64,000 nt of DNA from positions 3,286,001 through 3,350,000 of the forward strand of contig NZ_CP151635.1 in the NCBI RefSeq assembly GCF_038397735.1, in the 5' to 3' direction. This stretch comes from Microbacterium sp. LWH13-1.2. GTDB taxonomy: Bacteria > Actinomycetota > Actinomycetes > Actinomycetales > Microbacteriaceae. Made by a program: the position numbers and the translations under genes. Within the stretch, counting starts at the first letter, position 1. Each line of letters starts with the position of its first letter. Below the pieces are notes generated by a model. It saw only the letters and a list, made by a program, of their open reading frames with translations. It did not search any database and was not told where the DNA came from. Of this stretch, positions 1-64,000 are shown piece by piece.

Positions 1-2490
1 GCCGCCGTCCTCGCCCTGCTCGGCGGCGCCGTCGTCGCCCCCATCGCGACCGCCGCCGGCGAGCCCGACGTGCCGACCGACTCGCTGATCACCGGCGACA
101 CCACGTGGCGCTACCTCGACGACGGATCCGACCCGTCGCCCGCACCCGCGGCGCTCCGCGACTGGACCCTCCCCGACTACGACGACAGCGCCTGGAAGTC
201 GGCGCCCGGCTCGTTCGGCGCGAAGAACGGCAAGATCGCACCCGTAGGCCCTGTCACGCCGACGACGCTGCTGAACCATTACATCGATGGAGCCGCGGCT
301 CCCACGGTGCCCACCTACTTCTTCCGCACGACGTTCGAGCTCGAGGCGGGTGTGGCCGAGCAGGTCGCGGCGCTCCGCAGCACGATCACCTACGACGACG
401 CGATCGTCGTCTGGATCAACGGCGAAGAGGTCGCGCGCTATGTCGACGGCCGCATCACCGACACCGTCAACGTCGAGTACGCCGGCGACAGCGGTGGTGA
501 CCCGCTCACCAGCACGTTCAGTGCCGAAGGCGAGCTGCTGCATGACGGCACGAACGACATCGCCGTCGCCCTGTTCCAGGACCGCGAGACCAGCTCGGAC
601 ATCTACTTCGACATGTCGTCGCTCACGCTGGTCAAGGCATCCGACCCCGGCTCGCCCGTCGTGGCTCCGCCGACACGCGTGATCCTGACTCCGACCGAGC
701 AGCCCGCTGTGTCGCAGTCGTTCTCGTGGCTCGCGGGAGACGCCTCGCACACCACCGGCCAGGTCGAGATCGCGCCGGCGGCCGGCGGCGAGACCCGCAC
801 CGTCGACGCCTACGACGCCGGGGTCGTCAACGGCAACCCGAACAAGCACTTCTCGGCGACGGTCACCGGCCTCGCGCCTGCGACCTCCTATCGCTACCGC
901 GTGGGTCTTCCCGGCAGCTGGAGCGACTGGTTCGAATTCCGCACGGCTGACCCGAGCGCCACGGACTTCCAGTTCATCTACTACGGCGATGCCCAGATCG
1001 GTCTCGACACCACATGGCCGAGCGTCGTGAAGCAGGCCGAGGCTCAGGCCCCGCGATCGATCGGATCTGTGCACGCCGGCGACCTGATCAACACCTCGAG
1101 CAACGAGAACGAGTGGCTCAACTGGTTCAAGGGCATGGAGGACTCCGCCGTCCGCACCAACGTCATGGCGGCGCCCGGCAACCACGAGTACTCGGGCGAC
1201 AAGCTGCTCACCGCCTGGAAGGCCGCGTTCGAGTACCCGCACAACAACCCGTCGACGAGCACGATCGGCGAGCTGGCCGACCTCGCGAAGGGCGACTCCG
1301 AGGTCGCGCAGCAGTACCGCGCGTTCTTCGATCACTGGTCGTCGTTCGCCGCCGAGACCGCGTACTACACCGACTACCAGGGTGTGCGCTTCATCACCCT
1401 GAACGCGACGCGCGACACGACCTTCCTCACCCCTGCCGGTCTTCCGTCGTGCACGGGGGCCGAGTGCCCGTCGGCGCAGATCGGCGTGCTGTGGACCCGC
1501 TTCCAGGCGGCCTGGCTCGACCTGCTGCTGCAGAACAGCCCGTCGAAGTGGAACGTCGTCACCTTCCACCAGCCGGTGTTCTCGGCATCCGAGGGTCGCG
1601 ATGAGCCGGTGCTGCGCGCGGAGTGGCTGCCCGTCTTCCAGCGCAACGACATCGACCTGGTGCTCATGGGCCACGACCACACCTACGCACGCGGCTACGT
1701 GAACACCGATGCGACCGAGACCCCGGGCATGACCTCGGGACCCGTGTACGTGGTGTCGAACTCGGGCGCGAAGCACTACGAGCTCGAGACCCCAGAGAAG
1801 AACGTCTGGACCAACAACGGCGCCACCCAGGTGCTGCGCGGTCAGGGCGTCACCACCTACCAGGTGATCGACGTCTCGAAGAACCAGCTCGTCTACCGCT
1901 CGTACCTCGCGGAGAAGCAGCCGGATGCCACGACCGACCTCCCCGTCGGCTCGGTCTACGACACCTTCACGGTGACGAAGTCGGATGCCGGTGACAAGTG
2001 GGTCACCGAAGCCGGCGTCACGCCGCCCGTGATCGAGGAGCCCGCTGCGCCCGAGATCGAACTGGGTGCTGCATCCGTGGTCGCCGGTGGAAAGCTCACC
2101 GTCTCGGGGAGCGGGTTCGAGGCGGATGCCGCACTGCGCTTCGAGCTGCGCTCCGACCCCGTCGACCTCGGCACCGCCACCGCCGATGCGAATGGCGCGT
2201 TCAGCCGCACGCTGACGATTCCGGCGAACACCCCGGCCGGAGCGCACACGCTCGCGGTGATCCTCGCCGACGGCACCGAGGTCACCTCCTCGGTCACCGT
2301 CACGGCCGCGGCGAGCGGTGGTGCGACCACGCCGGGCGGGTCGGGAGGCGCGACTGACGGCTCGCTCGCGACGACGGGTGCAGACAGCACGCCGTACATC
2401 GTCGGCACGGTGGTGCTGCTCGCCCTGGGCCTCGGCCTTTTCGCGATGCGGCGCCGCCGCCACGCGGGCAGCACCGAGACGGCGGAGTAG
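1..2490 (+). CDS. Cell-wall-anchored purple acid phosphatase-like metallophosphoesterase (5' partial)
   Basis: The open frame runs in from the window edge; the first residues read as the hydrophobic core and Ala-rich cleavage region of a signal peptide, so the true start is outside the window. A beta-sandwich region (about 10-210) and a purple-acid-phosphatase fibronectin-like domain (about 215-300) precede a metallophosphoesterase domain with the expected metal-binding blocks YYGDAQIG, HAGDLIN, APGNHEY, FHQPVF and GHDHTYARG. After it come an Ig/IPT-like stalk, a Gly/Thr-rich linker, the sortase-type signal LATTG, a membrane helix and an RRRR tail. The protein is therefore inferred to be a surface phosphatase or phosphodiesterase attached to peptidoglycan by the class E sortase encoded at 57.8 kb. 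The substrate cannot be told from sequence. The stalk closely resembles the last domain of the GH92 enzyme at 46-52 kb. Confidence 0.9.
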   Translation, partial: AAVLALLGGAVVAPIATAAGEPDVPTDSLITGDTTWRYLDDGSDPSPAPAALRDWTLPDYDDSAWKSAPGSFGAKNGKIAPVGPVTPTTLLNHYIDGAAAPTVPTYFFRTTFELEAGVAEQVAALRSTITYDDAIVVWINGEEVARYVDGRITDTVNVEYAGDSGGDPLTSTFSAEGELLHDGTNDIAVALFQDRETSSDIYFDMSSLTLVKASDPGSPVVAPPTRVILTPTEQPAVSQSFSWLAGDASHTTGQVEIAPAAGGETRTVDAYDAGVVNGNPNKHFSATVTGLAPATSYRYRVGLPGSWSDWFEFRTADPSATDFQFIYYGDAQIGLDTTWPSVVKQAEAQAPRSIGSVHAGDLINTSSNENEWLNWFKGMEDSAVRTNVMAAPGNHEYSGDKLLTAWKAAFEYPHNNPSTSTIGELADLAKGDSEVAQQYRAFFDHWSSFAAETAYYTDYQGVRFITLNATRDTTFLTPAGLPSCTGAECPSAQIGVLWTRFQAAWLDLLLQNSPSKWNVVTFHQPVFSASEGRDEPVLRAEWLPVFQRNDIDLVLMGHDHTYARGYVNTDATETPGMTSGPVYVVSNSGAKHYELETPEKNVWTNNGATQVLRGQGVTTYQVIDVSKNQLVYRSYLAEKQPDATTDLPVGSVYDTFTVTKSDAGDKWVTEAGVTPPVIEEPAAPEIELGAASVVAGGKLTVSGSGFEADAALRFELRSDPVDLGTATADANGAFSRTLTIPANTPAGAHTLAVILADGTEVTSSVTVTAAASGGATTPGGSGGATDGSLATTGADSTPYIVGTVVLLALGLGLFAMRRRRHAGSTETAE

Positions 2491-2602
2491 TCGACAGCAT
2501 CCGCTGTCCGGGCGTCGTCGGGGCTTCGGTCCCGGCGGCGCCCTTTCATTCCGGAATGCCGCGCCCGTGCGCCGGGCACCGTCCCGTCCTAGGATCGGCA
2601 TC

Positions 2603-4357
2603 GTGGCCTCAGAAGAGCAGCAACCCTCCCCCGCCGCACCGGACACGTCCCGGCGCGGATTCCTCAAGATGGGCGGCGCCGCTCTCGCAGGCGTGGTGGT
2701 CGGCGGTGCTGCCGGCGCCGCGATCGGCGCGAACGTCGGCAACCATCGCAACGGGTTCGCATCCGACCCCGACCCCTTCGCCGCACTGACGCCGCGCAGC
2801 GAGCCCGGCTTCGACCACCTCGTCGTGGTGATGGGCGAGAACCGCTCCTTCGACAACCTGCTCGGATACCTGTACTCGAAGGACACGCTGCCTGCGGGCG
2901 AGAAGTTCGAGGGTCTCGCTTTCGGCACGCACAGCAACACCGCATCGGACGGCACGGTCGTCGATGCCCATGTCTACACCGGCGACACCGACCGGATCAT
3001 GAGCCTCCCCGACCCGGACCCCGGCGAGGAGTATCCGCACGTCAACACGCAGATCTTCGGCACCGTCGACCCGAAGGACAACGCCGACCTCTTCGTCGAC
3101 CAGATGACAGCACCCTTCAATGCGCCGACCCACGGCGAGAAGGCCACGATGTCGGGGTTCCTCGAGGACTACATCATCAACTTCCGTCGGTTGCGCAAGG
3201 GCGCAGAGCCGCGGCCCGAAGAGGCGGCCCACATCATGGGCTCGTTCTCGCCGGCGATGCTTCCGGTGCTGTCCACGCTCGCGTCGGAGTTCGCGGTGTT
3301 CGACCACTGGTTCGCGGGGGTCCCGTCGCAGACGTTCTGCAACCGGTCGTTCTTCCACGCATCGACCTCGCACGGCTTCGTCACCAATCAGGCGGGAGGC
3401 GGATACCGCAAGTGGCTCGACGCCCCGGCGGCGCCCACCGTGTTCAACCGTCTCGAAGACGAGAAGGTCAGCTGGAAGATCTACATCGACAAGCTGCAGC
3501 TCGTCTCGTTCACCGGGATGCTGCATGCCGCCGTACTCGAGAAGTACTGGCGCACCGACCACTTCGGCACCATGGAGGACTTCTACAGGGACGCCAAGAA
3601 CGGCACGCTGCCGGCCTACGCGTTCATCGAGCCGCGCATGGTCTACGACCACAACGATTTCCACCCGCCCTTCGGGGCTCCTCGCGAGAGCGAGGTCGAC
3701 GGCGAAGCCGTGTACGACAGCGCGATCTCCGATGTCAGAGCCGGAGACCGCCTCATCCACGACATCTACGAGGCAGTCCGCACCAGCGCATCGCCGAAGG
3801 GCTCGAACGCGGTCAACACCCTGCTGCTCATCACCTTCGACGAGCACGGCGGATGCTACGACCACGTGCCTCCGCCCAAGGCGACGAAGCCGACGAAGGA
3901 CACGCAGGCAGGCGAGATGGGCTTCACCTTCGATCGCCTCGGGTGCCGTGTGCCCGCCATCGCGATCTCGGCCTACACGAAGCGCGGCACGATCGTGCAC
4001 GACGAGATGCACCACGGCTCGGTGACCGCGACCCTCTCACGGCTGCACGGGCTGAAACCGCTCAACGATCGAGACCAGTCGGCGAACACGCTGTTCACCG
4101 CCGTGAACCTCGACAAGCCTCGCCATCCGGCCGACTGGCCCGTCACGACGCCCGCCTACACCCCGCCGAACCCGGAAGAACGCGAACCGAAGCCGGGAGA
4201 AGCGGATCAGATGAAGCCGTTGACGCCCCCTGCGCGGGGCCTGCTGGGCCTGCTCATCGCGAAGTACGGCAAGCCGGGCGAACCGGAGCCCCAGACGTTC
4301 GCCGACGCCTACCGACTGCTGCACGAGCACGGAGACGAGCTGTTCGGTCCGGCGTAG
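2603..4357 (+). CDS. Tat-exported phosphoesterase (phospholipase C/acid phosphatase family)
   Basis: 584 residues from a GTG start at 2603. The frame stays open upstream, but this start places a twin-arginine signal (SRRGFLK, residues 16-22) and a hydrophobic Ala/Gly stretch at the N terminus. The mature part begins with HLVVVMGENRSFDNLLGY, the ENRSFD hallmark of the alkaline-phosphatase-like phosphoesterase family (PF04185) that includes bacterial phospholipases C and acid phosphatases. A second conserved block, FDEHGGCYDHVPPP, supplies metal ligands. Tat export suggests folding with cofactors before secretion. It lies about 110 bp behind the anchored metallophosphoesterase on the same strand, which hints at a phosphate-scavenging pair, but no Pho-box was identified. 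Whether it acts on phospholipids or soluble phosphomonoesters is unresolved. Confidence 0.88.
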   Translation: MASEEQQPSPAAPDTSRRGFLKMGGAALAGVVVGGAAGAAIGANVGNHRNGFASDPDPFAALTPRSEPGFDHLVVVMGENRSFDNLLGYLYSKDTLPAGEKFEGLAFGTHSNTASDGTVVDAHVYTGDTDRIMSLPDPDPGEEYPHVNTQIFGTVDPKDNADLFVDQMTAPFNAPTHGEKATMSGFLEDYIINFRRLRKGAEPRPEEAAHIMGSFSPAMLPVLSTLASEFAVFDHWFAGVPSQTFCNRSFFHASTSHGFVTNQAGGGYRKWLDAPAAPTVFNRLEDEKVSWKIYIDKLQLVSFTGMLHAAVLEKYWRTDHFGTMEDFYRDAKNGTLPAYAFIEPRMVYDHNDFHPPFGAPRESEVDGEAVYDSAISDVRAGDRLIHDIYEAVRTSASPKGSNAVNTLLLITFDEHGGCYDHVPPPKATKPTKDTQAGEMGFTFDRLGCRVPAIAISAYTKRGTIVHDEMHHGSVTATLSRLHGLKPLNDRDQSANTLFTAVNLDKPRHPADWPVTTPAYTPPNPEEREPKPGEADQMKPLTPPARGLLGLLIAKYGKPGEPEPQTFADAYRLLHEHGDELFGPA

Positions 4358-4376
4358 GGCTCCTGACAGCCCGAGG

Positions 4377-6329
4377 TCAGTCGCGGTGCGAGCGACGACG
4401 CGAGACGAGGAACAGCACTGCTCCGAGCACCAGCACGCCTCCGCCCACTGCGGCCCAGGTGAAGGTCTCCGGTCCCAGACCCGTGCCGGGCAGGCGTCCA
4501 CCGCCGGTGCTCGGCGGCGTCGAGGGTGTCGGCGTCGTGGTCGGCGGATCCGTCGGACTCACGACGATAGCGGCGAGCGTGAAGTCCTGGTCGACGAACG
4601 TCTCGCCCGCGGCCGTGACCTCGACCGTGAGCGTCGACGGGCCGACGATCGTGCTGCCCGCGGGCGCCGTGATCGTCAGCGTGTAGGTGCCGGGCGGCAG
4701 GCCGCCCAGGCCGTAAGCGCCGTCGGCATCCGTGATCAGCTGCTGGTCTCCCTCGTCGGTGGTGAGGGTGATGGTCACACCGGCGACCGGAGCGCCACCG
4801 TCGGTGCGCACGACACCCGAGAACCCACCGAGCCTGGCCAGCACGAAGTCGACGTCCGTCACGTCGGCCGTCGCGACGGTCTCACTCTGCGAGGTCGCCC
4901 CCGCGGCCACGTATCCGTCGGGCGTCGTGATGGTGATCTCGTAGTCACCCGAGGGCAGGCGCGGGAACGAGTAGCTGCCGTCAGCGGCGGTCACGGTCGT
5001 GAGTGTCGTTCCGCCGGGTCCGGTCGCGGTCACGGTGACGCCCGCGACTCCCGCTCCGTTCGCGCGCACAGCCCCGGTCAGGTCGGGGTTCTCGGCGAGC
5101 ACGAAGTCCGCGAGGGTGATCGGCACCTCGCTGCCCGGCGGGACCACGAGCGGCTCGGTCGGATCCGTGGTGCTGTATCCGGGCGGCGGGGTGACGACGA
5201 CGGTGTGAGGACCGACCGCGACCTCGTCGAAGAGGTAGGTGCCCTGGGCATCCGTCGTCGTGGTCTGTGCTCCGTCGACCGTCACGGTCGCGCCCGGCAC
5301 CGGGTTGCCGTCGTCGTCGACGACTCGTCCCGAGACGGCGACGGGGATGATGTCCCGCACGGTGAAGTCGGCCACGCCGTCGCTGGTCGTGAGGTCTACA
5401 GCCGCTGAGGTCGCCCCCTCGGGGATCATGCCCGCAGGGGCCGTCACCCGCACCGTGTATCCCGCCGTCGCGACGACGCCGGGGAACGAGTAGCTGCCGT
5501 CTGCGCCGCTGGTCGTGGTCGCGACGACGTCGCCGTTCGCGTCGGTCAGGGTGAGCGTCGCTCCCGGCTGCGGTGCCGCGGTGTCGTCGGTGACCACGCC
5601 CGTGATGTCGCGCGCGATCGACGCGAACCAGGTCTGGTACACGGGGAATCCGGATCGGCGTGTGAAGGAGAAGGTGAGGGAGGTGATCGGCACGTTCGGC
5701 TCGAACCATGCGGCCGCGCCGCTCGTGTCGAGAGCGGCCGCGTTTCCGGTGAGGGTCTGGGTCGTGGCATCCCAGGTCGGCACGTCCGCCGCGTCACCGG
5801 TGCAGGAGGGTTTGCCCGTGACTCCGGGCGCGCAGTAGTTGAAGCCGCCCTGGAATCCGAGTTCTGCCGCGGTGAGCGCCTGCCCGTTCGCGCCGACCGC
5901 CTGGATGCGCACCGAGTCGGCGTCGATGTCGCCGAGCACGAAGGTCCAGCCGGAGGCGGGAGTGGGGTTCGCGAACGAGTAGGTGGTCGTCGAAGGGCTG
6001 GCGGCGTTGTCGGCCTTCGGCCTCAGGTTCACGTACGACTGGTTGATGCTCGAGCCGTACTTCGCGCCGACCGGAGTCCCCTGCGCGAGCCAGTTGGTCG
6101 CGCCCGAGATGACACCGGCCTGGCCGGCGCGGGAGTCGCTCGTCATCGTGGCGGTGATGGCGGGCTGCGCCGCGACCTGCACGGTGGTCGTGTATGCCCC
6201 GCCCGTTCCGGTCAGAGGCTGCCAGGTCGCCCAGGCGGTCGTGGTGGCAGCCGCAGCCGGAATCGCACCGACGAGCGCCGCTGCGAGCACGATCGCTCCT
6301 GCAAGAAGTCCAACCCTGGCGACACGCAT
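4377..6329 (-). CDS. LPxTG-anchored surface adhesin with four Cna-B/carboxypeptidase-regulatory-like repeats
   Basis: 650 residues. A signal peptide (about 1-28, ending AIPAAAA) is followed by an N-terminal head of roughly 220 residues that resembles the beta-rich heads of actinobacterial surface proteins. Then come four tandem 80-residue beta-sandwich repeats (about 250-590), each opening with a G-x-V-x-x-x-G-x-P-x-x-G-[VA]-T-[VL] pattern and carrying an ADGSYSF/DAQGTYLF-type turn, as in SdrD-B, Cna-B and carboxypeptidase-regulatory-like domains. A Pro/Thr linker, LPGTG, a membrane helix and an SRRRSHRD tail form a cell-wall sorting signal. The motif is LPxTG rather than the LAxTG of the other anchored proteins here, so a different sortase may be used. 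It is convergent with the phosphoesterase, 19 bp away. The ligand is unknown. Confidence 0.85.
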   Translation of the reverse strand: MRVARVGLLAGAIVLAAALVGAIPAAAATTTAWATWQPLTGTGGAYTTTVQVAAQPAITATMTSDSRAGQAGVISGATNWLAQGTPVGAKYGSSINQSYVNLRPKADNAASPSTTTYSFANPTPASGWTFVLGDIDADSVRIQAVGANGQALTAAELGFQGGFNYCAPGVTGKPSCTGDAADVPTWDATTQTLTGNAAALDTSGAAAWFEPNVPITSLTFSFTRRSGFPVYQTWFASIARDITGVVTDDTAAPQPGATLTLTDANGDVVATTTSGADGSYSFPGVVATAGYTVRVTAPAGMIPEGATSAAVDLTTSDGVADFTVRDIIPVAVSGRVVDDDGNPVPGATVTVDGAQTTTTDAQGTYLFDEVAVGPHTVVVTPPPGYSTTDPTEPLVVPPGSEVPITLADFVLAENPDLTGAVRANGAGVAGVTVTATGPGGTTLTTVTAADGSYSFPRLPSGDYEITITTPDGYVAAGATSQSETVATADVTDVDFVLARLGGFSGVVRTDGGAPVAGVTITLTTDEGDQQLITDADGAYGLGGLPPGTYTLTITAPAGSTIVGPSTLTVEVTAAGETFVDQDFTLAAIVVSPTDPPTTTPTPSTPPSTGGGRLPGTGLGPETFTWAAVGGGVLVLGAVLFLVSRRRSHRD

Positions 6330-6389
6330 GCGGCCAGCGTATCGGCATATCGCAATGTCGGCGAGGGTCGGAGAACAGTCCCGGGGCGT

Positions 6390-6428
6390 GGAGAAGGGGC
6401 GGATGCTGCGCGCATCCGCCCCTTCTCC
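6390..6428 (-). terminator. Rho-independent-type hairpin
   Basis: Perfect 17-bp arms (6390-6406 and 6412-6428) with a 5-nt loop, just downstream of the luciferase-like gene on the minus strand. No long T tract follows, as is usual in high-GC actinobacteria. Confidence 0.7.
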
Positions 6429-6450
6429 ATGCCTCAGTTCGGCGTGGTTC

Positions 6451-7506
6451 TCAGACCGGGTCTCCCTGCACGGGCCCCTCGGTGTTCGGCTTCCAGCCGA
6501 GCGCCGGGGCGACGTGCGTCGCGAACGACTCGAGCACGTGCAGGTTGTACTCGGGGCCGAGCTGGTTCGGGATGGTCAGCAGCAGCGTGTCCGCCGACAT
6601 GACCGCCTCATCCGCGAGCAGCTGCTGGATCAGCACGTCGGGTTCGGCCGCGTAGGTCTTGCCGAACGTCGAGCGGTAGCCGTCGATGATGCCGATCTGG
6701 TCGGCGTTCTCCTCGCTGCGCAGGCCGAAGTACGCCCTGTCCATGTCGGACACCAGCGGGAAGACACTGCGGCTGACCGAGACGCGGGGCGTACCGGTGT
6801 GACCCGCCTCTTTGTAGGCGCTGCGGAACAGGTCGATCTGCTCGCGCTGCAGCTGGTGGAACGGCACACCGGTCGCCTCGGTGAGAAGCGTCGAGCTCAT
6901 CATGTTGAGCCCCTTGCGTCCGGTCTCCTCGGCCGTGGCTCGAGAACCAGAACCCCACCAGATGTGGTCGCGCAGAGTCGGCGACTGCGGTTCGATCGCG
7001 AGGTAGCGCCCTGCACCGACCATGCGGGGGTCGCCGGGAGCGAGGCCCTCTCCGTCGATGGCGCGCAGGAAGAGGTCGAACTTCTCGCGGGCGATGACGC
7101 TGCCTCGCTCCGGGTCCTCCTCGTCGTGGAAGCCGAAGGTCTCGTAGCCGCGCAGTGCCGTCTCGGGTGAACCACGGCTCACTCCGAGCGCGATCCGCCC
7201 GTCGGCGATCAGGTCGAGAGCCGCCGCCTCTTCGGCGAACTGGAACGGGTTCTCGTACCGCATGTCGATGACGCCGGTGCCGACCTCGATGCGCTCGGTG
7301 CGTGCGGCCATGGCCGACAGCAGCGGCATCGGAGACGCGGCCTGCCGTGCCCAGTGGTGCACGCGCACGGATGCTCCGTTGACCCCGATCTCGTCGGCGC
7401 CCTCCGCGATCTCGATGGTCTGCTTCAGCATGTCTCCCGCAGTGCGGGTCGCTGAACTGGGCACGTCGGCGTAGTGCCCGAACGAGAGGAATCCGAAAGC
7501 CTTCAT
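6451..7506 (-). CDS. LLM-class flavin-dependent oxidoreductase (luciferase-like)
   Basis: 351 residues with the bacterial-luciferase (TIM-barrel) layout: N-terminal strand MKAFGFLSFGHY, then a region with VRVHHWARQ, RTERIEVGTGVIDM and ADGRIALGVSRGS, which are typical conserved blocks of the family. These enzymes use reduced FMN or F420 to oxidise small organic substrates. Nothing in the sequence identifies the substrate or separates the two cofactors. It lies 40 bp downstream of the methyltransferase on the same strand, so co-transcription is possible, and a strong hairpin ends the unit. Confidence 0.85.
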   Translation of the reverse strand: MKAFGFLSFGHYADVPSSATRTAGDMLKQTIEIAEGADEIGVNGASVRVHHWARQAASPMPLLSAMAARTERIEVGTGVIDMRYENPFQFAEEAAALDLIADGRIALGVSRGSPETALRGYETFGFHDEEDPERGSVIAREKFDLFLRAIDGEGLAPGDPRMVGAGRYLAIEPQSPTLRDHIWWGSGSRATAEETGRKGLNMMSSTLLTEATGVPFHQLQREQIDLFRSAYKEAGHTGTPRVSVSRSVFPLVSDMDRAYFGLRSEENADQIGIIDGYRSTFGKTYAAEPDVLIQQLLADEAVMSADTLLLTIPNQLGPEYNLHVLESFATHVAPALGWKPNTEGPVQGDPV

Positions 7507-7546
7507 GGTGTATTCGAACGCATATATACGGACGGGTATTCCCGCA

Positions 7547-9109
7547 TCACTGCTCCGACACCAGCAGACCGTCGAGCACGAGCTGCCGGATGCGCGGCTC
7601 GAGGTCCGCCCATAGGTCGACGAGCGGCACCTCGAACAGGTCGGCGAGCGCCCCCACGATCTGCATGACGGTCAGATATCCATCGCAGGCGCCGACGAAC
7701 GCGGCGACCGCGGGGTCGACCGTGATCGTGCGTGCGAAGCCCCCGCCCTGGCGGAGCTCGATGATGCTGGGGTCGTCGTTACCCGGAAGCAGGTGTCGAG
7801 CCTCGGTGACGTCCGGCGCCGTGAAGAGCGTCGAGGGCAGGCCATCGACGAGCAGGTCGTGAGCGACGAGCCCCGAGCGCAGCGCCCCGCCGACGTTCGA
7901 CACGGGCTGCGACAGACGTTCGAGACGACGCAGCGGCGCGGTCTGCCCGGGCGTCGCAGGCCGCCGCACCAGGATGTAGCCGAACCCGACAGCGGTGACG
8001 CCGCGTGCGGCGAAGTCGTCGAGCCACGCGGTGAGCAAGGGGGTGAAGGCGGCGTCGCGCGGGGTGGTGCCGCCGTCGCGGATCCAGAGCTCCGCGTAGC
8101 CGAGCGGAGACAGCTCCTCGCGCTGGATGACCCACAGGTCGAGGTCGCCGGGCACCCAGGACGAGAGCCGGTCGAGGCCGACCCGGCCGGTGAGTTCGCG
8201 CTGGCCCCCTCGCGACTCCCAGTTGCCGAGCAGCTGGGCGACCCCGCCGGGGGTGAGGAAAGACGGAGCCGCGCGCAGGAACTGCTCGACGAGCGCGTCT
8301 CCCACGAGGCCGCCGTCGCGGTACTCGTACTCGGGAACGCCCTCGGCCCGAGGGGTTATCACGAACGGAGGATTCGACACGATCAGGTCGAAGGCCTCTC
8401 CTTCGACCGGCTCGAACATACTGCCCAGTCGGAACTCGATGTTCGAGACGCCGTTCAGCTGAGCGTTCAGCTCGGCGTACGCGAGCGCCCGTGCCGAGAT
8501 GTCCGTGGCGACGACCGCACCGGCATGGCGGGCGACGAGGAGCGCCTGGATGCCGCATCCGGTGCCGAGATCGAGGGCTCGCTCGACCTCGATCGGCATG
8601 ATGATCTCGGCGAGGGTGCGCGACGCCCCGCCCACTCCGAGCACGTGATCTGCGGGGAGCGCACCGTCGAGCGCCACCTCGTCGAGGTCGCTCGCGATCC
8701 ACCATTCGCCGATGCCGTCGGCGTCGACGAACGACTGCGGCCGAAGCAGCGCGGCGGGAATGACCGCATCTCCGTCGATGCGCGCAAGGCCAAGAGCGAC
8801 CAGGCCATCGACGCCGAGCCGCGGCAGCGCGGCGGCCACCCGAGGCGCAGGCTGGGGCATTCCGAGCACCAGAAGACGCCCCAGCGTCGCGAGCACACCG
8901 TCGTCACCGGCGATCGCCCGCAGGATCGGCTCGCGCATCCCTCGCGCCAGCGCGTCGTCCTCTTCCTCTCCCCACAGGCGACGCAACGGCTCCGAACGAA
9001 GGTCGGCGGCATCGAGATCTGCGGCGAGCGCAGCGCTGCGAAGCGGATCGGGAACGGGGGTGAGGGTGTCGGACACGGCCGTCACTCTACGCGTCTTCAG
9101 GGTTCTCAT
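7547..9109 (-). CDS. Class I SAM-dependent methyltransferase (NPPF type)
   Basis: Up to 520 residues. The central Rossmann methyltransferase contains ALDLGTGCGIQALLVARHA (SAM-binding motif I) and IVSNPPFVITPR; an NPPF motif is typical of enzymes that methylate planar amide or exocyclic amino groups in proteins (PrmC type) or nucleic acids. N- and C-terminal extensions of about 150 and 200 residues have no family I can name with confidence, although the architecture is common next to murJ-linked genes in Micrococcales. The start is uncertain: ATG at 9109, or GTG codons at 9085 and 9076, would all keep the domain, and the last gives an N terminus VSDTLTPVP. It is divergent from the DUF6049 gene. 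Confidence 0.78.
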   Translation of the reverse strand: MRTLKTRRVTAVSDTLTPVPDPLRSAALAADLDAADLRSEPLRRLWGEEEDDALARGMREPILRAIAGDDGVLATLGRLLVLGMPQPAPRVAAALPRLGVDGLVALGLARIDGDAVIPAALLRPQSFVDADGIGEWWIASDLDEVALDGALPADHVLGVGGASRTLAEIIMPIEVERALDLGTGCGIQALLVARHAGAVVATDISARALAYAELNAQLNGVSNIEFRLGSMFEPVEGEAFDLIVSNPPFVITPRAEGVPEYEYRDGGLVGDALVEQFLRAAPSFLTPGGVAQLLGNWESRGGQRELTGRVGLDRLSSWVPGDLDLWVIQREELSPLGYAELWIRDGGTTPRDAAFTPLLTAWLDDFAARGVTAVGFGYILVRRPATPGQTAPLRRLERLSQPVSNVGGALRSGLVAHDLLVDGLPSTLFTAPDVTEARHLLPGNDDPSIIELRQGGGFARTITVDPAVAAFVGACDGYLTVMQIVGALADLFEVPLVDLWADLEPRIRQLVLDGLLVSEQ

Positions 9110-9184
9110 TCAGCCAGCCGCCTAGAATCACAAGGTCAGCACTCGCCGGACGCCTGAGATCACCGGCGTCCGAGGAAGACTCCC

Positions 9185-11329
9185 ATGACCGCGACCACCT
9201 CCGAGAACGGCCTCCGCACGCGCCTGCAGCGCCTGGCACGCGGATCCGTCATCTCGGCGATGGTTCTCGGCATGTGCGGCATGGGTGCGGGAAATGCGTT
9301 CGCGGCCAGCGACTCCGAGACCGAGGACGCCCCTTCCGTCGAGTTGCTCCTGTCAGCGGGAGTGCGGGGAACCGTCTCGCCCGGAAGCGCGACGACGGCC
9401 TCGCTGACCGTGCAGAACGACGCGAAGTCGGCTCTCTCCGCCGGACGGGTCTCCGTCGAGATCAACCGCACTCCGCTGGTCGACGACGCAGCGGTCACGA
9501 CGTGGCTGGACGACTCGGAGGCCCCGGGAGGATTCGAGCAGCTGGGCGCAGACCTCACCGCGCCGGTCGATGCCGAGGCGTCGGTGACCACGAGCCTCGT
9601 GATCCCGCCCGAGGCCCTCAGCGACCTCGCGCCGGGGGTGTACCCGCTGCGTGCGACGCTCAGCGGTGCGCAGACGGACGCTGAGGATGACGCCGAGTCC
9701 GTGACCTCGACGACCGTTCTCGTCATCTCCGCTGCCGAGAACCCGCCCGTCGCGCTGATGGTGCCGATCACCGCGACCCCGGTCGACGGCGCGCTTCTGA
9801 CGACCGAGGAGCTCACCGCGCTCACCGCCGCCGACGGCGCACTCACCGCAGTGCTGGAGGGGGTCCGCGGCACATCGGCGATCCTCGCGATCGACCCGTC
9901 GATCCCTGCCGCGATCCGGGCTCTCGGATCCGCAGCACCGCAGAGCGCACGCGAATGGCTGCGTCAGCTCGACGCACTCCCGAACGATCGTTTCGCACTG
10001 CAGTTCGGCGACGCCGATGCCACGACGCAGGCCCAGGCCGGCCTCCCCGAGCTCCTGCAGCCGACAACGCTCGCGACCTTCCTCACTCCGGGCAACTTCC
10101 TCGCCCTTCCGGATGAGAGCCCCACCGCGACTCCGACCGCGACCCCCGCGCCCACGCCGGCAGCCACCGATGGTCCTGCGCTGCCGAACGACGCGGATCT
10201 CACCACCATCGAGGGCGCCTCCCCCGGCATCCTCTGGCCGCGAAGCGATGCGTCGACCGCTGACCTCGACGCCTTCTCCGCCTACATGGGCGGCGCAGCC
10301 ATCACCGTCCTGTCGTCGACGGCGGTCGGCGGAGCCGACGACGCTCATGCGACGGTCGGCGAGCGCACGGCGCTCGTCACGGATGCGGCCGCATCCGCCG
10401 CGCTCTCAGAGGCGGCGGGAGAGGACGACGAGGCCGCACGTCAGCGATCGCTCGCCGAGGCGAGCGCGCACCTCGCGCTGTCCGCGCAGACGAACCCGGC
10501 CGCACCGCTTCTCGTAGGACTGGATCGTGACGAGACCCGCACCGCAGATGCGCTGAACGACACGATCACCTCGTTCGACACGCTCGGCTTCGGGCTCGCG
10601 GAGGTCCTGTCCACCCCCGCAGTCTCCGCCGCGCTCACCACCGAACCCGACGTGACCCGCGCCACGGCCCTGCAGCGGATGCTCGACAGCGAGATCGTTC
10701 TCGGAGAGTTCGCCTCGATCCTCGATGACCGCCAGCTGCTACTGAGCCCCAAGCGCATCCAGATCATGCGCGCGATGGCGGTCGGCCTCACGGAAGATGC
10801 TTTCGACGACGCCGTCGCTGAGGTGAACACCGCGACGACCGACACCCTCGATGCCGTCGACATCCCGCCTGCCAGCACCATCCAGCTGCTCTCGGCCAAC
10901 GCTGATCTGCCCTTCTCTGTGCGAAACGATCTGCCCTGGCCGGTGAACCTCAATCTGTCCGTCAAGCCGAGTGATCCTCGTCTCGAGGTCGAGCCGGTGA
11001 CCGCCGCGACGATCCAGCCCGGAACCACGAGCAGAGTCAAGGTTCCCGTCTCGGCGAGGGTCGGAAGCGGCGAGGTCGCGCTGAAACTGGAGCTCTCGAG
11101 CCCCACCGGGGTGCCGATCAGCACACCCGAGACCGTGCGCGTATCGGTGCGCGCCGAGTGGGAGACGATCGGTCTCGCGGTGTTCGGCGGTCTGATCGTG
11201 CTGCTTCTCGGTCTCGGCATCATCCGCACCGTCCGTCGTCGTCGCCGTGAGGCGGCGACCGAGGAGGGCGCAGAGACGAAGACGGATACCGACGTGCAGT
11301 CGGCTGCCGTCGAGGAGTCGAATGAGTAG
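9185..11329 (+). CDS. DUF6049 family secreted/membrane protein upstream of murJ
   Basis: 714 residues. An N-terminal signal segment (about 20-41, ending NAFA) is followed by a long extracellular region rich in Ala, Thr and Asp, a Thr/Pro spacer around 315-330, a beta-sandwich-like region about 560-650, one membrane helix (about 660-685, IGLAVFGGLIVLLLGLGII) and a short basic cytoplasmic tail. This topology and the position directly before murJ match the actinobacterial DUF6049 family (the mycobacterial gene next to the MviN homologue has the same arrangement). The stop codon overlaps the murJ start by 8 bp, implying translational coupling and a shared role at the site of lipid II export. No enzymatic motif was seen. 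Confidence 0.8.
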   Translation: MTATTSENGLRTRLQRLARGSVISAMVLGMCGMGAGNAFAASDSETEDAPSVELLLSAGVRGTVSPGSATTASLTVQNDAKSALSAGRVSVEINRTPLVDDAAVTTWLDDSEAPGGFEQLGADLTAPVDAEASVTTSLVIPPEALSDLAPGVYPLRATLSGAQTDAEDDAESVTSTTVLVISAAENPPVALMVPITATPVDGALLTTEELTALTAADGALTAVLEGVRGTSAILAIDPSIPAAIRALGSAAPQSAREWLRQLDALPNDRFALQFGDADATTQAQAGLPELLQPTTLATFLTPGNFLALPDESPTATPTATPAPTPAATDGPALPNDADLTTIEGASPGILWPRSDASTADLDAFSAYMGGAAITVLSSTAVGGADDAHATVGERTALVTDAAASAALSEAAGEDDEAARQRSLAEASAHLALSAQTNPAAPLLVGLDRDETRTADALNDTITSFDTLGFGLAEVLSTPAVSAALTTEPDVTRATALQRMLDSEIVLGEFASILDDRQLLLSPKRIQIMRAMAVGLTEDAFDDAVAEVNTATTDTLDAVDIPPASTIQLLSANADLPFSVRNDLPWPVNLNLSVKPSDPRLEVEPVTAATIQPGTTSRVKVPVSARVGSGEVALKLELSSPTGVPISTPETVRVSVRAEWETIGLAVFGGLIVLLLGLGIIRTVRRRRREAATEEGAETKTDTDVQSAAVEESNE

Positions 11330-12935
11330 TCTCGGCCGCGCGAGCGCCGTCATCGCCGCCGGCACCATGGTGTCGCGGGTCACCGGGTTGTTGCGCAGCA
11401 TCGTCCTGGTCGGTGTGCTCGGCTCGATCTCGCAGGCGGCGGACGCTTTCACGGTGGCCAATCAGCTCCCGAACAGCGTCTTCCAGCTCATCTCCGTCGG
11501 TGTGCTGACCGCGGTGATCGTTCCGCAGATCGTCAAGGCCACGGCCAAACCCGACGGCGGTGGGGCGTTCATCTCGAAGATGTTCACCCTGGGCGTCGTG
11601 GTGCTGCTCATCTGCACCGCCATCGCGATGATCGCGGCTCCTGGTCTGGTGTGGCTCGCCACATCAGACAAGCAGGAGGATCTGCGGGCCCTCGCGACCG
11701 CCTTGGCCTATTGGTGCCTTCCGCAGATCCTCTTCTACGGCATCTACGCGCTCCTGGGCGAGACTCTCAACGCCCGTCGAATCTTCGGCCCGTTCACCTG
11801 GGCCCCCGTCGTCAACAACGTCGTCTCCATCGCCGGTTTCCTGGCACTCGGCGCACTGTTCGGCAACGTGCCCACGAGAGCGGCTGCCTGGACCCCCGAG
11901 ATGACGGCGATGCTCGGAGGCACGGCGACCCTCGGTATCGTCCTCCAGGCGCTCGTCCTGCTGATCTTCTGGCGACGCACCGGTCTGTCGCTGCGCCCCG
12001 ACTTCCGCTGGCGCGGCGCGGGGCTCGGAACGGTCGGGCGACTCGCGGGCTGGACCCTGCTGATGGCGTTGGCCGGCATCGCTGCGGGGTTCTTCCAGAC
12101 CAGCATCGCGACGGCCGTGTCGGGCACCGATGCCTCGACGACCGTGATGGCGAATGCGTGGCTCGTCTTCATGCTCCCGTATTCGGTCATCGTGCTCTCG
12201 ATCGGCACCCCGTACTTCACGCAGATCAGTGAGCACGCGGCGGCCGGACGCGACGACGAGGTGCGCGCGGACATCAGCCGCAGCATCCGGACGCTCGTGT
12301 TCTTCATCATGGCCGCGATCGCTGCGGTGGCGGCGGCGACCCTTCCGGCGTCTCGGGTGTTCACGAGGTCTATCGATGAGACGTTCGCGGCGGCACCGGT
12401 GCTGATCGCCTACCTCGTCGGGCTCCTGCCGCTGACGATCCTGTTCATCGTGCAGCGGACGTTCTACGCCTACGACGACACCCGAACGCCGTTCTGGTTC
12501 ACGATCCTCCAGTGCACCCTCGTCGTCGGAACGGCCCTGCTGGCCTCGTTCCTGTACACCGCCGATGTACTCCCGGCCAGCCTCCTGGCCGCAGCGGTCG
12601 CGCTCGGCCAATCAATCGCGAGCACAGTGCAGACAGTGCTCGCGATCTGGCTGCTGCACCGCAAGATCGGCGGACTGCAGATCGGATCCTGGATGCTGTC
12701 GATCGGCCGCTTCGTCCTCGCGGCGATCCCCGCCGCCGCGGCCGGATGGGGAGTGTTCCTCCTGATGGGCGGCGACGAGGGGTGGACGCTTCGGAGCCAG
12801 CTGTTCGGCGCCCTCGGAACCTGCATCATCGGCGCCGCTGTGGTGGTCGTCTACATCGGCATCCTGGCCCTCCTCCGGGCGCCGGAGCTCAAGGTCGCGG
12901 GCTCCATGCTGCGGCGCTTCCTGCCCGGTCGCTGA
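11322..12935 (+). CDS. murJ: Lipid II flippase MurJ
   Basis: 537 residues from ATG 11322, which overlaps the end of the upstream gene by 8 bp. The protein is almost entirely hydrophobic helices, 13-14 by eye, and begins with the family signature ASAVIAAGTMVSRVTGLLRSIVLVG, including the conserved Arg residues of TM1 that line the flippase cavity. MurJ moves undecaprenyl-PP-MurNAc-pentapeptide-GlcNAc from the inner to the outer face of the membrane for peptidoglycan synthesis. Unlike mycobacterial MviN there is no cytoplasmic pseudokinase extension; the protein ends at LRRFLPGR. The neighbourhood (DUF6049, then trxB-trxA) is standard for the order. Confidence 0.93.
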   Translation: MSSLGRASAVIAAGTMVSRVTGLLRSIVLVGVLGSISQAADAFTVANQLPNSVFQLISVGVLTAVIVPQIVKATAKPDGGGAFISKMFTLGVVVLLICTAIAMIAAPGLVWLATSDKQEDLRALATALAYWCLPQILFYGIYALLGETLNARRIFGPFTWAPVVNNVVSIAGFLALGALFGNVPTRAAAWTPEMTAMLGGTATLGIVLQALVLLIFWRRTGLSLRPDFRWRGAGLGTVGRLAGWTLLMALAGIAAGFFQTSIATAVSGTDASTTVMANAWLVFMLPYSVIVLSIGTPYFTQISEHAAAGRDDEVRADISRSIRTLVFFIMAAIAAVAAATLPASRVFTRSIDETFAAAPVLIAYLVGLLPLTILFIVQRTFYAYDDTRTPFWFTILQCTLVVGTALLASFLYTADVLPASLLAAAVALGQSIASTVQTVLAIWLLHRKIGGLQIGSWMLSIGRFVLAAIPAAAAGWGVFLLMGGDEGWTLRSQLFGALGTCIIGAAVVVVYIGILALLRAPELKVAGSMLRRFLPGR

Positions 12936-13023
12936 GCATCGACGCGCGGGAATGTCGCGCGGTTACCATTGGTTGAAGCAGTCGAACGTCTTTCGGCGTC
13001 TCAGCATCTACGACGGAGAGCAC

Positions 13024-13998
13024 ATGCGTCAGGTCATCATCATCGGTTCCGGTCCTGCCGGATTCACCGCCGCCATCTACGCGGCGCGCGCGAACCTCAA
13101 GCCGCTGCTCATCGCGAGCACGGTCGAGGTCGGCGGAGAGCTGATGAACACCACCGAGGTCGAGAACTACCCGGGCTTCCCCGAGGGGATCCAGGGGCCC
13201 GAGCTCATGGCGAAGTTCCAGGAGCAGGCCGAGAAGTTCGGTACCGAGGTCGTCTACGACGACGTCACCGAGCTCGATCTCGCCGGCCCCGTCAAGAAGG
13301 TCACGCTCGGCAGCGGAACCGTGCACGAGGCCCAGTCGCTCATCTACGCGACGGGATCGGCGTACCGCAAGCTCGGCATCGAGGGCGAAGAGCGCCTCTC
13401 CGGCTACGGAGTCTCGTGGTGCGCGACGTGCGACGGCTTCTTCTTCCGTGAGAAGACGATCGCGGTCGTCGGCGGCGGCGACTCGGCGATGGAAGAGGCC
13501 ACGTTCCTCACCCGCTTCGCCGAGAAGGTCTACGTCATCCACCGCAAGGACTCCCTGCGCGCCTCGAAGATCATGCAGGAGCGCGCCTTCGCGAACGAGA
13601 AGATCGAGTTCGTGTGGAACAGCGAGGTCGCCGAGATCCTCGGCGGCGACTCCGTCTCGGGCGTCCAGCTGCGCAACACGGTCGACGGCACGCTCAGCGA
13701 TCTCGCCCTCGACGGTCTGTTCATCGCGATCGGCAACGACCCGCGCACCCACCTCGTGCACGACAAGCTCGAGCTGACCGCAGAGGGAACGATCTGGGTC
13801 GACGGCCGCTCGTCGAAGACCTCGGTTCCCGGGGTGTTCGCCGCGGGTGACGTCATCGACCCAACCTACCGTCAGGCGATCACCGCCGCAGGCTCCGGCA
13901 CGGTCGCCGCCCTCGACGCCGAGCACTTCCTCGCGGATTTTGAGGATGCTTCCGTCGAGTTCCCGGCTGCGGAAGCCGCCGAGATCATCACCGCCTGA
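13024..13998 (+). CDS. trxB: Thioredoxin reductase
   Basis: 324 residues. The ATG at 13024 is preceded by a GGAGAG ribosome-binding site. The order of motifs is diagnostic: FAD-binding GSGPAGFTAAIYAAR near the N terminus, the redox-active disulfide WCATCD (Cys133 and Cys136), NADPH-binding VVGGGDSAMEEA, and C-terminal FAD contact GVFAAGDVID. It reduces thioredoxin with NADPH. trxA begins 67 bp downstream, so the two form one unit. Confidence 0.96.
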   Translation: MRQVIIIGSGPAGFTAAIYAARANLKPLLIASTVEVGGELMNTTEVENYPGFPEGIQGPELMAKFQEQAEKFGTEVVYDDVTELDLAGPVKKVTLGSGTVHEAQSLIYATGSAYRKLGIEGEERLSGYGVSWCATCDGFFFREKTIAVVGGGDSAMEEATFLTRFAEKVYVIHRKDSLRASKIMQERAFANEKIEFVWNSEVAEILGGDSVSGVQLRNTVDGTLSDLALDGLFIAIGNDPRTHLVHDKLELTAEGTIWVDGRSSKTSVPGVFAAGDVIDPTYRQAITAAGSGTVAALDAEHFLADFEDASVEFPAAEAAEIITA

Positions 13999-14065
13999 TC
14001 GGTCGGGAACAGTTTCACCTCGCCCGCTGTTGTAGCAGGCGAACCTCGAATCAAGGAGAACTCTG

Positions 14066-14389
14066 ATGAGTGCAAAGGCTACGAGCCAGGCGACCTGGGA
14101 GCAGGACGTTCTGCAGGCCGAAGGTCCCGTCCTCGTGGACTTCTGGGCCGAGTGGTGCGGACCGTGTCGTATGGTCGCCCCCGTTCTGGACCAGATCCAG
14201 GCGGACAACCCCGACAAGATCACCATCCTCAAGCTGAACGTGGACGAGAACCCGCAGCTGGCGATGAAGTACCAGATCACCTCCATCCCCGCGATGAAGG
14301 TGTTCCAGGGCGGTGAGGTCAAGACGACCATCATCGGCGCCAAGCCGAAGCCGGCCCTCGAGCAGGACCTCGCAGCCTTCATCGGCTGA
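14066..14389 (+). CDS. trxA: Thioredoxin
   Basis: 107 residues with the canonical active site FWAEWCGPCRM (Cys31 and Cys34) and the cis-Pro segment ITSIPAMKVFQGG. An AAGGAGA ribosome-binding site lies just before the ATG. It works as the small disulfide-reducing partner of the TrxB encoded immediately upstream and is followed by a strong terminator. Confidence 0.97.
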   Translation: MSAKATSQATWEQDVLQAEGPVLVDFWAEWCGPCRMVAPVLDQIQADNPDKITILKLNVDENPQLAMKYQITSIPAMKVFQGGEVKTTIIGAKPKPALEQDLAAFIG

Positions 14390-14402
14390 TCAGGACTCCC
14401 AA

Positions 14403-14432
14403 GGCCGTCACCTCTTCGGAGGTGGCGGCCTT
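14403..14432 (+). terminator. trxA terminator
   Basis: Twelve-base arms GGCCGTCACCTC and GAGGTGGCGGCC (one G-U pair) around a TTCG tetraloop, followed by TTCT, directly after trxA. Confidence 0.85.
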
Positions 14433-14463
14433 CTCCGTGTCCGGCAGAGAGGTGTCGCCGCGA

Positions 14464-14991
14464 CTACTTGTCGTACACGGGCACCGGGGGCAGCCCGCGG
14501 GCCGCGCGAGCGCGATCGACGATCTCCTGGATCACCGGGGTCTTCGCGGCGTTGTAGGTCGATCGCCCGCGTGCCGCGGCCGCCACAGCGTCGCACTTCG
14601 CGTGCGAGTACCGATCCACGTCATCCGGGTGTGCGAGCAGCCAGTCCCTGAGGATGCGCTGGTTCGCTGCATCCCAGTCCTCGGCGACGAAGAAGTGCGC
14701 TATCGCGCTGCGGATGCCGTCGGTCTCACGGATCATGACGGGATGCGTGCGCACCGCACTCCCCCGTCGCCATCCTCCGGCCTCCAGCGCAGGCAGCTGC
14801 GCCTCGAAATCCTCGAGGTCTCGGATCCTGATGGCCAGATCGATGATGGGCTTCGCCCGCATCCCCGGGATCGCTGTCGATCCGATGTGCTCGATCAGCC
14901 AGTCGGCATCCGTCAGGCTGCGGATCTCCACGGCGATGCCGGCGAACCTATCCGCCCAGGCGGGATCGTAGGCGACGAGCATCCTGGGCAT
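14464..14991 (-). CDS. GrpB family (UPF0157) protein
   Basis: 175 residues from ATG 14991. The sequence shows the GrpB/UPF0157 nucleotidyltransferase-fold pattern: an early YDPAWADRF, then IEHIGSTAIPGMRAKPIIDLAIRI, the G-S-T-A-x-P-G-x-x-A-K-P-I-I-D signature with the acidic residue expected for a nucleotidyltransferase active site. Function is not established for the family; some members are fused to dephospho-CoA kinase. The gene follows the 111-residue unknown with a 13-bp gap and is probably its operon partner. Confidence 0.85.
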   Translation of the reverse strand: MPRMLVAYDPAWADRFAGIAVEIRSLTDADWLIEHIGSTAIPGMRAKPIIDLAIRIRDLEDFEAQLPALEAGGWRRGSAVRTHPVMIRETDGIRSAIAHFFVAEDWDAANQRILRDWLLAHPDDVDRYSHAKCDAVAAAARGRSTYNAAKTPVIQEIVDRARAARGLPPVPVYDK

Positions 14992-15004
14992 CGCGGCAGG
15001 ATCG

Positions 15005-15340
15005 TCAGGACGCGTCGGCGACCGTGGGGTCCCAGCGGCGGTGACGCTGCTTCTCATCGAGCAGCCCCCACACGGCCGGTGTGAGCTCGGGGTATTCCAG
15101 AGCGATCTGACGCAGCACGCGGTAGTGACGAGCCGCGTTGGGACGCACACCGTCGTTCGCGGTGATGTTGTCGGCGCGCAAGAGGTACACAACGAGCTCG
15201 TCGACGCTCGGCAGCTCTTCCATGAACTCCCAGGGATCCTCTCCGCTGAGAAGACGCTCCTGAATGAGCACAGCGAGTTCGTCCGACGCCTCTGCTCGCA
15301 GCACTTCCAGGCTGGCGCGACGGGGAACGGACTCGGTCAT
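15005..15340 (-). CDS. Small acidic hypothetical protein
   Basis: 111 residues, acidic, predicted mainly helical, without signal peptide or membrane segment. I do not recognise a family. It sits between the sugar transporter (9-bp gap) and the GrpB-like gene (13-bp gap), and the codon usage fits a real gene. No catalytic motif or cysteine cluster was seen. Confidence 0.7.
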   Translation of the reverse strand: MTESVPRRASLEVLRAEASDELAVLIQERLLSGEDPWEFMEELPSVDELVVYLLRADNITANDGVRPNAARHYRVLRQIALEYPELTPAVWGLLDEKQRHRRWDPTVADAS

Positions 15341-15349
15341 GCTTCCAGC

Positions 15350-16798
15350 CTACGTGGCGTTGCGGGTGCCTCGGCGCTCCACCTTCAGCTCGTCGGTCAT
15401 CTCCTCGAGCTCCTTGCCCTTGGTCTCGGGGACCTTGAAGTAGACGAAGAAGAACGACAACAGGGCGAAGAACGCGTAGAAGCCGTAGGCGAACGTGAGG
15501 CCGATGTCGGCGAAGATCGGGAACGTCGTCGAGATGAAGAAGTTCGCCGCCCACTGGGCCGCCGCAGCGACCGCAAGGGCTCCCGCACGGATCGAGTTCG
15601 GGAAGATCTCTCCCAGAAGAACCCAGACGAGCGGGCCCCAGGTGGCTCCGAAGAACACCACGAAGCCGTTCGCGCAGATCAGCGCCACCGTGGCCCAGGG
15701 GTCGGGGAGCGTCGCTGTGCCCTCGGCATCCAACGTGCCGAACGAGAACGCCAGCGCCATCAGTCCGAGCGTCACGGTCATGCCCACTGAGCCGACGAGC
15801 AGCATGATGCGGCGGCCGACCTTGTCGACGAGCAGGATCGCCACGATCGTCACCACGATGTTGGTCACCGAGGTGATGACCGAGGTCAGCAGCGCGCTCG
15901 ACTCATCGAAACCGACGGACTGCCACAGCGTCGTCGAGTAGTAGAAGATCACGTTGATGCCGACGAACTGCTGGAAGACCGACAGCAGGATGCCGACCCA
16001 GACGATCGGCTTCAGGCCCAGGCGGCTACCGCGGAGGTCGCGCAGCGACTCCTTGCGCTCCGTGTCGATCGTGCTCGTGATCTCCTTGATCTTCGCATCG
16101 ACGTCGACGGCGCCCGTGACGGTCTCCAAGACCTCCGCTGCGCGCTTCATGTCGCCTTTTCGCACGAGGTATCTCGGAGACTCGGGGAGCCTCAGAGACA
16201 TGATCCCGTAGACGAGTGCGGGGATCGCCGCGACCATGAACATCCAGCGCCATGCAGTGAGACCCCACAGCGGCTGATCGGCCGCGCCGGCGAGGTTCGC
16301 GAGCAGGGCGTCCGACAGCAGGGCCGCGAAGATACCGGTGACGATGGCGAGCTGCTGCAGTGAGCCGAGGCGGCCTCTGATCGCCGCAGGAGAGACCTCC
16401 GCGATGTAAGCGGGAGCGATGACGGATGCTGCACCGACACCGAGTCCGCCGATCACGCGCCAGATGATGAGGTCCACCACGCTGAAGGCCAGACCCGAGC
16501 CGATGGCGGAGATGAAGAACATCGCCGCCGCGACGACCATCACCGGGATGCGCCCGCGCTTGTTCGCGATCGGTCCGGCGAACCAGGCTCCCACAGCACA
16601 GCCGATGAGCGCGGAGGAGACCGCGAAGCCCTTGAGGCCGACTCCGAGGTCGAATCCGGATACGGTGCCCGCCAGAGCGTCGACCGCTCCGTTGATCACC
16701 GCCGTGTCGAAGCCGAACAGGAAGCCACCGAGCGCGGCGGCGATGCTGACCGCTATGACTCGGCGACGGACACCCTCTGGATTCAGTGGCTTGGACAT
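15350..16798 (-). CDS. Sugar porter family MFS transporter
   Basis: 482 residues and twelve hydrophobic helices. Sugar-porter signatures are present: GFDTAVINGAVDAL in TM1, RRRI/KRGR-type loops after TM2 and TM8, PESPRYLVRKGD after TM6, and PETKGKELEEM at the C-terminal end (the PETKG motif). The family moves hexoses, pentoses or polyols, usually by proton symport. The substrate cannot be inferred. Two small genes follow closely on the same strand. Confidence 0.9.
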   Translation of the reverse strand: MSKPLNPEGVRRRVIAVSIAAALGGFLFGFDTAVINGAVDALAGTVSGFDLGVGLKGFAVSSALIGCAVGAWFAGPIANKRGRIPVMVVAAAMFFISAIGSGLAFSVVDLIIWRVIGGLGVGAASVIAPAYIAEVSPAAIRGRLGSLQQLAIVTGIFAALLSDALLANLAGAADQPLWGLTAWRWMFMVAAIPALVYGIMSLRLPESPRYLVRKGDMKRAAEVLETVTGAVDVDAKIKEITSTIDTERKESLRDLRGSRLGLKPIVWVGILLSVFQQFVGINVIFYYSTTLWQSVGFDESSALLTSVITSVTNIVVTIVAILLVDKVGRRIMLLVGSVGMTVTLGLMALAFSFGTLDAEGTATLPDPWATVALICANGFVVFFGATWGPLVWVLLGEIFPNSIRAGALAVAAAAQWAANFFISTTFPIFADIGLTFAYGFYAFFALLSFFFVYFKVPETKGKELEEMTDELKVERRGTRNAT

Positions 16799-16860
16799 GG
16801 CATCCCTCTCATCGTCGCGACCTGGCGAGTCTACGACCGCTCAGCGGCTGAGACGGGGAA

Positions 16861-17829
16861 TCACGCCGATCCGTAGCCGGATTGCCCGATCTCCTCGAGG
16901 ATGCGGTTCAGATCCTGTATCGAAGCGAAATCGATTATGACCTGGCCTTTGCGCGCACCGAGCGAGACCTTGACGCGCGTGTTCAGGCGATCGCCGAGGT
17001 TGCCGGCCACCTCGTCGAGGTAGGCGCGACGAGCTCCGGGAGTGGGCTTCGCCGTGCGGCCGGGAGCCGCCGGCTCGGTCTTGGCCGCGACCTCGGTGGC
17101 ACGCACGGACAGGTCTTCGTTGACGACCTTGTCGGCGAGGCGCTGCATCGCCTCGGGGGTCTCGAGGCTGAGGATCGCTCGAGCGTGACCGGCCGTCAGC
17201 ACTCCTGCCGCTACACGCTGCTGAACGGGAACCGGCAGCTTGAGCAAGCGGATCGTGTTGCTGATCTGTGGACGGGAACGACCGATGCGCGTGGCCAGCT
17301 CCTCCTGAGTGATCCCGAAGTCCTCGAGCAGCTGCTGGTAGGCGGACGCCTCCTCGAGTGGGTTCAGCTCCGAGCGGTGCAGGTTCTCGAGAAGGGCATC
17401 GCGCAGGAGGTCTTCATCGGCGGTCTCACGGACGACAGCGGGGATGGCTGCCAGGCCCGCCTCACGGGCGGCACGGGTCCGCCGCTCCCCCATGATGAGC
17501 TCGTACTCGCCGTCGCTGTTCTTGCGCACGACGACGGGCTGCAGCACGCCGAACTCCCGGACGCTGTGCACGAGCTCGGCGAGGTCTTCGGGATTGAAAT
17601 GCGTGCGCGGCTGCCGCGGGTTCGGGACGATCTTCTGCGGGTCGATCTGGATGAGATGGATGCCGGGGACCACCTCGAGCTCCTCTGCAGCGGGCTGATC
17701 GCTGGTCTGCTCCGTCGCCGGGCGCAGGTTCGCACCGGGGAAGAAGACATCCACGGGACGCTCGGACTGATCAGCGGTGGGGATGAGGGCACCGATGCCC
17801 CGGCCCAGTCCAGTGCGCTTCGCCATCAT
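16861..17829 (-). CDS. parB: Chromosome partitioning protein ParB
   Basis: 322 residues. N-terminal KRTGLGRGIGALIP is the ParA-interacting segment. The CTP-binding/ParB core includes IDPQKIVPNPRQPR and the arginine patch GERRTRAAREAG; a helix-turn-helix follows (FGITQEELATRIGRSRPQISNTIRLLKLP), then a lysine- and Ala/Pro-rich linker and a C-terminal dimerisation domain. ParB loads at parS, spreads as a CTP-dependent clamp and organises the origin region. Ten parS or parS-like sites lie 0.9-5 kb away. The start overlaps the parA stop by 4 bp. Confidence 0.96.
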   Translation of the reverse strand: MMAKRTGLGRGIGALIPTADQSERPVDVFFPGANLRPATEQTSDQPAAEELEVVPGIHLIQIDPQKIVPNPRQPRTHFNPEDLAELVHSVREFGVLQPVVVRKNSDGEYELIMGERRTRAAREAGLAAIPAVVRETADEDLLRDALLENLHRSELNPLEEASAYQQLLEDFGITQEELATRIGRSRPQISNTIRLLKLPVPVQQRVAAGVLTAGHARAILSLETPEAMQRLADKVVNEDLSVRATEVAAKTEPAAPGRTAKPTPGARRAYLDEVAGNLGDRLNTRVKVSLGARKGQVIIDFASIQDLNRILEEIGQSGYGSA

Positions 17830-18752
17830 TTCTCCTTGCTCTGCGCCGCAGTGCGCGACGCGATCTCGACGGCGGCCTCGCGGTAGGCGACAGCGCCGGC
17901 GGATTGCCCATCGTAGGCGATCACGGTCTGACCGAAACTCGGCGCTTCCGACACCCGCACAGAGCGCGGGATGACGGTGTCGAGCACCTGATCGGGGAAG
18001 TGGGTGCGGACCTCGTCAGCGACCTGCTGAGCAAGTCGCGTACGTCCGTCGAACATCGTCAGGAGGATCGTCGATAGATGAAGCCCTGGATTCAGGTGCT
18101 TCTGGATCATCTGGATGCTGCCGAGAAGCTGGCTCAGCCCCTCCAGTGCGTAGTACTCGCACTGGATCGGAATGAAGACCTCGTTCGCCGCGGTGAACGC
18201 GTTGATCGTCAGGAGGCCGAGAGACGGCGGGCAGTCGATGATCACGAAGTCCATCGGATTGTCGACCAGGTACTCCTCCAGCGCGCGGCGCAGGCGGTGC
18301 TCGCGTGCGACCTGAGCCACGAGTTCGATCTCGGCGCCGGCGAGGTGGATCGTGCTCGGTGCGCAGAAGAGATTCACGTCCTCGGGGCTCTGCTGCACGA
18401 TGTCTGCGAGGGGGACTTCGTCGATCAGGACGTCGTAGATGCTCTGGGTGTCCGCATTGTGCGGTACACCGAGGGCTGTGGAGGCGTTTCCCTGGGGGTC
18501 GAGGTCGACGACGAGCACCTTCGCACCGAGGCCAGCGAGAGCGGATGCGACGTTGACCGCACTGGTCGTCTTGCCGACCCCACCCTTCTGGTTCGAGACC
18601 GTCAGGATGCGGGTGTCCCCACTGAAGTCGATGTTCACTGCTTCGAGCACTCTGCGGCGAGCTGAGAGGTCCGCGAGTTCCCGCGCGAGCGGCGTATCCA
18701 TCCCGAAGGAGTCCTTCGGTGATGCCTTTTCGGGCTGTTTCACGTGAAACAT
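17826..18752 (-). CDS. parA: Chromosome partitioning ATPase ParA (Soj)
   Basis: 308 residues. Deviant Walker A KGGVGKTTSAVNVA, the motif VVDLDPQGNASTAL and IDCPPSLGLLTINA identify a ParA/MinD-type ATPase, which segregates ParB-parS complexes over the nucleoid. The ATG at 18752 has an AAGGAG sequence a few bases upstream, and codons 1-6 (MFHVKQ) are read straight through a perfect parS site. ParB bound there would cover the translation start region and could repress its own operon. A later start at MDTPLAREL would leave parS in the leader; I prefer the first because of the ribosome-binding site. parB overlaps by 4 bp. Confidence 0.95.
   Translation of the reverse strand: MFHVKQPEKASPKDSFGMDTPLARELADLSARRRVLEAVNIDFSGDTRILTVSNQKGGVGKTTSAVNVASALAGLGAKVLVVDLDPQGNASTALGVPHNADTQSIYDVLIDEVPLADIVQQSPEDVNLFCAPSTIHLAGAEIELVAQVAREHRLRRALEEYLVDNPMDFVIIDCPPSLGLLTINAFTAANEVFIPIQCEYYALEGLSQLLGSIQMIQKHLNPGLHLSTILLTMFDGRTRLAQQVADEVRTHFPDQVLDTVIPRSVRVSEAPSFGQTVIAYDGQSAGAVAYREAAVEIASRTAAQSKEK
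18736..18751. promoter_or_regulatory. parS: parS site 1 (perfect, in parA start)
   Basis: TGTTTCACGTGAAACA, a perfect 16-bp ParB-binding palindrome overlapping the parA start codon. Confidence 0.95.
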
Positions 18753-18868
18753 CCACTCCTTTCGGGGCCGTGTTCCACTCTAATCGCTGTGGCGGACGTT
18801 GCTTACTGTCGGTCGAGTTCCGGGGGCATCTCTGTGAGAATGCCCGTGCTCATGCAGTCGGATCATCG

Positions 18869-18884
18869 CGTTTCACGTGGAACA
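18869..18884. promoter_or_regulatory. parS: parS-like site 2 (degenerate)
   Basis: CGTTTCACGTGGAACA, two differences from the consensus, inside the parA to P-loop-gene gap. Confidence 0.7.
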
Positions 18885-18885
18885 T

Positions 18886-19329
18886 TCATGGACGCACCAG
18901 GGACATGATCTCCCCCACCAGGTCGACAAGTGGCCTCGTCGCATCGAGCTCGAGTGTCGCACCTCGGCGCAGGAGGGGCTCGATCGACCGAAGGTTCTCT
19001 CGGATCTCGTTTCGCTCCGATTCGGTGGAACCATAGGGATTCGTCAGACGCCGCTGAACGCGCTCGAGGATGATCGCCTCCGGTGCCGAGAGCAGCACCA
19101 CATGGTCGAAGTGGTCGTAGAAGTAGCCCTGGTTCTCGACGGTCCCCGCCACCGCGAGATCAGGGTGTTCTTCTAGTAGTGCCGTCAGCCGGTCCACGTC
19201 CCACAAGCCATCCTGGGTCTTCCAGTTTCCGTAGTCAGTGTCGATCGCCGGTACTCCCCCGGCCCCGATCAGGGCGACAACGCTGGACTTCCCTACGCCG
19301 GACATTCCTGTGATGAGAACTCGGGCCAT
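18886..19329 (-). CDS. P-loop ATP-binding protein (adenylate/shikimate-kinase-like)
   Basis: 147 residues from ATG 19329 (GGAGGA ribosome-binding site just upstream). It starts with VLITGMSGVGKSSVVALIG, a Walker A P-loop right at the N terminus as in small nucleoside, shikimate or gluconate kinases. AIDTDYGNW and a VVLLSAPEAIILERVQRR segment fit the DxD and lid-Arg regions of such kinases. The substrate is unknown. The frame is open further upstream across a parS site, but that extension is very basic and lacks a ribosome-binding site. It lies between parA and the parS-rich region, and its 5' leader holds a perfect parS. Confidence 0.8.
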   Translation of the reverse strand: MARVLITGMSGVGKSSVVALIGAGGVPAIDTDYGNWKTQDGLWDVDRLTALLEEHPDLAVAGTVENQGYFYDHFDHVVLLSAPEAIILERVQRRLTNPYGSTESERNEIRENLRSIEPLLRRGATLELDATRPLVDLVGEIMSLVRP

Positions 19330-19345
19330 TCCTCCACGGTATCCA

Positions 19346-19361
19346 TGTTTCACGTGAAACA
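19346..19361. promoter_or_regulatory. parS: parS site 3 (perfect)
   Basis: TGTTTCACGTGAAACA, 17 bp before the start codon of the P-loop gene. Confidence 0.95.
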
Positions 19362-19465
19362 CCGACCACACATGTGTCGACGCCGCCGATATCCGTCGCC
19401 TTCGTGGCTGCGGGTCAGAGTCCCACGCCCGTTTCCAACGGGGCATCTGCCGTCGTCATGCCGTG

Positions 19466-19481
19466 TGTTTCACGTGAAACA
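19466..19481. promoter_or_regulatory. parS: parS site 4 (perfect)
   Basis: TGTTTCACGTGAAACA, at the border of the long gene-free stretch. Confidence 0.95.
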
Positions 19482-19617
19482 CCCTCCTCGTCGGGGACTT
19501 GGACTGCCGACGTGCGCGTATGAGGCCCTGTGTGTCCCCGTGTTCAGGCCGGACTGCTCCGTGCCGCCTGCTCGAATGTTCTATCAGGCGACTCTGCTCC
19601 GAACGTCGGCACGGATC

Positions 19618-19649
19618 CCGTCGGGTGGGGGGTACTCCCCACCCGACGG
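19618..19649. repeat. Perfect inverted repeat (13-bp arms)
   Basis: Arms CCGTCGGGTGGGG (19618-19630) and CCCCACCCGACGG (19637-19649) with a 6-nt loop GGTACT. There is no T tract and no gene ends just before it on +; it could be a cruciform or a terminator-like element inside the parS region. Confidence 0.75.
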
Positions 19650-20029
19650 TCCCGCCCAGTGATGCTCGTCGCTGGGCCCGACGCCCCTGCGCGCGTGGGT
19701 GAGCATGGAAGTGCCCGCCCCCCACCTTCCCCAGCGCTATTGACCCTGGGGTTCGGAGCTTCACCGCTCATAAGCGAACCGATCATCGTGAATCAATGGG
19801 ATCGTGCGGTCGCGGACTCGCTCAGACCCTCGCTATGGGTCGACAACGATACGTCCGCAGCTCGCTACGCGGAGCGGTGTGCGACGAGAGACTGGGGTCG
19901 AGTTCGCCCCGTGGGTCCAATGACTCCTCTCCCCGAGAGGCTGAATGCAGATGTGCGAGGTGAATGTGCGGCGGCGGGTCCTGGATCGCACGCTGTAATT
20001 GCCCCCTGTAGTGCGCACTCAACGCCATC

Positions 20030-20045
20030 CGTTTCACGTGAAACG
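20030..20045. promoter_or_regulatory. parS: parS site 5
   Basis: CGTTTCACGTGAAACG: the 14-bp core is perfect; the outer pair is C-G instead of T-A. Confidence 0.88.
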
Positions 20046-20249
20046 TTGACTCGCGGCACTCCCTGTCGCCCGTCAAGGACGACTCACACGTGCGCCGGGG
20101 CACCGGCCTGTGCAGTGCGAAAGGAGCACCTGCGCTGAGAAGAGTGCTCTTCGGTCTCGGTCGTCGAGGGGTGCCCGAACGCGGGACTCTCGGTCGCACG
20201 CAATGCGCTGCTTTCGATCCGACAGTCGCCAACTATGAGACCCAGCCGC

Positions 20250-20354
<105 letters not shown>

Positions 20355-20506
20355 CCTGCCACCGTTAGGCAACTCAGATCCACGCGCAAACCGGACTTCA
20401 TCCCGATACTCAGAGCGCAGCCCATAAGCGACCGCAGAGTGGCTGCAAGCCGACGCGTCTATACGCCTACATGCCTGCCGGCGTCAATGAACAGACTCCC
20501 CTCCAA

Positions 20507-20533
20507 CCCCACCCCCGAACCCCCACCTCCCCC
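20507..20533. repeat. C-tract block (potential G-quadruplex on minus strand)
   Basis: Four C runs of 4, 5, 5 and 5 bases (20507-20510, 20512-20516, 20520-20524, 20529-20533) with spacers of 1, 3 and 4 nt. It is not periodic, but meets the four-run quadruplex rule on the minus strand. Confidence 0.7.
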
Positions 20534-20631
20534 AACGACAGTGACCGGGGTGCCAAAGCGGAGATGTCTTCACTGCACGCGCCGATGCAGGTGGAGAATC
20601 ACAGCAGGTTTACCTCCAGCAGTGGTCGGAT

Positions 20632-20647
20632 CGTTTCACGCGAAACA
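20632..20647. promoter_or_regulatory. parS: parS-like site 6 (centre variant)
   Basis: CGTTTCACGCGAAACA: the central CACGTG is CACGCG here, breaking the dyad; it may bind ParB more weakly. Confidence 0.65.
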
Positions 20648-20724
20648 TCCATAGCCAGAGGTTTGCTGCGTTTCACCGACGGCGGCATGACGTCTGCACT
20701 CGTGCCGCCGTACACGGGGAGCGA

Positions 20725-20740
20725 TGTTTCACGTGAAACC
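20725..20740. promoter_or_regulatory. parS: parS site 7
   Basis: TGTTTCACGTGAAACC: one mismatch at the last position. Confidence 0.9.
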
Positions 20741-20862
20741 CCCGCTTGAGTCCCCGATGACATAACTGACGGCATGCGCGCGACCTTCGCTGAGTAGCAA
20801 TGGAGGACCGTGATGCACCTCGCTAGGCGCCGCGTACGGAGATCATCCAGCGACGCTCCACG

Positions 20863-20900
20863 ACACCCACACCCACACCCACACCCACACCCACACCCAC
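20863..20900. repeat. ACACCC x6 tandem array
   Basis: Six perfect hexamers (20863-20898) plus AC, ending directly at parS site 8. The minus strand reads (GGGTGT)n, six G triplets with 3-nt spacers. Confidence 0.92.
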
Positions 20901-20916
20901 CGTTTCACGTGAAACG
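20901..20916. promoter_or_regulatory. parS: parS site 8 (abuts hexamer array)
   Basis: CGTTTCACGTGAAACG, directly after the ACACCC array. Confidence 0.88.
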
Positions 20917-21132
20917 TAGCTCTTTCTCACATCACCCTAAAGCGGGTACCGCAGGTGTGGTACTTCTCCCGGCGGCCAGTCGCCTGCGCGACAGCCAGAC
21001 ATCCGAACCGTACGAAGAACGGGCGAACGCGCACGCCTCGCGGAGCACCGCTACCGCGATGTCGACTGAACATCGCCCTGGTATCACCATCCCGCTAATG
21101 GGCCTGGAGTCTCCCTGCGCTCCTGAGCATCG

Positions 21133-21148
21133 CGTTTCACGTGAAACA
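21133..21148. promoter_or_regulatory. parS: parS site 9
   Basis: CGTTTCACGTGAAACA: one mismatch at the first position. Confidence 0.9.
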
Positions 21149-21369
21149 TGTCAGGCATCACGCGGAGAGAGTCACTGAACCATACAGTGAAGTCGCGTGA
21201 AGTCCTCCACGTACAGATAGCGACACCGCGCCCTACAAGGCGATGAGCTATTCCGGCGACTGGAATCCGCGCGTATGTAGAAGAGGAACGCCGCACTCCC
21301 AACGAAGAAGTCCTGGAGATCAGAAGTGTCGGTCGTCGAGAGAACCACGCGCTGAAGCGCTGTGCCTGC

Positions 21370-21993
21370 CTAGCGAACGACCGCCCGCACAACACGAGTC
21401 GATTCCGGCAGCACATCCTCACCGAGAACCTCGACCCGGACGTCCGTCAGGCGGAACTTCTTGATCTGCTTCTGTGCGGCGTCGATCTCGTTCGCCGCGT
21501 TCATCCCCTTGAGCAGCGTGAGCTCTCCCCCGTCACGAACGAGTGGAGCGGTCAGCGGGATCAGAGTCTTCAGTGCACTCACCGCGCGCGCGGTCACCAC
21601 GTCGAAGCCCTCCGGTCGCCGTGCATCTTCAGCACGAGCCCGTAGCACTTCGACGTTGTCCAGCCCCAGGGCATCGACCTGCTCGTTCAACCAGATCACA
21701 CGACGCTCCATCGGTTCGATCAGCGTCCACTGCACGTCGGGTCGCGCGATCGCGAGGACGATGCCAGGGAGGCCTGCACCTGAGCCGACGTCTGCAACCG
21801 ACCCGTGGAACAACGGAGCAGCGATCACGCTGTTCAAGACGTGCCTCGTCCACAGACGGGGAAGCTCGAGCGGTCCGATGAGACCGCGCTCTTCGCCATG
21901 CTCCGCTAGAGCTGCAGTGAACCGCCTCGCCAGTTCGATCCGTTCTCCGAAGAGTTGAGATGCGACCGCCGGCTCGACCTCGACAGCACTCAC
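21370..21993 (-). CDS. rsmG: 16S rRNA (guanine527-N7)-methyltransferase RsmG
   Basis: 207 residues. SAM-binding VADVGSGAGLPGIVLAIARP and the downstream DVVTARAVSALKTLIPLTAPLV are typical of GidB/RsmG, which methylates G527 of 16S rRNA; loss of function gives low-level streptomycin resistance in several bacteria. It is the last gene of the rpmH-rnpA-yidD-yidC-jag-rsmG run. A parS site fills the 33-bp gap between it and jag. Confidence 0.95.
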   Translation of the reverse strand: MSAVEVEPAVASQLFGERIELARRFTAALAEHGEERGLIGPLELPRLWTRHVLNSVIAAPLFHGSVADVGSGAGLPGIVLAIARPDVQWTLIEPMERRVIWLNEQVDALGLDNVEVLRARAEDARRPEGFDVVTARAVSALKTLIPLTAPLVRDGGELTLLKGMNAANEIDAAQKQIKKFRLTDVRVEVLGEDVLPESTRVVRAVVR

Positions 21994-22010
21994 TACAGCA
22001 TTCCGATCAA

Positions 22011-22026
22011 TGTTTCACGTGAAACG
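22011..22026. promoter_or_regulatory. parS: parS site 10 (rsmG-jag gap)
   Basis: TGTTTCACGTGAAACG, filling the space between jag and rsmG, just upstream of the rsmG start on the minus strand. Confidence 0.92.
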
Positions 22027-22518
22027 TCAGCGACGACGGAGAACGGTGTGCCGGTCAGCACCTTCACCATACGACTCCGAGACAAGTCCCTGGTCAGCGG
22101 CGATATCGTGCACCAGCTTGCGCTCGTAGCTCGACATCGCAGGCAGGGAAGCCTGCGTTGCACCATCGTCGAGCTTGGCGGCTGCGGCATTGACCAGAGT
22201 CTCGAGCTGGCGACGACGGGTGTCGCGCGACCCGCCGATATCGAGAATCAGGCGCGAGAAAGAACCTGTCTTGCTCTGCACCGCCAGACGCGTCAGCTCC
22301 TGCAGAGCCTGAACCGTGTCGGGAGACGAAAGCAGCGCAAGTCCGTCGCCCTCCGCCTCTACCGAGACATAGGCACGCCCCTGCCGCACGTCGAGGTTCA
22401 GATCGCCGTCGATGTCGGCGATGTCGAGGAGCTCTTCGAGGTAGTCGGCTGCGACATCGCCCTCGTTCTCCAGCTCGGCGACCGTGGGCTCCACGATCTC
22501 AGTCACGTTGTCGGTCAC
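22027..22518 (-). CDS. jag: Jag/KhpB-type R3H RNA-binding protein
   Basis: 163 residues from a GTG start. A KH-like region (about 25-90, ending VQALQELTRLAVQSKTG) is followed by a C-terminal R3H domain: RQLETLVNAAAAKLDDG and LPAMSSYERKLVHDIAADQ with the Arg/His pair of the R3H motif in the SYERKLVHD segment. Jag/KhpB proteins bind single-stranded nucleic acid and affect cell-wall synthesis in Gram-positives. The start overlaps the yidC stop by 4 bp. Confidence 0.93.
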   Translation of the reverse strand: MTDNVTEIVEPTVAELENEGDVAADYLEELLDIADIDGDLNLDVRQGRAYVSVEAEGDGLALLSSPDTVQALQELTRLAVQSKTGSFSRLILDIGGSRDTRRRQLETLVNAAAAKLDDGATQASLPAMSSYERKLVHDIAADQGLVSESYGEGADRHTVLRRR

Positions 22519-23585
22519 GAACCGCTCCCCTTCTTCTTCGAACGCTTCTTACCCACGGGCTGCTGACGCTTGGGAGTCTGTGCCTTCGCACGCTCCGCCT
22601 CTTCGAGCAGTCGCTGCTGCTCCGCCTCGTATGCGGCCATCGGAACGACCTTGCCCGACGAGTCGATCGCCTTACCCTTGCGAGCAAGTCGCTCTTCGCG
22701 GGCCTTGGCCGCCTCGGAGCCCGGAGTCGGCATCTCACGGATAACGAGGAACTGCTGACCCATCGTCCAGAGGTTCGAGATGAACCAGTACACGACGACG
22801 CCGAGCGGGAAGAAGATACCCGAGAAGATGAAGCCCAGCGGGAGGATGTAGAGCATGATCTTCTGCATCTGGTACGCCTGGCCGGTCTTGGCCTCGGGCG
22901 ACAGATTCTTCGAGATGATCTGCAGCTGAGTGAAGAACTGCGACGCGATCATGAGCACGACGAGCGTGACGAGGATGATGATCGCCGTGGTGTTGCCGGC
23001 GTCCACCGCATTGCCGAGCGTCTCGTGCAGGGATGCCACGCCGAACAGCTCAGCGTTGTAGAACTGCTCGGTGAGCTCCGCGTTCAGCAGACCGACGCCG
23101 CCGACGCCGAGGTTGTGGTGCTTGGAGACATCACTCAGCACGCTGAACAGCGAGAAGAAGATCGGCATCTGCACCAGCAGCGGAAGACAGCTCGACATCG
23201 GCGTCGTGCCGTGCTTCTTATACAGCGCCATGGTCTCGCGGCTCATGGCCTCGCGAGAGAGCTGATCCTTCTTTCCGCGATACTTCTCTTGAACTTTTCG
23301 CAGTTCAGGAGCAATTTCCATCATCTTCCGCTGGCTCTTGATCTGCTTCACGAAGAGCGGGATCAGCGCGGCACGGACGACGATGACGAGGCCGACAATC
23401 GACAGCACCCAGGTCAGACCGGATGCCGCCGGAAGACCGACGGCCGTCAGCAGCCAGTGCCAGGCGACGAGCACCATCTCGACGAGCCACTTGAGCGGCC
23501 ACAGGATGGTTCCGATCAGGTCGAAGCCGCCGGAGGCGGGCGCCGGCGACGGGGTGGTGCTGGCGAGCAGAAGGTCAAGACCCAC
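22515..23585 (-). CDS. yidC: Membrane protein insertase YidC
   Basis: 356 residues from a GTG start. An N-terminal hydrophobic helix is followed by the 60KD_IMP core: VRAALIPLFVKQIKSQRKM, including the conserved hydrophilic-groove Arg of TM1, a cytoplasmic helical hairpin and four further helices, then a lysine-rich tail (GKKRSKKKG) that can contact ribosomes. YidC inserts and folds membrane proteins alone or with SecYEG. It lies between yidD and jag as in most bacteria. Confidence 0.95.
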   Translation of the reverse strand: MGLDLLLASTTPSPAPASGGFDLIGTILWPLKWLVEMVLVAWHWLLTAVGLPAASGLTWVLSIVGLVIVVRAALIPLFVKQIKSQRKMMEIAPELRKVQEKYRGKKDQLSREAMSRETMALYKKHGTTPMSSCLPLLVQMPIFFSLFSVLSDVSKHHNLGVGGVGLLNAELTEQFYNAELFGVASLHETLGNAVDAGNTTAIIILVTLVVLMIASQFFTQLQIISKNLSPEAKTGQAYQMQKIMLYILPLGFIFSGIFFPLGVVVYWFISNLWTMGQQFLVIREMPTPGSEAAKAREERLARKGKAIDSSGKVVPMAAYEAEQQRLLEEAERAKAQTPKRQQPVGKKRSKKKGSGS

Positions 23586-23588
23586 CGA

Positions 23589-23939
23589 TCAGTCCTTTCG
23601 GGAAGGGACGACGAAACCGTGCGCGGTCAGGTCATAACGGAAATGTTCGTGAGGACGGACGTCATCGACGCCGCCGTGGCTCCAGGGATTGCAACGGAGG
23701 ATGCGCCATGCCGAGAGCATCGTTCCCCGCGCGGCGCCGTGCTGTTGCACCGCACCTACAGCGTAAGCGGAACAGGATGGGTAATAGGCACAGACGTCTC
23801 CATACATCGGAGAGATCACCTTGCGGTAGCCAGCGAGGAAGCCGAGGACCAGGTTCCTCGGTACCAGCGGGATGCTGCGCAGCAGATCCCCTGCCCGCAT
23901 ATGGCCCGTGCCGATGGAGGATGCCGGAAGAGCGGTCAT
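23589..23939 (-). CDS. yidD: Membrane protein insertion efficiency factor YidD
   Basis: 116 residues. The core LRSIPLVPRNLVLGFLAGYRKVISPMYGDVCAYYPSCSAYAVGAVQQHGAARG has the family order of YR-K-x-I-S-P with the cysteine pair YYPSCSAYA, followed by LRCNPWSHGGVDDV. YidD is a small membrane-associated factor that helps YidC. ATG 23939 overlaps the rnpA stop by 4 bp; a later ATG (MRAGDLL) is also possible. yidC begins 3 bp downstream. Confidence 0.93.
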   Translation of the reverse strand: MTALPASSIGTGHMRAGDLLRSIPLVPRNLVLGFLAGYRKVISPMYGDVCAYYPSCSAYAVGAVQQHGAARGTMLSAWRILRCNPWSHGGVDDVRPHEHFRYDLTAHGFVVPSRKD

Positions 23940-24280
23940 GCTCGCGCCTGCCCGAGACGGTCGAGGCACCGGTTCACATCGGCACTCAGCTCTGCGTAGC
24001 TCGCGGTCGCGGACGCAGGAAGGGCACGGATGACGACATCCGTGCCCTCGGGGACCCGCGGAAGCGCCTCCGCACAGACGGCTTTGAGTCGCCGACGGAC
24101 GGTGTTGCGCACCACAGCGGTGCCCACCTGCTTGCTGATGATGAATCCGAACCTCGCGGCTCTGCTCTCGCCCGTCGTCAGCATCGAGGTGACGACCTTG
24201 GCTCCGCCACAACGGGATCCGCGTCGAACGACCAGTCGATAGTCGCTCCCGCGGGTCACACGAAACGGGCGGGCGAGCAC
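23936..24280 (-). CDS. rnpA: Ribonuclease P protein component
   Basis: 114 residues from a GTG start. The RNR signature is visible as VGTAVVRNTVRRRLKAVCAEAL, the positively charged helix that binds RNase P RNA and the pre-tRNA leader; the N terminus RPFRVTRGSDYRLVVRRG is also typical. It follows rpmH after 6 bp and is co-transcribed with it. Confidence 0.96.
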   Translation of the reverse strand: MLARPFRVTRGSDYRLVVRRGSRCGGAKVVTSMLTTGESRAARFGFIISKQVGTAVVRNTVRRRLKAVCAEALPRVPEGTDVVIRALPASATASYAELSADVNRCLDRLGQARA

Positions 24281-24286
24281 AGCGGT

Positions 24287-24424
24287 CTACGCGGAGAGCT
24301 CGGTGCGGCCCTTCGCACGACGAGCCGAGAGGATGGCGCGGCCGGCGCGGGTGCGCATGCGAAGGCGGAAGCCGTGCTTCTTGGCGCGACGACGGTTGTT
24401 GGGCTGGTAAGTGCGCTTGCTCAT
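24287..24424 (-). CDS. rpmH: 50S ribosomal protein L34
   Basis: 45 residues, starting [20 protein letters not shown] and continuing with the basic [19 protein letters not shown] core, a full match to L34. It is the first gene of the leftward operon and is divergent from dnaA, the usual arrangement at bacterial origins. Confidence 0.98.
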
Positions 24425-24740
24425 GAAATCACTCCGGGAATGCTGCCACCGGGATCGATTTGACCGGAGACATAGGGATCTGCCATTCAGGCATAAGTCA
24501 ACCGATTAAGGGTACGTCTTGACGGCGCGCAGAGCAAATCTGCGCGCTTCGACCTCGACCTCCGGCACGATCCGCACAGCTATTATCCACAACCCGTGGC
24601 ATGCACGTATGCGCAACACGCGCGCGGATTCCCCAGGGCAGGTTGCCGTTCCCAGCCGCGGTGACTACCGTGGCATCCGAAGTTATCCACAGGGGGGACG
24701 CCTTTCTCGACGCCCCGCCGCATCCCCAGCACGGAGCGTC
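24425..24740. promoter_or_regulatory. rpmH-dnaA intergenic region with two DnaA boxes
   Basis: The 316-bp gap between divergent rpmH and dnaA holds two perfect TTATCCACA boxes (24583-24591 and 24683-24691), suited to DnaA autoregulation or origin function. No open frame here has coding character. Confidence 0.85.
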
Positions 24741-26132
24741 ATGTCATCACCTGCCCAGCCCGACGTTCCGATCTGGACCACAGTGCAGGACCTGCTCGAG
24801 GCGGACGACCGGGTGACTCCGCAGCTGCAGGGGTTCCTCAGCCTCGCGGTCCCCGCCGGCGTCATGTCGGCGACGCTCTATCTGGAGGTCCCCAACGACC
24901 TCACAGCAGCGCAGATCAACAAGCGTCTGCGGCTGCCGATCATGGAGGCGCTCTCTCACATCGGCCAGGAGGTCACCTCGTACCGCGTCGTGGTCAACCA
25001 CGAGCTCGCCGAGCAGCCGACCGCGCCCATCGCCGTCGCGGACTACGGCCGCCAGGAGCAGATCCGGGTCGAGTCGCCCATGGAGCAGCCGACGCAGCTC
25101 CGCCACGAATCGCGCCTCAACCCGAAGTACACCTTCGACAACTTCGTCATCGGGCAGTCCAACCGCTTCGCCCACGCCGCAGCGGTCGCTGTCGCCGAAG
25201 CTCCCGCCAAGGCGTACAACCCGCTCTTCATCTACGGAGACTCCGGGCTCGGGAAGACCCACCTTCTCCACGCGATCGGCGACTACGCCCAGTCCCTCTA
25301 TGCAGGGGTGAAGGTCCGGTACGTCTCGAGCGAAGAGTTCACGAACGACTTCATCAACTCGATCGCGAACAACCGCGGCGCCGCCTTCCAGGCGCGCTAC
25401 CGCGACGTCGACATCCTCCTGATCGACGACATCCAGTTCCTCCAGGGTCGTGCCGAGACTCAGGAAGCCTTCTTCCACACGTTCAACACGCTGCACGACC
25501 ACAACAAGCAGGTCGTGATCACGAGCGATGTGGCGCCGAAGCACCTGACCGGGTTCGAGGATCGGATGCGCAGCCGGTTCGAGTGGGGTCTGATCACCGA
25601 CGTGCAGGCTCCCGACCTCGAGACCCGCATCGCGATCCTCCGCAAGAAGGCCCAGAGCGAGGCTCTCCATATTCCCGACGAGGTACTCGAGTACATCGCC
25701 ACCGTCGTCTCCTCGAACATCCGCGAACTCGAGGGCGCACTGATCCGCGTCTCGGCATTCGCAAGCCTGAACCGCTCAGCCCTCGACATCTCTCTCGCCC
25801 AGACGGTGCTCCGCGACATCATCGACACCGCCGAGGACAACATCATCTCGCCGACGGACATCATCACGGCGACGGCGCAGTACTTCAAGCTGACAGTCGA
25901 CGATCTGTACGGATCGAGCCGCTCGCAGCAGATCGCAACGTCTCGACAGATCGCGATGTATCTCTGTCGGGAGCGCACGAGCCTCTCGCTGCCCAAGATC
26001 GGACAGCTGTTCGGCAATCGCGATCACACGACGGTCATGTACGCCTACAAGAAGATCAGCGAGCTCATGAAGGAGCGACGTTCGATCTACAACCAGGTGA
26101 CGGAGATCACCACGCAGCTCGGTCGCCGCTGA
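24741..26132 (+). CDS. dnaA: Chromosomal replication initiator protein DnaA
   Basis: 463 residues from ATG 24741; the frame is open further upstream across the DnaA boxes, but that part is not DnaA-like. N-terminal domain I starts WTTVQDLLEADD. After a linker comes the AAA+ core: NPKYTFDNFVIGQSNRFAHAA, Walker A GDSGLGKTHLLHA, Walker B LLIDDIQFLQGR. The C-terminal box-binding domain has RDHTTVMYAYKKI. It opens the origin and loads the replicative helicase. Domain II is short compared with streptomycetes. A strong terminator follows. Confidence 0.98.
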   Translation: MSSPAQPDVPIWTTVQDLLEADDRVTPQLQGFLSLAVPAGVMSATLYLEVPNDLTAAQINKRLRLPIMEALSHIGQEVTSYRVVVNHELAEQPTAPIAVADYGRQEQIRVESPMEQPTQLRHESRLNPKYTFDNFVIGQSNRFAHAAAVAVAEAPAKAYNPLFIYGDSGLGKTHLLHAIGDYAQSLYAGVKVRYVSSEEFTNDFINSIANNRGAAFQARYRDVDILLIDDIQFLQGRAETQEAFFHTFNTLHDHNKQVVITSDVAPKHLTGFEDRMRSRFEWGLITDVQAPDLETRIAILRKKAQSEALHIPDEVLEYIATVVSSNIRELEGALIRVSAFASLNRSALDISLAQTVLRDIIDTAEDNIISPTDIITATAQYFKLTVDDLYGSSRSQQIATSRQIAMYLCRERTSLSLPKIGQLFGNRDHTTVMYAYKKISELMKERRSIYNQVTEITTQLGRR

Positions 26133-26145
26133 GCGCACGACGCCT

Positions 26146-26193
26146 CGAGAAGGGGGTCGCAGTGTCCGTTGAGACGCTGCGACCCCCTTCTCG
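26146..26193 (+). terminator. dnaA terminator
   Basis: 17-bp arms (26146-26162 and 26177-26193) with a 14-nt loop, right after dnaA. Confidence 0.8.
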
Positions 26194-26625
26194 TGCGTCT
26201 AGGAGGCATCCGCGAGTGCGGATAGATGCCAGTTTGCACATGTGGATAACTTGTGGATGGATCGCGTTCAGGTCGGGACGAATGTGGGGGAAACCGACGA
26301 ACCTGTGGATAACCGGGGGAGAGCGCTCCGACCGACGCAGGCCGTCCACCCGCGTATTCCTCAGGGATTCCACAAGTGACAACCATGTAGTTCCCTACTC
26401 GCGTCTGCTTTCCACCGAGTTATCCACAGTATCCACAGGTGTTAACACCGTTAAGGAGTTAATTCAATTCAGGGGCGATCCGATCACCAGACGGTGGGGA
26501 AAGTCCGACAGGCCCGAGGTTCGCCCCGGCCGTAGGGATCCGACCTGCTGTGGGGCTAGCATGGGAAGCCCTGCACCGGCAGGACCGATGACGACACGTC
26601 TCAGAACGACGACAAGGGAGCACCC
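26194..26625. other. oriC: Origin of replication (oriC), dnaA-dnaN intergenic region
   Basis: A non-coding gap with clustered DnaA boxes: TGTGGATAA at 26241-26249, a related TGTGGATGG at 26252-26260, TGTGGATAA at 26304-26312, TTATCCACA at 26420-26428 and GTATCCACA at 26429-26437. They are followed by an AT-rich stretch (26438-26472) containing GTTAAC and GTTAAG, a candidate DNA unwinding element. Together with dnaA and dnaN and the change of gene direction, this is the chromosomal origin. The 150 bp nearest dnaN must also hold the dnaN promoter, but I saw no clear -35/-10 pair. Confidence 0.9.
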
Positions 26626-27768
26626 GTGAGGTTTCAGGTCAACCGCGATGTCTTCAGCGAGGCTGTCTCGTTCGTCGTCAAGCTGCTTCCCCAGCGCAAT
26701 CCTCAGCCGATCCTCGCCGGAGTCCTGATCGAAGCCGATGGCTCCGGCCTCACGCTCTCGGCCTTCGACTACGAGGCCTCGGCGCGTACGACGATCGAAG
26801 CGACTGTCGACACCCCGGGCACGATCCTGGTGCACGGCCGCCTCCTCTCCGACATCGCCAGCCGACTTCCCAACGCTCCGATCGAGATCGCCGTCGAAGA
26901 CGACGGCAGCATCACGGTCAGCTGCGGTTCCGCTCGATTCACACTCGCAGCCATGCCTGTCGAGGAATATCCCTCGATCCCCGAGGTCTCCGGATCCTCC
27001 GGGGTGGTTCCGGCAGACGACTTCGGCACCGCGATCGCGCAGGTCGGCTTCGCGGCATCGCGCGACGATGTCACCCCGGTGCTCACCGGTGTGCAGCTCG
27101 AGGTCTCCGGTCACACGCTGAGCCTGGTCGCCACCGACCGTTACCGTGTCTCTCTGCGTGACGTCCCGTGGGACGGCGAAGCCGTAGAGGCGACCGCACT
27201 CGTCCCCGCACGCACGCTCCTCGAGGTCGGAAAGACGTTCGGTCACGCGGGCACGATCCAGATCGCGTTCTCAGGAGCCGGCGACCGCGAGATCATCGCG
27301 TTCACGGCAGGCAACAAGACAGTCACGTCGCTGCTCATCAAGGGCAACTTCCCGCCGGTCCGCCGTCTGTTCCCCGAGCAGACCGAGCACTACGCGGTCG
27401 TCAACACCGCAGATCTCGTCGAGGCCGTGCGCCGTGTGTCGCTGGTTCTCGACCGTGCAGCTCCGCTGCGTTTCACGTTCACGTCCGACAGCGTCACGAT
27501 GGACGCATCGGGCAGCGAGCACGCCCGCGCATCGGAGTCGGTCGACGCGATCCTGAACGGTGGCGACGATGTCACTCTCGGTCTCAACCCGCAGTACCTG
27601 ATCGAGGCACTCGGAGCGGTCAAGAGCGAGTTCGTGCGCGTCACGTTCACGTCGAGCGACAACGCGAACAAGCTCAGCCCCGTGCTGATCACGAGCCAGA
27701 CCTCTGTCGATCAGGCCGGTCTCGACTCGTTCAAGTACCTGCTGCAGCCCAACCTCCTGCTGCGCTGA
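26626..27768 (+). CDS. dnaN: DNA polymerase III beta subunit (sliding clamp)
   Basis: 380 residues from a GTG start. Three repeated clamp domains: MRFQVNRDVFSEAVSFVVKLLPQRN, the middle SGVVPADDFGTAIAQVGFAASRDDVTPVLTG-type segment with ATDRYRVS, and the C-terminal region ending in LLQPNLLLR, a P-x-x-x-R-type end. It encircles DNA and tethers the replicative polymerase. In most relatives recF or gnd follows; here two surface-protein genes intervene. Confidence 0.97.
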   Translation: MRFQVNRDVFSEAVSFVVKLLPQRNPQPILAGVLIEADGSGLTLSAFDYEASARTTIEATVDTPGTILVHGRLLSDIASRLPNAPIEIAVEDDGSITVSCGSARFTLAAMPVEEYPSIPEVSGSSGVVPADDFGTAIAQVGFAASRDDVTPVLTGVQLEVSGHTLSLVATDRYRVSLRDVPWDGEAVEATALVPARTLLEVGKTFGHAGTIQIAFSGAGDREIIAFTAGNKTVTSLLIKGNFPPVRRLFPEQTEHYAVVNTADLVEAVRRVSLVLDRAAPLRFTFTSDSVTMDASGSEHARASESVDAILNGGDDVTLGLNPQYLIEALGAVKSEFVRVTFTSSDNANKLSPVLITSQTSVDQAGLDSFKYLLQPNLLLR

Positions 27769-27915
27769 GTCATCCGCGTCCGGCCGTTACCTGCCGGAAA
27801 TAGCAGCGCTCAGAACGCGAAACACCAGACTGCGAGAGTCAGCCGTACCCCAGAGCACGGCTGCTCCGCATAGCCGTGCGGCCGCGCTCGTCTCTCCAGA
27901 CGAAAGACGTTCCGC
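27769..27915. other. dnaN-to-cohesin-gene intergenic region
   Basis: 147 bp without a gene. It contains a hairpin with 8-bp arms GCACGGCT and AGCCGTGC (27855-27862 and 27872-27879, 9-nt loop), which could end dnaN transcription or act in the leader of the next gene. Confidence 0.55.
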
Positions 27916-28656
27916 ATGCCCGAGAATCCCCCTGCCCGCTCTCGCCGAGCGCGGGTGCTCACCGCCGGTGCCGCTCTTGCGGCCTCGACCCTCCTCGCGT
28001 TCGGTGTGGCATCGCCTGCCTCCGCCGTCGTCATTCCGGTCGCCTACGACACAGTCGCACTGACGGCTGCTCCGACCTCGGTGTCCGTCGGCGACACCGT
28101 CACGGTCACCGCGGTCTTCACCGGGCTCGTCGATGCCTATGCCTATGAACTCGACATCGCCTACGACCCGGATCTGCTCGCGTTCGTCGCCGACAGCCAG
28201 ATCCTGCCCTCGGGAGGATTCGGATCGGCCACCGACACCGGGGCGCAGATCGCGGTCGCCGCCACGCGTCTCGGCACCTCGCCCGGCCTCGCCGGAACAC
28301 AGACTCTCGTGACCCTCCGCTTCACCGCGCTCGAGCCGGGAGACGCCTCGCTCGCGATCGCATCCGGGCGCATCGTGGATTCGAACGCCCAGCCGACCAC
28401 GGTCGATCCCAACGCCGCCGGCACGTCGGCGATCGTCGAGATCTCGGGCGACGACGGGTCGGAGCCTGGTTCCGGTGACGACGGTTCCGCCGCGGCCGAC
28501 CCCGGAACCGGCGCAGGATCGGGCTCGGGCTCCACCCCCGACGGCTCGCTCGCCGTCACGGGTGCCGACGCCGCTCCGTGGCTGATCCTCGGAGCAGCGG
28601 CGATCGCCGCCATCGCCGCGGGGACGGTCATCGCAGTGCGACGGAGGACTCGATGA
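27916..28656 (+). CDS. Sortase-anchored cohesin-domain surface protein
   Basis: 246 residues. A signal peptide with an Arg-rich N region (residues 1 to about 39, ending PASA) precedes one cohesin-like beta-sandwich (about 45-175). The visible pattern, VSVGDTVTVTAVFTG then YAYELDIAYDPDLLAFV and TLVTLRFTALEPGDASL, ending GRIVDSNAQP, is that of type I/II cohesins, the receptors for dockerin modules. A Gly/Asp/Ser linker follows, then LAVTG, a membrane helix and RRRTR, a class E-type sorting signal. The next gene encodes a secreted amidase with a dockerin-like segment, so this protein is inferred to hold that enzyme on the wall. Binding has not been shown, and the cohesin assignment rests on pattern only. 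Confidence 0.82.
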   Translation: MPENPPARSRRARVLTAGAALAASTLLAFGVASPASAVVIPVAYDTVALTAAPTSVSVGDTVTVTAVFTGLVDAYAYELDIAYDPDLLAFVADSQILPSGGFGSATDTGAQIAVAATRLGTSPGLAGTQTLVTLRFTALEPGDASLAIASGRIVDSNAQPTTVDPNAAGTSAIVEISGDDGSEPGSGDDGSAAADPGTGAGSGSGSTPDGSLAVTGADAAPWLILGAAAIAAIAAGTVIAVRRRTR

Positions 28657-28706
28657 TCGGGCGCGACATTCGAGCACAGCTGGCGAACAACAGGAGAGAC
28701 AAGACC

Positions 28707-30521
28707 GTGAAGAAGACCACACTCCGGATCGTCGCTGCCGTCTCGGTCGCAGGTGCTGCGATCGTCACGGGAAGCCTGGCGAGCGGGTCCGCGCTCGCGG
28801 CGCCGATTCCGGCGTCCGTCAGTCTGCCGCCGTACTACAGCGACCTCGACGTCACGGACGATGCGATGGTCACGACCGCGGATCTGACGATCGCCGCCGA
28901 TGCACTGGGACTCACGAGCGCTTCTCCGGACTGGTCACGCGTGTCGATCCTCGACACCGACGCCGACGGAGAGCTCACGATCCTCGATCTCGCCGACCTC
29001 TCGAAGCGGATCATCTACGACGACGGTCCTTTCGAACTCGTCGAAGCCTCGGTGATCGACATGCAGGCGGCGATGAATGCCGGGGTCGCGACGTCGCAGA
29101 GCATCACTCAGGAGTACCTCGACCGGATCGCGGCCTACGACCGGGCTGTCGTTCCCGGGGGGAGTCGCGCTCTCAACTCGATCATCACGGTGAATCAGCA
29201 GGCGCTCGCCAGCGCAGCGGCAGCTGACGAGATCCGAGCGTCGGAGGGGATGACCAGCATGCTCCTGGGCGTGCCGATCGCGCTGAAGGACAACTACGGC
29301 ACGGTCGATATGGTGACCACCGGCGGATGCGCCTGCTGGAATGAGAACCAGACGGCCACGGACGCCTCGATGGTGACCGGCCTGCGCAACGACGGTGCGG
29401 TGATCCTCGCGAAGGCCAGCCTCGACGAGTTCGCGTACGGATTCGTCTCCGAGTTCTCGTCGTTCCAGGATCCGGGTGCGACGTCCCTCGTGGCGAGTCC
29501 GTACGACACCACGAGGACGGCCGGCGGCTCGAGCGGCGGCACGGGCGCCGCCATCTCGGCGAACCTCGCGGCGATCGGCTTCGGCACCGACACCGGTGGA
29601 TCGATCCGCGTTCCCTCGTCGTACAACCAGCTCGTGGGCGTCCGTCCCACGGTGGGGCTGGCCAGTCGAGACGGCATCATCCCGCTGGCCCTGTCGCAGG
29701 ACACCGGCGGACCGATGGCCCGATCGGTCATCGACGCAGCCGTCGCGCTCGACGCGGTGGTCGGCATAGACGACGCCGACCCGGTCACCTCCCGACAGCA
29801 GGGTCTGGTGCCCGAGTCGTACACCTCGTTCCTCGACCCGAATGCTCTGCAGGGAGCGCGCATCGGCTACATCACGTCGATGGTCGGCAGCAACACCGGA
29901 ACCGTCCGACTCTTCTCCGAGGCGACGGCTGCGCTGACCGCTCAGGGTGCGACCGTGGTGACCGTGACGCCTCCGGCGGAGTTCGCCGCAGTGCTGAATG
30001 AGGGATCCGGATCGACGAACGAGTTCCTGCACGACCTCGACGAGTACATCGCCACGCACCTCGGGCCCGCGGTCGAGGCGCGGACGCTGACCGACATCCT
30101 CGCCACGAACAGCTTCGTGACCTCGCGGCGATCGATCTATGAGGCGCGCAACGCCGTCACCGATGCGACGTACGAGGCATGGGCCGGCGAGACCGGCTCG
30201 CACACCGTGCAGATCGCAGCGGGCAAGACCCTTGTGACGCAGATGATGGAGGATCTCGACCTCGACGCGATCATCTACCCGAGTACGAACGCATACGGAA
30301 CCCAGGGCACCAACATGAGGTTGAGCCCGAACACCGGAATGCCGTCCGTCACCGTTCCGATGGGTCAGACGATCGCGGGCGAGAGCGTTCCCGGCAGCGG
30401 AGTGAACCTGGAGTTCCTCGGACGCGACTTCGACGAGGGCACGCTGCTCGGTCTGGCCTACGCATTCGAGCAGACGACGGATGCTCGCACGTCGCCGTCG
30501 CTCTACGGGCCGCTTCCGTGA
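28707..30521 (+). CDS. Secreted amidase-signature enzyme with N-terminal dockerin-like module
   Basis: 604 residues from GTG 28707, chosen because AGGAGAG lies 8 bp upstream and it gives a clean signal peptide (KKTTLRIVAAVSVAG to SALAAP). An ATG at 28653, overlapping the upstream stop by 4 bp, is the alternative. Residues about 43-103 hold two EF-hand-like repeats, LDVTDDAMVTTADLTIAADALG (degenerate) and LDTDADGELTILDLADLSKRI, matching a type I dockerin. The amidase-signature domain follows with the Ser-cisSer-Lys triad in context: IALKDNYG (Lys194), GGSSGG (Ser275/276) and DTGGSIR (Ser299). It hydrolyses an amide (substrate unknown) outside the cell. The neighbour encodes an anchored cohesin protein. 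A terminator closes the pair. Confidence 0.85.
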   Translation: MKKTTLRIVAAVSVAGAAIVTGSLASGSALAAPIPASVSLPPYYSDLDVTDDAMVTTADLTIAADALGLTSASPDWSRVSILDTDADGELTILDLADLSKRIIYDDGPFELVEASVIDMQAAMNAGVATSQSITQEYLDRIAAYDRAVVPGGSRALNSIITVNQQALASAAAADEIRASEGMTSMLLGVPIALKDNYGTVDMVTTGGCACWNENQTATDASMVTGLRNDGAVILAKASLDEFAYGFVSEFSSFQDPGATSLVASPYDTTRTAGGSSGGTGAAISANLAAIGFGTDTGGSIRVPSSYNQLVGVRPTVGLASRDGIIPLALSQDTGGPMARSVIDAAVALDAVVGIDDADPVTSRQQGLVPESYTSFLDPNALQGARIGYITSMVGSNTGTVRLFSEATAALTAQGATVVTVTPPAEFAAVLNEGSGSTNEFLHDLDEYIATHLGPAVEARTLTDILATNSFVTSRRSIYEARNAVTDATYEAWAGETGSHTVQIAAGKTLVTQMMEDLDLDAIIYPSTNAYGTQGTNMRLSPNTGMPSVTVPMGQTIAGESVPGSGVNLEFLGRDFDEGTLLGLAYAFEQTTDARTSPSLYGPLP

Positions 30522-30526
30522 GCCAA

Positions 30527-30565
30527 GGCCGGCGACTGTTCGACGAACTCGGACAGTCGCCGGCC
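30527..30565 (+). terminator. Terminator after amidase gene
   Basis: 13-bp arms GGCCGGCGACTGT (30527-30539) and ACAGTCGCCGGCC (30553-30565), perfect, before recF. Confidence 0.82.
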
Positions 30566-30617
30566 CGCCCGGGCTCGGGCGGAGGGAGATGTCAGACCCC
30601 GAAGGTAGGCTGACAGC

Positions 30618-31778
30618 GTGATTGTGGAACACCTGAGCCTGGTCGATTTCCGCAATTACGCGACCGCTGAACTCGCCCTGCACAAGGGACCGAACGTCCT
30701 CGTCGGCCGAAACGGCCAGGGGAAGACGAATCTCGCGGAGGCCGTCGTCTTCCTCGCGACACTGGGTTCGCACCGGGTCTCCTCCGATGCGCCGATGGTC
30801 CGCGAGGGACAGGATTTCGCGATCATCCGCGCGCGACTGTCACACGGTGAGCGTCGAGTGCTCGTCGAGGTGCAGCTCAACAAGCAGGGGTCGAACAAGG
30901 CCCGCATCAACGGCTCGCCGTCGAAGACCAACGAACTCCCCCGTTACGCGCACGTCGTGCTCTTCGCTCCAGAAGACCTGCAGATCGTCCGCGGCGACCC
31001 GTCGGCGCGGCGACGCTTCGTCGACCAGCTGCTCATCCAGCGCACCCCGCGTATGTCGTCGGTGCTCGCGGACTACGACAGAGTGCTCAAGCAGCGCAAT
31101 GCGCTGCTCAAGTCGGCCCGTGCTCGCGGCATCAAAGGCGAGGGACTCAGCACGCTCGACGTGTGGGACGACAAGCTTGTGTCGCTCGGGGCCGAGATCA
31201 TCACCGCGCGTCAGCGTCTGGCCGCCGATCTGCAGCAGCCGGTGGCCGAGGCCTATGCGGCTATCGCCGGTGAAGACCACCGCCCGCAGCTCGACTGGGC
31301 GCTCTCGGTGCGCGGAGCGGATCCCGAAGAGGGAGTGGATGCTCCGGCCGAGACCTCGGGCGACATCGCCGAGATGTTCCACGCCGCACTGCTCGCGAAG
31401 CGGTCGAACGAGCTCGACCGCGGCCTCACTCTCACCGGTCCGCATCGTGACGACCTGGTGCTGCGTGTTCGCGGTCTTCCGGTCAAGGGATACGCCTCCC
31501 ACGGGGAATCCTGGTCGGTGGCGCTCGCCCTGCGCCTCGCCTCCGCCGAGCTGCTGCGCAGCGAATCCCCGGCCGGCGACCCTGTGCTGATCCTCGACGA
31601 CGTGTTCGCCGAGCTCGACGCCGATCGCCGGCAGCGCCTCGCGGCGTTGACGGCCGGGTACGAGCAGGTGGTGGTGACCGCGGCGGTGGAGGAGGATATC
31701 CCCGAGGTGCTTCACGCCCACGTGGTGCGGATCTCTGCGGGAACCATCAGCGACGAGAGGGAGGTGGACGATGACTGA
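30618..31778 (+). CDS. recF: DNA replication/repair protein RecF
   Basis: 386 residues from a GTG start. SMC-like ATPase: IVEHLSLVDFRNYATAEL, Walker A GRNGQGKTNLAEAV, the family motif DPSARRRFVDQLL, signature region and Walker B PVLILDDVFAELDADRR. RecF binds gapped DNA and helps RecA loading. The stop overlaps the dciA start by 8 bp. Confidence 0.96.
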   Translation: MIVEHLSLVDFRNYATAELALHKGPNVLVGRNGQGKTNLAEAVVFLATLGSHRVSSDAPMVREGQDFAIIRARLSHGERRVLVEVQLNKQGSNKARINGSPSKTNELPRYAHVVLFAPEDLQIVRGDPSARRRFVDQLLIQRTPRMSSVLADYDRVLKQRNALLKSARARGIKGEGLSTLDVWDDKLVSLGAEIITARQRLAADLQQPVAEAYAAIAGEDHRPQLDWALSVRGADPEEGVDAPAETSGDIAEMFHAALLAKRSNELDRGLTLTGPHRDDLVLRVRGLPVKGYASHGESWSVALALRLASAELLRSESPAGDPVLILDDVFAELDADRRQRLAALTAGYEQVVVTAAVEEDIPEVLHAHVVRISAGTISDEREVDDD

Positions 31779-32274
31779 TATCGCAGCCGTTCCGGCCCCC
31801 GAGACCCCGGAGACCGTCGCCACGTACCTGCGTCTGCGGGGCCTCGCGCCGAGTTCGAAGTCGTGGAAGCGCAAGCGGCGCATCGTCACGGATGACGACA
31901 ACGCCCCTTTCACCCCTGGGCGCGATCCCGGAGCCCTCGGCGCAGTGCTCGACAAGCTCAGCCGGGACTCCGGCTGGCAGAAGACTCTGGCCCGCGAAGA
32001 CCTGGTGCGTCAGTGGGCGGACCTGGCCGGATCCGACACCGCGAAGCACTCCGAGCCGGTCTCGCTCGAGCGCGGAGTGCTCACCGTGAAGTGCGATTCG
32101 ACGGCGTGGGCGAAGAATCTCCAGTACATGCGCGGAACGATCCTCACCGAGATCGGTCGGCGGTATCCCGACGCCGGTGTCGAGAACCTCCGCTTCATCG
32201 GACCGGACGTACCCTCCTGGAAATGGGGCCCCAGAGTCGTTCCAGGACGGGGCCCACGCGATACCTACGGGTAG
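31771..32274 (+). CDS. dciA: DciA family (DUF721) helicase-loading protein
   Basis: 167 residues. The DUF721 core is at about 45-145: LGAVLDKLSRDSGWQ, LVRQWADLAGSDTAKHSEPVSLERGVLTVKCDSTAWAKNLQ and the VENLRFIG ending, a type II-KH-like fold. DciA homologues interact with the replicative helicase and are thought to load it where DnaC is absent. Location between recF and gyrB and the recF overlap are typical of actinobacteria. The N-terminal 45 residues are basic and probably flexible. Confidence 0.9.
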   Translation: MTDIAAVPAPETPETVATYLRLRGLAPSSKSWKRKRRIVTDDDNAPFTPGRDPGALGAVLDKLSRDSGWQKTLAREDLVRQWADLAGSDTAKHSEPVSLERGVLTVKCDSTAWAKNLQYMRGTILTEIGRRYPDAGVENLRFIGPDVPSWKWGPRVVPGRGPRDTYG

Positions 32275-32368
32275 GACACCACAGATGGGGTCCGAAACGC
32301 TCAGAGGGCCACAGGTGGCCGCTGAGCCGCATATCGACACGAAAAGCCGCTAGACTGGGAGTTCGTGA

Positions 32369-34462
<2,094 letters not shown>

Positions 34463-34514
34463 CGCGTCCCCCGCGCCTGCATTCGTTCGACAACGACCGG
34501 AATCGACAACACAC

Positions 34515-37076
34515 ATGACTGACGAAGTACGCCCCGAGCCGGCACACGACCACGGCAAGATCGATCAGGTCGACCTGCAGTCGGAGATGCAGCGCAGCTA
34601 CCTCGATTACGCGATGGCCGTCATCGTCGGCCGCGCGCTGCCCGACGTGCGCGACGGGCTCAAGCCCGTGCACCGCCGCGTGATCTACGGCATGTACGAC
34701 GGCGGATTCCGCCCCGACAAGTCGTTCTCGAAGTGCGCCCGCGTCGTCGGCGAGGTCATGGGTCAGTATCACCCGCACGGCGACTCGGCGATCTACGACG
34801 CCCTGGTCCGCCTGGTGCAGCCGTGGTCGCTGCGCTACCCGCTGGCCCTCGGCCAGGGCAACTTCGGCTCCCCCGGCAACATGGGCGCCGCTGCTCCTCG
34901 ATACACCGAGACCAAGATGGCCCCGCTCGCGCTCGAGATGGTGCGCGACATCGAAGAGGACACGGTCGACTTCACCGACAACTACGACGGTCAGACCCAG
35001 GAGCCGACGGTCCTGCCGGCGCGTTTCCCGAACCTGCTCGTCAACGGATCGGTCGGCATCGCGGTCGGCATGGCGACGAACATCCCCCCGCACAACCTGC
35101 GTGAGATATCCGCCGCTGCACTGTGGGCTCTCGACAACCCCGGTCTCCCCCGCGAGGAGCTGCTCGAGGGACTGATCCAGCGCATCCCCGGTCCTGACTT
35201 CCCGACCGGTGCGCAGATCCTCGGCACCAAGGGTGTGCAGGAGGCGTACCGCACCGGACGCGGATCGATCACGATGCGCGCGGTCGTCAACGTCGAGGAG
35301 ATCCAGGGCCGCACGTGCCTCGTGATCACCGAGCTGCCGTATCAGGTGAACCCCGACAACGTCGCGGTGAAGATCGGCGACCTCGCCCGCGACGGCAAAA
35401 TCACCGGCATCGCCGACATCCGCGACGAGTCGTCCGACCGCACGGGTCAGCGTCTCGTGGTCGTGCTCAAGCGCGATGCGGTCGCGAAGGTCGTGCTGAA
35501 CAACCTGTACAAGCACACGCAGCTGCAGGAGAACTTCGGCGCGAACATGCTCGCGATCGTCGACGGCGTGCCGCGCACGCTCGCGATCGACGGCTTCGTG
35601 ACCCACTGGATCACGCATCAGCTCGAGGTGATCGTCCGTCGTACGCGCTTCCGCCTCGCCAAGGCAGAGGCGCGCATGCACATCCTGCGCGCCTACCTCA
35701 AGGCGCTCGACGCGCTCGACGAGGTCATCGCTCTCATCCGTCGATCGCAGACCACGCAGGACGCGAACGAGGGACTGCAGAAGCTCCTCGACATCGATGA
35801 CATCCAGGCCCAGGCGATCCTCGACATGCAGCTGCGCCGACTGGCCGCGCTCGAGCGTCAGAAGATCCTCGACGAGGCTGCGGAGCTCGAGCGCCTCATC
35901 GGCGAGTACCAGGCGATCCTCGCCGACGAGTCGCTGCAGCGCGACATCATCCGTGACGAGCTCACCGGCATCGTGGAGCGCTTCGGCGACGACCGTCGCA
36001 CGCACATCCTGCACGGCTTCGACGGCGACGTCTCGATGGAAGACCTCATCGCCGAAGAGGAGATGGTCGTCACCATCACCCGCGCCGGATACATCAAGCG
36101 CACGCGCAGCGACAACTACCGGTCGCAGCACCGCGGTGGCAAGGGCATCAAGGGCGCGCAGCTGCGGGCCGATGACATCGTCGAGCACTTCTTCGTGACG
36201 ACCACGCACCACTGGCTGCTGTTCTTCACCGACAAGGGCCGGGTCTATCGCTCGAAGACCTACGAGGTCCCCGAGGCCGGCCGAGACGCGAAGGGCACGC
36301 ACGTCGCGAACCTCCTCGCTCTGCAGCCGGACGAGAACATCGCGCAGGTGCTCGACATCCGCGATTACGCGGTCGCCGACTACCTCGTGCTCGCGACCCG
36401 CGACGGACTCGTCAAGAAGACGCGCCTCGACACCTACGACACCAACCGTCAGGGCGGCGTCATCGCGATCCGCCTGAACGACGAGGACGAACTGGTCTCG
36501 GCGTTGATGGTCAACGCCGAGGACGACATCCTCCTCATCAGCCGCCGGGGCATGTCGGTGAGGTTCAGCGCGACCGACGATGCGCTGCGCCCGATGGGAC
36601 GCGCGACCGCCGGAGTGAAGGGCATGAAGTTCCGTGAGGGCGACAGCCTGCTGTCGGCATCCGTCGCGGCTCCCGGTCAGTTCGTGTTCGTCGTGACGGA
36701 CGGCGGCTACGCGAAGCGCACCGCCGTCGAGGAATATCGCGTCCAGGGACGTGGTGGTTTCGGCATCAAGGTGGCCAAGCTCCACGACGATCGGGGCACT
36801 CTCGCGGGTGGTCTGATGGTCTCGGCCGACGACGAGGTCCTTGTGGTTCTGTCCAGCGGCAAGGTGGTACGCTCTGCCGTGGCCGAGGTGCCCGCCAAGG
36901 GCCGAGACACCATGGGAGTGGTTTTCGCACGGACGACGGAAGCCGACCGGATCCTCGCCATCGCCCGCAACGGTGAGCGCGGCCTCACCGACGAAGACGA
37001 ATCGGATGAGGCTGAGGTGGACTCCGAGACCACCGCCCCCGAGACGAACGAGAACCCTGAGGAAGCAGACGCATGA
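34515..37076 (+). CDS. gyrA: DNA gyrase subunit A
   Basis: 853 residues from ATG 34515. The quinolone-resistance region reads [19 protein letters not shown], so the Ser and Asp positions linked to quinolone susceptibility are both unmutated. The catalytic Tyr lies in [10 protein letters not shown]. The C-terminal half holds the six-bladed pinwheel repeats, with the GyrA box as [10 protein letters not shown]. The tail is acidic. The stop overlaps the next start by 4 bp. Confidence 0.97.
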
Positions 37077-37477
37077 GCACAGTAGCCGACAAGCTGGCGA
37101 AGAAGTCCACGCGCAAGACCGGCGGCAAGCAGGTTCGCCTGCGCCTCGTCTACGTCGACTTCTGGTCGGCCGTGAAGCTCTCGTTCCTGGGAGCCGTCGC
37201 GCTCGCCATCGTCACGATGGTGTCGTTCTTCCTGATCTACCTCGTGCTGCAGGCGACCGGAATCCTCACGCAGGCCGACGAGTTCATCGGCACGATCACC
37301 GACAACTCGGTGCGCATCTCCGAGGTGGCGGGTCTTCCGCAGGTGATGGCCTTCGCGGCTGTCGTCTCGATCCTGAACCTCATCGTGTTCACCGTGCTCG
37401 GCGCGGTCATCGCCGGTATCTACAACGTCGCCGTGAAGGTGACGGGCGGACTGCTCGTCGGGTTCATGTCGAACTGA
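37073..37477 (+). CDS. DUF3566 transmembrane protein
   Basis: 134 residues. A basic N terminus is followed by [25 protein letters not shown] and two strong membrane helices with a short external loop between them, matching DUF3566, which occurs after gyrA throughout actinobacteria. Function is unknown; start overlap with gyrA implies co-translation. Confidence 0.9.
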
Positions 37478-37489
37478 TCGACCGGATTC

Positions 37490-37526
37490 GACGAGGGGCG
37501 GATGCGAATCGCATCCGCCCCTCGTC
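37490..37526. terminator. Bidirectional terminator
   Basis: 18-bp self-complementary arms (37490-37507 and 37509-37526) between the convergent DUF3566 and VIT-family genes; in practice the innermost pairs open to form the loop. Confidence 0.85.
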
Positions 37527-37529
37527 CGT

Positions 37530-38240
37530 CTATACGACGCCTGTCGTCCCGAGCAGTGTTCCGATCAGCCAGGTCGCGAACAGCGCGAGCCCGCCGCCGA
37601 TGACGAGTCGGACGGCCGCGCGTACGGGCGGAGATCCGCCGATCTTCGCAGCCACTGTGCCGGTGACGGCCAGTGCGAGCAACACCACGACGAACGTGAC
37701 CGGCACCCGCCACGCCGGCGGCGGGAGCAGGATGGCGAGCAGCGGGAGCAGAGCGCCGAGGGTGAAGGCGACCGCAGACGAGAGCGCCGCATGCCACGGG
37801 TTCACGAGGTCGTCCTGGTCGATGCCGAGCTCGACCTCGAGGTGCGCGGCGAGGGCGTCGTGCGCGGTGAGCTCCTCGGCGACCGTGCGCGCGGTCTCCT
37901 CGCTGAGTCCGCGTTCGCGGTAAAGGGTGGTGAGCTCGGTGAGCTCCGTCTCGGGCATCGTGCGCAGCTCCTCGCGCTCCTTCGAGATCAACGCCCGCTC
38001 GCTGTCCCGTTGGCTGCTCACCGAGACGTACTCACCGAGCGCCATGGATATGGCCCCGCCGACGAGCCCCGCGAGGCCCGCCGTGAGCAGGGCGGCGTTG
38101 TCGGTCGTGGCGCCGGCGACGCCCACGACCAGCGACGCGATCGAGACGATGCCGTCGTTCGCGCCCAGGACCCCGGCGCGCAGCCAGTTCAGCCGCTGTC
38201 CGACCCCGGCTCCGTGCGGTTCGCCCTCGTGTGCACTCAT
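37530..38240 (-). CDS. VIT1/CCC1-family transporter
   Basis: 236 residues. LRAGVLGANDGIVSIASLVVGVAGA is the family's first helix with the metal-binding Asp; GGAISMALGEYVSVSSQRDSE is the second signature with the Glu ligand, followed by a charged hydrophilic metal-binding helix region (REELRTMPE...) and three C-terminal helices. Relatives move Fe2+ or Mn2+ out of the cytoplasm. It is transcribed alone. Confidence 0.9.
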   Translation of the reverse strand: MSAHEGEPHGAGVGQRLNWLRAGVLGANDGIVSIASLVVGVAGATTDNAALLTAGLAGLVGGAISMALGEYVSVSSQRDSERALISKEREELRTMPETELTELTTLYRERGLSEETARTVAEELTAHDALAAHLEVELGIDQDDLVNPWHAALSSAVAFTLGALLPLLAILLPPPAWRVPVTFVVVLLALAVTGTVAAKIGGSPPVRAAVRLVIGGGLALFATWLIGTLLGTTGVV

Positions 38241-38377
38241 GGGCTCAGTGAATCAGATCGGTCGGTATCCGCGCGCCCCCCTCTGGTAGCGCGGCCGCAG
38301 CACGTTCGGGAAAACCCGAAGCCGGGTCTCCGGTTGGCTCGGTGTCGGCGCCATCGGGGCCGCCGTACCTTTGAACC

Positions 38378-39646
38378 ATGACGACACAGACTGCCACGCC
38401 ACCACCGGCGACGGCCTCGAAGCCGCCGCTGCGCATCTTCCTCTCGATCCTGCATCTGGCGGGCATCGGGGTCATCGGCGGCTTCATCTTCGCGACTCTC
38501 TCCGGACTCCTCGGCACAGGCCTCGGGCTGCTCTTCGCCGCCGGCGTCGGGGTCGTGCTCCTCGTCGGATTGGTCTACGCCCTCTTCGGCGTCGGCTGGT
38601 TCGAGGTGGCACGCGTCGGTGCGCTCTACAAGACGCCGATCGCCCCGCTGCGCTGGCGGCCTCGTGATCGGCCGGGCTTCGCCGGATGGCTGCGCGCACT
38701 CGGACGTCAGGCCATCGACGGCCGCATGTGGCGGGCGCTGGCGAACTTCGCGATCACCGCGGTGCTGGGCTGGATCGTGCTGCGTCTCGCCTGGGGCGTC
38801 GTCTGGTCGATCGTGATCTGCTTCGCTCCCCTTGCGGGAACGGACGCCGTGATGGGCCCCTTCGGGGGCGGCGGGATCGACGCCGCGTGGGCTCCGCTCA
38901 TCGGCATCCTCGGCATCGCCGCATCCCTCGGCGGCATGATCGGTCTCGCTCTCCTGCACCGGGTGCTCTCACTGTCCATCGTGATCCGCAGCCGCGAGGC
39001 AGAGCTCACGGAGCGTGTGCGCACCAGCACCGCACAGCGGGAGGGGGCGGTGCGCGCCGCCGACGTGGAGCGCACCCGCATCGAACGCGACCTGCACGAC
39101 GGCGTCCAGCCGAGGCTCGTCTCGGTCGGCATGACGCTGGGACTCGCCCAGCAGAAGATCGACAACGACCCGGATGCCGCGAAGGAGCTGATAGCCGAGG
39201 CGCACACGTCGACCAAGGCAGCGATCACTGAGCTGCGACAGCTCGCCCGCGGCATCCACGCCTCCGTGCTCGGCGACCGTGGCCTCGATGCGGCACTTTC
39301 TGCGCTGGCGGGTCGGTCGCACATCCCCGTGAACCTCGATGTGCGGATGGATGGACGCTGCAGCCGTGAGGCAGAGGCAGCGGTCTACTTCTCGATCGCC
39401 GAGTCGCTCACCAACGCCGCGAAGCACTCTCGTGCCAGTGAGGCCAGGGTGACCGTGCGACTGCGTGACGGCGGGCTGCTGTGGGCCCGCGTCGAAGACA
39501 ACGGAATGGGCGGCGCTCAGGTGCAGCCCGGTGGCGGTCTCGACGGCATCGCGAACCGCATCCTCGCCGCCGGCGGAACCTTCCGCCTCGAGAGCCCTGT
39601 GGGCGGCCCGACCAGTCTGGAAGTGAACGTGCCATGCGCATCCTGA
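38378..39646 (+). CDS. Sensor histidine kinase (HisKA_3/NarL type)
   Basis: 422 residues. Four to five membrane helices in the first 200 residues form a membrane sensor (a PspC/DUF-like sensor fold is possible). The dimerisation motif ERTRIERDLHDGVQPRLVSVGM places the phospho-acceptor at His240, and the ATPase block ARVEDNGMGGAQ with GLDGIANR closes the protein. It overlaps the response-regulator gene by 13 bp. Architecture and the DUF4097 gene downstream resemble LiaFSR/VraSR-like envelope-stress systems; the actual signal is unknown. Confidence 0.9.
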   Translation: MTTQTATPPPATASKPPLRIFLSILHLAGIGVIGGFIFATLSGLLGTGLGLLFAAGVGVVLLVGLVYALFGVGWFEVARVGALYKTPIAPLRWRPRDRPGFAGWLRALGRQAIDGRMWRALANFAITAVLGWIVLRLAWGVVWSIVICFAPLAGTDAVMGPFGGGGIDAAWAPLIGILGIAASLGGMIGLALLHRVLSLSIVIRSREAELTERVRTSTAQREGAVRAADVERTRIERDLHDGVQPRLVSVGMTLGLAQQKIDNDPDAAKELIAEAHTSTKAAITELRQLARGIHASVLGDRGLDAALSALAGRSHIPVNLDVRMDGRCSREAEAAVYFSIAESLTNAAKHSRASEARVTVRLRDGGLLWARVEDNGMGGAQVQPGGGLDGIANRILAAGGTFRLESPVGGPTSLEVNVPCAS

Positions 39647-40320
39647 TCTGCGAGGACTCGGTCCTGCTGCGCGAGGGTCTCGTGCGACTGCTCGAGGATG
39701 CCGGCCACACCGTGGTCGCAGCCCTCCCCGACACCGAGGGCCTGGTCGAGGCGGTCGCCGAGACCGACCCTGAACTCTGCATCCTCGATGTGCGGCTCCC
39801 ACCGACGTTCACCGACGAGGGGATCCGTGCCGCGCTCGGACTCCGCGCCACGAACCCCGCGCTTGCGCTGCTCGTGCTCTCGCAGTACGTCGAGGAGCGG
39901 TACGCCTCGGACCTCATCGCGGCCCAGGGCGGCCCGCTCGGCTACCTGTTGAAGGACCGGGTGGCCGATGTCTCGGAGTTCCTCGGTTCCGTGCAGCGGA
40001 TCTCCGAGGGCGCGACCGTGCTCGACCCGGAGGTCGTGGCGCAGCTGCTCACGCGACGGAACAAGGACGATCGGATGCAGCGGCTCACCGAACGCGAGCG
40101 CACCGTGCTGGCGCTCATCGCCGAAGGCAAATCGAATCAGGCGATCGCCGGACTGCTCTTCCTCTCGGAGGCCAGTGTCGAGAAGCACATCACCGCGATC
40201 TTCCAGAAGCTCGGCTTCGAACAGGGCGAATCAGGCAACCGGCGCGTGCTGGCGGCGCTCGCGCACATCGAGAACACGGGCGGCACGACGCCGACCGGAC
40301 AGACAGGAGTGGGACGATGA
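39634..40320 (+). CDS. LuxR/NarL-family response regulator
   Basis: 228 residues from ATG 39634. The receiver domain begins MRILICEDSVLLREGLVRLLED and carries the phospho-acceptor Asp52 in ILDVRLPP. The C-terminal LuxR helix-turn-helix is LTERERTVLALIAEGKSNQAIAGLL then SVEKHITAIFQKLG. It is the partner of the overlapping histidine kinase; the next gene overlaps by 4 bp and is a probable target. Confidence 0.93.
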   Translation: MRILICEDSVLLREGLVRLLEDAGHTVVAALPDTEGLVEAVAETDPELCILDVRLPPTFTDEGIRAALGLRATNPALALLVLSQYVEERYASDLIAAQGGPLGYLLKDRVADVSEFLGSVQRISEGATVLDPEVVAQLLTRRNKDDRMQRLTERERTVLALIAEGKSNQAIAGLLFLSEASVEKHITAIFQKLGFEQGESGNRRVLAALAHIENTGGTTPTGQTGVGR

Positions 40321-41252
40321 CCACGAACGACGACTTCCAGGGCGGGCACACCCCGCTCACTCCCCCGCCGGCCTCCGCGCCGGAGGCGCCGGCGCCCCCG
40401 CAGGCCCAGGCACCCACAGCTTCCGGAGACGGCGACACAGGTCGCTCGTCGGGGGCGACCGCGGTGATGATCCTCACAGCGGTGGTGGGCGGCATGGCAC
40501 TGCTCGGCTCGGGAGCGACCGCTGCGGTCGCCGCGACCGGCAGCCTGGTCGCATCCTCGACAGAGGGCACCGACTCGGTGCTGTCCGAGGATGCCTCGGG
40601 CATCCAGGACATCGACCTCGACGTGGATGCGGGCAACATGCGCATCGAGTTCGGCGATGTCGATGACGCGGAACTCGCGGTCACCAACAGTCGCGGACCG
40701 GCATGGACCCTCGAAAGGGACGGTGACTCGCTGGTCGTGCGCAGCCCCGAGTTCGAGTTCGGCTGGTGGTTCGGCAGTTGGTTCGGCGACGATCAGTCGG
40801 CCGTCCTCACCCTCCCCGAGAGCCTGCGGGAGAGTGCGCTCGATGCCGACCTGACCCTCGACGCCGGGAGCCTCGATGTCGTCGGCGACTTCGGTGACCT
40901 CGACATCACCGTCAATGCGGGCGCGCTGGATGTCGAAGGTGCCGCGAGCAGCCTGACCATCGACATGAGCGCCGGTCGTGCGGACGCGACACTCGACGGC
41001 GTCGACGAGGCCGATCTCACCGTCGCGGCCGGAGATCTCAACGTCGAGCTGACGGGCCCTGCACCATCGCAGACGACCATCGACGTGAGTGCCGGATCCC
41101 TCGATCTCACGGTCCCCGACGAGTCGTACTCGATCACCCAGGACGTCAGCGCGGGCTCGCTGGACGCGAAGGTCGACCAGTCCTCGGGCACTCGCCGCGT
41201 GATCGACGTGTCGCTCTCCGCGGGCAGCGTGACGATCCGTCCGGGCCGATGA
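40317..41252 (+). CDS. DUF4097 beta-helix membrane protein (putative adhesin/stress effector)
   Basis: 311 residues. The first 45 are Pro/Ala-rich and cytoplasmic; one helix (about 47-75) then anchors an extracellular region whose repeats of the form DLTLDAGSLDVVGDF/DITVNAGALDVEG/SAGRADATLDG give a parallel beta-helix, the DUF4097/LiaG-type fold. It is translationally coupled to the kinase/regulator pair, which suggests an envelope role under their control. No catalytic motif was seen. Confidence 0.85.
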   Translation: MTTNDDFQGGHTPLTPPPASAPEAPAPPQAQAPTASGDGDTGRSSGATAVMILTAVVGGMALLGSGATAAVAATGSLVASSTEGTDSVLSEDASGIQDIDLDVDAGNMRIEFGDVDDAELAVTNSRGPAWTLERDGDSLVVRSPEFEFGWWFGSWFGDDQSAVLTLPESLRESALDADLTLDAGSLDVVGDFGDLDITVNAGALDVEGAASSLTIDMSAGRADATLDGVDEADLTVAAGDLNVELTGPAPSQTTIDVSAGSLDLTVPDESYSITQDVSAGSLDAKVDQSSGTRRVIDVSLSAGSVTIRPGR

Positions 41253-41257
41253 TCGCG

Positions 41258-41295
41258 ATCGAGGGCGGGGATCCGTGGGGGTCCCCGCCCTCGAT
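41258..41295 (+). terminator. Terminator of the two-component operon
   Basis: 14-bp perfect arms (41258-41271 and 41282-41295) with a 10-nt loop, then TTGGGTAATT, six bases after the DUF4097 stop. Confidence 0.85.
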
Positions 41296-41337
41296 TGGGT
41301 AATTCCGGAAATCTCCGGTAAAGTTTCGGAGGTTGAC

Positions 41338-41411
41338 GGGCCCATAGCTCAGGCGGTTAGAGCGCTTCACTGATAATGAAGAGGTCCCAGGTTCAAGTCC
41401 TGGTGGGCCCA
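41338..41411 (+). tRNA. tRNA-Ile (GAT)
   Basis: Complete cloverleaf: acceptor GGGCCCA/TGGGCCC, D arm AGCTCAGGCGGTTAGAGC, anticodon loop CTGATAA (anticodon GAT), T arm with GGTTCAAGTCC. CCA is not encoded. Confidence 0.97.
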
Positions 41412-41436
41412 CTCCTCAACTCAATATTTCCCTCAC

Positions 41437-41509
41437 GGGGCCTTAGCTCAGTTGGTAGAGCGCCTGCTTTGCAAGCAGGATGTCAGGAGTTCGAATCTCC
41501 TAGGCTCCA
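41437..41509 (+). tRNA. tRNA-Ala (TGC)
   Basis: Complete cloverleaf: acceptor GGGGCCT/AGGCTCC, D arm GCTCAGTTGGTAGAGC, anticodon loop TTTGCAA (anticodon TGC), T arm GAGTTCGAATCTC. It follows tRNA-Ile by 25 bp, the usual pair near gyrA in actinobacteria. Confidence 0.97.
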
Positions 41510-41527
41510 CACTGTGTTGAGACAGTT

Positions 41528-41560
41528 CGAGAAGGCCCCGCTTCGTGCGGGGCCTTCTCG
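41528..41560 (+). terminator. tRNA operon terminator
   Basis: 14-bp arms (41528-41541, 41547-41560) with loop TTCGT, followed by TTTCT. Confidence 0.88.
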
Positions 41561-41607
41561 TTTCTGCCGAGGTTCTTGTTCGGTCGATCTCGCGGGGCGC
41601 ACTCTCT

Positions 41608-41642
41608 TCCACAGGTGTTAACAACCCTGTTAACAACCCCGG
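41608..41642. repeat. oriC-like word with paired GTTAAC (copy A)
   Basis: Contains TCCACAGGTGTTAACA, identical over 16 bp to the last DnaA-box/AT-rich junction of oriC, followed by a second GTTAAC exactly 12 bp after the first (41617 and 41629). Its reverse complement shares GTTAACAGGGTTGTTAAC with the copy at 57.28 kb. It lies in the gap after the tRNA terminator. Confidence 0.75.
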
Positions 41643-41743
41643 ATCGCCTCTCGGCACCGGTCATCAGGGGTGTCAATAACGACGCGGCGGCACCGGATCC
41701 GTCGACTCCGGGTTCCCTGGATGCGTGACGGTACGATCGCGGC

Positions 41744-42121
41744 ATGAGCTCATCGGTGCGCACGACGGAATCCTCCACCCGCCGAAAGCGGTGGGTCGTG
41801 CGTCGCCGCGCCGTGCTGCTCATGAGCCTGTTCGTGATCCCGTTCGCGATCTCGGCGCTGCTCAACAGCTACGGACCGCTCACTGCCGACAGCGCGATCC
41901 GGATGGCATTCGCGACCGTCGCTGGGCAGACGGTAGCGATCGGCGGCGCGGTGGCCGCCCTCGTGATCACGGTGGTCTCTCGCCGCAGCATCCCCGGCGT
42001 CATCTTCTTCGCCCTCGTCGCGGTCGTCGTGACGATGTACGCACTCACGGTCATGGGCAGCGCCGGCGAGCTGCTGCTCGATCGGCTCGACCTGGTGGCC
42101 GAGACCGCGCGACTGAACTGA
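41744..42121 (+). CDS. Small membrane protein, unknown function
   Basis: 125 residues. A basic N terminus (TRRKRWVVRRRA) is followed by three membrane helices of about 20 residues each. I recognise no family. The gene stands alone between two intergenic GTTAAC-containing elements; a TACGAT -10-like hexamer sits about 10 bp before the ATG, so the transcript may have almost no leader. Confidence 0.72.
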   Translation: MSSSVRTTESSTRRKRWVVRRRAVLLMSLFVIPFAISALLNSYGPLTADSAIRMAFATVAGQTVAIGGAVAALVITVVSRRSIPGVIFFALVAVVVTMYALTVMGSAGELLLDRLDLVAETARLN

Positions 42122-42128
42122 CCCCTGA

Positions 42129-42160
42129 TTCCACAGGTGTGGATGGATCTGTTAACAACT
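42129..42160. repeat. oriC-like word (copy B)
   Basis: CCACAGGTGTGGATGGATC followed by GTTAACAAC. TGTGGATGGATC is identical to the second box of oriC (26252-26263), and CCACAGGTGT also occurs in oriC. Confidence 0.65.
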
Positions 42161-42285
42161 CGGAAGGCCTAAGAAAAGCAAGGGCCCCCGATGTTCAGGG
42201 CCGGTATGTCGACCTCTGTGCCATGGCGGCGGCCGGTTCGCAACCCCCCTTCTCAGGTCGGCAGGCCCGGCGTAGCGTGCCCGGC

Positions 42286-42567
42286 ATGAGCGACGCGAAG
42301 ACGATGATCCAGACAGAGGTGGTCTTCGACGGGACGAGTTATCTGCTCGCCCAGGACCAGGATGTCGGAGACCTCCGACATCGCATCGAAGACGCCGCGA
42401 GGATCGGCGGCACCTTCGTGGATGTCGTCGTCGTCGGCAACCGGGCAGTGAGTGTTCTGATCACGCCCACGACCCGAGTCGCCATCAGCGTGTCGACCGT
42501 GGCGTACGACCCCCGCGACACGGGGGACATCGACTTCCCCTACAGCGGGTACTACGACGTGCTCTGA
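42286..42567 (+). CDS. Small hypothetical protein
   Basis: 93 residues from ATG 42286, alpha/beta-looking and soluble (KTMIQTEVVFDGTSYLLAQ, then FVDVVVVGNRAVSVLITPTTRVAISVS). I do not recognise a family. There is no obvious ribosome-binding site, so the start is less certain. It is convergent with the LysR gene, 10 bp apart. Confidence 0.65.
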   Translation: MSDAKTMIQTEVVFDGTSYLLAQDQDVGDLRHRIEDAARIGGTFVDVVVVGNRAVSVLITPTTRVAISVSTVAYDPRDTGDIDFPYSGYYDVL

Positions 42568-42577
42568 GATCCGCGAC

Positions 42578-43498
42578 TCAGGCGTGCCGCGCGGCCGCGA
42601 GGGCCTCAGCCGCGTCGTGGAGGCACTCGATGAACGCCGCGCAGATCGTGTTCTCATCTGCGCGGATCGGTCTGGCGGCCATGAGGCTGGTGGTCGGCGA
42701 CCCGGCGAGTGGGATCACGGCGATCGACGGCGGAACCACCTGTCGCACGGACTCGGGCAGGATGCTCGCGCCGACGCCGGCCGCGACGAAACCGAGCGCC
42801 GTCTCCTGATGCACGACCTCCTCGGCGATGCGCATCGCACCCGGGTCGAGACCCAGAACCTCGTGCACCCGGTCGACGTAGCCCGGCATGAGAGATCGGG
42901 GATAGGCGACCATCGGCACGTCGAGCACTTCCTCGGCAGTCACCTCCGTGCGCGATGCGAGGGGATGAGAGAACGGCACGCATATGACGAGCCTCTCCTC
43001 GAACACGACCTCGGTGACCAGCTCGGATGAGTTCGGGTTCGTTCGCGGGAACGCGTCTCGCACGAGGCCCACGTCGAGAGTCCCGTCGTGCAGGCGGTCG
43101 ATCTGCTCGCCGGACGTGAGCGGCACGAGAGACAGCGCGACGCGGTCGCGACGCGACCGGAACAGCCTCACCACCTCGGGGAGCACCGTATAGTTCGCCG
43201 AGCTCACGAAACCGGCGGTGAGTTGGCCGGCGAAACCGTCGACGTAATCGCGCATCTCGGTACGCACGGCGTCGACCTCGTCGAGGATCCTCCGTGCGCG
43301 CTCCTGCAGGTGCCGCCCGGCCGGTGTCAGAGTGACGCGTCGGGTGCTGCGGTCGAAGAGCGGCAGACCGACCTCTCGCTCGAGACGACCGATCTGCACG
43401 CTCAGAGGCGGCTGCGACATGTGCAGCCGGCGGGCCGCGCGTCCGAAGTGGAGCTCGTCCGCGACCGCCATGAAGTAGCGCAGCTGACGGAGTTCCAT
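42578..43498 (-). CDS. LysR-family transcriptional regulator
   Basis: 306 residues from ATG 43498. The winged HTH MELRQLRYFMAVADELHFGRAARRLHMSQPPLSVQIGRLEREVG is classical; the rest is a periplasmic-binding-like effector domain. It is divergent from the amidotransferase gene across a 169-bp gap, the usual arrangement for a LysR regulator and its target, but I could not find a single clear T-N11-A dyad. The effector is unknown. Confidence 0.92.
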   Translation of the reverse strand: MELRQLRYFMAVADELHFGRAARRLHMSQPPLSVQIGRLEREVGLPLFDRSTRRVTLTPAGRHLQERARRILDEVDAVRTEMRDYVDGFAGQLTAGFVSSANYTVLPEVVRLFRSRRDRVALSLVPLTSGEQIDRLHDGTLDVGLVRDAFPRTNPNSSELVTEVVFEERLVICVPFSHPLASRTEVTAEEVLDVPMVAYPRSLMPGYVDRVHEVLGLDPGAMRIAEEVVHQETALGFVAAGVGASILPESVRQVVPPSIAVIPLAGSPTTSLMAARPIRADENTICAAFIECLHDAAEALAAARHA

Positions 43499-43644
43499 CT
43501 CGGAACGATACGTGCGGTGTATTACCGCGGCGTTACGCGCGCATTGCGAGCAAATCGCTATCAATTCGGGGAGGAAAACGTATTTGACCTGGGTTTGTCC
43601 TCGGGCGTTATCTGGACGAAGTACGTGATGGAGGGATCAGCACC

Positions 43645-43671
43645 ATGACCGCACCCCGGGTCGCAGCATGA
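43645..43671 (+). CDS. Possible leader peptide (8 codons) coupled to amidotransferase gene
   Basis: ATG 43645 follows GGAGGG by 8 bp and reads MTAPRVAA, then a TGA whose first base lies within the ATG of the next gene (ATGA overlap at 43668-43671). The amidotransferase start itself has no Shine-Dalgarno at the right distance, so ribosomes may reach it by termination-reinitiation. Confidence 0.45.
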   Translation: MTAPRVAA

Positions 43672-44459
43672 GCGTGCATGTCGCCCTGTTCCACGTGCGC
43701 ACCCGCCGTCAGGCGCCCGCAGCCGACTACCAGATGCTTCTGGACAGCCTCAACGCCTCAGCCGTCGCGGCGATCGAGCGGTCGGGCTGGACGGCGTCCC
43801 TGCACGCCGCCGGCGAAGCGCCGGAAGCGCAGTTGCGGCGGGCATCCCGCGAGGCGGATGTCCTCGTGCTTCTGGGAGGAGACGACATCGAGCCGTTGCT
43901 CTACGGTCAGTCCGACCGGCGTCCGCAGCGCACGGCCTACCAGCGTCGCGCCGACCGAACGCAGATAGCTGTCGTCATGGAGGCGGTTCGATCGAGGCGC
44001 CCCCTGCTCGGGGTGTGCCGGGGGATGCAGCTGATGAACGTCGCGCTGGGCGGAACGCTCCACCAGCACGTCGGGGGACACCGCAGTGCGGGACCGGACC
44101 CTTTCGTCGCGACTGACCTGAACGACCTCCGTGCCGTGTCACCGCGGCTTCGGCAGCCTCTGCTCTGCACCCACCATCAGGCGGTGGACGAGCTCGGGCG
44201 AGGGCTGCGCGCCATCGCCCATTCCCGCAACGGCGTCGTCGAGGCGGTCGAGCACGAGTCGCTTCCGTTCCTGGGCGTCCAGTGGCATCCGGAGCATCCG
44301 TCCATTCCCTCGGATCAGTTCACCGAGCTGTTGCGGATCGTCCATACGAGAGGGGCGACGCTCGAACCGGTTGCCGCAGCGCACGCTGCCGGGCCCCTGG
44401 AGGTCACGCGACCGATCTTGCCGTCCATTCGCAGGCGGGGCGCAGCCGTGCGGCACTGA
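43668..44459 (+). CDS. Class I glutamine amidotransferase-like (gamma-glutamyl-GABA hydrolase, peptidase C26) protein
   Basis: 263 residues. The nucleophile elbow is LLGVCRGMQLMNVALGGTLHQ, and the catalytic His/Glu pair is in VQWHPEHPSI; LLGGDDIEPLLYGQ is a further family block. The family cleaves gamma-glutamyl amides such as gamma-glutamyl-GABA in polyamine catabolism. No polyamine genes are nearby, so the substrate is inferred at family level only. Divergent from the LysR gene, which probably controls it. Confidence 0.88.
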   Translation: MSVHVALFHVRTRRQAPAADYQMLLDSLNASAVAAIERSGWTASLHAAGEAPEAQLRRASREADVLVLLGGDDIEPLLYGQSDRRPQRTAYQRRADRTQIAVVMEAVRSRRPLLGVCRGMQLMNVALGGTLHQHVGGHRSAGPDPFVATDLNDLRAVSPRLRQPLLCTHHQAVDELGRGLRAIAHSRNGVVEAVEHESLPFLGVQWHPEHPSIPSDQFTELLRIVHTRGATLEPVAAAHAAGPLEVTRPILPSIRRRGAAVRH

Positions 44460-44504
44460 TGACGCTGCGGAGACGATGCTGCGGACGCGTACGGGGGATA
44501 GCGC

Positions 44505-45020
44505 TCAGATCTTCGGTCCGCGGATGATCCGCACCGGTCCGCGGGCCTCGCGGATGCTCACGGGTCGGCCCTTCTGAGTGACCACGATCTCGTCATGGTC
44601 GGCGAGCTCGGCCGCCACTCGACGCACGTCAGGCATGAGCGAGCGCCAGATCTCGCCGCCGACGGTGCGGGCGACGTCGCTCGGACAGATCGATGACTGC
44701 TCGCGCTTTCGAGTGAGAGATCGGATCGTCGCCGCGATGCGTTCGTCGAACGCGCCGCCCGTGCGGTCCTCCCACCACGGTGCTCCACGCTCGCCGAGCG
44801 CCGTCTTCGCGTCATGCACCCGACGCCTCGCGTCGACCTCGGAGGACTTCACCGCTCGTCGCGCCGCCATCAGCTCGTCGACCAACTCCTGACGGAACCC
44901 TTCGGGGATCGAGGGATCGGTGGCCCGCCAGCGTCGGCCGTCGATGATGAGGTGGTGACCGTCGGGTGTGCGCTCGGGAGCAGGCTTCTCGTCGGGTGGT
45001 GTGCTGCTGTCGGATGCCAT
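44505..45020 (-). CDS. DUF3253 domain protein
   Basis: 171 residues. A hydrophilic N-terminal half (with IIDGRRWRATDPSIPEGFRQELVDELMAARRAVK, a helix-rich DUF2256-like segment) precedes a winged-helix-like DUF3253 region IAATIRSLTRKREQSSICPSDVARTVGGEIWRSLMPDVRRVAAELADHDEIVVTQKGRPV. The basic wing suggests nucleic-acid binding, but no function is known. It is convergent with the amidotransferase gene. Confidence 0.75.
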   Translation of the reverse strand: MASDSSTPPDEKPAPERTPDGHHLIIDGRRWRATDPSIPEGFRQELVDELMAARRAVKSSEVDARRRVHDAKTALGERGAPWWEDRTGGAFDERIAATIRSLTRKREQSSICPSDVARTVGGEIWRSLMPDVRRVAAELADHDEIVVTQKGRPVSIREARGPVRIIRGPKI

Positions 45021-45087
45021 GCGAGCAGTCTGCCTCCGCCGACCCGACCGCCCCAGGGTCTTGACGAAGTCGGATGGGGCGGGCAGG

Positions 45088-46131
45088 TCAGGCGCTGCGG
45101 GGCCTGACCGGTGATGGATTCCCGGTCGAGCGCCGCTCGATGAGCCGCATCGGAAGCACGACGTTCTCGACCGGCCGCGAGCGATCGCTCAGTCGGGCGA
45201 CCGCGAGCCGCGCGGCCTGCCTTCCGAGAGATTCGACATCGCCGGTCACGACGCTGACGCCGAGCACCCGAGCCCACTCGGGTTCGTCGAAGCCGATCAC
45301 CGAGGGCCGCGGGGCATCGTCACCGGGAGCGACCTCCTCCATCACACCGAGCAGGATGCGGTTGTTCCCCGCGACGACCGCGGTGGGCGGGTCATCGAGC
45401 GTCAGAAGCTCACGCATGCACTCGCGTGACGACGGCACGTCGTGCGCATCGGTGCGCAGCAGATCGCGCCATTGCGCCCCTTCGCCGTCGAGCACGTCGC
45501 CCATGCCGGCGAGACGCTGTCGGTACGTGGGAAGCCACGCGTAGTCTCCGATGAACGCGATGCGGCGGTGACCGGCGTCGATCAGGTGCCGCGCCGCGAG
45601 TCGTCCGCCCTCGCGGTTGTCGAAGACGACGGAGTCGGCCGCGAGATTCTCGGCAGGTCGATCGACGAAGACGACCGGGATTCCCCTCGCCTGCAGCTGC
45701 GAGTACTCGGAGTGGTCGGGCATCGCCGAGACGGTGATGACCGCCTTGGTCTGCCTGTCGGCGAGGTCATGGGCGACGCGCTGCTCCTGTTCGGCGGACT
45801 CGCGGGAGTTCGCGACCGACAGGTGCATGCCGTGCGTGCGGATCTCGTCTTCGATCGCGTGGGCGAGGGCCGAGTAGAACGGGTTCGTGAAGTCTCCGGT
45901 GATGAGCCCGATCGAGTCGGCGAGCCGGCCGCTCGCCAGCAGACTCGCGGCGGCATTGCGCTGGTAGTCGAGTTCGGATGCGGCGGCGAGCACGCTGGCG
46001 AGGGTCTTCGCGCTGACGTAGGACTCGCCGCCGAGCGCACGCGACGCCGTCTTCAGGCTCACGCCCGCACGCGCGGCGACCTGAGCGAGGGTCGGGCGGG
46101 GCGCGGCGGCGCCTGCGTCGGTTCGGTTCAT
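45088..46131 (-). CDS. LacI-family transcriptional regulator
   Basis: 347 residues from ATG 46131 (GAGGGG ribosome-binding site; an ATG 4 codons earlier lacks one). HTH TLAQVAARAGVSLKTASRALGGESYVS is followed by the hinge helix NAAASLLASGRLADSIGL and a sugar-binding domain of the periplasmic-binding type. It is divergent from the GH92 enzyme gene, and a 20-bp palindrome lies in the gap, so it most likely represses that gene until mannose-containing glycans or fragments are present. Confidence 0.92.
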   Translation of the reverse strand: MNRTDAGAAAPRPTLAQVAARAGVSLKTASRALGGESYVSAKTLASVLAAASELDYQRNAAASLLASGRLADSIGLITGDFTNPFYSALAHAIEDEIRTHGMHLSVANSRESAEQEQRVAHDLADRQTKAVITVSAMPDHSEYSQLQARGIPVVFVDRPAENLAADSVVFDNREGGRLAARHLIDAGHRRIAFIGDYAWLPTYRQRLAGMGDVLDGEGAQWRDLLRTDAHDVPSSRECMRELLTLDDPPTAVVAGNNRILLGVMEEVAPGDDAPRPSVIGFDEPEWARVLGVSVVTGDVESLGRQAARLAVARLSDRSRPVENVVLPMRLIERRSTGNPSPVRPRSA

Positions 46132-46237
46132 GCGTCCCCTCATCCCCTTCCCGTTCGGCCGGATAGCTCATTATCGCCGGTACGTCTTCGCCCACGACTC
46201 TTCCCTGCATCCCGCACGCTGTGATAGCGTCCTCATC

Positions 46238-46257
46238 ATATGACAGCGATGTCATAT
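46238..46257. promoter_or_regulatory. LacI-type operator
   Basis: ATATGACAGCGATGTCATAT: perfect 8-bp arms around GCGA; TGACAnCGnTGTCA-like cores are typical LacI-family operators. It lies 69 bp before the GH92 start and 107 bp before the regulator's start. Confidence 0.82.
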
Positions 46258-46325
46258 CGTCACGCGGTCCGAGACGGCCCGCGACAGACAGACGACACAC
46301 TGCAGTGGAGTTCAGAGGAGCAACC

Positions 46326-49300
46326 ATGAGGGTCCCCAGCCCCAGGAACGCACGATCCGCCCGCCGCTCGTGGGCGGCAGCCGGCGTCGCCGCCACGGTC
46401 GGCCTGGCCATGCTGACGCCGATCTCGGCAACGGCAGCGGCAGGCGAGACGACGTTCGCGTCGTCGTTCGAAGCCGCTGACACGGCTCCCGCTCTCGTGG
46501 GTACGGGCGAGGCCCTCAACGTCACCGGAAGCCGCTTCACGCCGGGCAGCGTGCTCGGCAACGTGACCGCCGTGACCGCCTCGGCACAGAACACGCCCAA
46601 CGAGGCCGCCGCATTCGTCGCAGACGGCAACTCGTCGTCGAAGTGGCTGGCGTTCACGAACACGGCATGGGTGCAGTACCAGCTCGCAGCGCCCCAGCCG
46701 ATGACGAGCTACACGCTCACCTCGGGCAACGACGAGCCCGACCGCGACCCGAAGGACTTCCGGGTGCAGGGGTCGACGAACGGCACCGACTGGGTGACCG
46801 TCGACGAGCGCAGCGGAGAGCTGTTCTCCGGCCGCGGCGAGACGCGCACCTTCACACTTGCGACTCCGAGCACCGAGTACCTCTACTACCGTCTCGACGT
46901 GCTCGCCACGAAGACCCCGAGCAAGAACATCGTGCAGCTCGCGGGGTGGGAACCGATCGCCGTGGCCGGTGCGACGCCCGAGGCGTCCGACCTGATGCTG
47001 CAGATCGGCAACGGCCCCACGAGCTCCGACACCGCCAAGACCGGTGTGGGCTTCACCGGCACCAAGGCGCTGCAGTACGTCGGCCGGCACCTCGATGCCG
47101 GACCCGCATCGTCGACGAGCGTGCTCTACGACGGCGTCGACATCGCGGTCGAGGGCGACAGCGAGCTGTCGTACCTCGTCTTTCCCGTGCTCGACGGCGA
47201 GCAGACCTACGCCGCCACCTTCGTCGCTGTCGATCTCACATTCGACGACGGCACCCGGCTCTCGACCAGCGGCGCTGTCGACTCGTACGGCTACGGGGCG
47301 AATGCACGGCAGCAGGGCCAGGCCAACGTGCTCTGGCCGAATCAGTGGAACAAGGTCACCGTCGATCTCGGTCAGTTCGCGGGGCGCACCGTCGATGACA
47401 TCGTCTTCAGCTACGACCACCCGGGCACCGATGTGAAGGGCGTCGAGGTTCCCACGGGCGCCACGGCCTTCAGCGGCTGGCTCGACGACGTCGCGATCGG
47501 CGCGGCAGAGCAGCGCGACGACACCGACGGACTCGTGTCGTACGTCGACACGCGCCGAGGCACCAACTCGACCGGTGGTTTCTCGCGCGGCAACAACCTT
47601 CCCGCGACCGCCTGGCCGAACGGCTTCAACTTCATCACCCCGATGACCAACGCCGACAACGTCGGGACGATCTACCAGTACCAGCGGGCGAACAACGCGC
47701 AGAACCTGCCTGCCCTCAACGGCATCGGATTCTCGCACCAGCCGAGCATCTGGATGGGAGACCGCAACCAGATCGCGGTGCTGCCCGCGGCGAACGGCAA
47801 CCCCACCTCGTCTCTCAACGATCGCAGGCTCACGTTCCACCACGAGAACGAGACCGCTCGGCCGGACATCTACTCGGTCGACTTCGACAACGGCATCCGG
47901 ACCGACGTCACGGCAACCGACCACGGCGCGATCTACCGCTTCGAGTTCACCGGCGACACGAGCTCGATCCTCATCGATCAGCTCGTGAACTCGTCGAAGC
48001 TGACGATCAGCGGCGACACGGTGTCGGGGTGGGTCGACGGCGGATCCGGATGGCCCGGACGCACGCGCATGTTCGTGTACGGCACGTTCGACAGGGAGCC
48101 GGCCACGGCCGGAGCGACCACCCAGGGCGACCGCAACGGCACAGCTCGCTACGCGGCCTTCGACACAACGACCGACCGCACCGTAGAGCTTCGGCTCTCG
48201 TCGTCGTTCATCTCGCAGGACCAGGCGGAGAAGAACCACGAGTTCGAGCTCGCCGGAGTCTCGTTCGACCAGGCGCACGCCGCCGTGCGTGACGCATGGA
48301 ACGACCGCCTCGGTGTGGTGCACGACGTGGTCGGCGCGAGCGACACCCAGCTCGTCACCCTGTACTCGAGCCTCTACCGCCTGAACCTGTACCCGAACTC
48401 GCAGTTCGAGAACACCGGAACAGAGGCGAACCCGGTCTACAAGTACGCGAGCCCCGTATCGGCGACGACCGGAGCCGCATCCGACACCCACACGAACGCC
48501 AAGATCGTCGACGGCAAGATCTACGTCAACAACGGCTTCTGGGACACCTACCGCACGGCGTGGCCGCTCTATTCGCTGCTGTACCCCGACGTCACGGAAG
48601 AACTGGTCGACGGTTTCGTGCAGCAGTATCGCGACGGCGGCTGGGTCGCGCGGTGGTCGTCTCCCGGCTATGCCGATCTGATGACGGGAACGAGTTCCGA
48701 CGTCGCCTTCGCCGACGCGTACCTCGCGGGTGCGCTCACGACCGACACGGCACTCGAGGCGTACGACGCCGCGGTGAAGAACGCCACGGTGCTCCCGGCA
48801 TCCAATGCCGTGGGACGAAAGGGCCTCGCGCAGTCGATCTTCCTCGGGTACACCGAGGAGACCACGCACGAGAGTGCATCGTGGGGTCTCGAGGGGTACA
48901 TCAACGACTTCGGCATCGCCGAGATGGCCAAGGCGCTCTCCGAAGACCCGAACACGCCTGCAGACCGTGTCGAGCAGCTGAAGGAGGAGGCGACGTACTT
49001 CGAGGCCCGTGCCGAGCACTACGTCGAGATGTACAACCCCGAGGCAGGTACCTTCACCTCGCGCAACGCCGACGGCTCCTGGACGTCGGGTGCGGACTTC
49101 GACAAGAAGGCTTGGGGCGGTGCCTTCACCGAGGCGAGCGCCTGGACCTTCGGCTTCCACGCCCCGCACGACGTCGACGGACTCGCCGCCCTCTACGGAG
49201 GACGCCAGGAGCTCGTCGACGTGATGCACGAGTTCCTCACCGTGCGTGAGAAGGCCGACTACTCCGGCATCCACGAGGCGCGCGAGGCGCGAGACGTGCG

Positions 49301-52300
49301 GCTCGGGATGCTGGGGATGTCGAACCAGATCGCCCACCACATCCCCTACGTGCTCGCCGAAGCCGGCGACCCGTCGGGGGCGCAGGAGCTGATCCGCGAC
49401 ATCCAGGACCGACTCTTCGTCGGATCGGACATCGGACAGGGGTACCCGGGTGACGAGGACAACGGGGAGTTCTCGGCCTGGTACGTGTTCTCGGCACTCG
49501 GCTTCTACCCGCTGGAGGTGGGCTCGGGCGACTACACGATCGGCACCCCGCTGTTCGACAGCGCGACGCTGTCGCTCGGCGACTCCGACCTCGTGATCAA
49601 CGCCGCGGGCGCATCGTCCGGCAAGGACTACGTGGCAGGCGTCAGCATCAACGGCACGCCCATCGACCAGACGACCTTCGACGGAGATCTGCTGCGCTCG
49701 GGCGGCACGCTCGACTTCACGATGAGCGCAGACCCCTCGGCGTGGGGCGCGAAGGCCCTCGACGAGGACCTCGAGATCCCGACCACCCTGGTCGATGCGA
49801 CCAAGCCGGGCCGTGGCACCCTCGCAGCATCCGACGGCACTCCCGTCGGATCGCTCGTCGACGACAACATGAACTCGACCGTGACATTCGCAGGCGACAC
49901 CGCCGAGCTCGTCTGGACCTCGCAGTCGGGGCCCGTCTCGATCGGCCAGTACACGCTGACGAGTGCGGCGAAGGGCAGCGCGCCGTCGAGCTGGACGCTC
50001 TCCGGCTCGATCGACGGCACCACCTGGACCGAGCTCGACAGTCGAGAGGGCGAGACCTTCACGTGGGACTCGCAGACCCGGCCGTTCACGGCGAAGGGCA
50101 CAGGCGGCTACACGAGCGTCAAGCTGACGGCGAAGACCGGCGGCCCCGCACTGTCGCTGTCGGAGGTCGAGCTGTTCGCCTCCGCGTCCTCGGCGGACGG
50201 ACTCTCCGTCGCGGCGGGCGCTCCGCAGCGGGTGGCGGTGGACACCGAGTTCACCGGCTCGCTCGCGACGGTCGTCGGCACGGAGACGGATGCATCGGGC
50301 TACGACGTCACGGTCGACTACGGCGACGGCGTGGAGGTCACGGACGTGGCGTTGACCCGCGATGCGCTGGGCGGATGGAAGGTGAGCGCTCCGCACACCT
50401 TCACCGCTCCCGGCACCTACTCGGCCGTGGTGACGGTGCGCGACTCGAACGGCGCGATGGCGCAGGCCACAGCCACCGTCACGGCCTTCCGCGACGAGAC
50501 GTTCGTCGGAGCATTCAACAACGTCTGCATCGGCGATCTGGGAGTCACCGCGGCGAACTGCGATTCGCAGGGCCACGGGTACTTCCGCGACAAGATCAAC
50601 GCCGACGGCTTCGTTCAGGGCGAGACCCTCACCGTGCCGGGCACGACGCTGACGTACGACCTCCCGGCCGTGCCGGCGGGCGCACCGGACAACATCACGG
50701 GCGAAGGACAGGACGTGCGTGTGTCGCTCGGCTCCGGTGCGACGCAGATCGCGTTCGTCGGCACCGCGACCGAGAGCAACCGAGACTCCGAGGCGACGCT
50801 GCACTTCAGCGACGGCACAGAGCAGAAGGTGATGATCAGCCTGGGCGACTGGGTCGGAGCATCCGGAAACCCCTACAAGGGCAACACCGTGCTCACGGTC
50901 TCCGAAGGGCGACTCTCGGGAACCGGCGCCGAGTCGAGCGTGAAGAACACGGCGATCTACGCGACGGCCCCGATCACCCTCGCGGTGGACGGAGCCGGTG
51001 CACCGAAGATTGTCGAATCGATCACGATGCCGAAGGAGCCGGGACAGCTCAACGACGGCCGCGTGCACATCTTCGCGCTCGCCTCCGACGGCGACCGCTC
51101 GGCGACCGCCGACCTCACGGTCACCGCGGGCACGGTGGGCGGTCAGATCACCGGTGAGGAGTTCGACGCCGATCTGGCGACGATCGCCGGTGGCGCCGGT
51201 GAGACGTCGGCGATCGTCAACTGGGGCGACGGATCACCCGTCGCGCATGTCGAGGTCGTCGACGGCGCGATCACCGGAACGCACACCTATGCCAAGGCCG
51301 GCACCTACACGGTCACGATCACGGCGGACGACGGTGTGAAGTCCGCCGACGCGCAGCTGCAGATCGCGGTGGTCGATCCCGAGCCCGAGTACGCACCTGA
51401 GATCCAGGCACCCGCTCAGGCGGAACCCGGAGAGACGGTCACGATCACGGGCACCGGCTTCGCGGCAGGAGAGAACGTCGCGATCCGCATCGACGCCGAG
51501 GAACCCGTGATCGTGGAGGCCGGGCAGGATGGCGAGATCAGCGGCGACATCGTCGTGCCGTCGGATGCCGTCGACGGGGATCACCCCGTGGTCGCCCTCG
51601 GTGACGTGTCGAAGGTAGAGGCGAGGGCATCGCTCCTGGTCGTCGGCGATCCGTCTGCTCCGAAGAACACCTCGGTGACGCTGGCCTCGGGGTCGGACGA
51701 CCCGGTCGCGGGCGAATCGATCCCGTTGATCGCCATCGTGAAGCCCTCGGCTGCCGCCGGCACGGTCGAGTTCCTCGAAGGCGACCAGATCGTCGGATCG
51801 GCGAGCGTCTCGGCCGGCACCGCCACGGCCGATGTCACCATCGCGACCTCGGGCGAGCACACCCTCGTCGCACGGTTCGTCCCCTCCGACCCCGGCGCCT
51901 TCCGCCCGTCGGAGTCGGCGCCCCTCACGATCGACGTGCGGAGCACGCCGGTGCTCGACGCCGAGCTCGTGCTCGGAGCGAGCAGCGTGGTCCAGGGCGG
52001 AAGCCTCGAGATCACGGGTCGCGGGTTCGGTGCGGGCGAGGTCGTCACGATCACGCTCCACTCCGAGCCGATCCGACTGGGTCAGGCGACCGCCGACGGA
52101 ACGGGCGCCTTCCGCATCCAGGTGACGGTGCCCGCGAACGCGGAGGTGGGTGCCCACACGCTCATCGCCGTCGGCGCAGCATCCGATCTGAGTGCGCAAG
52201 CGCCCCTCACGGTCACGGCTGCGGCTTCCGCAGGCGGCGGACTCGCCGGCACCGGAGGCGTCGTCCCGGTCGCCGCGATCGTGGTGCTCCTCCTGCTCCT

Positions 52301-52349
52301 CGCCGCAGGTGGCGTGCTGGTGATGCGCCGACAGCGCGTGGAGGCGTAG
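46326..52349 (+). CDS. Very large sortase-anchored GH92 alpha-mannosidase-type enzyme
   Basis: 2007 residues from ATG 46326 with GAGGAG upstream. Order: signal peptide (1 to about 38); F5/8C (discoidin/CBM32-like) domain about 70-212; a beta-domain to about 395; GH92 catalytic region about 400-1140, with GFWDTYRTAWPLYSLLYPD (about 736) and GDEDNGEFSAWYVFSALGFYPL (about 1042), hallmarks of the Ca-dependent exo-alpha-mannosidases; second F5/8C-like domain about 1163-1288; PKD-like domains about 1295-1388 and 1601-1682 flanking a beta-sandwich of about 200 residues; three Ig-like modules; then LAGTG (about 1973), membrane helix and RRQR. Such enzymes trim alpha-mannose from yeast mannan or N-glycans. 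Anchoring through class E sortase is inferred; linkage specificity is not visible. Confidence 0.93.
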   Translation: MRVPSPRNARSARRSWAAAGVAATVGLAMLTPISATAAAGETTFASSFEAADTAPALVGTGEALNVTGSRFTPGSVLGNVTAVTASAQNTPNEAAAFVADGNSSSKWLAFTNTAWVQYQLAAPQPMTSYTLTSGNDEPDRDPKDFRVQGSTNGTDWVTVDERSGELFSGRGETRTFTLATPSTEYLYYRLDVLATKTPSKNIVQLAGWEPIAVAGATPEASDLMLQIGNGPTSSDTAKTGVGFTGTKALQYVGRHLDAGPASSTSVLYDGVDIAVEGDSELSYLVFPVLDGEQTYAATFVAVDLTFDDGTRLSTSGAVDSYGYGANARQQGQANVLWPNQWNKVTVDLGQFAGRTVDDIVFSYDHPGTDVKGVEVPTGATAFSGWLDDVAIGAAEQRDDTDGLVSYVDTRRGTNSTGGFSRGNNLPATAWPNGFNFITPMTNADNVGTIYQYQRANNAQNLPALNGIGFSHQPSIWMGDRNQIAVLPAANGNPTSSLNDRRLTFHHENETARPDIYSVDFDNGIRTDVTATDHGAIYRFEFTGDTSSILIDQLVNSSKLTISGDTVSGWVDGGSGWPGRTRMFVYGTFDREPATAGATTQGDRNGTARYAAFDTTTDRTVELRLSSSFISQDQAEKNHEFELAGVSFDQAHAAVRDAWNDRLGVVHDVVGASDTQLVTLYSSLYRLNLYPNSQFENTGTEANPVYKYASPVSATTGAASDTHTNAKIVDGKIYVNNGFWDTYRTAWPLYSLLYPDVTEELVDGFVQQYRDGGWVARWSSPGYADLMTGTSSDVAFADAYLAGALTTDTALEAYDAAVKNATVLPASNAVGRKGLAQSIFLGYTEETTHESASWGLEGYINDFGIAEMAKALSEDPNTPADRVEQLKEEATYFEARAEHYVEMYNPEAGTFTSRNADGSWTSGADFDKKAWGGAFTEASAWTFGFHAPHDVDGLAALYGGRQELVDVMHEFLTVREKADYSGIHEAREARDVRLGMLGMSNQIAHHIPYVLAEAGDPSGAQELIRDIQDRLFVGSDIGQGYPGDEDNGEFSAWYVFSALGFYPLEVGSGDYTIGTPLFDSATLSLGDSDLVINAAGASSGKDYVAGVSINGTPIDQTTFDGDLLRSGGTLDFTMSADPSAWGAKALDEDLEIPTTLVDATKPGRGTLAASDGTPVGSLVDDNMNSTVTFAGDTAELVWTSQSGPVSIGQYTLTSAAKGSAPSSWTLSGSIDGTTWTELDSREGETFTWDSQTRPFTAKGTGGYTSVKLTAKTGGPALSLSEVELFASASSADGLSVAAGAPQRVAVDTEFTGSLATVVGTETDASGYDVTVDYGDGVEVTDVALTRDALGGWKVSAPHTFTAPGTYSAVVTVRDSNGAMAQATATVTAFRDETFVGAFNNVCIGDLGVTAANCDSQGHGYFRDKINADGFVQGETLTVPGTTLTYDLPAVPAGAPDNITGEGQDVRVSLGSGATQIAFVGTATESNRDSEATLHFSDGTEQKVMISLGDWVGASGNPYKGNTVLTVSEGRLSGTGAESSVKNTAIYATAPITLAVDGAGAPKIVESITMPKEPGQLNDGRVHIFALASDGDRSATADLTVTAGTVGGQITGEEFDADLATIAGGAGETSAIVNWGDGSPVAHVEVVDGAITGTHTYAKAGTYTVTITADDGVKSADAQLQIAVVDPEPEYAPEIQAPAQAEPGETVTITGTGFAAGENVAIRIDAEEPVIVEAGQDGEISGDIVVPSDAVDGDHPVVALGDVSKVEARASLLVVGDPSAPKNTSVTLASGSDDPVAGESIPLIAIVKPSAAAGTVEFLEGDQIVGSASVSAGTATADVTIATSGEHTLVARFVPSDPGAFRPSESAPLTIDVRSTPVLDAELVLGASSVVQGGSLEITGRGFGAGEVVTITLHSEPIRLGQATADGTGAFRIQVTVPANAEVGAHTLIAVGAASDLSAQAPLTVTAAASAGGGLAGTGGVVPVAAIVVLLLLLAAGGVLVMRRQRVEA

Positions 52350-52375
52350 CCCCTGCCCCACTCCCCCAGAAAAAG

Positions 52376-52414
52376 AGAGGCCGTCCACCCCGTCCCCGGG
52401 GGTGGGCGGCCTCT
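52376..52414. terminator. Bidirectional terminator
   Basis: 15-base arms (52376-52390, 52400-52414; one G-U) between the convergent GH92 and M24 genes, preceded by AAAA and followed by TGTCGT. Confidence 0.8.
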
Positions 52415-52440
52415 GTCGTCAGAATGCCTCTGTCGTCAGA
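52409..52440. repeat. 17-bp near-perfect tandem duplication
   Basis: GCCTCTGTCGTCAGA occurs at 52409 and 52426 (period 17, 15 of 17 bases equal); the second copy contains the stop codon of the M24 gene on minus. Confidence 0.75.
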
Positions 52441-53560
52441 CGGCTCTGAGATCGTGCGGCGCGAGGTTCAGCCGCTCGCATCCGTCAGCGGTCACGACGA
52501 CGATGTCCTCGATGCGCGCACCCCACTCCCCTGCGAAGTAGATGCCGGGCTCGATGCTGAACGCCATGCCCTCGCGCAGCACGAGGTCGTTGCCCGGTGC
52601 GATGTACGGCTCTTCGTGCACCGAGACGCCGATGCCGTGACCGGTGCGGTGCAGGAACGCCTCGCCGAGCCCGGCGTCCGCCAGGACCTGTCGAGCGGCG
52701 GCATCCACCTCCTGCGCCGTCGCGCCGGGGCGAGCGGCGTCGACGGCCGCCTGCTGCGCGCGCACGAGCACGGCGATACGCTCGGCGGCGTCAACGTCGG
52801 GCGTCCCGACGACGTACGTCCTGGTGCTGTCGGAGTTGTACCCGCTGGGCACCGCTCCCCCGATGTCGACGACCACGATGTCGCCGTCGTCGATCATCCG
52901 GTCCGACACCTCGTGATGCGGGTCGGCGCCGTTCGGACCCGAGCCGACGATCACGAACTCGACCGTGCGGTGGCCCTCGGCGACGATCGCCTCGGCGATG
53001 TCGGCGGCCACCTCTCGCTCGGTGCGCCCGGCGCGCAGCCACTCCGGGACGCGCCGGTGCACGGCGTCGATCGCCGCGCCGGCCTTTCGCAGCTCGGCGA
53101 TCTCGTCGGCATCCTTGACCATGCGGCTCTCGCGCAGCACGGGCGTCGCGAGCTCGACGCGCACGCCGATCCGCTCGGCGAGAGGGACGACGTGCAGGGC
53201 GGGGAGCGCATCGGAGACCCCGACGCGGGTGACCGTGCCGAGGGCAGCAGCCACGAGGTCGTACGGTTTCTCGCCGTCCACCCAGTCGGACACCGCGATA
53301 CCGAGCTCACCGACAGCGGTGCTGCGCACCTTCGCGAGCTCCATCCGCGGCACGATGATCCTGGGCGCGAACCCCGGTCCGAGAACGAGTGCGGTCAGTC
53401 GCTCGATCGTGTCGCCCTCGACGCCGACCAGATACTGCAGATCGGGGCCAGGGCCCACGATGACGGCGTCGAGGCCGCCGGCAGCGGCGAGGGATGCTGC
53501 GCGCTCGAGTCGGGCGGCGTAGACGGAGGCGGGGAACGGCGGTGTGCTCACGGCATCCAC
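52436..53560 (-). CDS. M24-family metallopeptidase (Xaa-Pro peptidase-like)
   Basis: 374 residues. An N-terminal creatinase-like domain is followed by the pita-bread catalytic domain with all five metal ligands in context: VVVDIGGAVPSGYNSDSTRT (two Asp), HRTGHGIGVSVHEEPY (His) and FSIEPGIYF with RIEDIVVVT (two Glu). No signal peptide, so cytoplasmic; probably a proline-specific dipeptidase or aminopeptidase. Confidence 0.92.
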   Translation of the reverse strand: MDAVSTPPFPASVYAARLERAASLAAAGGLDAVIVGPGPDLQYLVGVEGDTIERLTALVLGPGFAPRIIVPRMELAKVRSTAVGELGIAVSDWVDGEKPYDLVAAALGTVTRVGVSDALPALHVVPLAERIGVRVELATPVLRESRMVKDADEIAELRKAGAAIDAVHRRVPEWLRAGRTEREVAADIAEAIVAEGHRTVEFVIVGSGPNGADPHHEVSDRMIDDGDIVVVDIGGAVPSGYNSDSTRTYVVGTPDVDAAERIAVLVRAQQAAVDAARPGATAQEVDAAARQVLADAGLGEAFLHRTGHGIGVSVHEEPYIAPGNDLVLREGMAFSIEPGIYFAGEWGARIEDIVVVTADGCERLNLAPHDLRAV

Positions 53561-53594
53561 GCTACTGCTCGGGCCGCCGCCCGGGATAGGCGAC

Positions 53595-54044
53595 TCAGCT
53601 GACGGCGAGGCGGATGCGGTCGGCGAGCACAGCGCGGTTGGCGGCAGTGAGGTCGAGCAGCGCGTACGCGGTCGGCCACATGGTGCCGTCGTCGAGGTTC
53701 GAGATCGGCTCGAAGCCGAAGGTGCCGTAACGGACCTTGAACTTGCTCGCCGGCTGGAAGAAGCAGAGCACCTTGCCGTCCTTGCCCCACGCCGGCATGC
53801 CGTAATACGTACGCGGCATTAGTTCGGGGGCGACCTCGGTCACGAGGGCGTGCAGCGCCAGCGAGAGCTCGCGATCCTTCTCGTCGGGAAGCTTCGCGAC
53901 GGCTGCCTCGAGGTCGGCGACTCCCTCGGCACGGGCCTCCTCCGGCGTCTTCTTCGCCCGCGAGCGTGACTTGCGCTTGTCTGCAGCAGCCTCCTTCATG
54001 GCTTCTCGTTCTTCGGCACTGAAGTTCTTCTCATTGTCAGCCAT
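53595..54044 (-). CDS. DUF1801-like (YdhG) protein
   Basis: 149 residues. The first 50 are highly charged and helical (KRKSRSRAKKTPEEARAEG). The rest has the YdhG/DUF1801 pattern: LVTEVAPELMPRTYYGMPAWGKDGKVLCFFQPASKFKVRYGTFGF. Some relatives are described as iron-chaperone-like, but evidence for the family is weak. Monocistronic and divergent from the Nudix gene. Confidence 0.8.
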   Translation of the reverse strand: MADNEKNFSAEEREAMKEAAADKRKSRSRAKKTPEEARAEGVADLEAAVAKLPDEKDRELSLALHALVTEVAPELMPRTYYGMPAWGKDGKVLCFFQPASKFKVRYGTFGFEPISNLDDGTMWPTAYALLDLTAANRAVLADRIRLAVS

Positions 54045-54190
54045 GGCCGACTCCTTTCACGGGGTGAACTGCGATGTTGCTCACACTACGGATGCCGCGG
54101 TCCGCTGTGCTTCTCGATTCCTGACCGATGTGCGAGCGGCTCGCGGACACAGGTGGCGTGGGCGCATCGGCGTGGCGTTAGTGTGAGGTC

Positions 54191-54613
54191 ATGGACATGC
54201 GGGTCGCGGCATACGCGGTCGTCACCGATGACGACGGACGCATACTTCTGGCGCGCTGGATCGAGGGACGCCGGGTCGCGTGGACCATGCCCGGCGGCGG
54301 TCTGGAGCCCGGCGAGGCTCCGGAGGACGCGGTCCGACGGGAGCTCCGTGAGGAGACCGGCTACACCGTCAAGGTCGGCGAGCTGCTCGGCATCCATTCG
54401 CGAGTGATCCCGGCAGGTCAGCGCGTGACCCCATCAGATCAGCCGCTGCACACGCTTCGCATCGTCTACCGGGCGACGGTCAGCGGAGGAAAGCTGAGCT
54501 TCGAGACCGACGGCTCCACCGACATGGCCGAGTGGTTCACGCGCAAGTCGGTCGCCGAGCTGCAGCGCGTCAAGCTCGTCGACATCGCGCTGCGGATGGC
54601 CGGAATCCTCTGA
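54191..54613 (+). CDS. Nudix hydrolase
   Basis: 140 residues. The Nudix box GGGLEPGEAPEDAVRRELREETGY fits G-x5-E-x7-R-E-U-x-E-E-x-G-U, giving the Mg-binding acidic residues. Substrate (a nucleoside diphosphate linked to another moiety) is unknown. Start chosen at ATG 54191; ATG 54197 is equally possible. It ends 19 bp before the convergent YbaK-like gene. Confidence 0.92.
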   Translation: MDMRVAAYAVVTDDDGRILLARWIEGRRVAWTMPGGGLEPGEAPEDAVRRELREETGYTVKVGELLGIHSRVIPAGQRVTPSDQPLHTLRIVYRATVSGGKLSFETDGSTDMAEWFTRKSVAELQRVKLVDIALRMAGIL

Positions 54614-54632
54614 CGAGAGCGCGCGACGGAGG

Positions 54633-55148
54633 TCAGTCGCGGGGCTCTTCGGGCACCGAGATGTCGGCGACGGTCGCGCCGTAGGCCGAGATCAGGTCGT
54701 CGGCGTCGACGAAGAGGCTGTACCCGTGTGCTCCGGCACCCATCGCGATGCGCTGGCCCACGATGGACTCGTCCGCGAACACGGGCCAGTCGGTGGTGCT
54801 GCCGATCGGGACGATCGTGCCGCGCTCGTAGCCGGTCGCCGCGAGGGCGAGATCGGGCTCGGGCAGACGGAGCTTGTTGACACCGACGACCGCACGCAGC
54901 TTGGGCCACGAGATCGACCGGCCGCCTGGAACCAGCGCGAACAAGTAGGTGTCGTCGGATCGCTTGACGACGAGCGTCTTCACGATCCCGGAGGGAAGGA
55001 TGCCGAGCAGCTCCGCGGCCTCGAAGAGACTGCGAGCGGCGGGCCGCTCGCGGATCTCGATGTCGAGGCCGCGTGAAGCCGCGGCATCCCTCACCCGAGC
55101 ATGGAGATCACCCGGCTCAGCGGCCGGGGACTCCGATGTCGAGGTCAC
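54633..55148 (-). CDS. YbaK/EbsC-type aminoacyl-tRNA deacylase
   Basis: 171 residues. The YbaK fold shows AAELLGILPSGIVKTLVVK with the conserved Lys, YLFALVPGGRSISWPKLRAVVG and YERGTIVPIG. The family hydrolyses mischarged tRNAs such as Cys- or Ala-tRNA(Pro). The start overlaps the upstream stop by 4 bp. Confidence 0.88.
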   Translation of the reverse strand: MTSTSESPAAEPGDLHARVRDAAASRGLDIEIRERPAARSLFEAAELLGILPSGIVKTLVVKRSDDTYLFALVPGGRSISWPKLRAVVGVNKLRLPEPDLALAATGYERGTIVPIGSTTDWPVFADESIVGQRIAMGAGAHGYSLFVDADDLISAYGATVADISVPEEPRD

Positions 55149-55645
55149 GCGTCGGGAGCGGAGAGCGGGTCGTCTGCGACCCAGAGCTCGTCATCGGCGC
55201 GCAGTGCCTGCCAGGCGGCGTAGAGGACGCCTGCGGCCGCGGCGACTCCGAGGATCAGGGCGATGACCGAACCGACGCTCGGACCCTTGGGCTCGGGCTG
55301 GGTGGCCTTCTTGACCTTTTTGACGACACCCTCGCGCTTGGCGTTCGCGATGTCCCACGCGGTGAGCGCGGTGCCGACGACACCGCCGACGATCGGGACG
55401 ACCTTGTCATCGACGACGTGGTGGCCGAAGCGCACCCCGCGGTCGACGACCGGCGCGACGCGACGGTTGTAGGTGTCCTGCACGACAGGACCGACCTGCT
55501 CGCGGCCGAAGTGGCCGAGCTGGCGTCCGGCCTCGCGGGCGACGTCGGCGGCGTGGCCGACCAGGACCTGCTGGTTCTCCCACAGCTGGTTAGCGTCGGC
55601 CTGAAGACGACGCAGTTCCTTCTTCCGCTTGCGGCTGATGCTCAC
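55145..55645 (-). CDS. Hypothetical single-helix membrane protein
   Basis: 166 residues from GTG 55645 (AGGAGAG upstream); ATG 55681 would add 12 residues without a ribosome-binding site. The basic start SISRKRKKELRRLQADANQL is followed by a long amphipathic/helical region, a Gly-Val hydrophobic patch (VVPIVGGVVGTAL), a Lys-rich part and a C-terminal membrane helix (VGSVIALILGVAAAAGVLYAAW) with an acidic tail. No family recognised. Coupled to the YbaK gene by a 4-bp overlap. Confidence 0.78.
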   Translation of the reverse strand: MSISRKRKKELRRLQADANQLWENQQVLVGHAADVAREAGRQLGHFGREQVGPVVQDTYNRRVAPVVDRGVRFGHHVVDDKVVPIVGGVVGTALTAWDIANAKREGVVKKVKKATQPEPKGPSVGSVIALILGVAAAAGVLYAAWQALRADDELWVADDPLSAPDA

Positions 55646-55790
55646 GATGCTCTCCTGTCGATTGGAGTACGGGTTCCCCATCTTGCCACGCGACCCTGGA
55701 TGGGGGGAGGGAATCGCCGAACCCTTGCGCCGAGGGCTGAACAGCGATAGTGGCGGGCCAACTCATGGGAAGCTCTGCGAGAATGAGTGC

Positions 55791-56348
55791 ATGGCTCACG
55801 CTTCTCATGTCGCAACCCTGCACACCAACCACGGTGACATCGTCATCAACCTCTTCGGCGATCACGCTCCGAAGACGGTCAAGAACTTCGTCGGCCTGGC
55901 CGACGGCACCCAGTCCTGGACCGACCCCGCCACCGGCAAGCCGGGCGAGGGCGCGCTCTACTCGGACGTCATCTTCCACCGCATCATCCCGAACTTCATG
56001 ATCCAGGGCGGCGACCCGCTCGGACAGGGCGTCGGCGGCCCCGGCTACAACTTCGACGACGAGATCAACATGGAGCTCAACTTCAACGAGCCCTACATCC
56101 TCGCCATGGCCAACGCGGGCCTGCGTCGCAACGCCATCACCGGCAAGGCCGAAGGCACCAACGGCTCGCAGTTCTTCATCACGACCGATCCCACCCCCTG
56201 GCTCCAGGGAAAGCACACGATCTTCGGCGAGGTCGCCGATGACGCCTCCAAGGCCGTCGTCGACGCCATCGCCGCCGTGCCGACCGCAGCGGGCGACCGC
56301 CCGATCGAGCCGGTCGTGCTGCAGTCGATCGACATCGTCGCGGCCTGA
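55791..56348 (+). CDS. Cyclophilin-type peptidyl-prolyl cis-trans isomerase
   Basis: 185 residues from ATG 55791. HTNHGDIVINLFGDHAPKTVKNFV, then FHRIIPNFMIQGGDPLGQG with the catalytic Arg, and NGSQFFITTDPTPWLQGKHTIFGEV with the Gln and Trp of the active site. Cytoplasmic, as in the PpiA-like genes found near origins in actinobacteria. rhomboid follows after 21 bp. Confidence 0.95.
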   Translation: MAHASHVATLHTNHGDIVINLFGDHAPKTVKNFVGLADGTQSWTDPATGKPGEGALYSDVIFHRIIPNFMIQGGDPLGQGVGGPGYNFDDEINMELNFNEPYILAMANAGLRRNAITGKAEGTNGSQFFITTDPTPWLQGKHTIFGEVADDASKAVVDAIAAVPTAAGDRPIEPVVLQSIDIVAA

Positions 56349-56369
56349 CGCCGACGCTGGCCGATCCGG

Positions 56370-57272
56370 ATGACGACGCCTGAGTTCGCGGACAACCGCG
56401 ACAACTTCTGCTACCGGCATCCGGATCGGCAGAGCTTCGTGCTCTGCCAGCGGTGCCTGCGCACCATCTGCCCCGAGTGCCAGACCCAGGCAGCCGTCGG
56501 GGTCATCTGCCCCGAGTGCATGGCCGCAGAGCGCAAGAACCGCACCCCCGCCCAGAAGAAGGCCGAGCGCCGCTGGGGCGGGCGCAACACCGCGACAGCC
56601 ACCGTGCGCAGCGGCCGGCCGATGGTCACCTATGTGCTGCTGGCGGTCACGTCGTTCATCGGGCTGCTTCAGCTGATTCCCGGTGTCGGCGATCTCATCA
56701 CGCAGCAGCTGCTGTTCGCCCCGAGGTACCTGTACCCCGATCTCTCGCTCCTTCCCTTCGAGCCATGGAGACTTCTCACCGCTGTCTTCGCCCACGGCGG
56801 GTTCCTGCATCTCGCGCTGAACATGCTCGCCCTGTGGATGCTGGGGCAGAGCCTCGAGCCCATGCTCGGTCGGGTGCGATTCCTGTCGCTCTACCTGATC
56901 AGCGGCCTCGGCGGCTCGGTCGCGCTCGCCGTGCTCGACCCGTCGGGCGCCACAGTCGGCGCCTCTGGAGCGGTCTTCGGCCTGATGGCCGCCCTGCTCA
57001 TCATCGGCCGACACATCGGCGCGAACGTGACCGGGATCCTGGTGATCCTCGGCATCAACTTCGTCATCGGCTTCGTGTTCCAACAGAACATCGCCTGGCA
57101 GGCGCACCTCGGCGGTGTGATCGTCGGTGCGCTCGTCGCCTTCATCCTCACCCGCACTCGACGCCGAGAGCAGCGAACACTGCAGATCGTGCTGCTCGCA
57201 GCGGTCGTCGTGACACTGGTTCTGATCGTCGCCTTCCTGCCTCCGTTCCTGATCGCGACGGTTTACTCCTGA
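56370..57272 (+). CDS. Rhomboid intramembrane serine protease with N-terminal zinc finger
   Basis: 300 residues. The first 55 carry a CYRHP ... LCQRCLRTICPECQ ... VICPECMA Cys/His pattern, a cytosolic B-box-like zinc-binding module common in actinobacterial rhomboids. Six membrane helices follow: RLLTAVFAHGGFLHLALNMLALW, then the nucleophile GASGAVFGL and catalytic His in AHLGGVIVGAL. It cleaves membrane proteins within the bilayer. A short unit with the cyclophilin gene. Confidence 0.93.
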   Translation: MTTPEFADNRDNFCYRHPDRQSFVLCQRCLRTICPECQTQAAVGVICPECMAAERKNRTPAQKKAERRWGGRNTATATVRSGRPMVTYVLLAVTSFIGLLQLIPGVGDLITQQLLFAPRYLYPDLSLLPFEPWRLLTAVFAHGGFLHLALNMLALWMLGQSLEPMLGRVRFLSLYLISGLGGSVALAVLDPSGATVGASGAVFGLMAALLIIGRHIGANVTGILVILGINFVIGFVFQQNIAWQAHLGGVIVGALVAFILTRTRRREQRTLQIVLLAAVVVTLVLIVAFLPPFLIATVYS

Positions 57273-57275
57273 TCA

Positions 57276-57356
57276 AGGGTTGTTAACAGGGTTGTTAACG
57301 GGTGTGAATAACATCTGTGTAATTCTCCCCATGTTGGGGATAACCTGTGGATAACT
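57276..57356. repeat. oriC-like intergenic element with paired GTTAAC and a DnaA box (copy C)
   Basis: GTTAACAGGGTTGTTAAC (57282-57299, two GTTAAC 12 bp apart) is the exact reverse complement of copy A at 41.6 kb. A perfect TGTGGATAA DnaA box at 57346-57354 sits in CCTGTGGATAAC, also found in oriC. It lies downstream of rhomboid and before the crgA-side terminator. Confidence 0.78.
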
Positions 57357-57373
57357 CTCGGTCGACGGAACAG

Positions 57374-57409
57374 AGAAGGCCCCTCTCGCCGAGACGAGAG
57401 GGGCCTTCT
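57374..57409. terminator. Bidirectional terminator
   Basis: 15-bp perfect arms (57374-57388 and 57395-57409) with a 6-nt loop between rhomboid and the convergent crgA. Confidence 0.88.
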
Positions 57410-57427
57410 GACGAAGAGGGGCGGGCG

Positions 57428-57667
57428 TCAGCGCCAGCGCGTGGTCATGAGGAAGCCGATCAGGGCGATGCCCAAGCCGATCGCGAGGTTCCAATTGTCG
57501 AGACCCGGAATCGGGAACTGCATGCCCGAGATGTAGAACACGAGGATCCACGCCAGACCCAGCAGCATGAAGCCGACCATCACCGGCTTGAACCACACGG
57601 CGTTGGGTGCGGCTTCGCCTTCGCTGCGCGGAGCTTCGGGTTCTTCGGTCTTGCGGTCGCGTGCCAT
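57428..57667 (-). CDS. crgA: Cell division protein CrgA
   Basis: 79 residues from ATG 57667. A charged N terminus is followed by NAVWFKPVMVGFMLLGLAWILVFYISG and a second helix LAIGLGIALIGFLMTTRWR, the two-helix CrgA layout with the NPVWF-like and TTRWR ends. CrgA helps divisome assembly and links FtsZ with peptidoglycan synthases; its location beside srtE-pabA-pknBA is conserved. It is divergent from the sortase. Confidence 0.95.
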   Translation of the reverse strand: MARDRKTEEPEAPRSEGEAAPNAVWFKPVMVGFMLLGLAWILVFYISGMQFPIPGLDNWNLAIGLGIALIGFLMTTRWR

Positions 57668-57753
57668 TCCCACAGTGTACCCAAAAGACCTATAACCCAC
57701 GGAAAATCAGGCGACCACGGCTGGACTTCAGGTCAGCGGGATAGGATCGCGCC

Positions 57754-58548
57754 ATGACTGCATCCGTCGTCTCGGGGGAGCGACGTGCACACCGCCGCCG
57801 CCCTCGATCGCGCGCCACTTTCACGAGCGTGCTCGGTGAGCTCCTGCTCACCGCAGGTGTGCTTGTGCTCCTGTTCGTCGCGTGGCAGATGTGGATCGGC
57901 GACATCATCATCAGCGCTCAGAAGAACGACGAGGGCGCAGCGGTCTCGCAGGAGTGGGCGAGCGGACCCACGCCCGAGCTGCCCCCCGTCGTCGAGACCG
58001 ACGACGGAACGACGATCTACGAGCCGGTGATCCCGGCGCCTCCGGCCGACACCCAGCTGCTGGGCCAGATGCACGTGCCTCGATTCGGATCCGAGTACAA
58101 CGTCGGGATCTACGGCGGCACCAGCCGTGCCCGTACGCTCGACAAGCTCGGCATCGGCGTCTACACGGACTCGAAGATGCCCGGCGAGGTCGGCAACTTC
58201 GCCATGGCCGGCCACCGCACCACCTGGGGAAAGCCCTTCAACCAGCTCGACAAGCTGCAGGTCGGCGACGCGATCGTCGTCGAGACACCCGACGGGTGGT
58301 TCACCTACCGCTTCCGCACCCTCGAGTATGTCAAGCCGACCCAGACCGAGGTCCTCCTCGACGTCCCGCAGATGCCCGGAGTCGAGACCGGCGAGAAGTA
58401 CATCACGCTGACCGCCTGCTCCCCGCTCTACTCGCTTGCCGAGCGCATCGTCGCCTACGGGGTGTACGAGAGCTTCCAGCCCCGTGCCGAGGGTCCGCCC
58501 GCGGCCCTCACCGACCCGCCCCCTCCGCCGGCTGCGCCGTCGATCTAG
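57754..58548 (+). CDS. srtE: Class E sortase
   Basis: 264 residues. A basic N terminus and one signal-anchor helix (about 30-52) precede the beta-barrel. The catalytic His is in NFAMAGHRTTWGKPF and the Cys in ITLTACSPLYSLAERI; the Arg corresponds to AERIV. Class E enzymes cut LAxTG signals, as in three proteins here (1-2490, 27916-28656, 46326-52349). A Pro-rich tail ends the protein. It begins a unit with the small membrane protein and pabA. Confidence 0.94.
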   Translation: MTASVVSGERRAHRRRPRSRATFTSVLGELLLTAGVLVLLFVAWQMWIGDIIISAQKNDEGAAVSQEWASGPTPELPPVVETDDGTTIYEPVIPAPPADTQLLGQMHVPRFGSEYNVGIYGGTSRARTLDKLGIGVYTDSKMPGEVGNFAMAGHRTTWGKPFNQLDKLQVGDAIVVETPDGWFTYRFRTLEYVKPTQTEVLLDVPQMPGVETGEKYITLTACSPLYSLAERIVAYGVYESFQPRAEGPPAALTDPPPPPAAPSI

Positions 58549-58569
58549 CCGAACGGAACGAGACGACCC

Positions 58570-58725
58570 ATGTACGCCGCACTCTGGCGCCTGCTGCCCG
58601 GTCCGTGGTGGCTCAAGCTGTTCTTCCTGCTCGTCCTGATCGCTGCTGTGCTCTACGGACTGTTCTGGTTCGTGTTCCCCTGGGTGAGCCCCCTCATCAC
58701 GCCGGGTGAGGTCGACCTCGAATGA
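58570..58725 (+). CDS. Small conserved membrane protein (51 residues)
   Basis: MYAALWRLLPGPWWLKLFFL continues into one Trp/Phe-rich membrane helix and ends in GEVDLE. It lies 21 bp after srtE, and its stop overlaps the pabA start (ATGA). The same place in related actinobacteria often has a similar small protein; function unknown. The coupled arrangement supports a real gene despite its size. Confidence 0.8.
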   Translation: MYAALWRLLPGPWWLKLFFLLVLIAAVLYGLFWFVFPWVSPLITPGEVDLE

Positions 58726-59378
58726 TCCGCGTGCTCGTCGTGGACAATCACGACAGCTTCGTGCACACCCTCGTCGGGTACCTCCGCGAGCTCGGCGCCG
58801 ACGTGACGCTGATAGAAGCGGATGCCACGGACGCCGCCGGACTCGATGAGCTGCTCCCCGGGTTCGACGCCCTCATGCTCTCGCCAGGACCCGGCAGACC
58901 CGCGGATGCCGGAGCGTCGCTCGACGCGGTTCGCATCGCAGCGCGACTCCGGATGCCGCTGCTGGGCGTGTGCCTCGGGCACCAGGCGATCGGCGAGGCG
59001 TTCGGCACCCCGGTGACGGAGGCCCCCGAGCTGATGCACGGGATGGTCTCGCGGGTCACCCACGACGGGTCGGCGCTGTTCGCCGGCATACCCTCACCGT
59101 TCGATGTCGGACGCTACCATTCGCTCGCGGTGGCCGCGTCGGCGCTCCCGGACGACGTGATCGTCACCGCGCGCACCGAGAGCGGAACCGTCATGGCGCT
59201 CGCCCATACCGACCTGCCGATCCTCGGCGTGCAGTTCCACCCCGAGAGCGTGCTCACCGAGGGCGGCTACCGGCTGCTCGCGAACTGGCTCGAGCTGTGC
59301 GGCGACGAGGACGCCGTGGCGCGCTCCGTCGGCCTGAATCCGCTGTCGCGGCCCGATCAGCCCGCGGCGACGCAGTAG
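58722..59378 (+). CDS. pabA: Aminodeoxychorismate/anthranilate synthase glutamine amidotransferase subunit
   Basis: 218 residues. VLVVDNHDSFVHTLVGYLREL, oxyanion motif LSPGPGRP, nucleophile GVCLGHQAIGEAFG and catalytic HPESVLTEGG define the TrpG/PabA family. It supplies ammonia from glutamine for folate (or tryptophan) synthesis; the choice of PabA follows its conserved place near pknB, as no trp genes are close. Its 3' end overlaps the convergent pknB by 22 bp. Confidence 0.92.
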   Translation: MIRVLVVDNHDSFVHTLVGYLRELGADVTLIEADATDAAGLDELLPGFDALMLSPGPGRPADAGASLDAVRIAARLRMPLLGVCLGHQAIGEAFGTPVTEAPELMHGMVSRVTHDGSALFAGIPSPFDVGRYHSLAVAASALPDDVIVTARTESGTVMALAHTDLPILGVQFHPESVLTEGGYRLLANWLELCGDEDAVARSVGLNPLSRPDQPAATQ

Positions 59379-61051
59379 CGCAGCTCGACCGTCGAGCCGA
59401 TCGCCACGTCACCGGGGGCGGCCGACATCGACGCCACGGTGGGTGGGTTCGTCGGCGCGCAGTCCGTCAGCTCGACGGGGCTCGCGGTCAGACCGATGCG
59501 TTCGAGTTCGGCCTGGGCGGCCTCCATCGTCCAGCCGGTGACGTCCGTCAGCGTGACGCGACCGCTCGCGACCACGAGGTTCACGACCGTCTTCGGTGCG
59601 ACCTCGCTCTCGGCGGTCTCGCTGGCCTCCATGACGGTCTCGGCCGCCAGGCCCTTGTCGTTTCGTTGTATCACGGTGCCGAGTTGGAGCCCGGCGGCGG
59701 CCAGAGCATCCTTGGCAGCGGAGAGCGACAGCCCCTCCAACACCGGGACCACAACCGTCTCCTTGCCCGACGACACGTAGACCGTGACCGAATCGCCCTC
59801 GCTGACGGCTGTGCCGCCCTCGGGATCGGTGCGGATCACGTTGCCCTCGACGATGTCGCTGCTCGACTCGAGCACGAGCTTGGCTGTGAGGTCGAGTCTG
59901 CCGAGGTCTTCCTGAGCGCGCTCGGATGAGACGTTGACGAGATCCGGCACGACACGTGAGCTCGAGGGAATCTCGTCGGGGCGCATGCTGATCGTCCAGA
60001 CCCAGAACAGCACGGACGCCAGCAGCACGGCCAGCAGCGCGACACCGGCCCAGATCCACGCGACGGGCGGACCGGACTGCGTGCGCGCCATGGTCGTGTC
60101 GGTGCTCAGCTGCCGCAGCGAGCGGGCGGTCTCCTGCGCCGCACGCGGGCTGGGGCCGTAGAGCTCGCTCGTGAGAGCACCGAGCTCCTTGCGGCTCGGC
60201 GCCTGACCCGAGACCGCGGAGTCCAGCGCGGCGCGGAAGTGCGCAGCATCCGGATACCGCTGGTAAGGGTCCTTCGCGAGTGCGCGCAGCACGATCGGGT
60301 CGAGGGCCCCGGGAGAGTCCTCGTTCACCTCGGTCGGCGGGACCGGGGTCTCGCTGACATGCTGGTAGGCGACGGCCACGGGGGATTCGCCGCGGAACGG
60401 CTGGCGTCCTGTGAGCAGCTCATAGAGCACGACACCGGTCGAGTAGAGGTCGGCCCGTGCGTCGACGGGCTCGCCCTTGGCCTGCTCGGGCGAGAAGTAC
60501 GCGGCGGTGCCGATGATCTGCGTGGTCTCGGCGACCGTGGACGACGAGTCGGACACGGCTCGGGCGATGCCGAAGTCCATGACCTTGACCTGGCCCTTGT
60601 CGGTGACCATGACGTTGCCCGGCTTGATGTCGCGGTGCACGACGCCCGCGCGGTGCGAGTAGTCGAGGGCCTCGAGGATGCCGTCGACGTAGCGAACGGC
60701 GTCTTCGACGGGCACGGGGCCCTTCGCGATGATGTCCTTCAGCAGCGTGCCGCTGATCAGCTCCATCACGATGTACGGAGGCTCATCCGTGCTGCTGTCG
60801 GTGGTCGACGGGTCGCCCGCGTCGTATACCCGCACGATCGAGGGGTGGGACATGCGGGAGGCCGACTGCGCCTCCAGACGGAAGCGCGTGCGGAACGCGG
60901 TATCGCGGGCGAGCTCGGGGTCGAGGATCTTGATGGCGACGGCGCGGCCGAGGGTCAGGTCGTACCCGCGGTACACCTTCGCCATGCCGCCGTGCCCGAT
61001 GAGCTCGTCGACGCGGTAGCGACCCGCGAGAACGCGTTGCTCTGTCGACAC
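59357..61051 (-). CDS. pknB: Serine/threonine protein kinase PknB with PASTA repeats
   Basis: 564 residues. Kinase domain about 1-275: LIGHGGMAKVYRGYD, VAIKIL, HRDIKPGNVMVTDKGQVKVMDFGIAR and an activation loop with Ser/Thr. After a juxtamembrane linker there is one helix (about 333-355) and three PASTA domains (about 366-430, 433-497, 498-564; the last holds two Cys). PASTA units sense muropeptides or lipid II and steer wall growth and division. The mycobacterial protein has four PASTA repeats; this has three. The downstream kinase and pbpA belong to the same unit. Confidence 0.95.
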   Translation of the reverse strand: MSTEQRVLAGRYRVDELIGHGGMAKVYRGYDLTLGRAVAIKILDPELARDTAFRTRFRLEAQSASRMSHPSIVRVYDAGDPSTTDSSTDEPPYIVMELISGTLLKDIIAKGPVPVEDAVRYVDGILEALDYSHRAGVVHRDIKPGNVMVTDKGQVKVMDFGIARAVSDSSSTVAETTQIIGTAAYFSPEQAKGEPVDARADLYSTGVVLYELLTGRQPFRGESPVAVAYQHVSETPVPPTEVNEDSPGALDPIVLRALAKDPYQRYPDAAHFRAALDSAVSGQAPSRKELGALTSELYGPSPRAAQETARSLRQLSTDTTMARTQSGPPVAWIWAGVALLAVLLASVLFWVWTISMRPDEIPSSSRVVPDLVNVSSERAQEDLGRLDLTAKLVLESSSDIVEGNVIRTDPEGGTAVSEGDSVTVYVSSGKETVVVPVLEGLSLSAAKDALAAAGLQLGTVIQRNDKGLAAETVMEASETAESEVAPKTVVNLVVASGRVTLTDVTGWTMEAAQAELERIGLTASPVELTDCAPTNPPTVASMSAAPGDVAIGSTVELRYCVAAG

Positions 61052-61109
61052 GTACTGACCCCCTGATACGACCTGATGAATTGTCCCAGACTACGTTGCG
61101 CGCGGCGGA

Positions 61110-62840
61110 TCAGCCTTCGTCATCGCCGCCGTCGACCGGAGTGGCGGGCAGGATGATCACGCCCTGCATGGAGTCCGACGGTTCGGACGGCATGTCGCTT
61201 CCGCAGAAGACGCGGTACGTGGCTGTGATGCTCTGCCCCGCGGTGCCGGGGATGATCTGCGTCGACAGCACGCTCGGACCGAAGCTGCGGATGGACTCGC
61301 CGGGATTGCCGCCCGAGAACGTCGCATTGGTCAGCGTCACCTCGAAGGCGGATCGCGCAGGAGTGCCGGACGGGCACTCGAAGCTCGGCCAGTTGAGCGT
61401 GACGGGAACACCCTCGGTCGCGGTGCCCGCGATGGTCGGGGTTCCGGTCGGCTTGCCGACCTGGACCTGCTCCTTGTACGTCGTGAGGGTGAGCAGCGTG
61501 CCCTCGGGCACGTTCCCGCCGGGCATGACCGACTCGACGGTCCCGACCTGGTTGGCGCTCGGGGCGACGGTGTTGCCGACGACGCACTCGGCCTGCAGAC
61601 CTGCGTTGACCGCAGCCGCGCGCGCTGCCTCGCACTGCATGCCCTCGAGGCCCAGGGCATCGACGTCGACCTGCTCGGGCTCCTGCGTCGGCGTCTCGGA
61701 CGGCGTCGGCTTCGGCGTCTGGCTGGTCGTCGTCGAATCGGTCGGCTTCGGGTCGCCGTCGCCCTGGTTCATCAGCGCGAAGACCGTTCCGCCGAGCACG
61801 ATGACCAGCAGGGCGATGAGAGCGATGAGCGGCCACGTCCACGGGCTGCGCTTCTTCTTCTCGCCGTCCTCCGGGGCCTCTTCTCCGGTGGGGAGCTGAG
61901 CCGTGGTGGGGAGGATGCGCGTCGTGCCGTCGTCGCCCGAGGCCGTGAGCAGCCGGGTGGCGTCGTCGGAGGCGACACCGCCGGTCGCGATGGCAGGGAC
62001 GGCGATCGCCGCGGAGTTCAGGTCGCCGCGTCGCAGGGCCTGGGCGGCGCGTGCCACCGTGGCGGACGAGGACGGACGATCGGCCGGCTTCTTGGCGATC
62101 ATCGCCATGACGAGGTTCTGCACCGGGATCGGCACGGTCGGCGGCAGCGGCGGAGGCTGCTCGTTGATCTGAGCCATCGCGATCGCGACCTGCGACTCAC
62201 CGGTGAACGGACGCTTGCCCGCGAGGCACTCGTACGCGACGATTCCCAGCGAGTAGGTGTCGGTCGCGGGGGAGGCCGGGTGTCCCGACGCCTGCTCCGG
62301 CGAGAGGTACTGCACAGTTCCCATGACCTGGCCGGTGGCCGTCAGCGGCACCTGGTCGGCGATGCGGGCGATGCCGAAGTCGGTGATCTTCACGCGTCCG
62401 TCGGGCGTGATCAGCAGGTTTCCCGGCTTGATGTCGCGGTGAACGAGACCGGCCGCGTGGGCGGCCTGCAGTGCGGATGCCGTCTGGGCGACGATGTCGA
62501 GCGTCTTGTCGGCGCTCAGGGCGCCGTCGCGTTCGAGAACGGTCGACAGGGCCTCGCCGGGCACGAGCTCCATGACGAGGTAGGCGCTGCCGTTCTCCTC
62601 GCCGTAGTCGAAGACGCTCGCGATGCCCTCATGGTTGACGAGTGCGGCATGGCGCGCTTCAGCGCGGAACCGCTCGAGGAACCCGGGGTCCCCCATGTAC
62701 TCGTCCTTGAGGATCTTGATCGCGACGGTGCGTCCGATGACGTGATCCGTCGCCTCCCACACCTCGCCCATGCCGCCGATCGCAATACGCGACTGCAGCT
62801 CGTAGCGACCACCGAACGACACACCCTGCGTCGGTCTCAT
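61110..62840 (-). CDS. pknA: Second membrane serine/threonine protein kinase (PknA-like) with one PASTA-like domain
   Basis: 576 residues from ATG 62840; the start overlaps the pbpA stop by 4 bp. Kinase domain about 10-270: IAIGGMGEVWEATDHV, VAIKILKD, HRDIKPGNLLITPDGRVKITDFGIAR. One helix at about 330-352 precedes a Thr/Pro linker, one PASTA-like domain (about 390-460, with two Cys, MQCEAARAAAVNAGLQAEC) and a C-terminal beta-sandwich with further Cys. Mycobacterial PknA has no PASTA domain, so the extracellular part here is an addition. Likely phosphorylates cell-wall and division proteins together with PknB. Confidence 0.9.
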   Translation of the reverse strand: MRPTQGVSFGGRYELQSRIAIGGMGEVWEATDHVIGRTVAIKILKDEYMGDPGFLERFRAEARHAALVNHEGIASVFDYGEENGSAYLVMELVPGEALSTVLERDGALSADKTLDIVAQTASALQAAHAAGLVHRDIKPGNLLITPDGRVKITDFGIARIADQVPLTATGQVMGTVQYLSPEQASGHPASPATDTYSLGIVAYECLAGKRPFTGESQVAIAMAQINEQPPPLPPTVPIPVQNLVMAMIAKKPADRPSSSATVARAAQALRRGDLNSAAIAVPAIATGGVASDDATRLLTASGDDGTTRILPTTAQLPTGEEAPEDGEKKKRSPWTWPLIALIALLVIVLGGTVFALMNQGDGDPKPTDSTTTSQTPKPTPSETPTQEPEQVDVDALGLEGMQCEAARAAAVNAGLQAECVVGNTVAPSANQVGTVESVMPGGNVPEGTLLTLTTYKEQVQVGKPTGTPTIAGTATEGVPVTLNWPSFECPSGTPARSAFEVTLTNATFSGGNPGESIRSFGPSVLSTQIIPGTAGQSITATYRVFCGSDMPSEPSDSMQGVIILPATPVDGGDDEG

Positions 62841-64000
62841 CTGCCCAGCACCGCCTCTATGACCTTCTTTGCAATCGGAGCGGCGATGGTGTCGCCGGAT
62901 CCTAACTGCCCTTGTCCACCGCCGTCTTCGACGAGGACCGCTACTGCCACCTCGGGGTCGTCCGCCGGCGCGAAGCCGGTGAACCACAACGTGTAAGGCT
63001 TGTTCCCGTTCTCGGTCGTGCCGGTCTTTCCCGCCACATCGACCCCGTCTATTCTTGCACCCTGCGCAGCCCCGTTCGAGACGCTGGCGACCATGGATGC
63101 CGTGATCTGATCCGCGATCGTCCCATCGAACGCACGACCGAACTCGGAGTCGTCGTCGGCCCTGACCACCGAGAGGTCGTTGCCGATCACGGTGTCGACC
63201 AGACGGGGGTTCATGACGACGCCGTCATTGGCGATTCCGGCCGCGACCATCGCGATCTGCAGCGGCGTCGCGGTGACCTGTCCCTGGCCGAATCCGGTGA
63301 GCGCGGTCTGTGCGTCGTCGAGTGCCCGAGGGTAGCTCGACGGCGTCGATTCCAGCGGCGTCGAGAAGCTCGTGTTGAAGCCGAACTTCTCGGCCATCGC
63401 GCGGATCGCGTCGTCGCCCAGCTCGACGGCGAGCTCGGCCATCGGGATGTTGCAGCTCAGCCGGATCGCCTCGGAGATCGTCACGGTGTCGCCGCTGCCG
63501 CATGTGCCGCCCCAGGCGTTCGACACCGTGTTGCTGGATCCGGGGAGTGTGTAGCGCGCGGGGTTCGGCAGGGTCGAGTCGGGCGTCCAGTTGCCGGACT
63601 CGTATGCTGCGGCAGCCACGACGAGCTTGAACGTCGACCCCGGAGGGTTGAGGTCGCCGGCGATCGCCCGGTTCGACAGAGGCTTGGCGGGGTCGTCGAC
63701 GAGTTGATCGTAGGTCGCGTTCGCAGCATCCGCGTCGTGGGTCGCGAGCTGGTTCGTGTCGAACCCGGGGGTCGAGACCATCGCGAGGATGCGTCCGGTC
63801 TTCGGCTCGATCGCCACGACCGCGCCGTTGAGTCCGTCGAGGGCCTGGTACGCCGCGGTCTGCGCCGCCGTGTCGAGTGACAGCTCGACGCTGAATCCGC
63901 TCTGCGGCTGGCCCGACAGGATCCGCTCGATCTCGGCGAAGAATGCGCTCGACCCGGTACCCGAGAGGTCGGCGTTCATGGCCCGTTCGATGCCGGTGGC
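62837..64000 (-). CDS. pbpA: Peptidoglycan D,D-transpeptidase PbpA (5' partial)
   Basis: The frame is open to the window end, so the N terminus is missing; 388 codons are present. Transpeptidase motifs: SxxK as PPGSTFKLV, SxN as RLSCNIPMA, and KTGT as VAGKTGTTENG. The GLNGAVVAIEPKTGRILAM stretch is typical of class B penicillin-binding proteins. Its order with pknA and pknB matches the pbpA-pknA-pknB unit of actinobacteria; rodA should lie just outside the window. Confidence 0.93.
   Translation of the reverse strand, partial: ATGIERAMNADLSGTGSSAFFAEIERILSGQPQSGFSVELSLDTAAQTAAYQALDGLNGAVVAIEPKTGRILAMVSTPGFDTNQLATHDADAANATYDQLVDDPAKPLSNRAIAGDLNPPGSTFKLVVAAAAYESGNWTPDSTLPNPARYTLPGSSNTVSNAWGGTCGSGDTVTISEAIRLSCNIPMAELAVELGDDAIRAMAEKFGFNTSFSTPLESTPSSYPRALDDAQTALTGFGQGQVTATPLQIAMVAAGIANDGVVMNPRLVDTVIGNDLSVVRADDDSEFGRAFDGTIADQITASMVASVSNGAAQGARIDGVDVAGKTGTTENGNKPYTLWFTGFAPADDPEVAVAVLVEDGGGQGQLGSGDTIAAPIAKKVIEAVLGR

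Follow-up and report, generated by a model that had tools for sequence, protein, structure and literature searches.

What does a cohesin gene do beside a secreted amidase gene in the chromosome of an actinobacterium, when cohesin–dockerin pairs are familiar chiefly from glycoside hydrolase complexes, which they hold together? We considered this question for a window of 64,000 nucleotides from Microbacterium sp. LWH13-1.2 (bases 3286001-3350000 of the 3.77 Mb genome), in which the two genes lie, as the initial annotation had placed them, between dnaN (upstream) and recF (downstream), both read from the sequence (Table 1). Our principal reading, to which we assign a probability of about 0.83, is that the genes make up a surface-display cassette of one cohesin and one dockerin that would keep the amidase on the cell surface. 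Specifically, the cohesin protein would be secreted and then fixed to the cell wall at its LAVTG motif, with a class E sortase as the most likely agent; the amidase would be secreted separately; and the N-terminal dockerin of the amidase would dock on the wall-held cohesin, so that the enzyme would be retained at the surface. The physical binding of the two partners and its calcium dependence, like the anchoring, are parts of this model that we infer.

Table 1 Features of the cohesin and dockerin-amidase locus and the candidate sortase gene (positions are those of the window).
Feature	Position	Strand	Details
Cohesin gene	27916..28656	+	246 aa: signal peptide, one cohesin domain, linker, LAVTG, membrane helix, basic tail
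Dockerin-amidase gene	28653..30521	+	604 aa from GTG 28707 or 622 aa from ATG 28653; from sequence and PF01425 (E 6.9e-78)
Stretch with dockerin-type module	28782..29033	+	two calcium-loop motifs, D66-D77 and D101-D112 (622-aa form)
Amidase-signature catalytic domain	29103..30305	+	residues 151-551 of the 622-aa form; PF01425 and invariant motifs
17-bp hairpin, candidate terminator without T-run	30527..30565	+	fold z -4.97; terminator scan gave nothing
Class E sortase gene, candidate for LAVTG processing	57829..58548	+	NF033747, 227.9 bits (cut-off 160)

The two reading frames are closely arranged: the first possible amidase start overlaps the cohesin stop codon as ATGA, an overlap also present at several other loci (below), and the GTG start is preceded by AGGAG at 28692-28696. 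Both amidase forms occur in the protein database (P0035 and P0002), and either start may be the one in use; a protein of Microbacterium sp. Leaf320 is 98% identical to the window amidase. A terminator of its own had also been ascribed to the pair, and a perfect 17-bp hairpin does follow just 3' of the amidase stop (fold of 30510-30617, -62.6 kcal/mol, z -4.97), but it lacks a T-run, for which reason a consensus terminator scan of the plus strand gave nothing at the amidase 3' end. Elsewhere in the window, a frame of 2007 aa on the plus strand (46326-52349) begins in a signal-like manner.

The first gene product matched the Pfam cohesin family well above its cut-off (PF00963, residues 52-158, E 3.2e-10, 40.8 bits versus 24.1), and its predicted model has the cohesin beta-sandwich fold. 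LAVTG, the hydrophobic stretch and an RRRTR tail were read straight from the protein sequence, and the earlier description of a signal peptide, one cohesin and LAVTG is thereby confirmed; the NCBIfam LAVTG anchor model scored below its cut-off on this protein (20.4 versus 27). In relatives, NCBI names it 'cohesin domain-containing protein'. LAXTG signals are described as targets of class E sortases in the available part of PMC5148588. Two sortases were matched in the genome, and one of them, class E over its cut-off, sits in the window itself. A signal peptide, LAXTG, a membrane helix, a basic tail and a genomic class E sortase together give the protein the features of a class E sortase-anchored protein, and a covalent link to the wall, made most probably by such an enzyme, would be the predicted outcome. 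In Microbacterium, LAXTG predominates (19 of the 21 aligned cohesin proteins, the exceptions being L041, with LTATG, and L048, with none), but it is not the sole anchor form. L048, L106, L107, L109 and L132 form a divergent subgroup, with cohesin proteins of 363-474 aa and more distant amidases.

The reading of the amidase N terminus as a dockerin held for the ortholog set and the fold, but less well for the window copy alone. This copy matched Dockerin_1 (PF00404) weakly (E 0.24, 12 bits versus a cut-off of 22.9 bits, which is an operating threshold), although the match runs through residues 48-102 of the 604-aa form and takes in positions 3-56 of the 57 in the profile; because it falls under the curated cut-off, we call the module 'dockerin-type'. 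Across the orthologs, window included, Dockerin_1 matched 21 of 21 at E<=1 (best 7.7e-8), and homologous copies in Paenibacillus exceeded the cut-off (26.4 to 31.1 bits). The module model (helices 32-40, 51-57 and 67-80; loops from 23 and 58) has two calcium loops, a helix after each and no entering helix before the first, as dockerins do, and the calcium-loop acids are 90-100% conserved across 62 loci. All 27 VIA-align matches to this model were dockerins, as were the best 20 of 49 Foldseek matches.

The second gene encodes, as first described, a secreted enzyme of the amidase signature family (PF01425), in which KDN, GGSSGGTG and DTGGS occur without variation in all 21 aligned amidases and correspond to the Ser-Ser-Lys catalytic motifs of that family. 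The nearest solved chain to the catalytic part is peptide amidase (PDB 1m21, E 5.5e-71, residues 1-480 of the 486 queried; also 1m22), a likeness that concerns the catalytic domain alone, the dockerin stretch lying outside the query. Amide groups of peptides (the peptide C-terminal amide) are tentatively put forward as the likeliest substrate, a point on which we are considerably less confident than on the display of the enzyme.

We then assessed how often the two genes occur together, in genome searches that scored only first-look candidates, up to a cap, and so had limited sensitivity, and in which Pfam missed some real cohesins. Among 198 Microbacterium genomes, 24 had a cohesin at E<=0.01 (Pfam), and in 23, our own included, a dockerin-amidase adjoins the cohesin gene or shares its frame; the remaining match (L049, in G109) was set aside by eye as contamination, since the repeat protein that contains it does not resemble its supposed host. 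When the dockerin region served as the query instead, 36 loci came up in 35 of the 198 genomes, with an adjacent cohesin at 32 (9 of them missed by Pfam at E<=0.01), the other four being a locus at a contig edge (L108), one without a cohesin and with a partial dockerin (L110), and two without a dockerin (L111 and L112, in G083 and G127), weak matches that were dropped as the dockerin was unrecognisable. The complete pair was present in 31 of the 198. At the family level, a cohesin was detected at E<=0.001 in 21 of 398 genomes (13 of 85 genera), and for the 20 besides our own the dockerin-amidase was adjacent or in one frame in 19 and the locus was at a contig edge in 1; at the class level, the dockerin region matched in 9 of 394 genomes, 6 newly counted and all 6 with the pair; and in a draw of 296 genomes from the phylum, our own alone matched at E<=1e-6. 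The total of 57 paired loci (32 + 19 + 6) corresponds to 57 of the 58 readable actinobacterial loci, side by side or in one frame, with L108 and L119 (contig edge) outside this count. With adjacency this consistent, we reject the idea that the two domains are unrelated and lie together by chance.

The genes flanking the pair vary, but the pair itself persists. Six of the 57 loci have the amidase first (L113 and L140-L144), and 56 of them (L134 being too short) fell into 34 groups by flanking genes, only 4 of the 56 sharing the dnaN-recF setting; the pair is not special to that locus, and the tie suggested by the initial annotation is not upheld. A wider contig scan returned at least 80 loci, of which at least 11 were actinobacterial dockerin-amidase loci (L145-L155) from, among others, Cellulosimicrobium, Curtobacterium, Microbacterium halotolerans, Frigoribacterium sp. 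JB110, Agreia sp. Leaf283, Oerskovia merdavium and Nocardioides sp. Root1257. A cohesin adjoins in 10 of L145-L155, the remaining one, L145, beginning at the end of a contig. The gene order of Nocardioides Root1257 is inverted, and its cohesin protein lacks LAXTG and shows an Ig-like Big_3_5 match under the family cut-off. In Curtobacterium aurantiacum (L146, 3845-4654, plus strand), the cohesin was missed by Pfam and found by the family profile (E 8.5e-28); Pfam-based cohesin counts are too low.

Some loci depart from the two-gene form. Three of the 57 are in one frame (L037, L043 and L126), a state that may stem from sequencing error. In L043 (G087, 5298-7565, minus strand), the cohesin is joined to the dockerin-amidase without LAXTG or a membrane helix, as a natural fusion or a deletion; L126 (G531, 5294-7897, plus strand), from a single-contig 2.7 Mb genome, is an 868-aa frame running from cohesin through LSATG, a membrane helix and a second signal-like stretch to dockerin and amidase; and in L037 (G152) the anchor region is read through out of phase, and the dockerin is shorter than in the other loci. 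The sole readable exception to pairing, L110 (G137), has no cohesin within the 10.5 kb covered and retains dockerin profile positions 37-95 of 95; it is a damaged cassette, its cohesin lost and its dockerin missing the beginning. In both damaged cassettes, L110 and L037, both partners are affected.

The pairing extends beyond the Actinomycetota, with a different anchor. In Paenibacillus sp. SY21-1, an enzyme combines cohesin, dockerin and amidase, each above its Pfam cut-off, and the next gene encodes a cohesin with three SLH domains. Among 51 genomes drawn from this genus, the dockerin region was matched in 12, and a cohesin partner with three SLH domains adjoins in all 10 full-length matches, SY21-1 included; the matches in G1000 and G1013 were dropped, as they covered the dockerin part only, in other large proteins with no amidase seen. 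A Pfam scan of four of these Paenibacillus enzymes placed dockerin and amidase over the cut-off in all four and a cohesin too in three. In L156, L249 and L252, the amidase chain has its own cohesin and dockerin and lies beside a cohesin-SLH protein; since such an amidase carries a cohesin itself, enzymes could chain on the surface anchor. Four further Paenibacillus amidases (L158-L161) have an SLH domain at the N terminus, and two Bacillus amidases (L157 and L162) have neither dockerin nor SLH that we could see. That enzymes of the same kind are fixed in different ways suggests that the role of the dockerin is anchoring. With 22 cohesin matches, several in frames of >1000 aa, SY21-1 (G964) is not a one-cohesin genome and possibly holds a larger, undescribed cohesin–dockerin system. 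The pair, initially described as a system of one actinobacterium, is indeed present there but also occurs in at least two actinobacterial families and in Paenibacillus.

Our own genome, by comparison, fits the original picture of one scaffold with one cohesin: it has a single cohesin and two weak Dockerin_1 matches, the window copy and a 19-position fragment in a repetitive surface protein, which we do not count as a second dockerin. A cellulosome would combine a multi-cohesin scaffoldin with many dockerin-bearing glycoside hydrolases; here there are one cohesin and one full dockerin, on an amidase, and by these tests the system is not a cellulosome. The cohesin protein had no match in plasmids, the dockerin region had none in plasmids and phages, and the phage families yielded a single amidase-type family, its function unknown, and nothing that matched the cohesin protein; a plasmid or phage origin is not supported by these searches. 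Cohesin and dockerin distances co-varied after removal of the amidase distance (partial r 0.325 over 62 loci, with 0 of 2000 permutations as high; L037, Paenibacillus L156, and L149, L150, L152 and L155, which repeat G084, G141, G026 and G336, were left out, as was L048 from alignment A3), a result that counts as support only, because shared ancestry is not fully removed.

To place the pair among known systems, we compared both predicted models with solved structures. Matches to the cohesin model include 3ul4 (Clostridium thermocellum OlpA) and 2zf9 (Ruminococcus flavefaciens ScaE), single-cohesin cellulosome surface anchors that receive a dockerin, much as the window cohesin protein would. 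The Paenibacillus partner, with its cohesin and SLH domains, resembles OlpA most. Those anchors serve cellulosomes with many dockerin proteins, whereas the window genome has one cohesin and one full dockerin; the window protein would act as an anchoring scaffold with a single cohesin for a single client. The closest folds for both halves are non-cellulosomal: independently, both models put parts of non-cellulosomal C. perfringens proteins first, with NagJ-type cohesins among the top three for the cohesin model and the NagH dockerin leading for the dockerin module model (complex 2ozn; cohesins 2jh2, 2w1n and 2vo8). The view that such pairs are mainly cellulosomal needs qualifying, as NagJ-NagH is one example of a pair already known outside cellulosomes (PDB 2ozn title; available part of PMC12997984). 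In NagJ-NagH, cohesin and dockerin sit on glycoside hydrolases (according to the same part of PMC12997984), whereas here one cohesin is on an enzyme-free wall-anchor protein, its presumed client being the amidase of the adjacent gene. The Limousia mucinolysome anchor cSca5 is similarly a non-cellulosomal cohesin protein with a sortase signal (LPxTG), but its predicted cargo is multi-cohesin scaffolds together with glycoside hydrolases, not one enzyme at a LAXTG protein (PMC12997984, in the part available). The proposal of a minimal, non-cellulosomal enzyme-docking system is supported, both segments by profile, fold and orthologs, and their pairing across genera, settings and both gene orders.

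Among the papers listed in literature searches, none dealt with this pair by title or start of abstract. We do not claim its absence from print, because the Peer et al. 2009 survey of non-cellulosomal cohesins and dockerins may include actinobacterial members. No cohesins or dockerins are reported for the Cellulomonas genomes in the available part of PMC3544764, and the string 'actino' is absent from the main text of PMC11557425 as far as available.

Other readings of the locus were weighed against surface display. The N-terminal module might be a calcium domain of the EF-hand kind, serving to fold or regulate the amidase, with the cohesin an adhesion domain and the two proteins neighbours without mutual binding; the sub-threshold Dockerin_1 score of the window copy, the calmodulins that top the PDB sequence matches of the region's profile, and weak EF-hand matches in 3 to 6 of 21 members all lean this way. 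However, the best EF-hand match (0.0034) compares poorly with Dockerin_1, found in every member, the structural matches described above favour dockerins, and the adjacency of a cohesin in 57 of 58 loci would be left unexplained, making this reading highly improbable. Even less probable, in our judgement, is that the proteins bind but that the cohesin protein acts as a secretion or folding partner, or as an inhibitor of the enzyme, rather than in wall display: the genes are coupled through the ATGA overlap, and LAXTG is missing from 2 of 21 aligned cohesin proteins and from inverted-order cohesin proteins of a second family, but the pairing is kept across a change of anchor from LAXTG to SLH, and SLH is borne directly by some amidases of Paenibacillus.

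On the separate matter of the substrate, a more specific idea is that amides are removed from wall peptides of the cell itself or of a neighbour, not from free peptides. Retention at the surface via different anchors would fit a substrate near the wall, and the nearest solved relative is a peptide amidase, but no shared wall-synthesis neighbours were found among the 34 settings of 56 loci, and a pair that is complete in only 31 of 198 genus genomes is ill-suited to a core wall function; we regard this idea as unlikely.

Together, the results favour surface display of the amidase and, with somewhat better than even odds, a broader view in which this is a stand-alone two-gene cassette, independent of cellulosomes and sugar degradation, that has travelled whole from one chromosomal site to another and between Actinomycetota and Paenibacillus, with clip and amidase kept while the anchor is exchanged (sortase signal, SLH repeats or Ig-like tail) and the Paenibacillus enzymes potentially chaining on theirs. 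If so, the one-to-one pair would represent a cohesin–dockerin clip used by an actinobacterial amidase simply as a detachable wall anchor, and the orphan 'cohesin domain-containing' proteins of Microbacterium would gain a partner. The loci would also supply small pairs of natural origin that could serve surface display, in which a constant clip amid varied anchors would make the anchoring idea directly testable.
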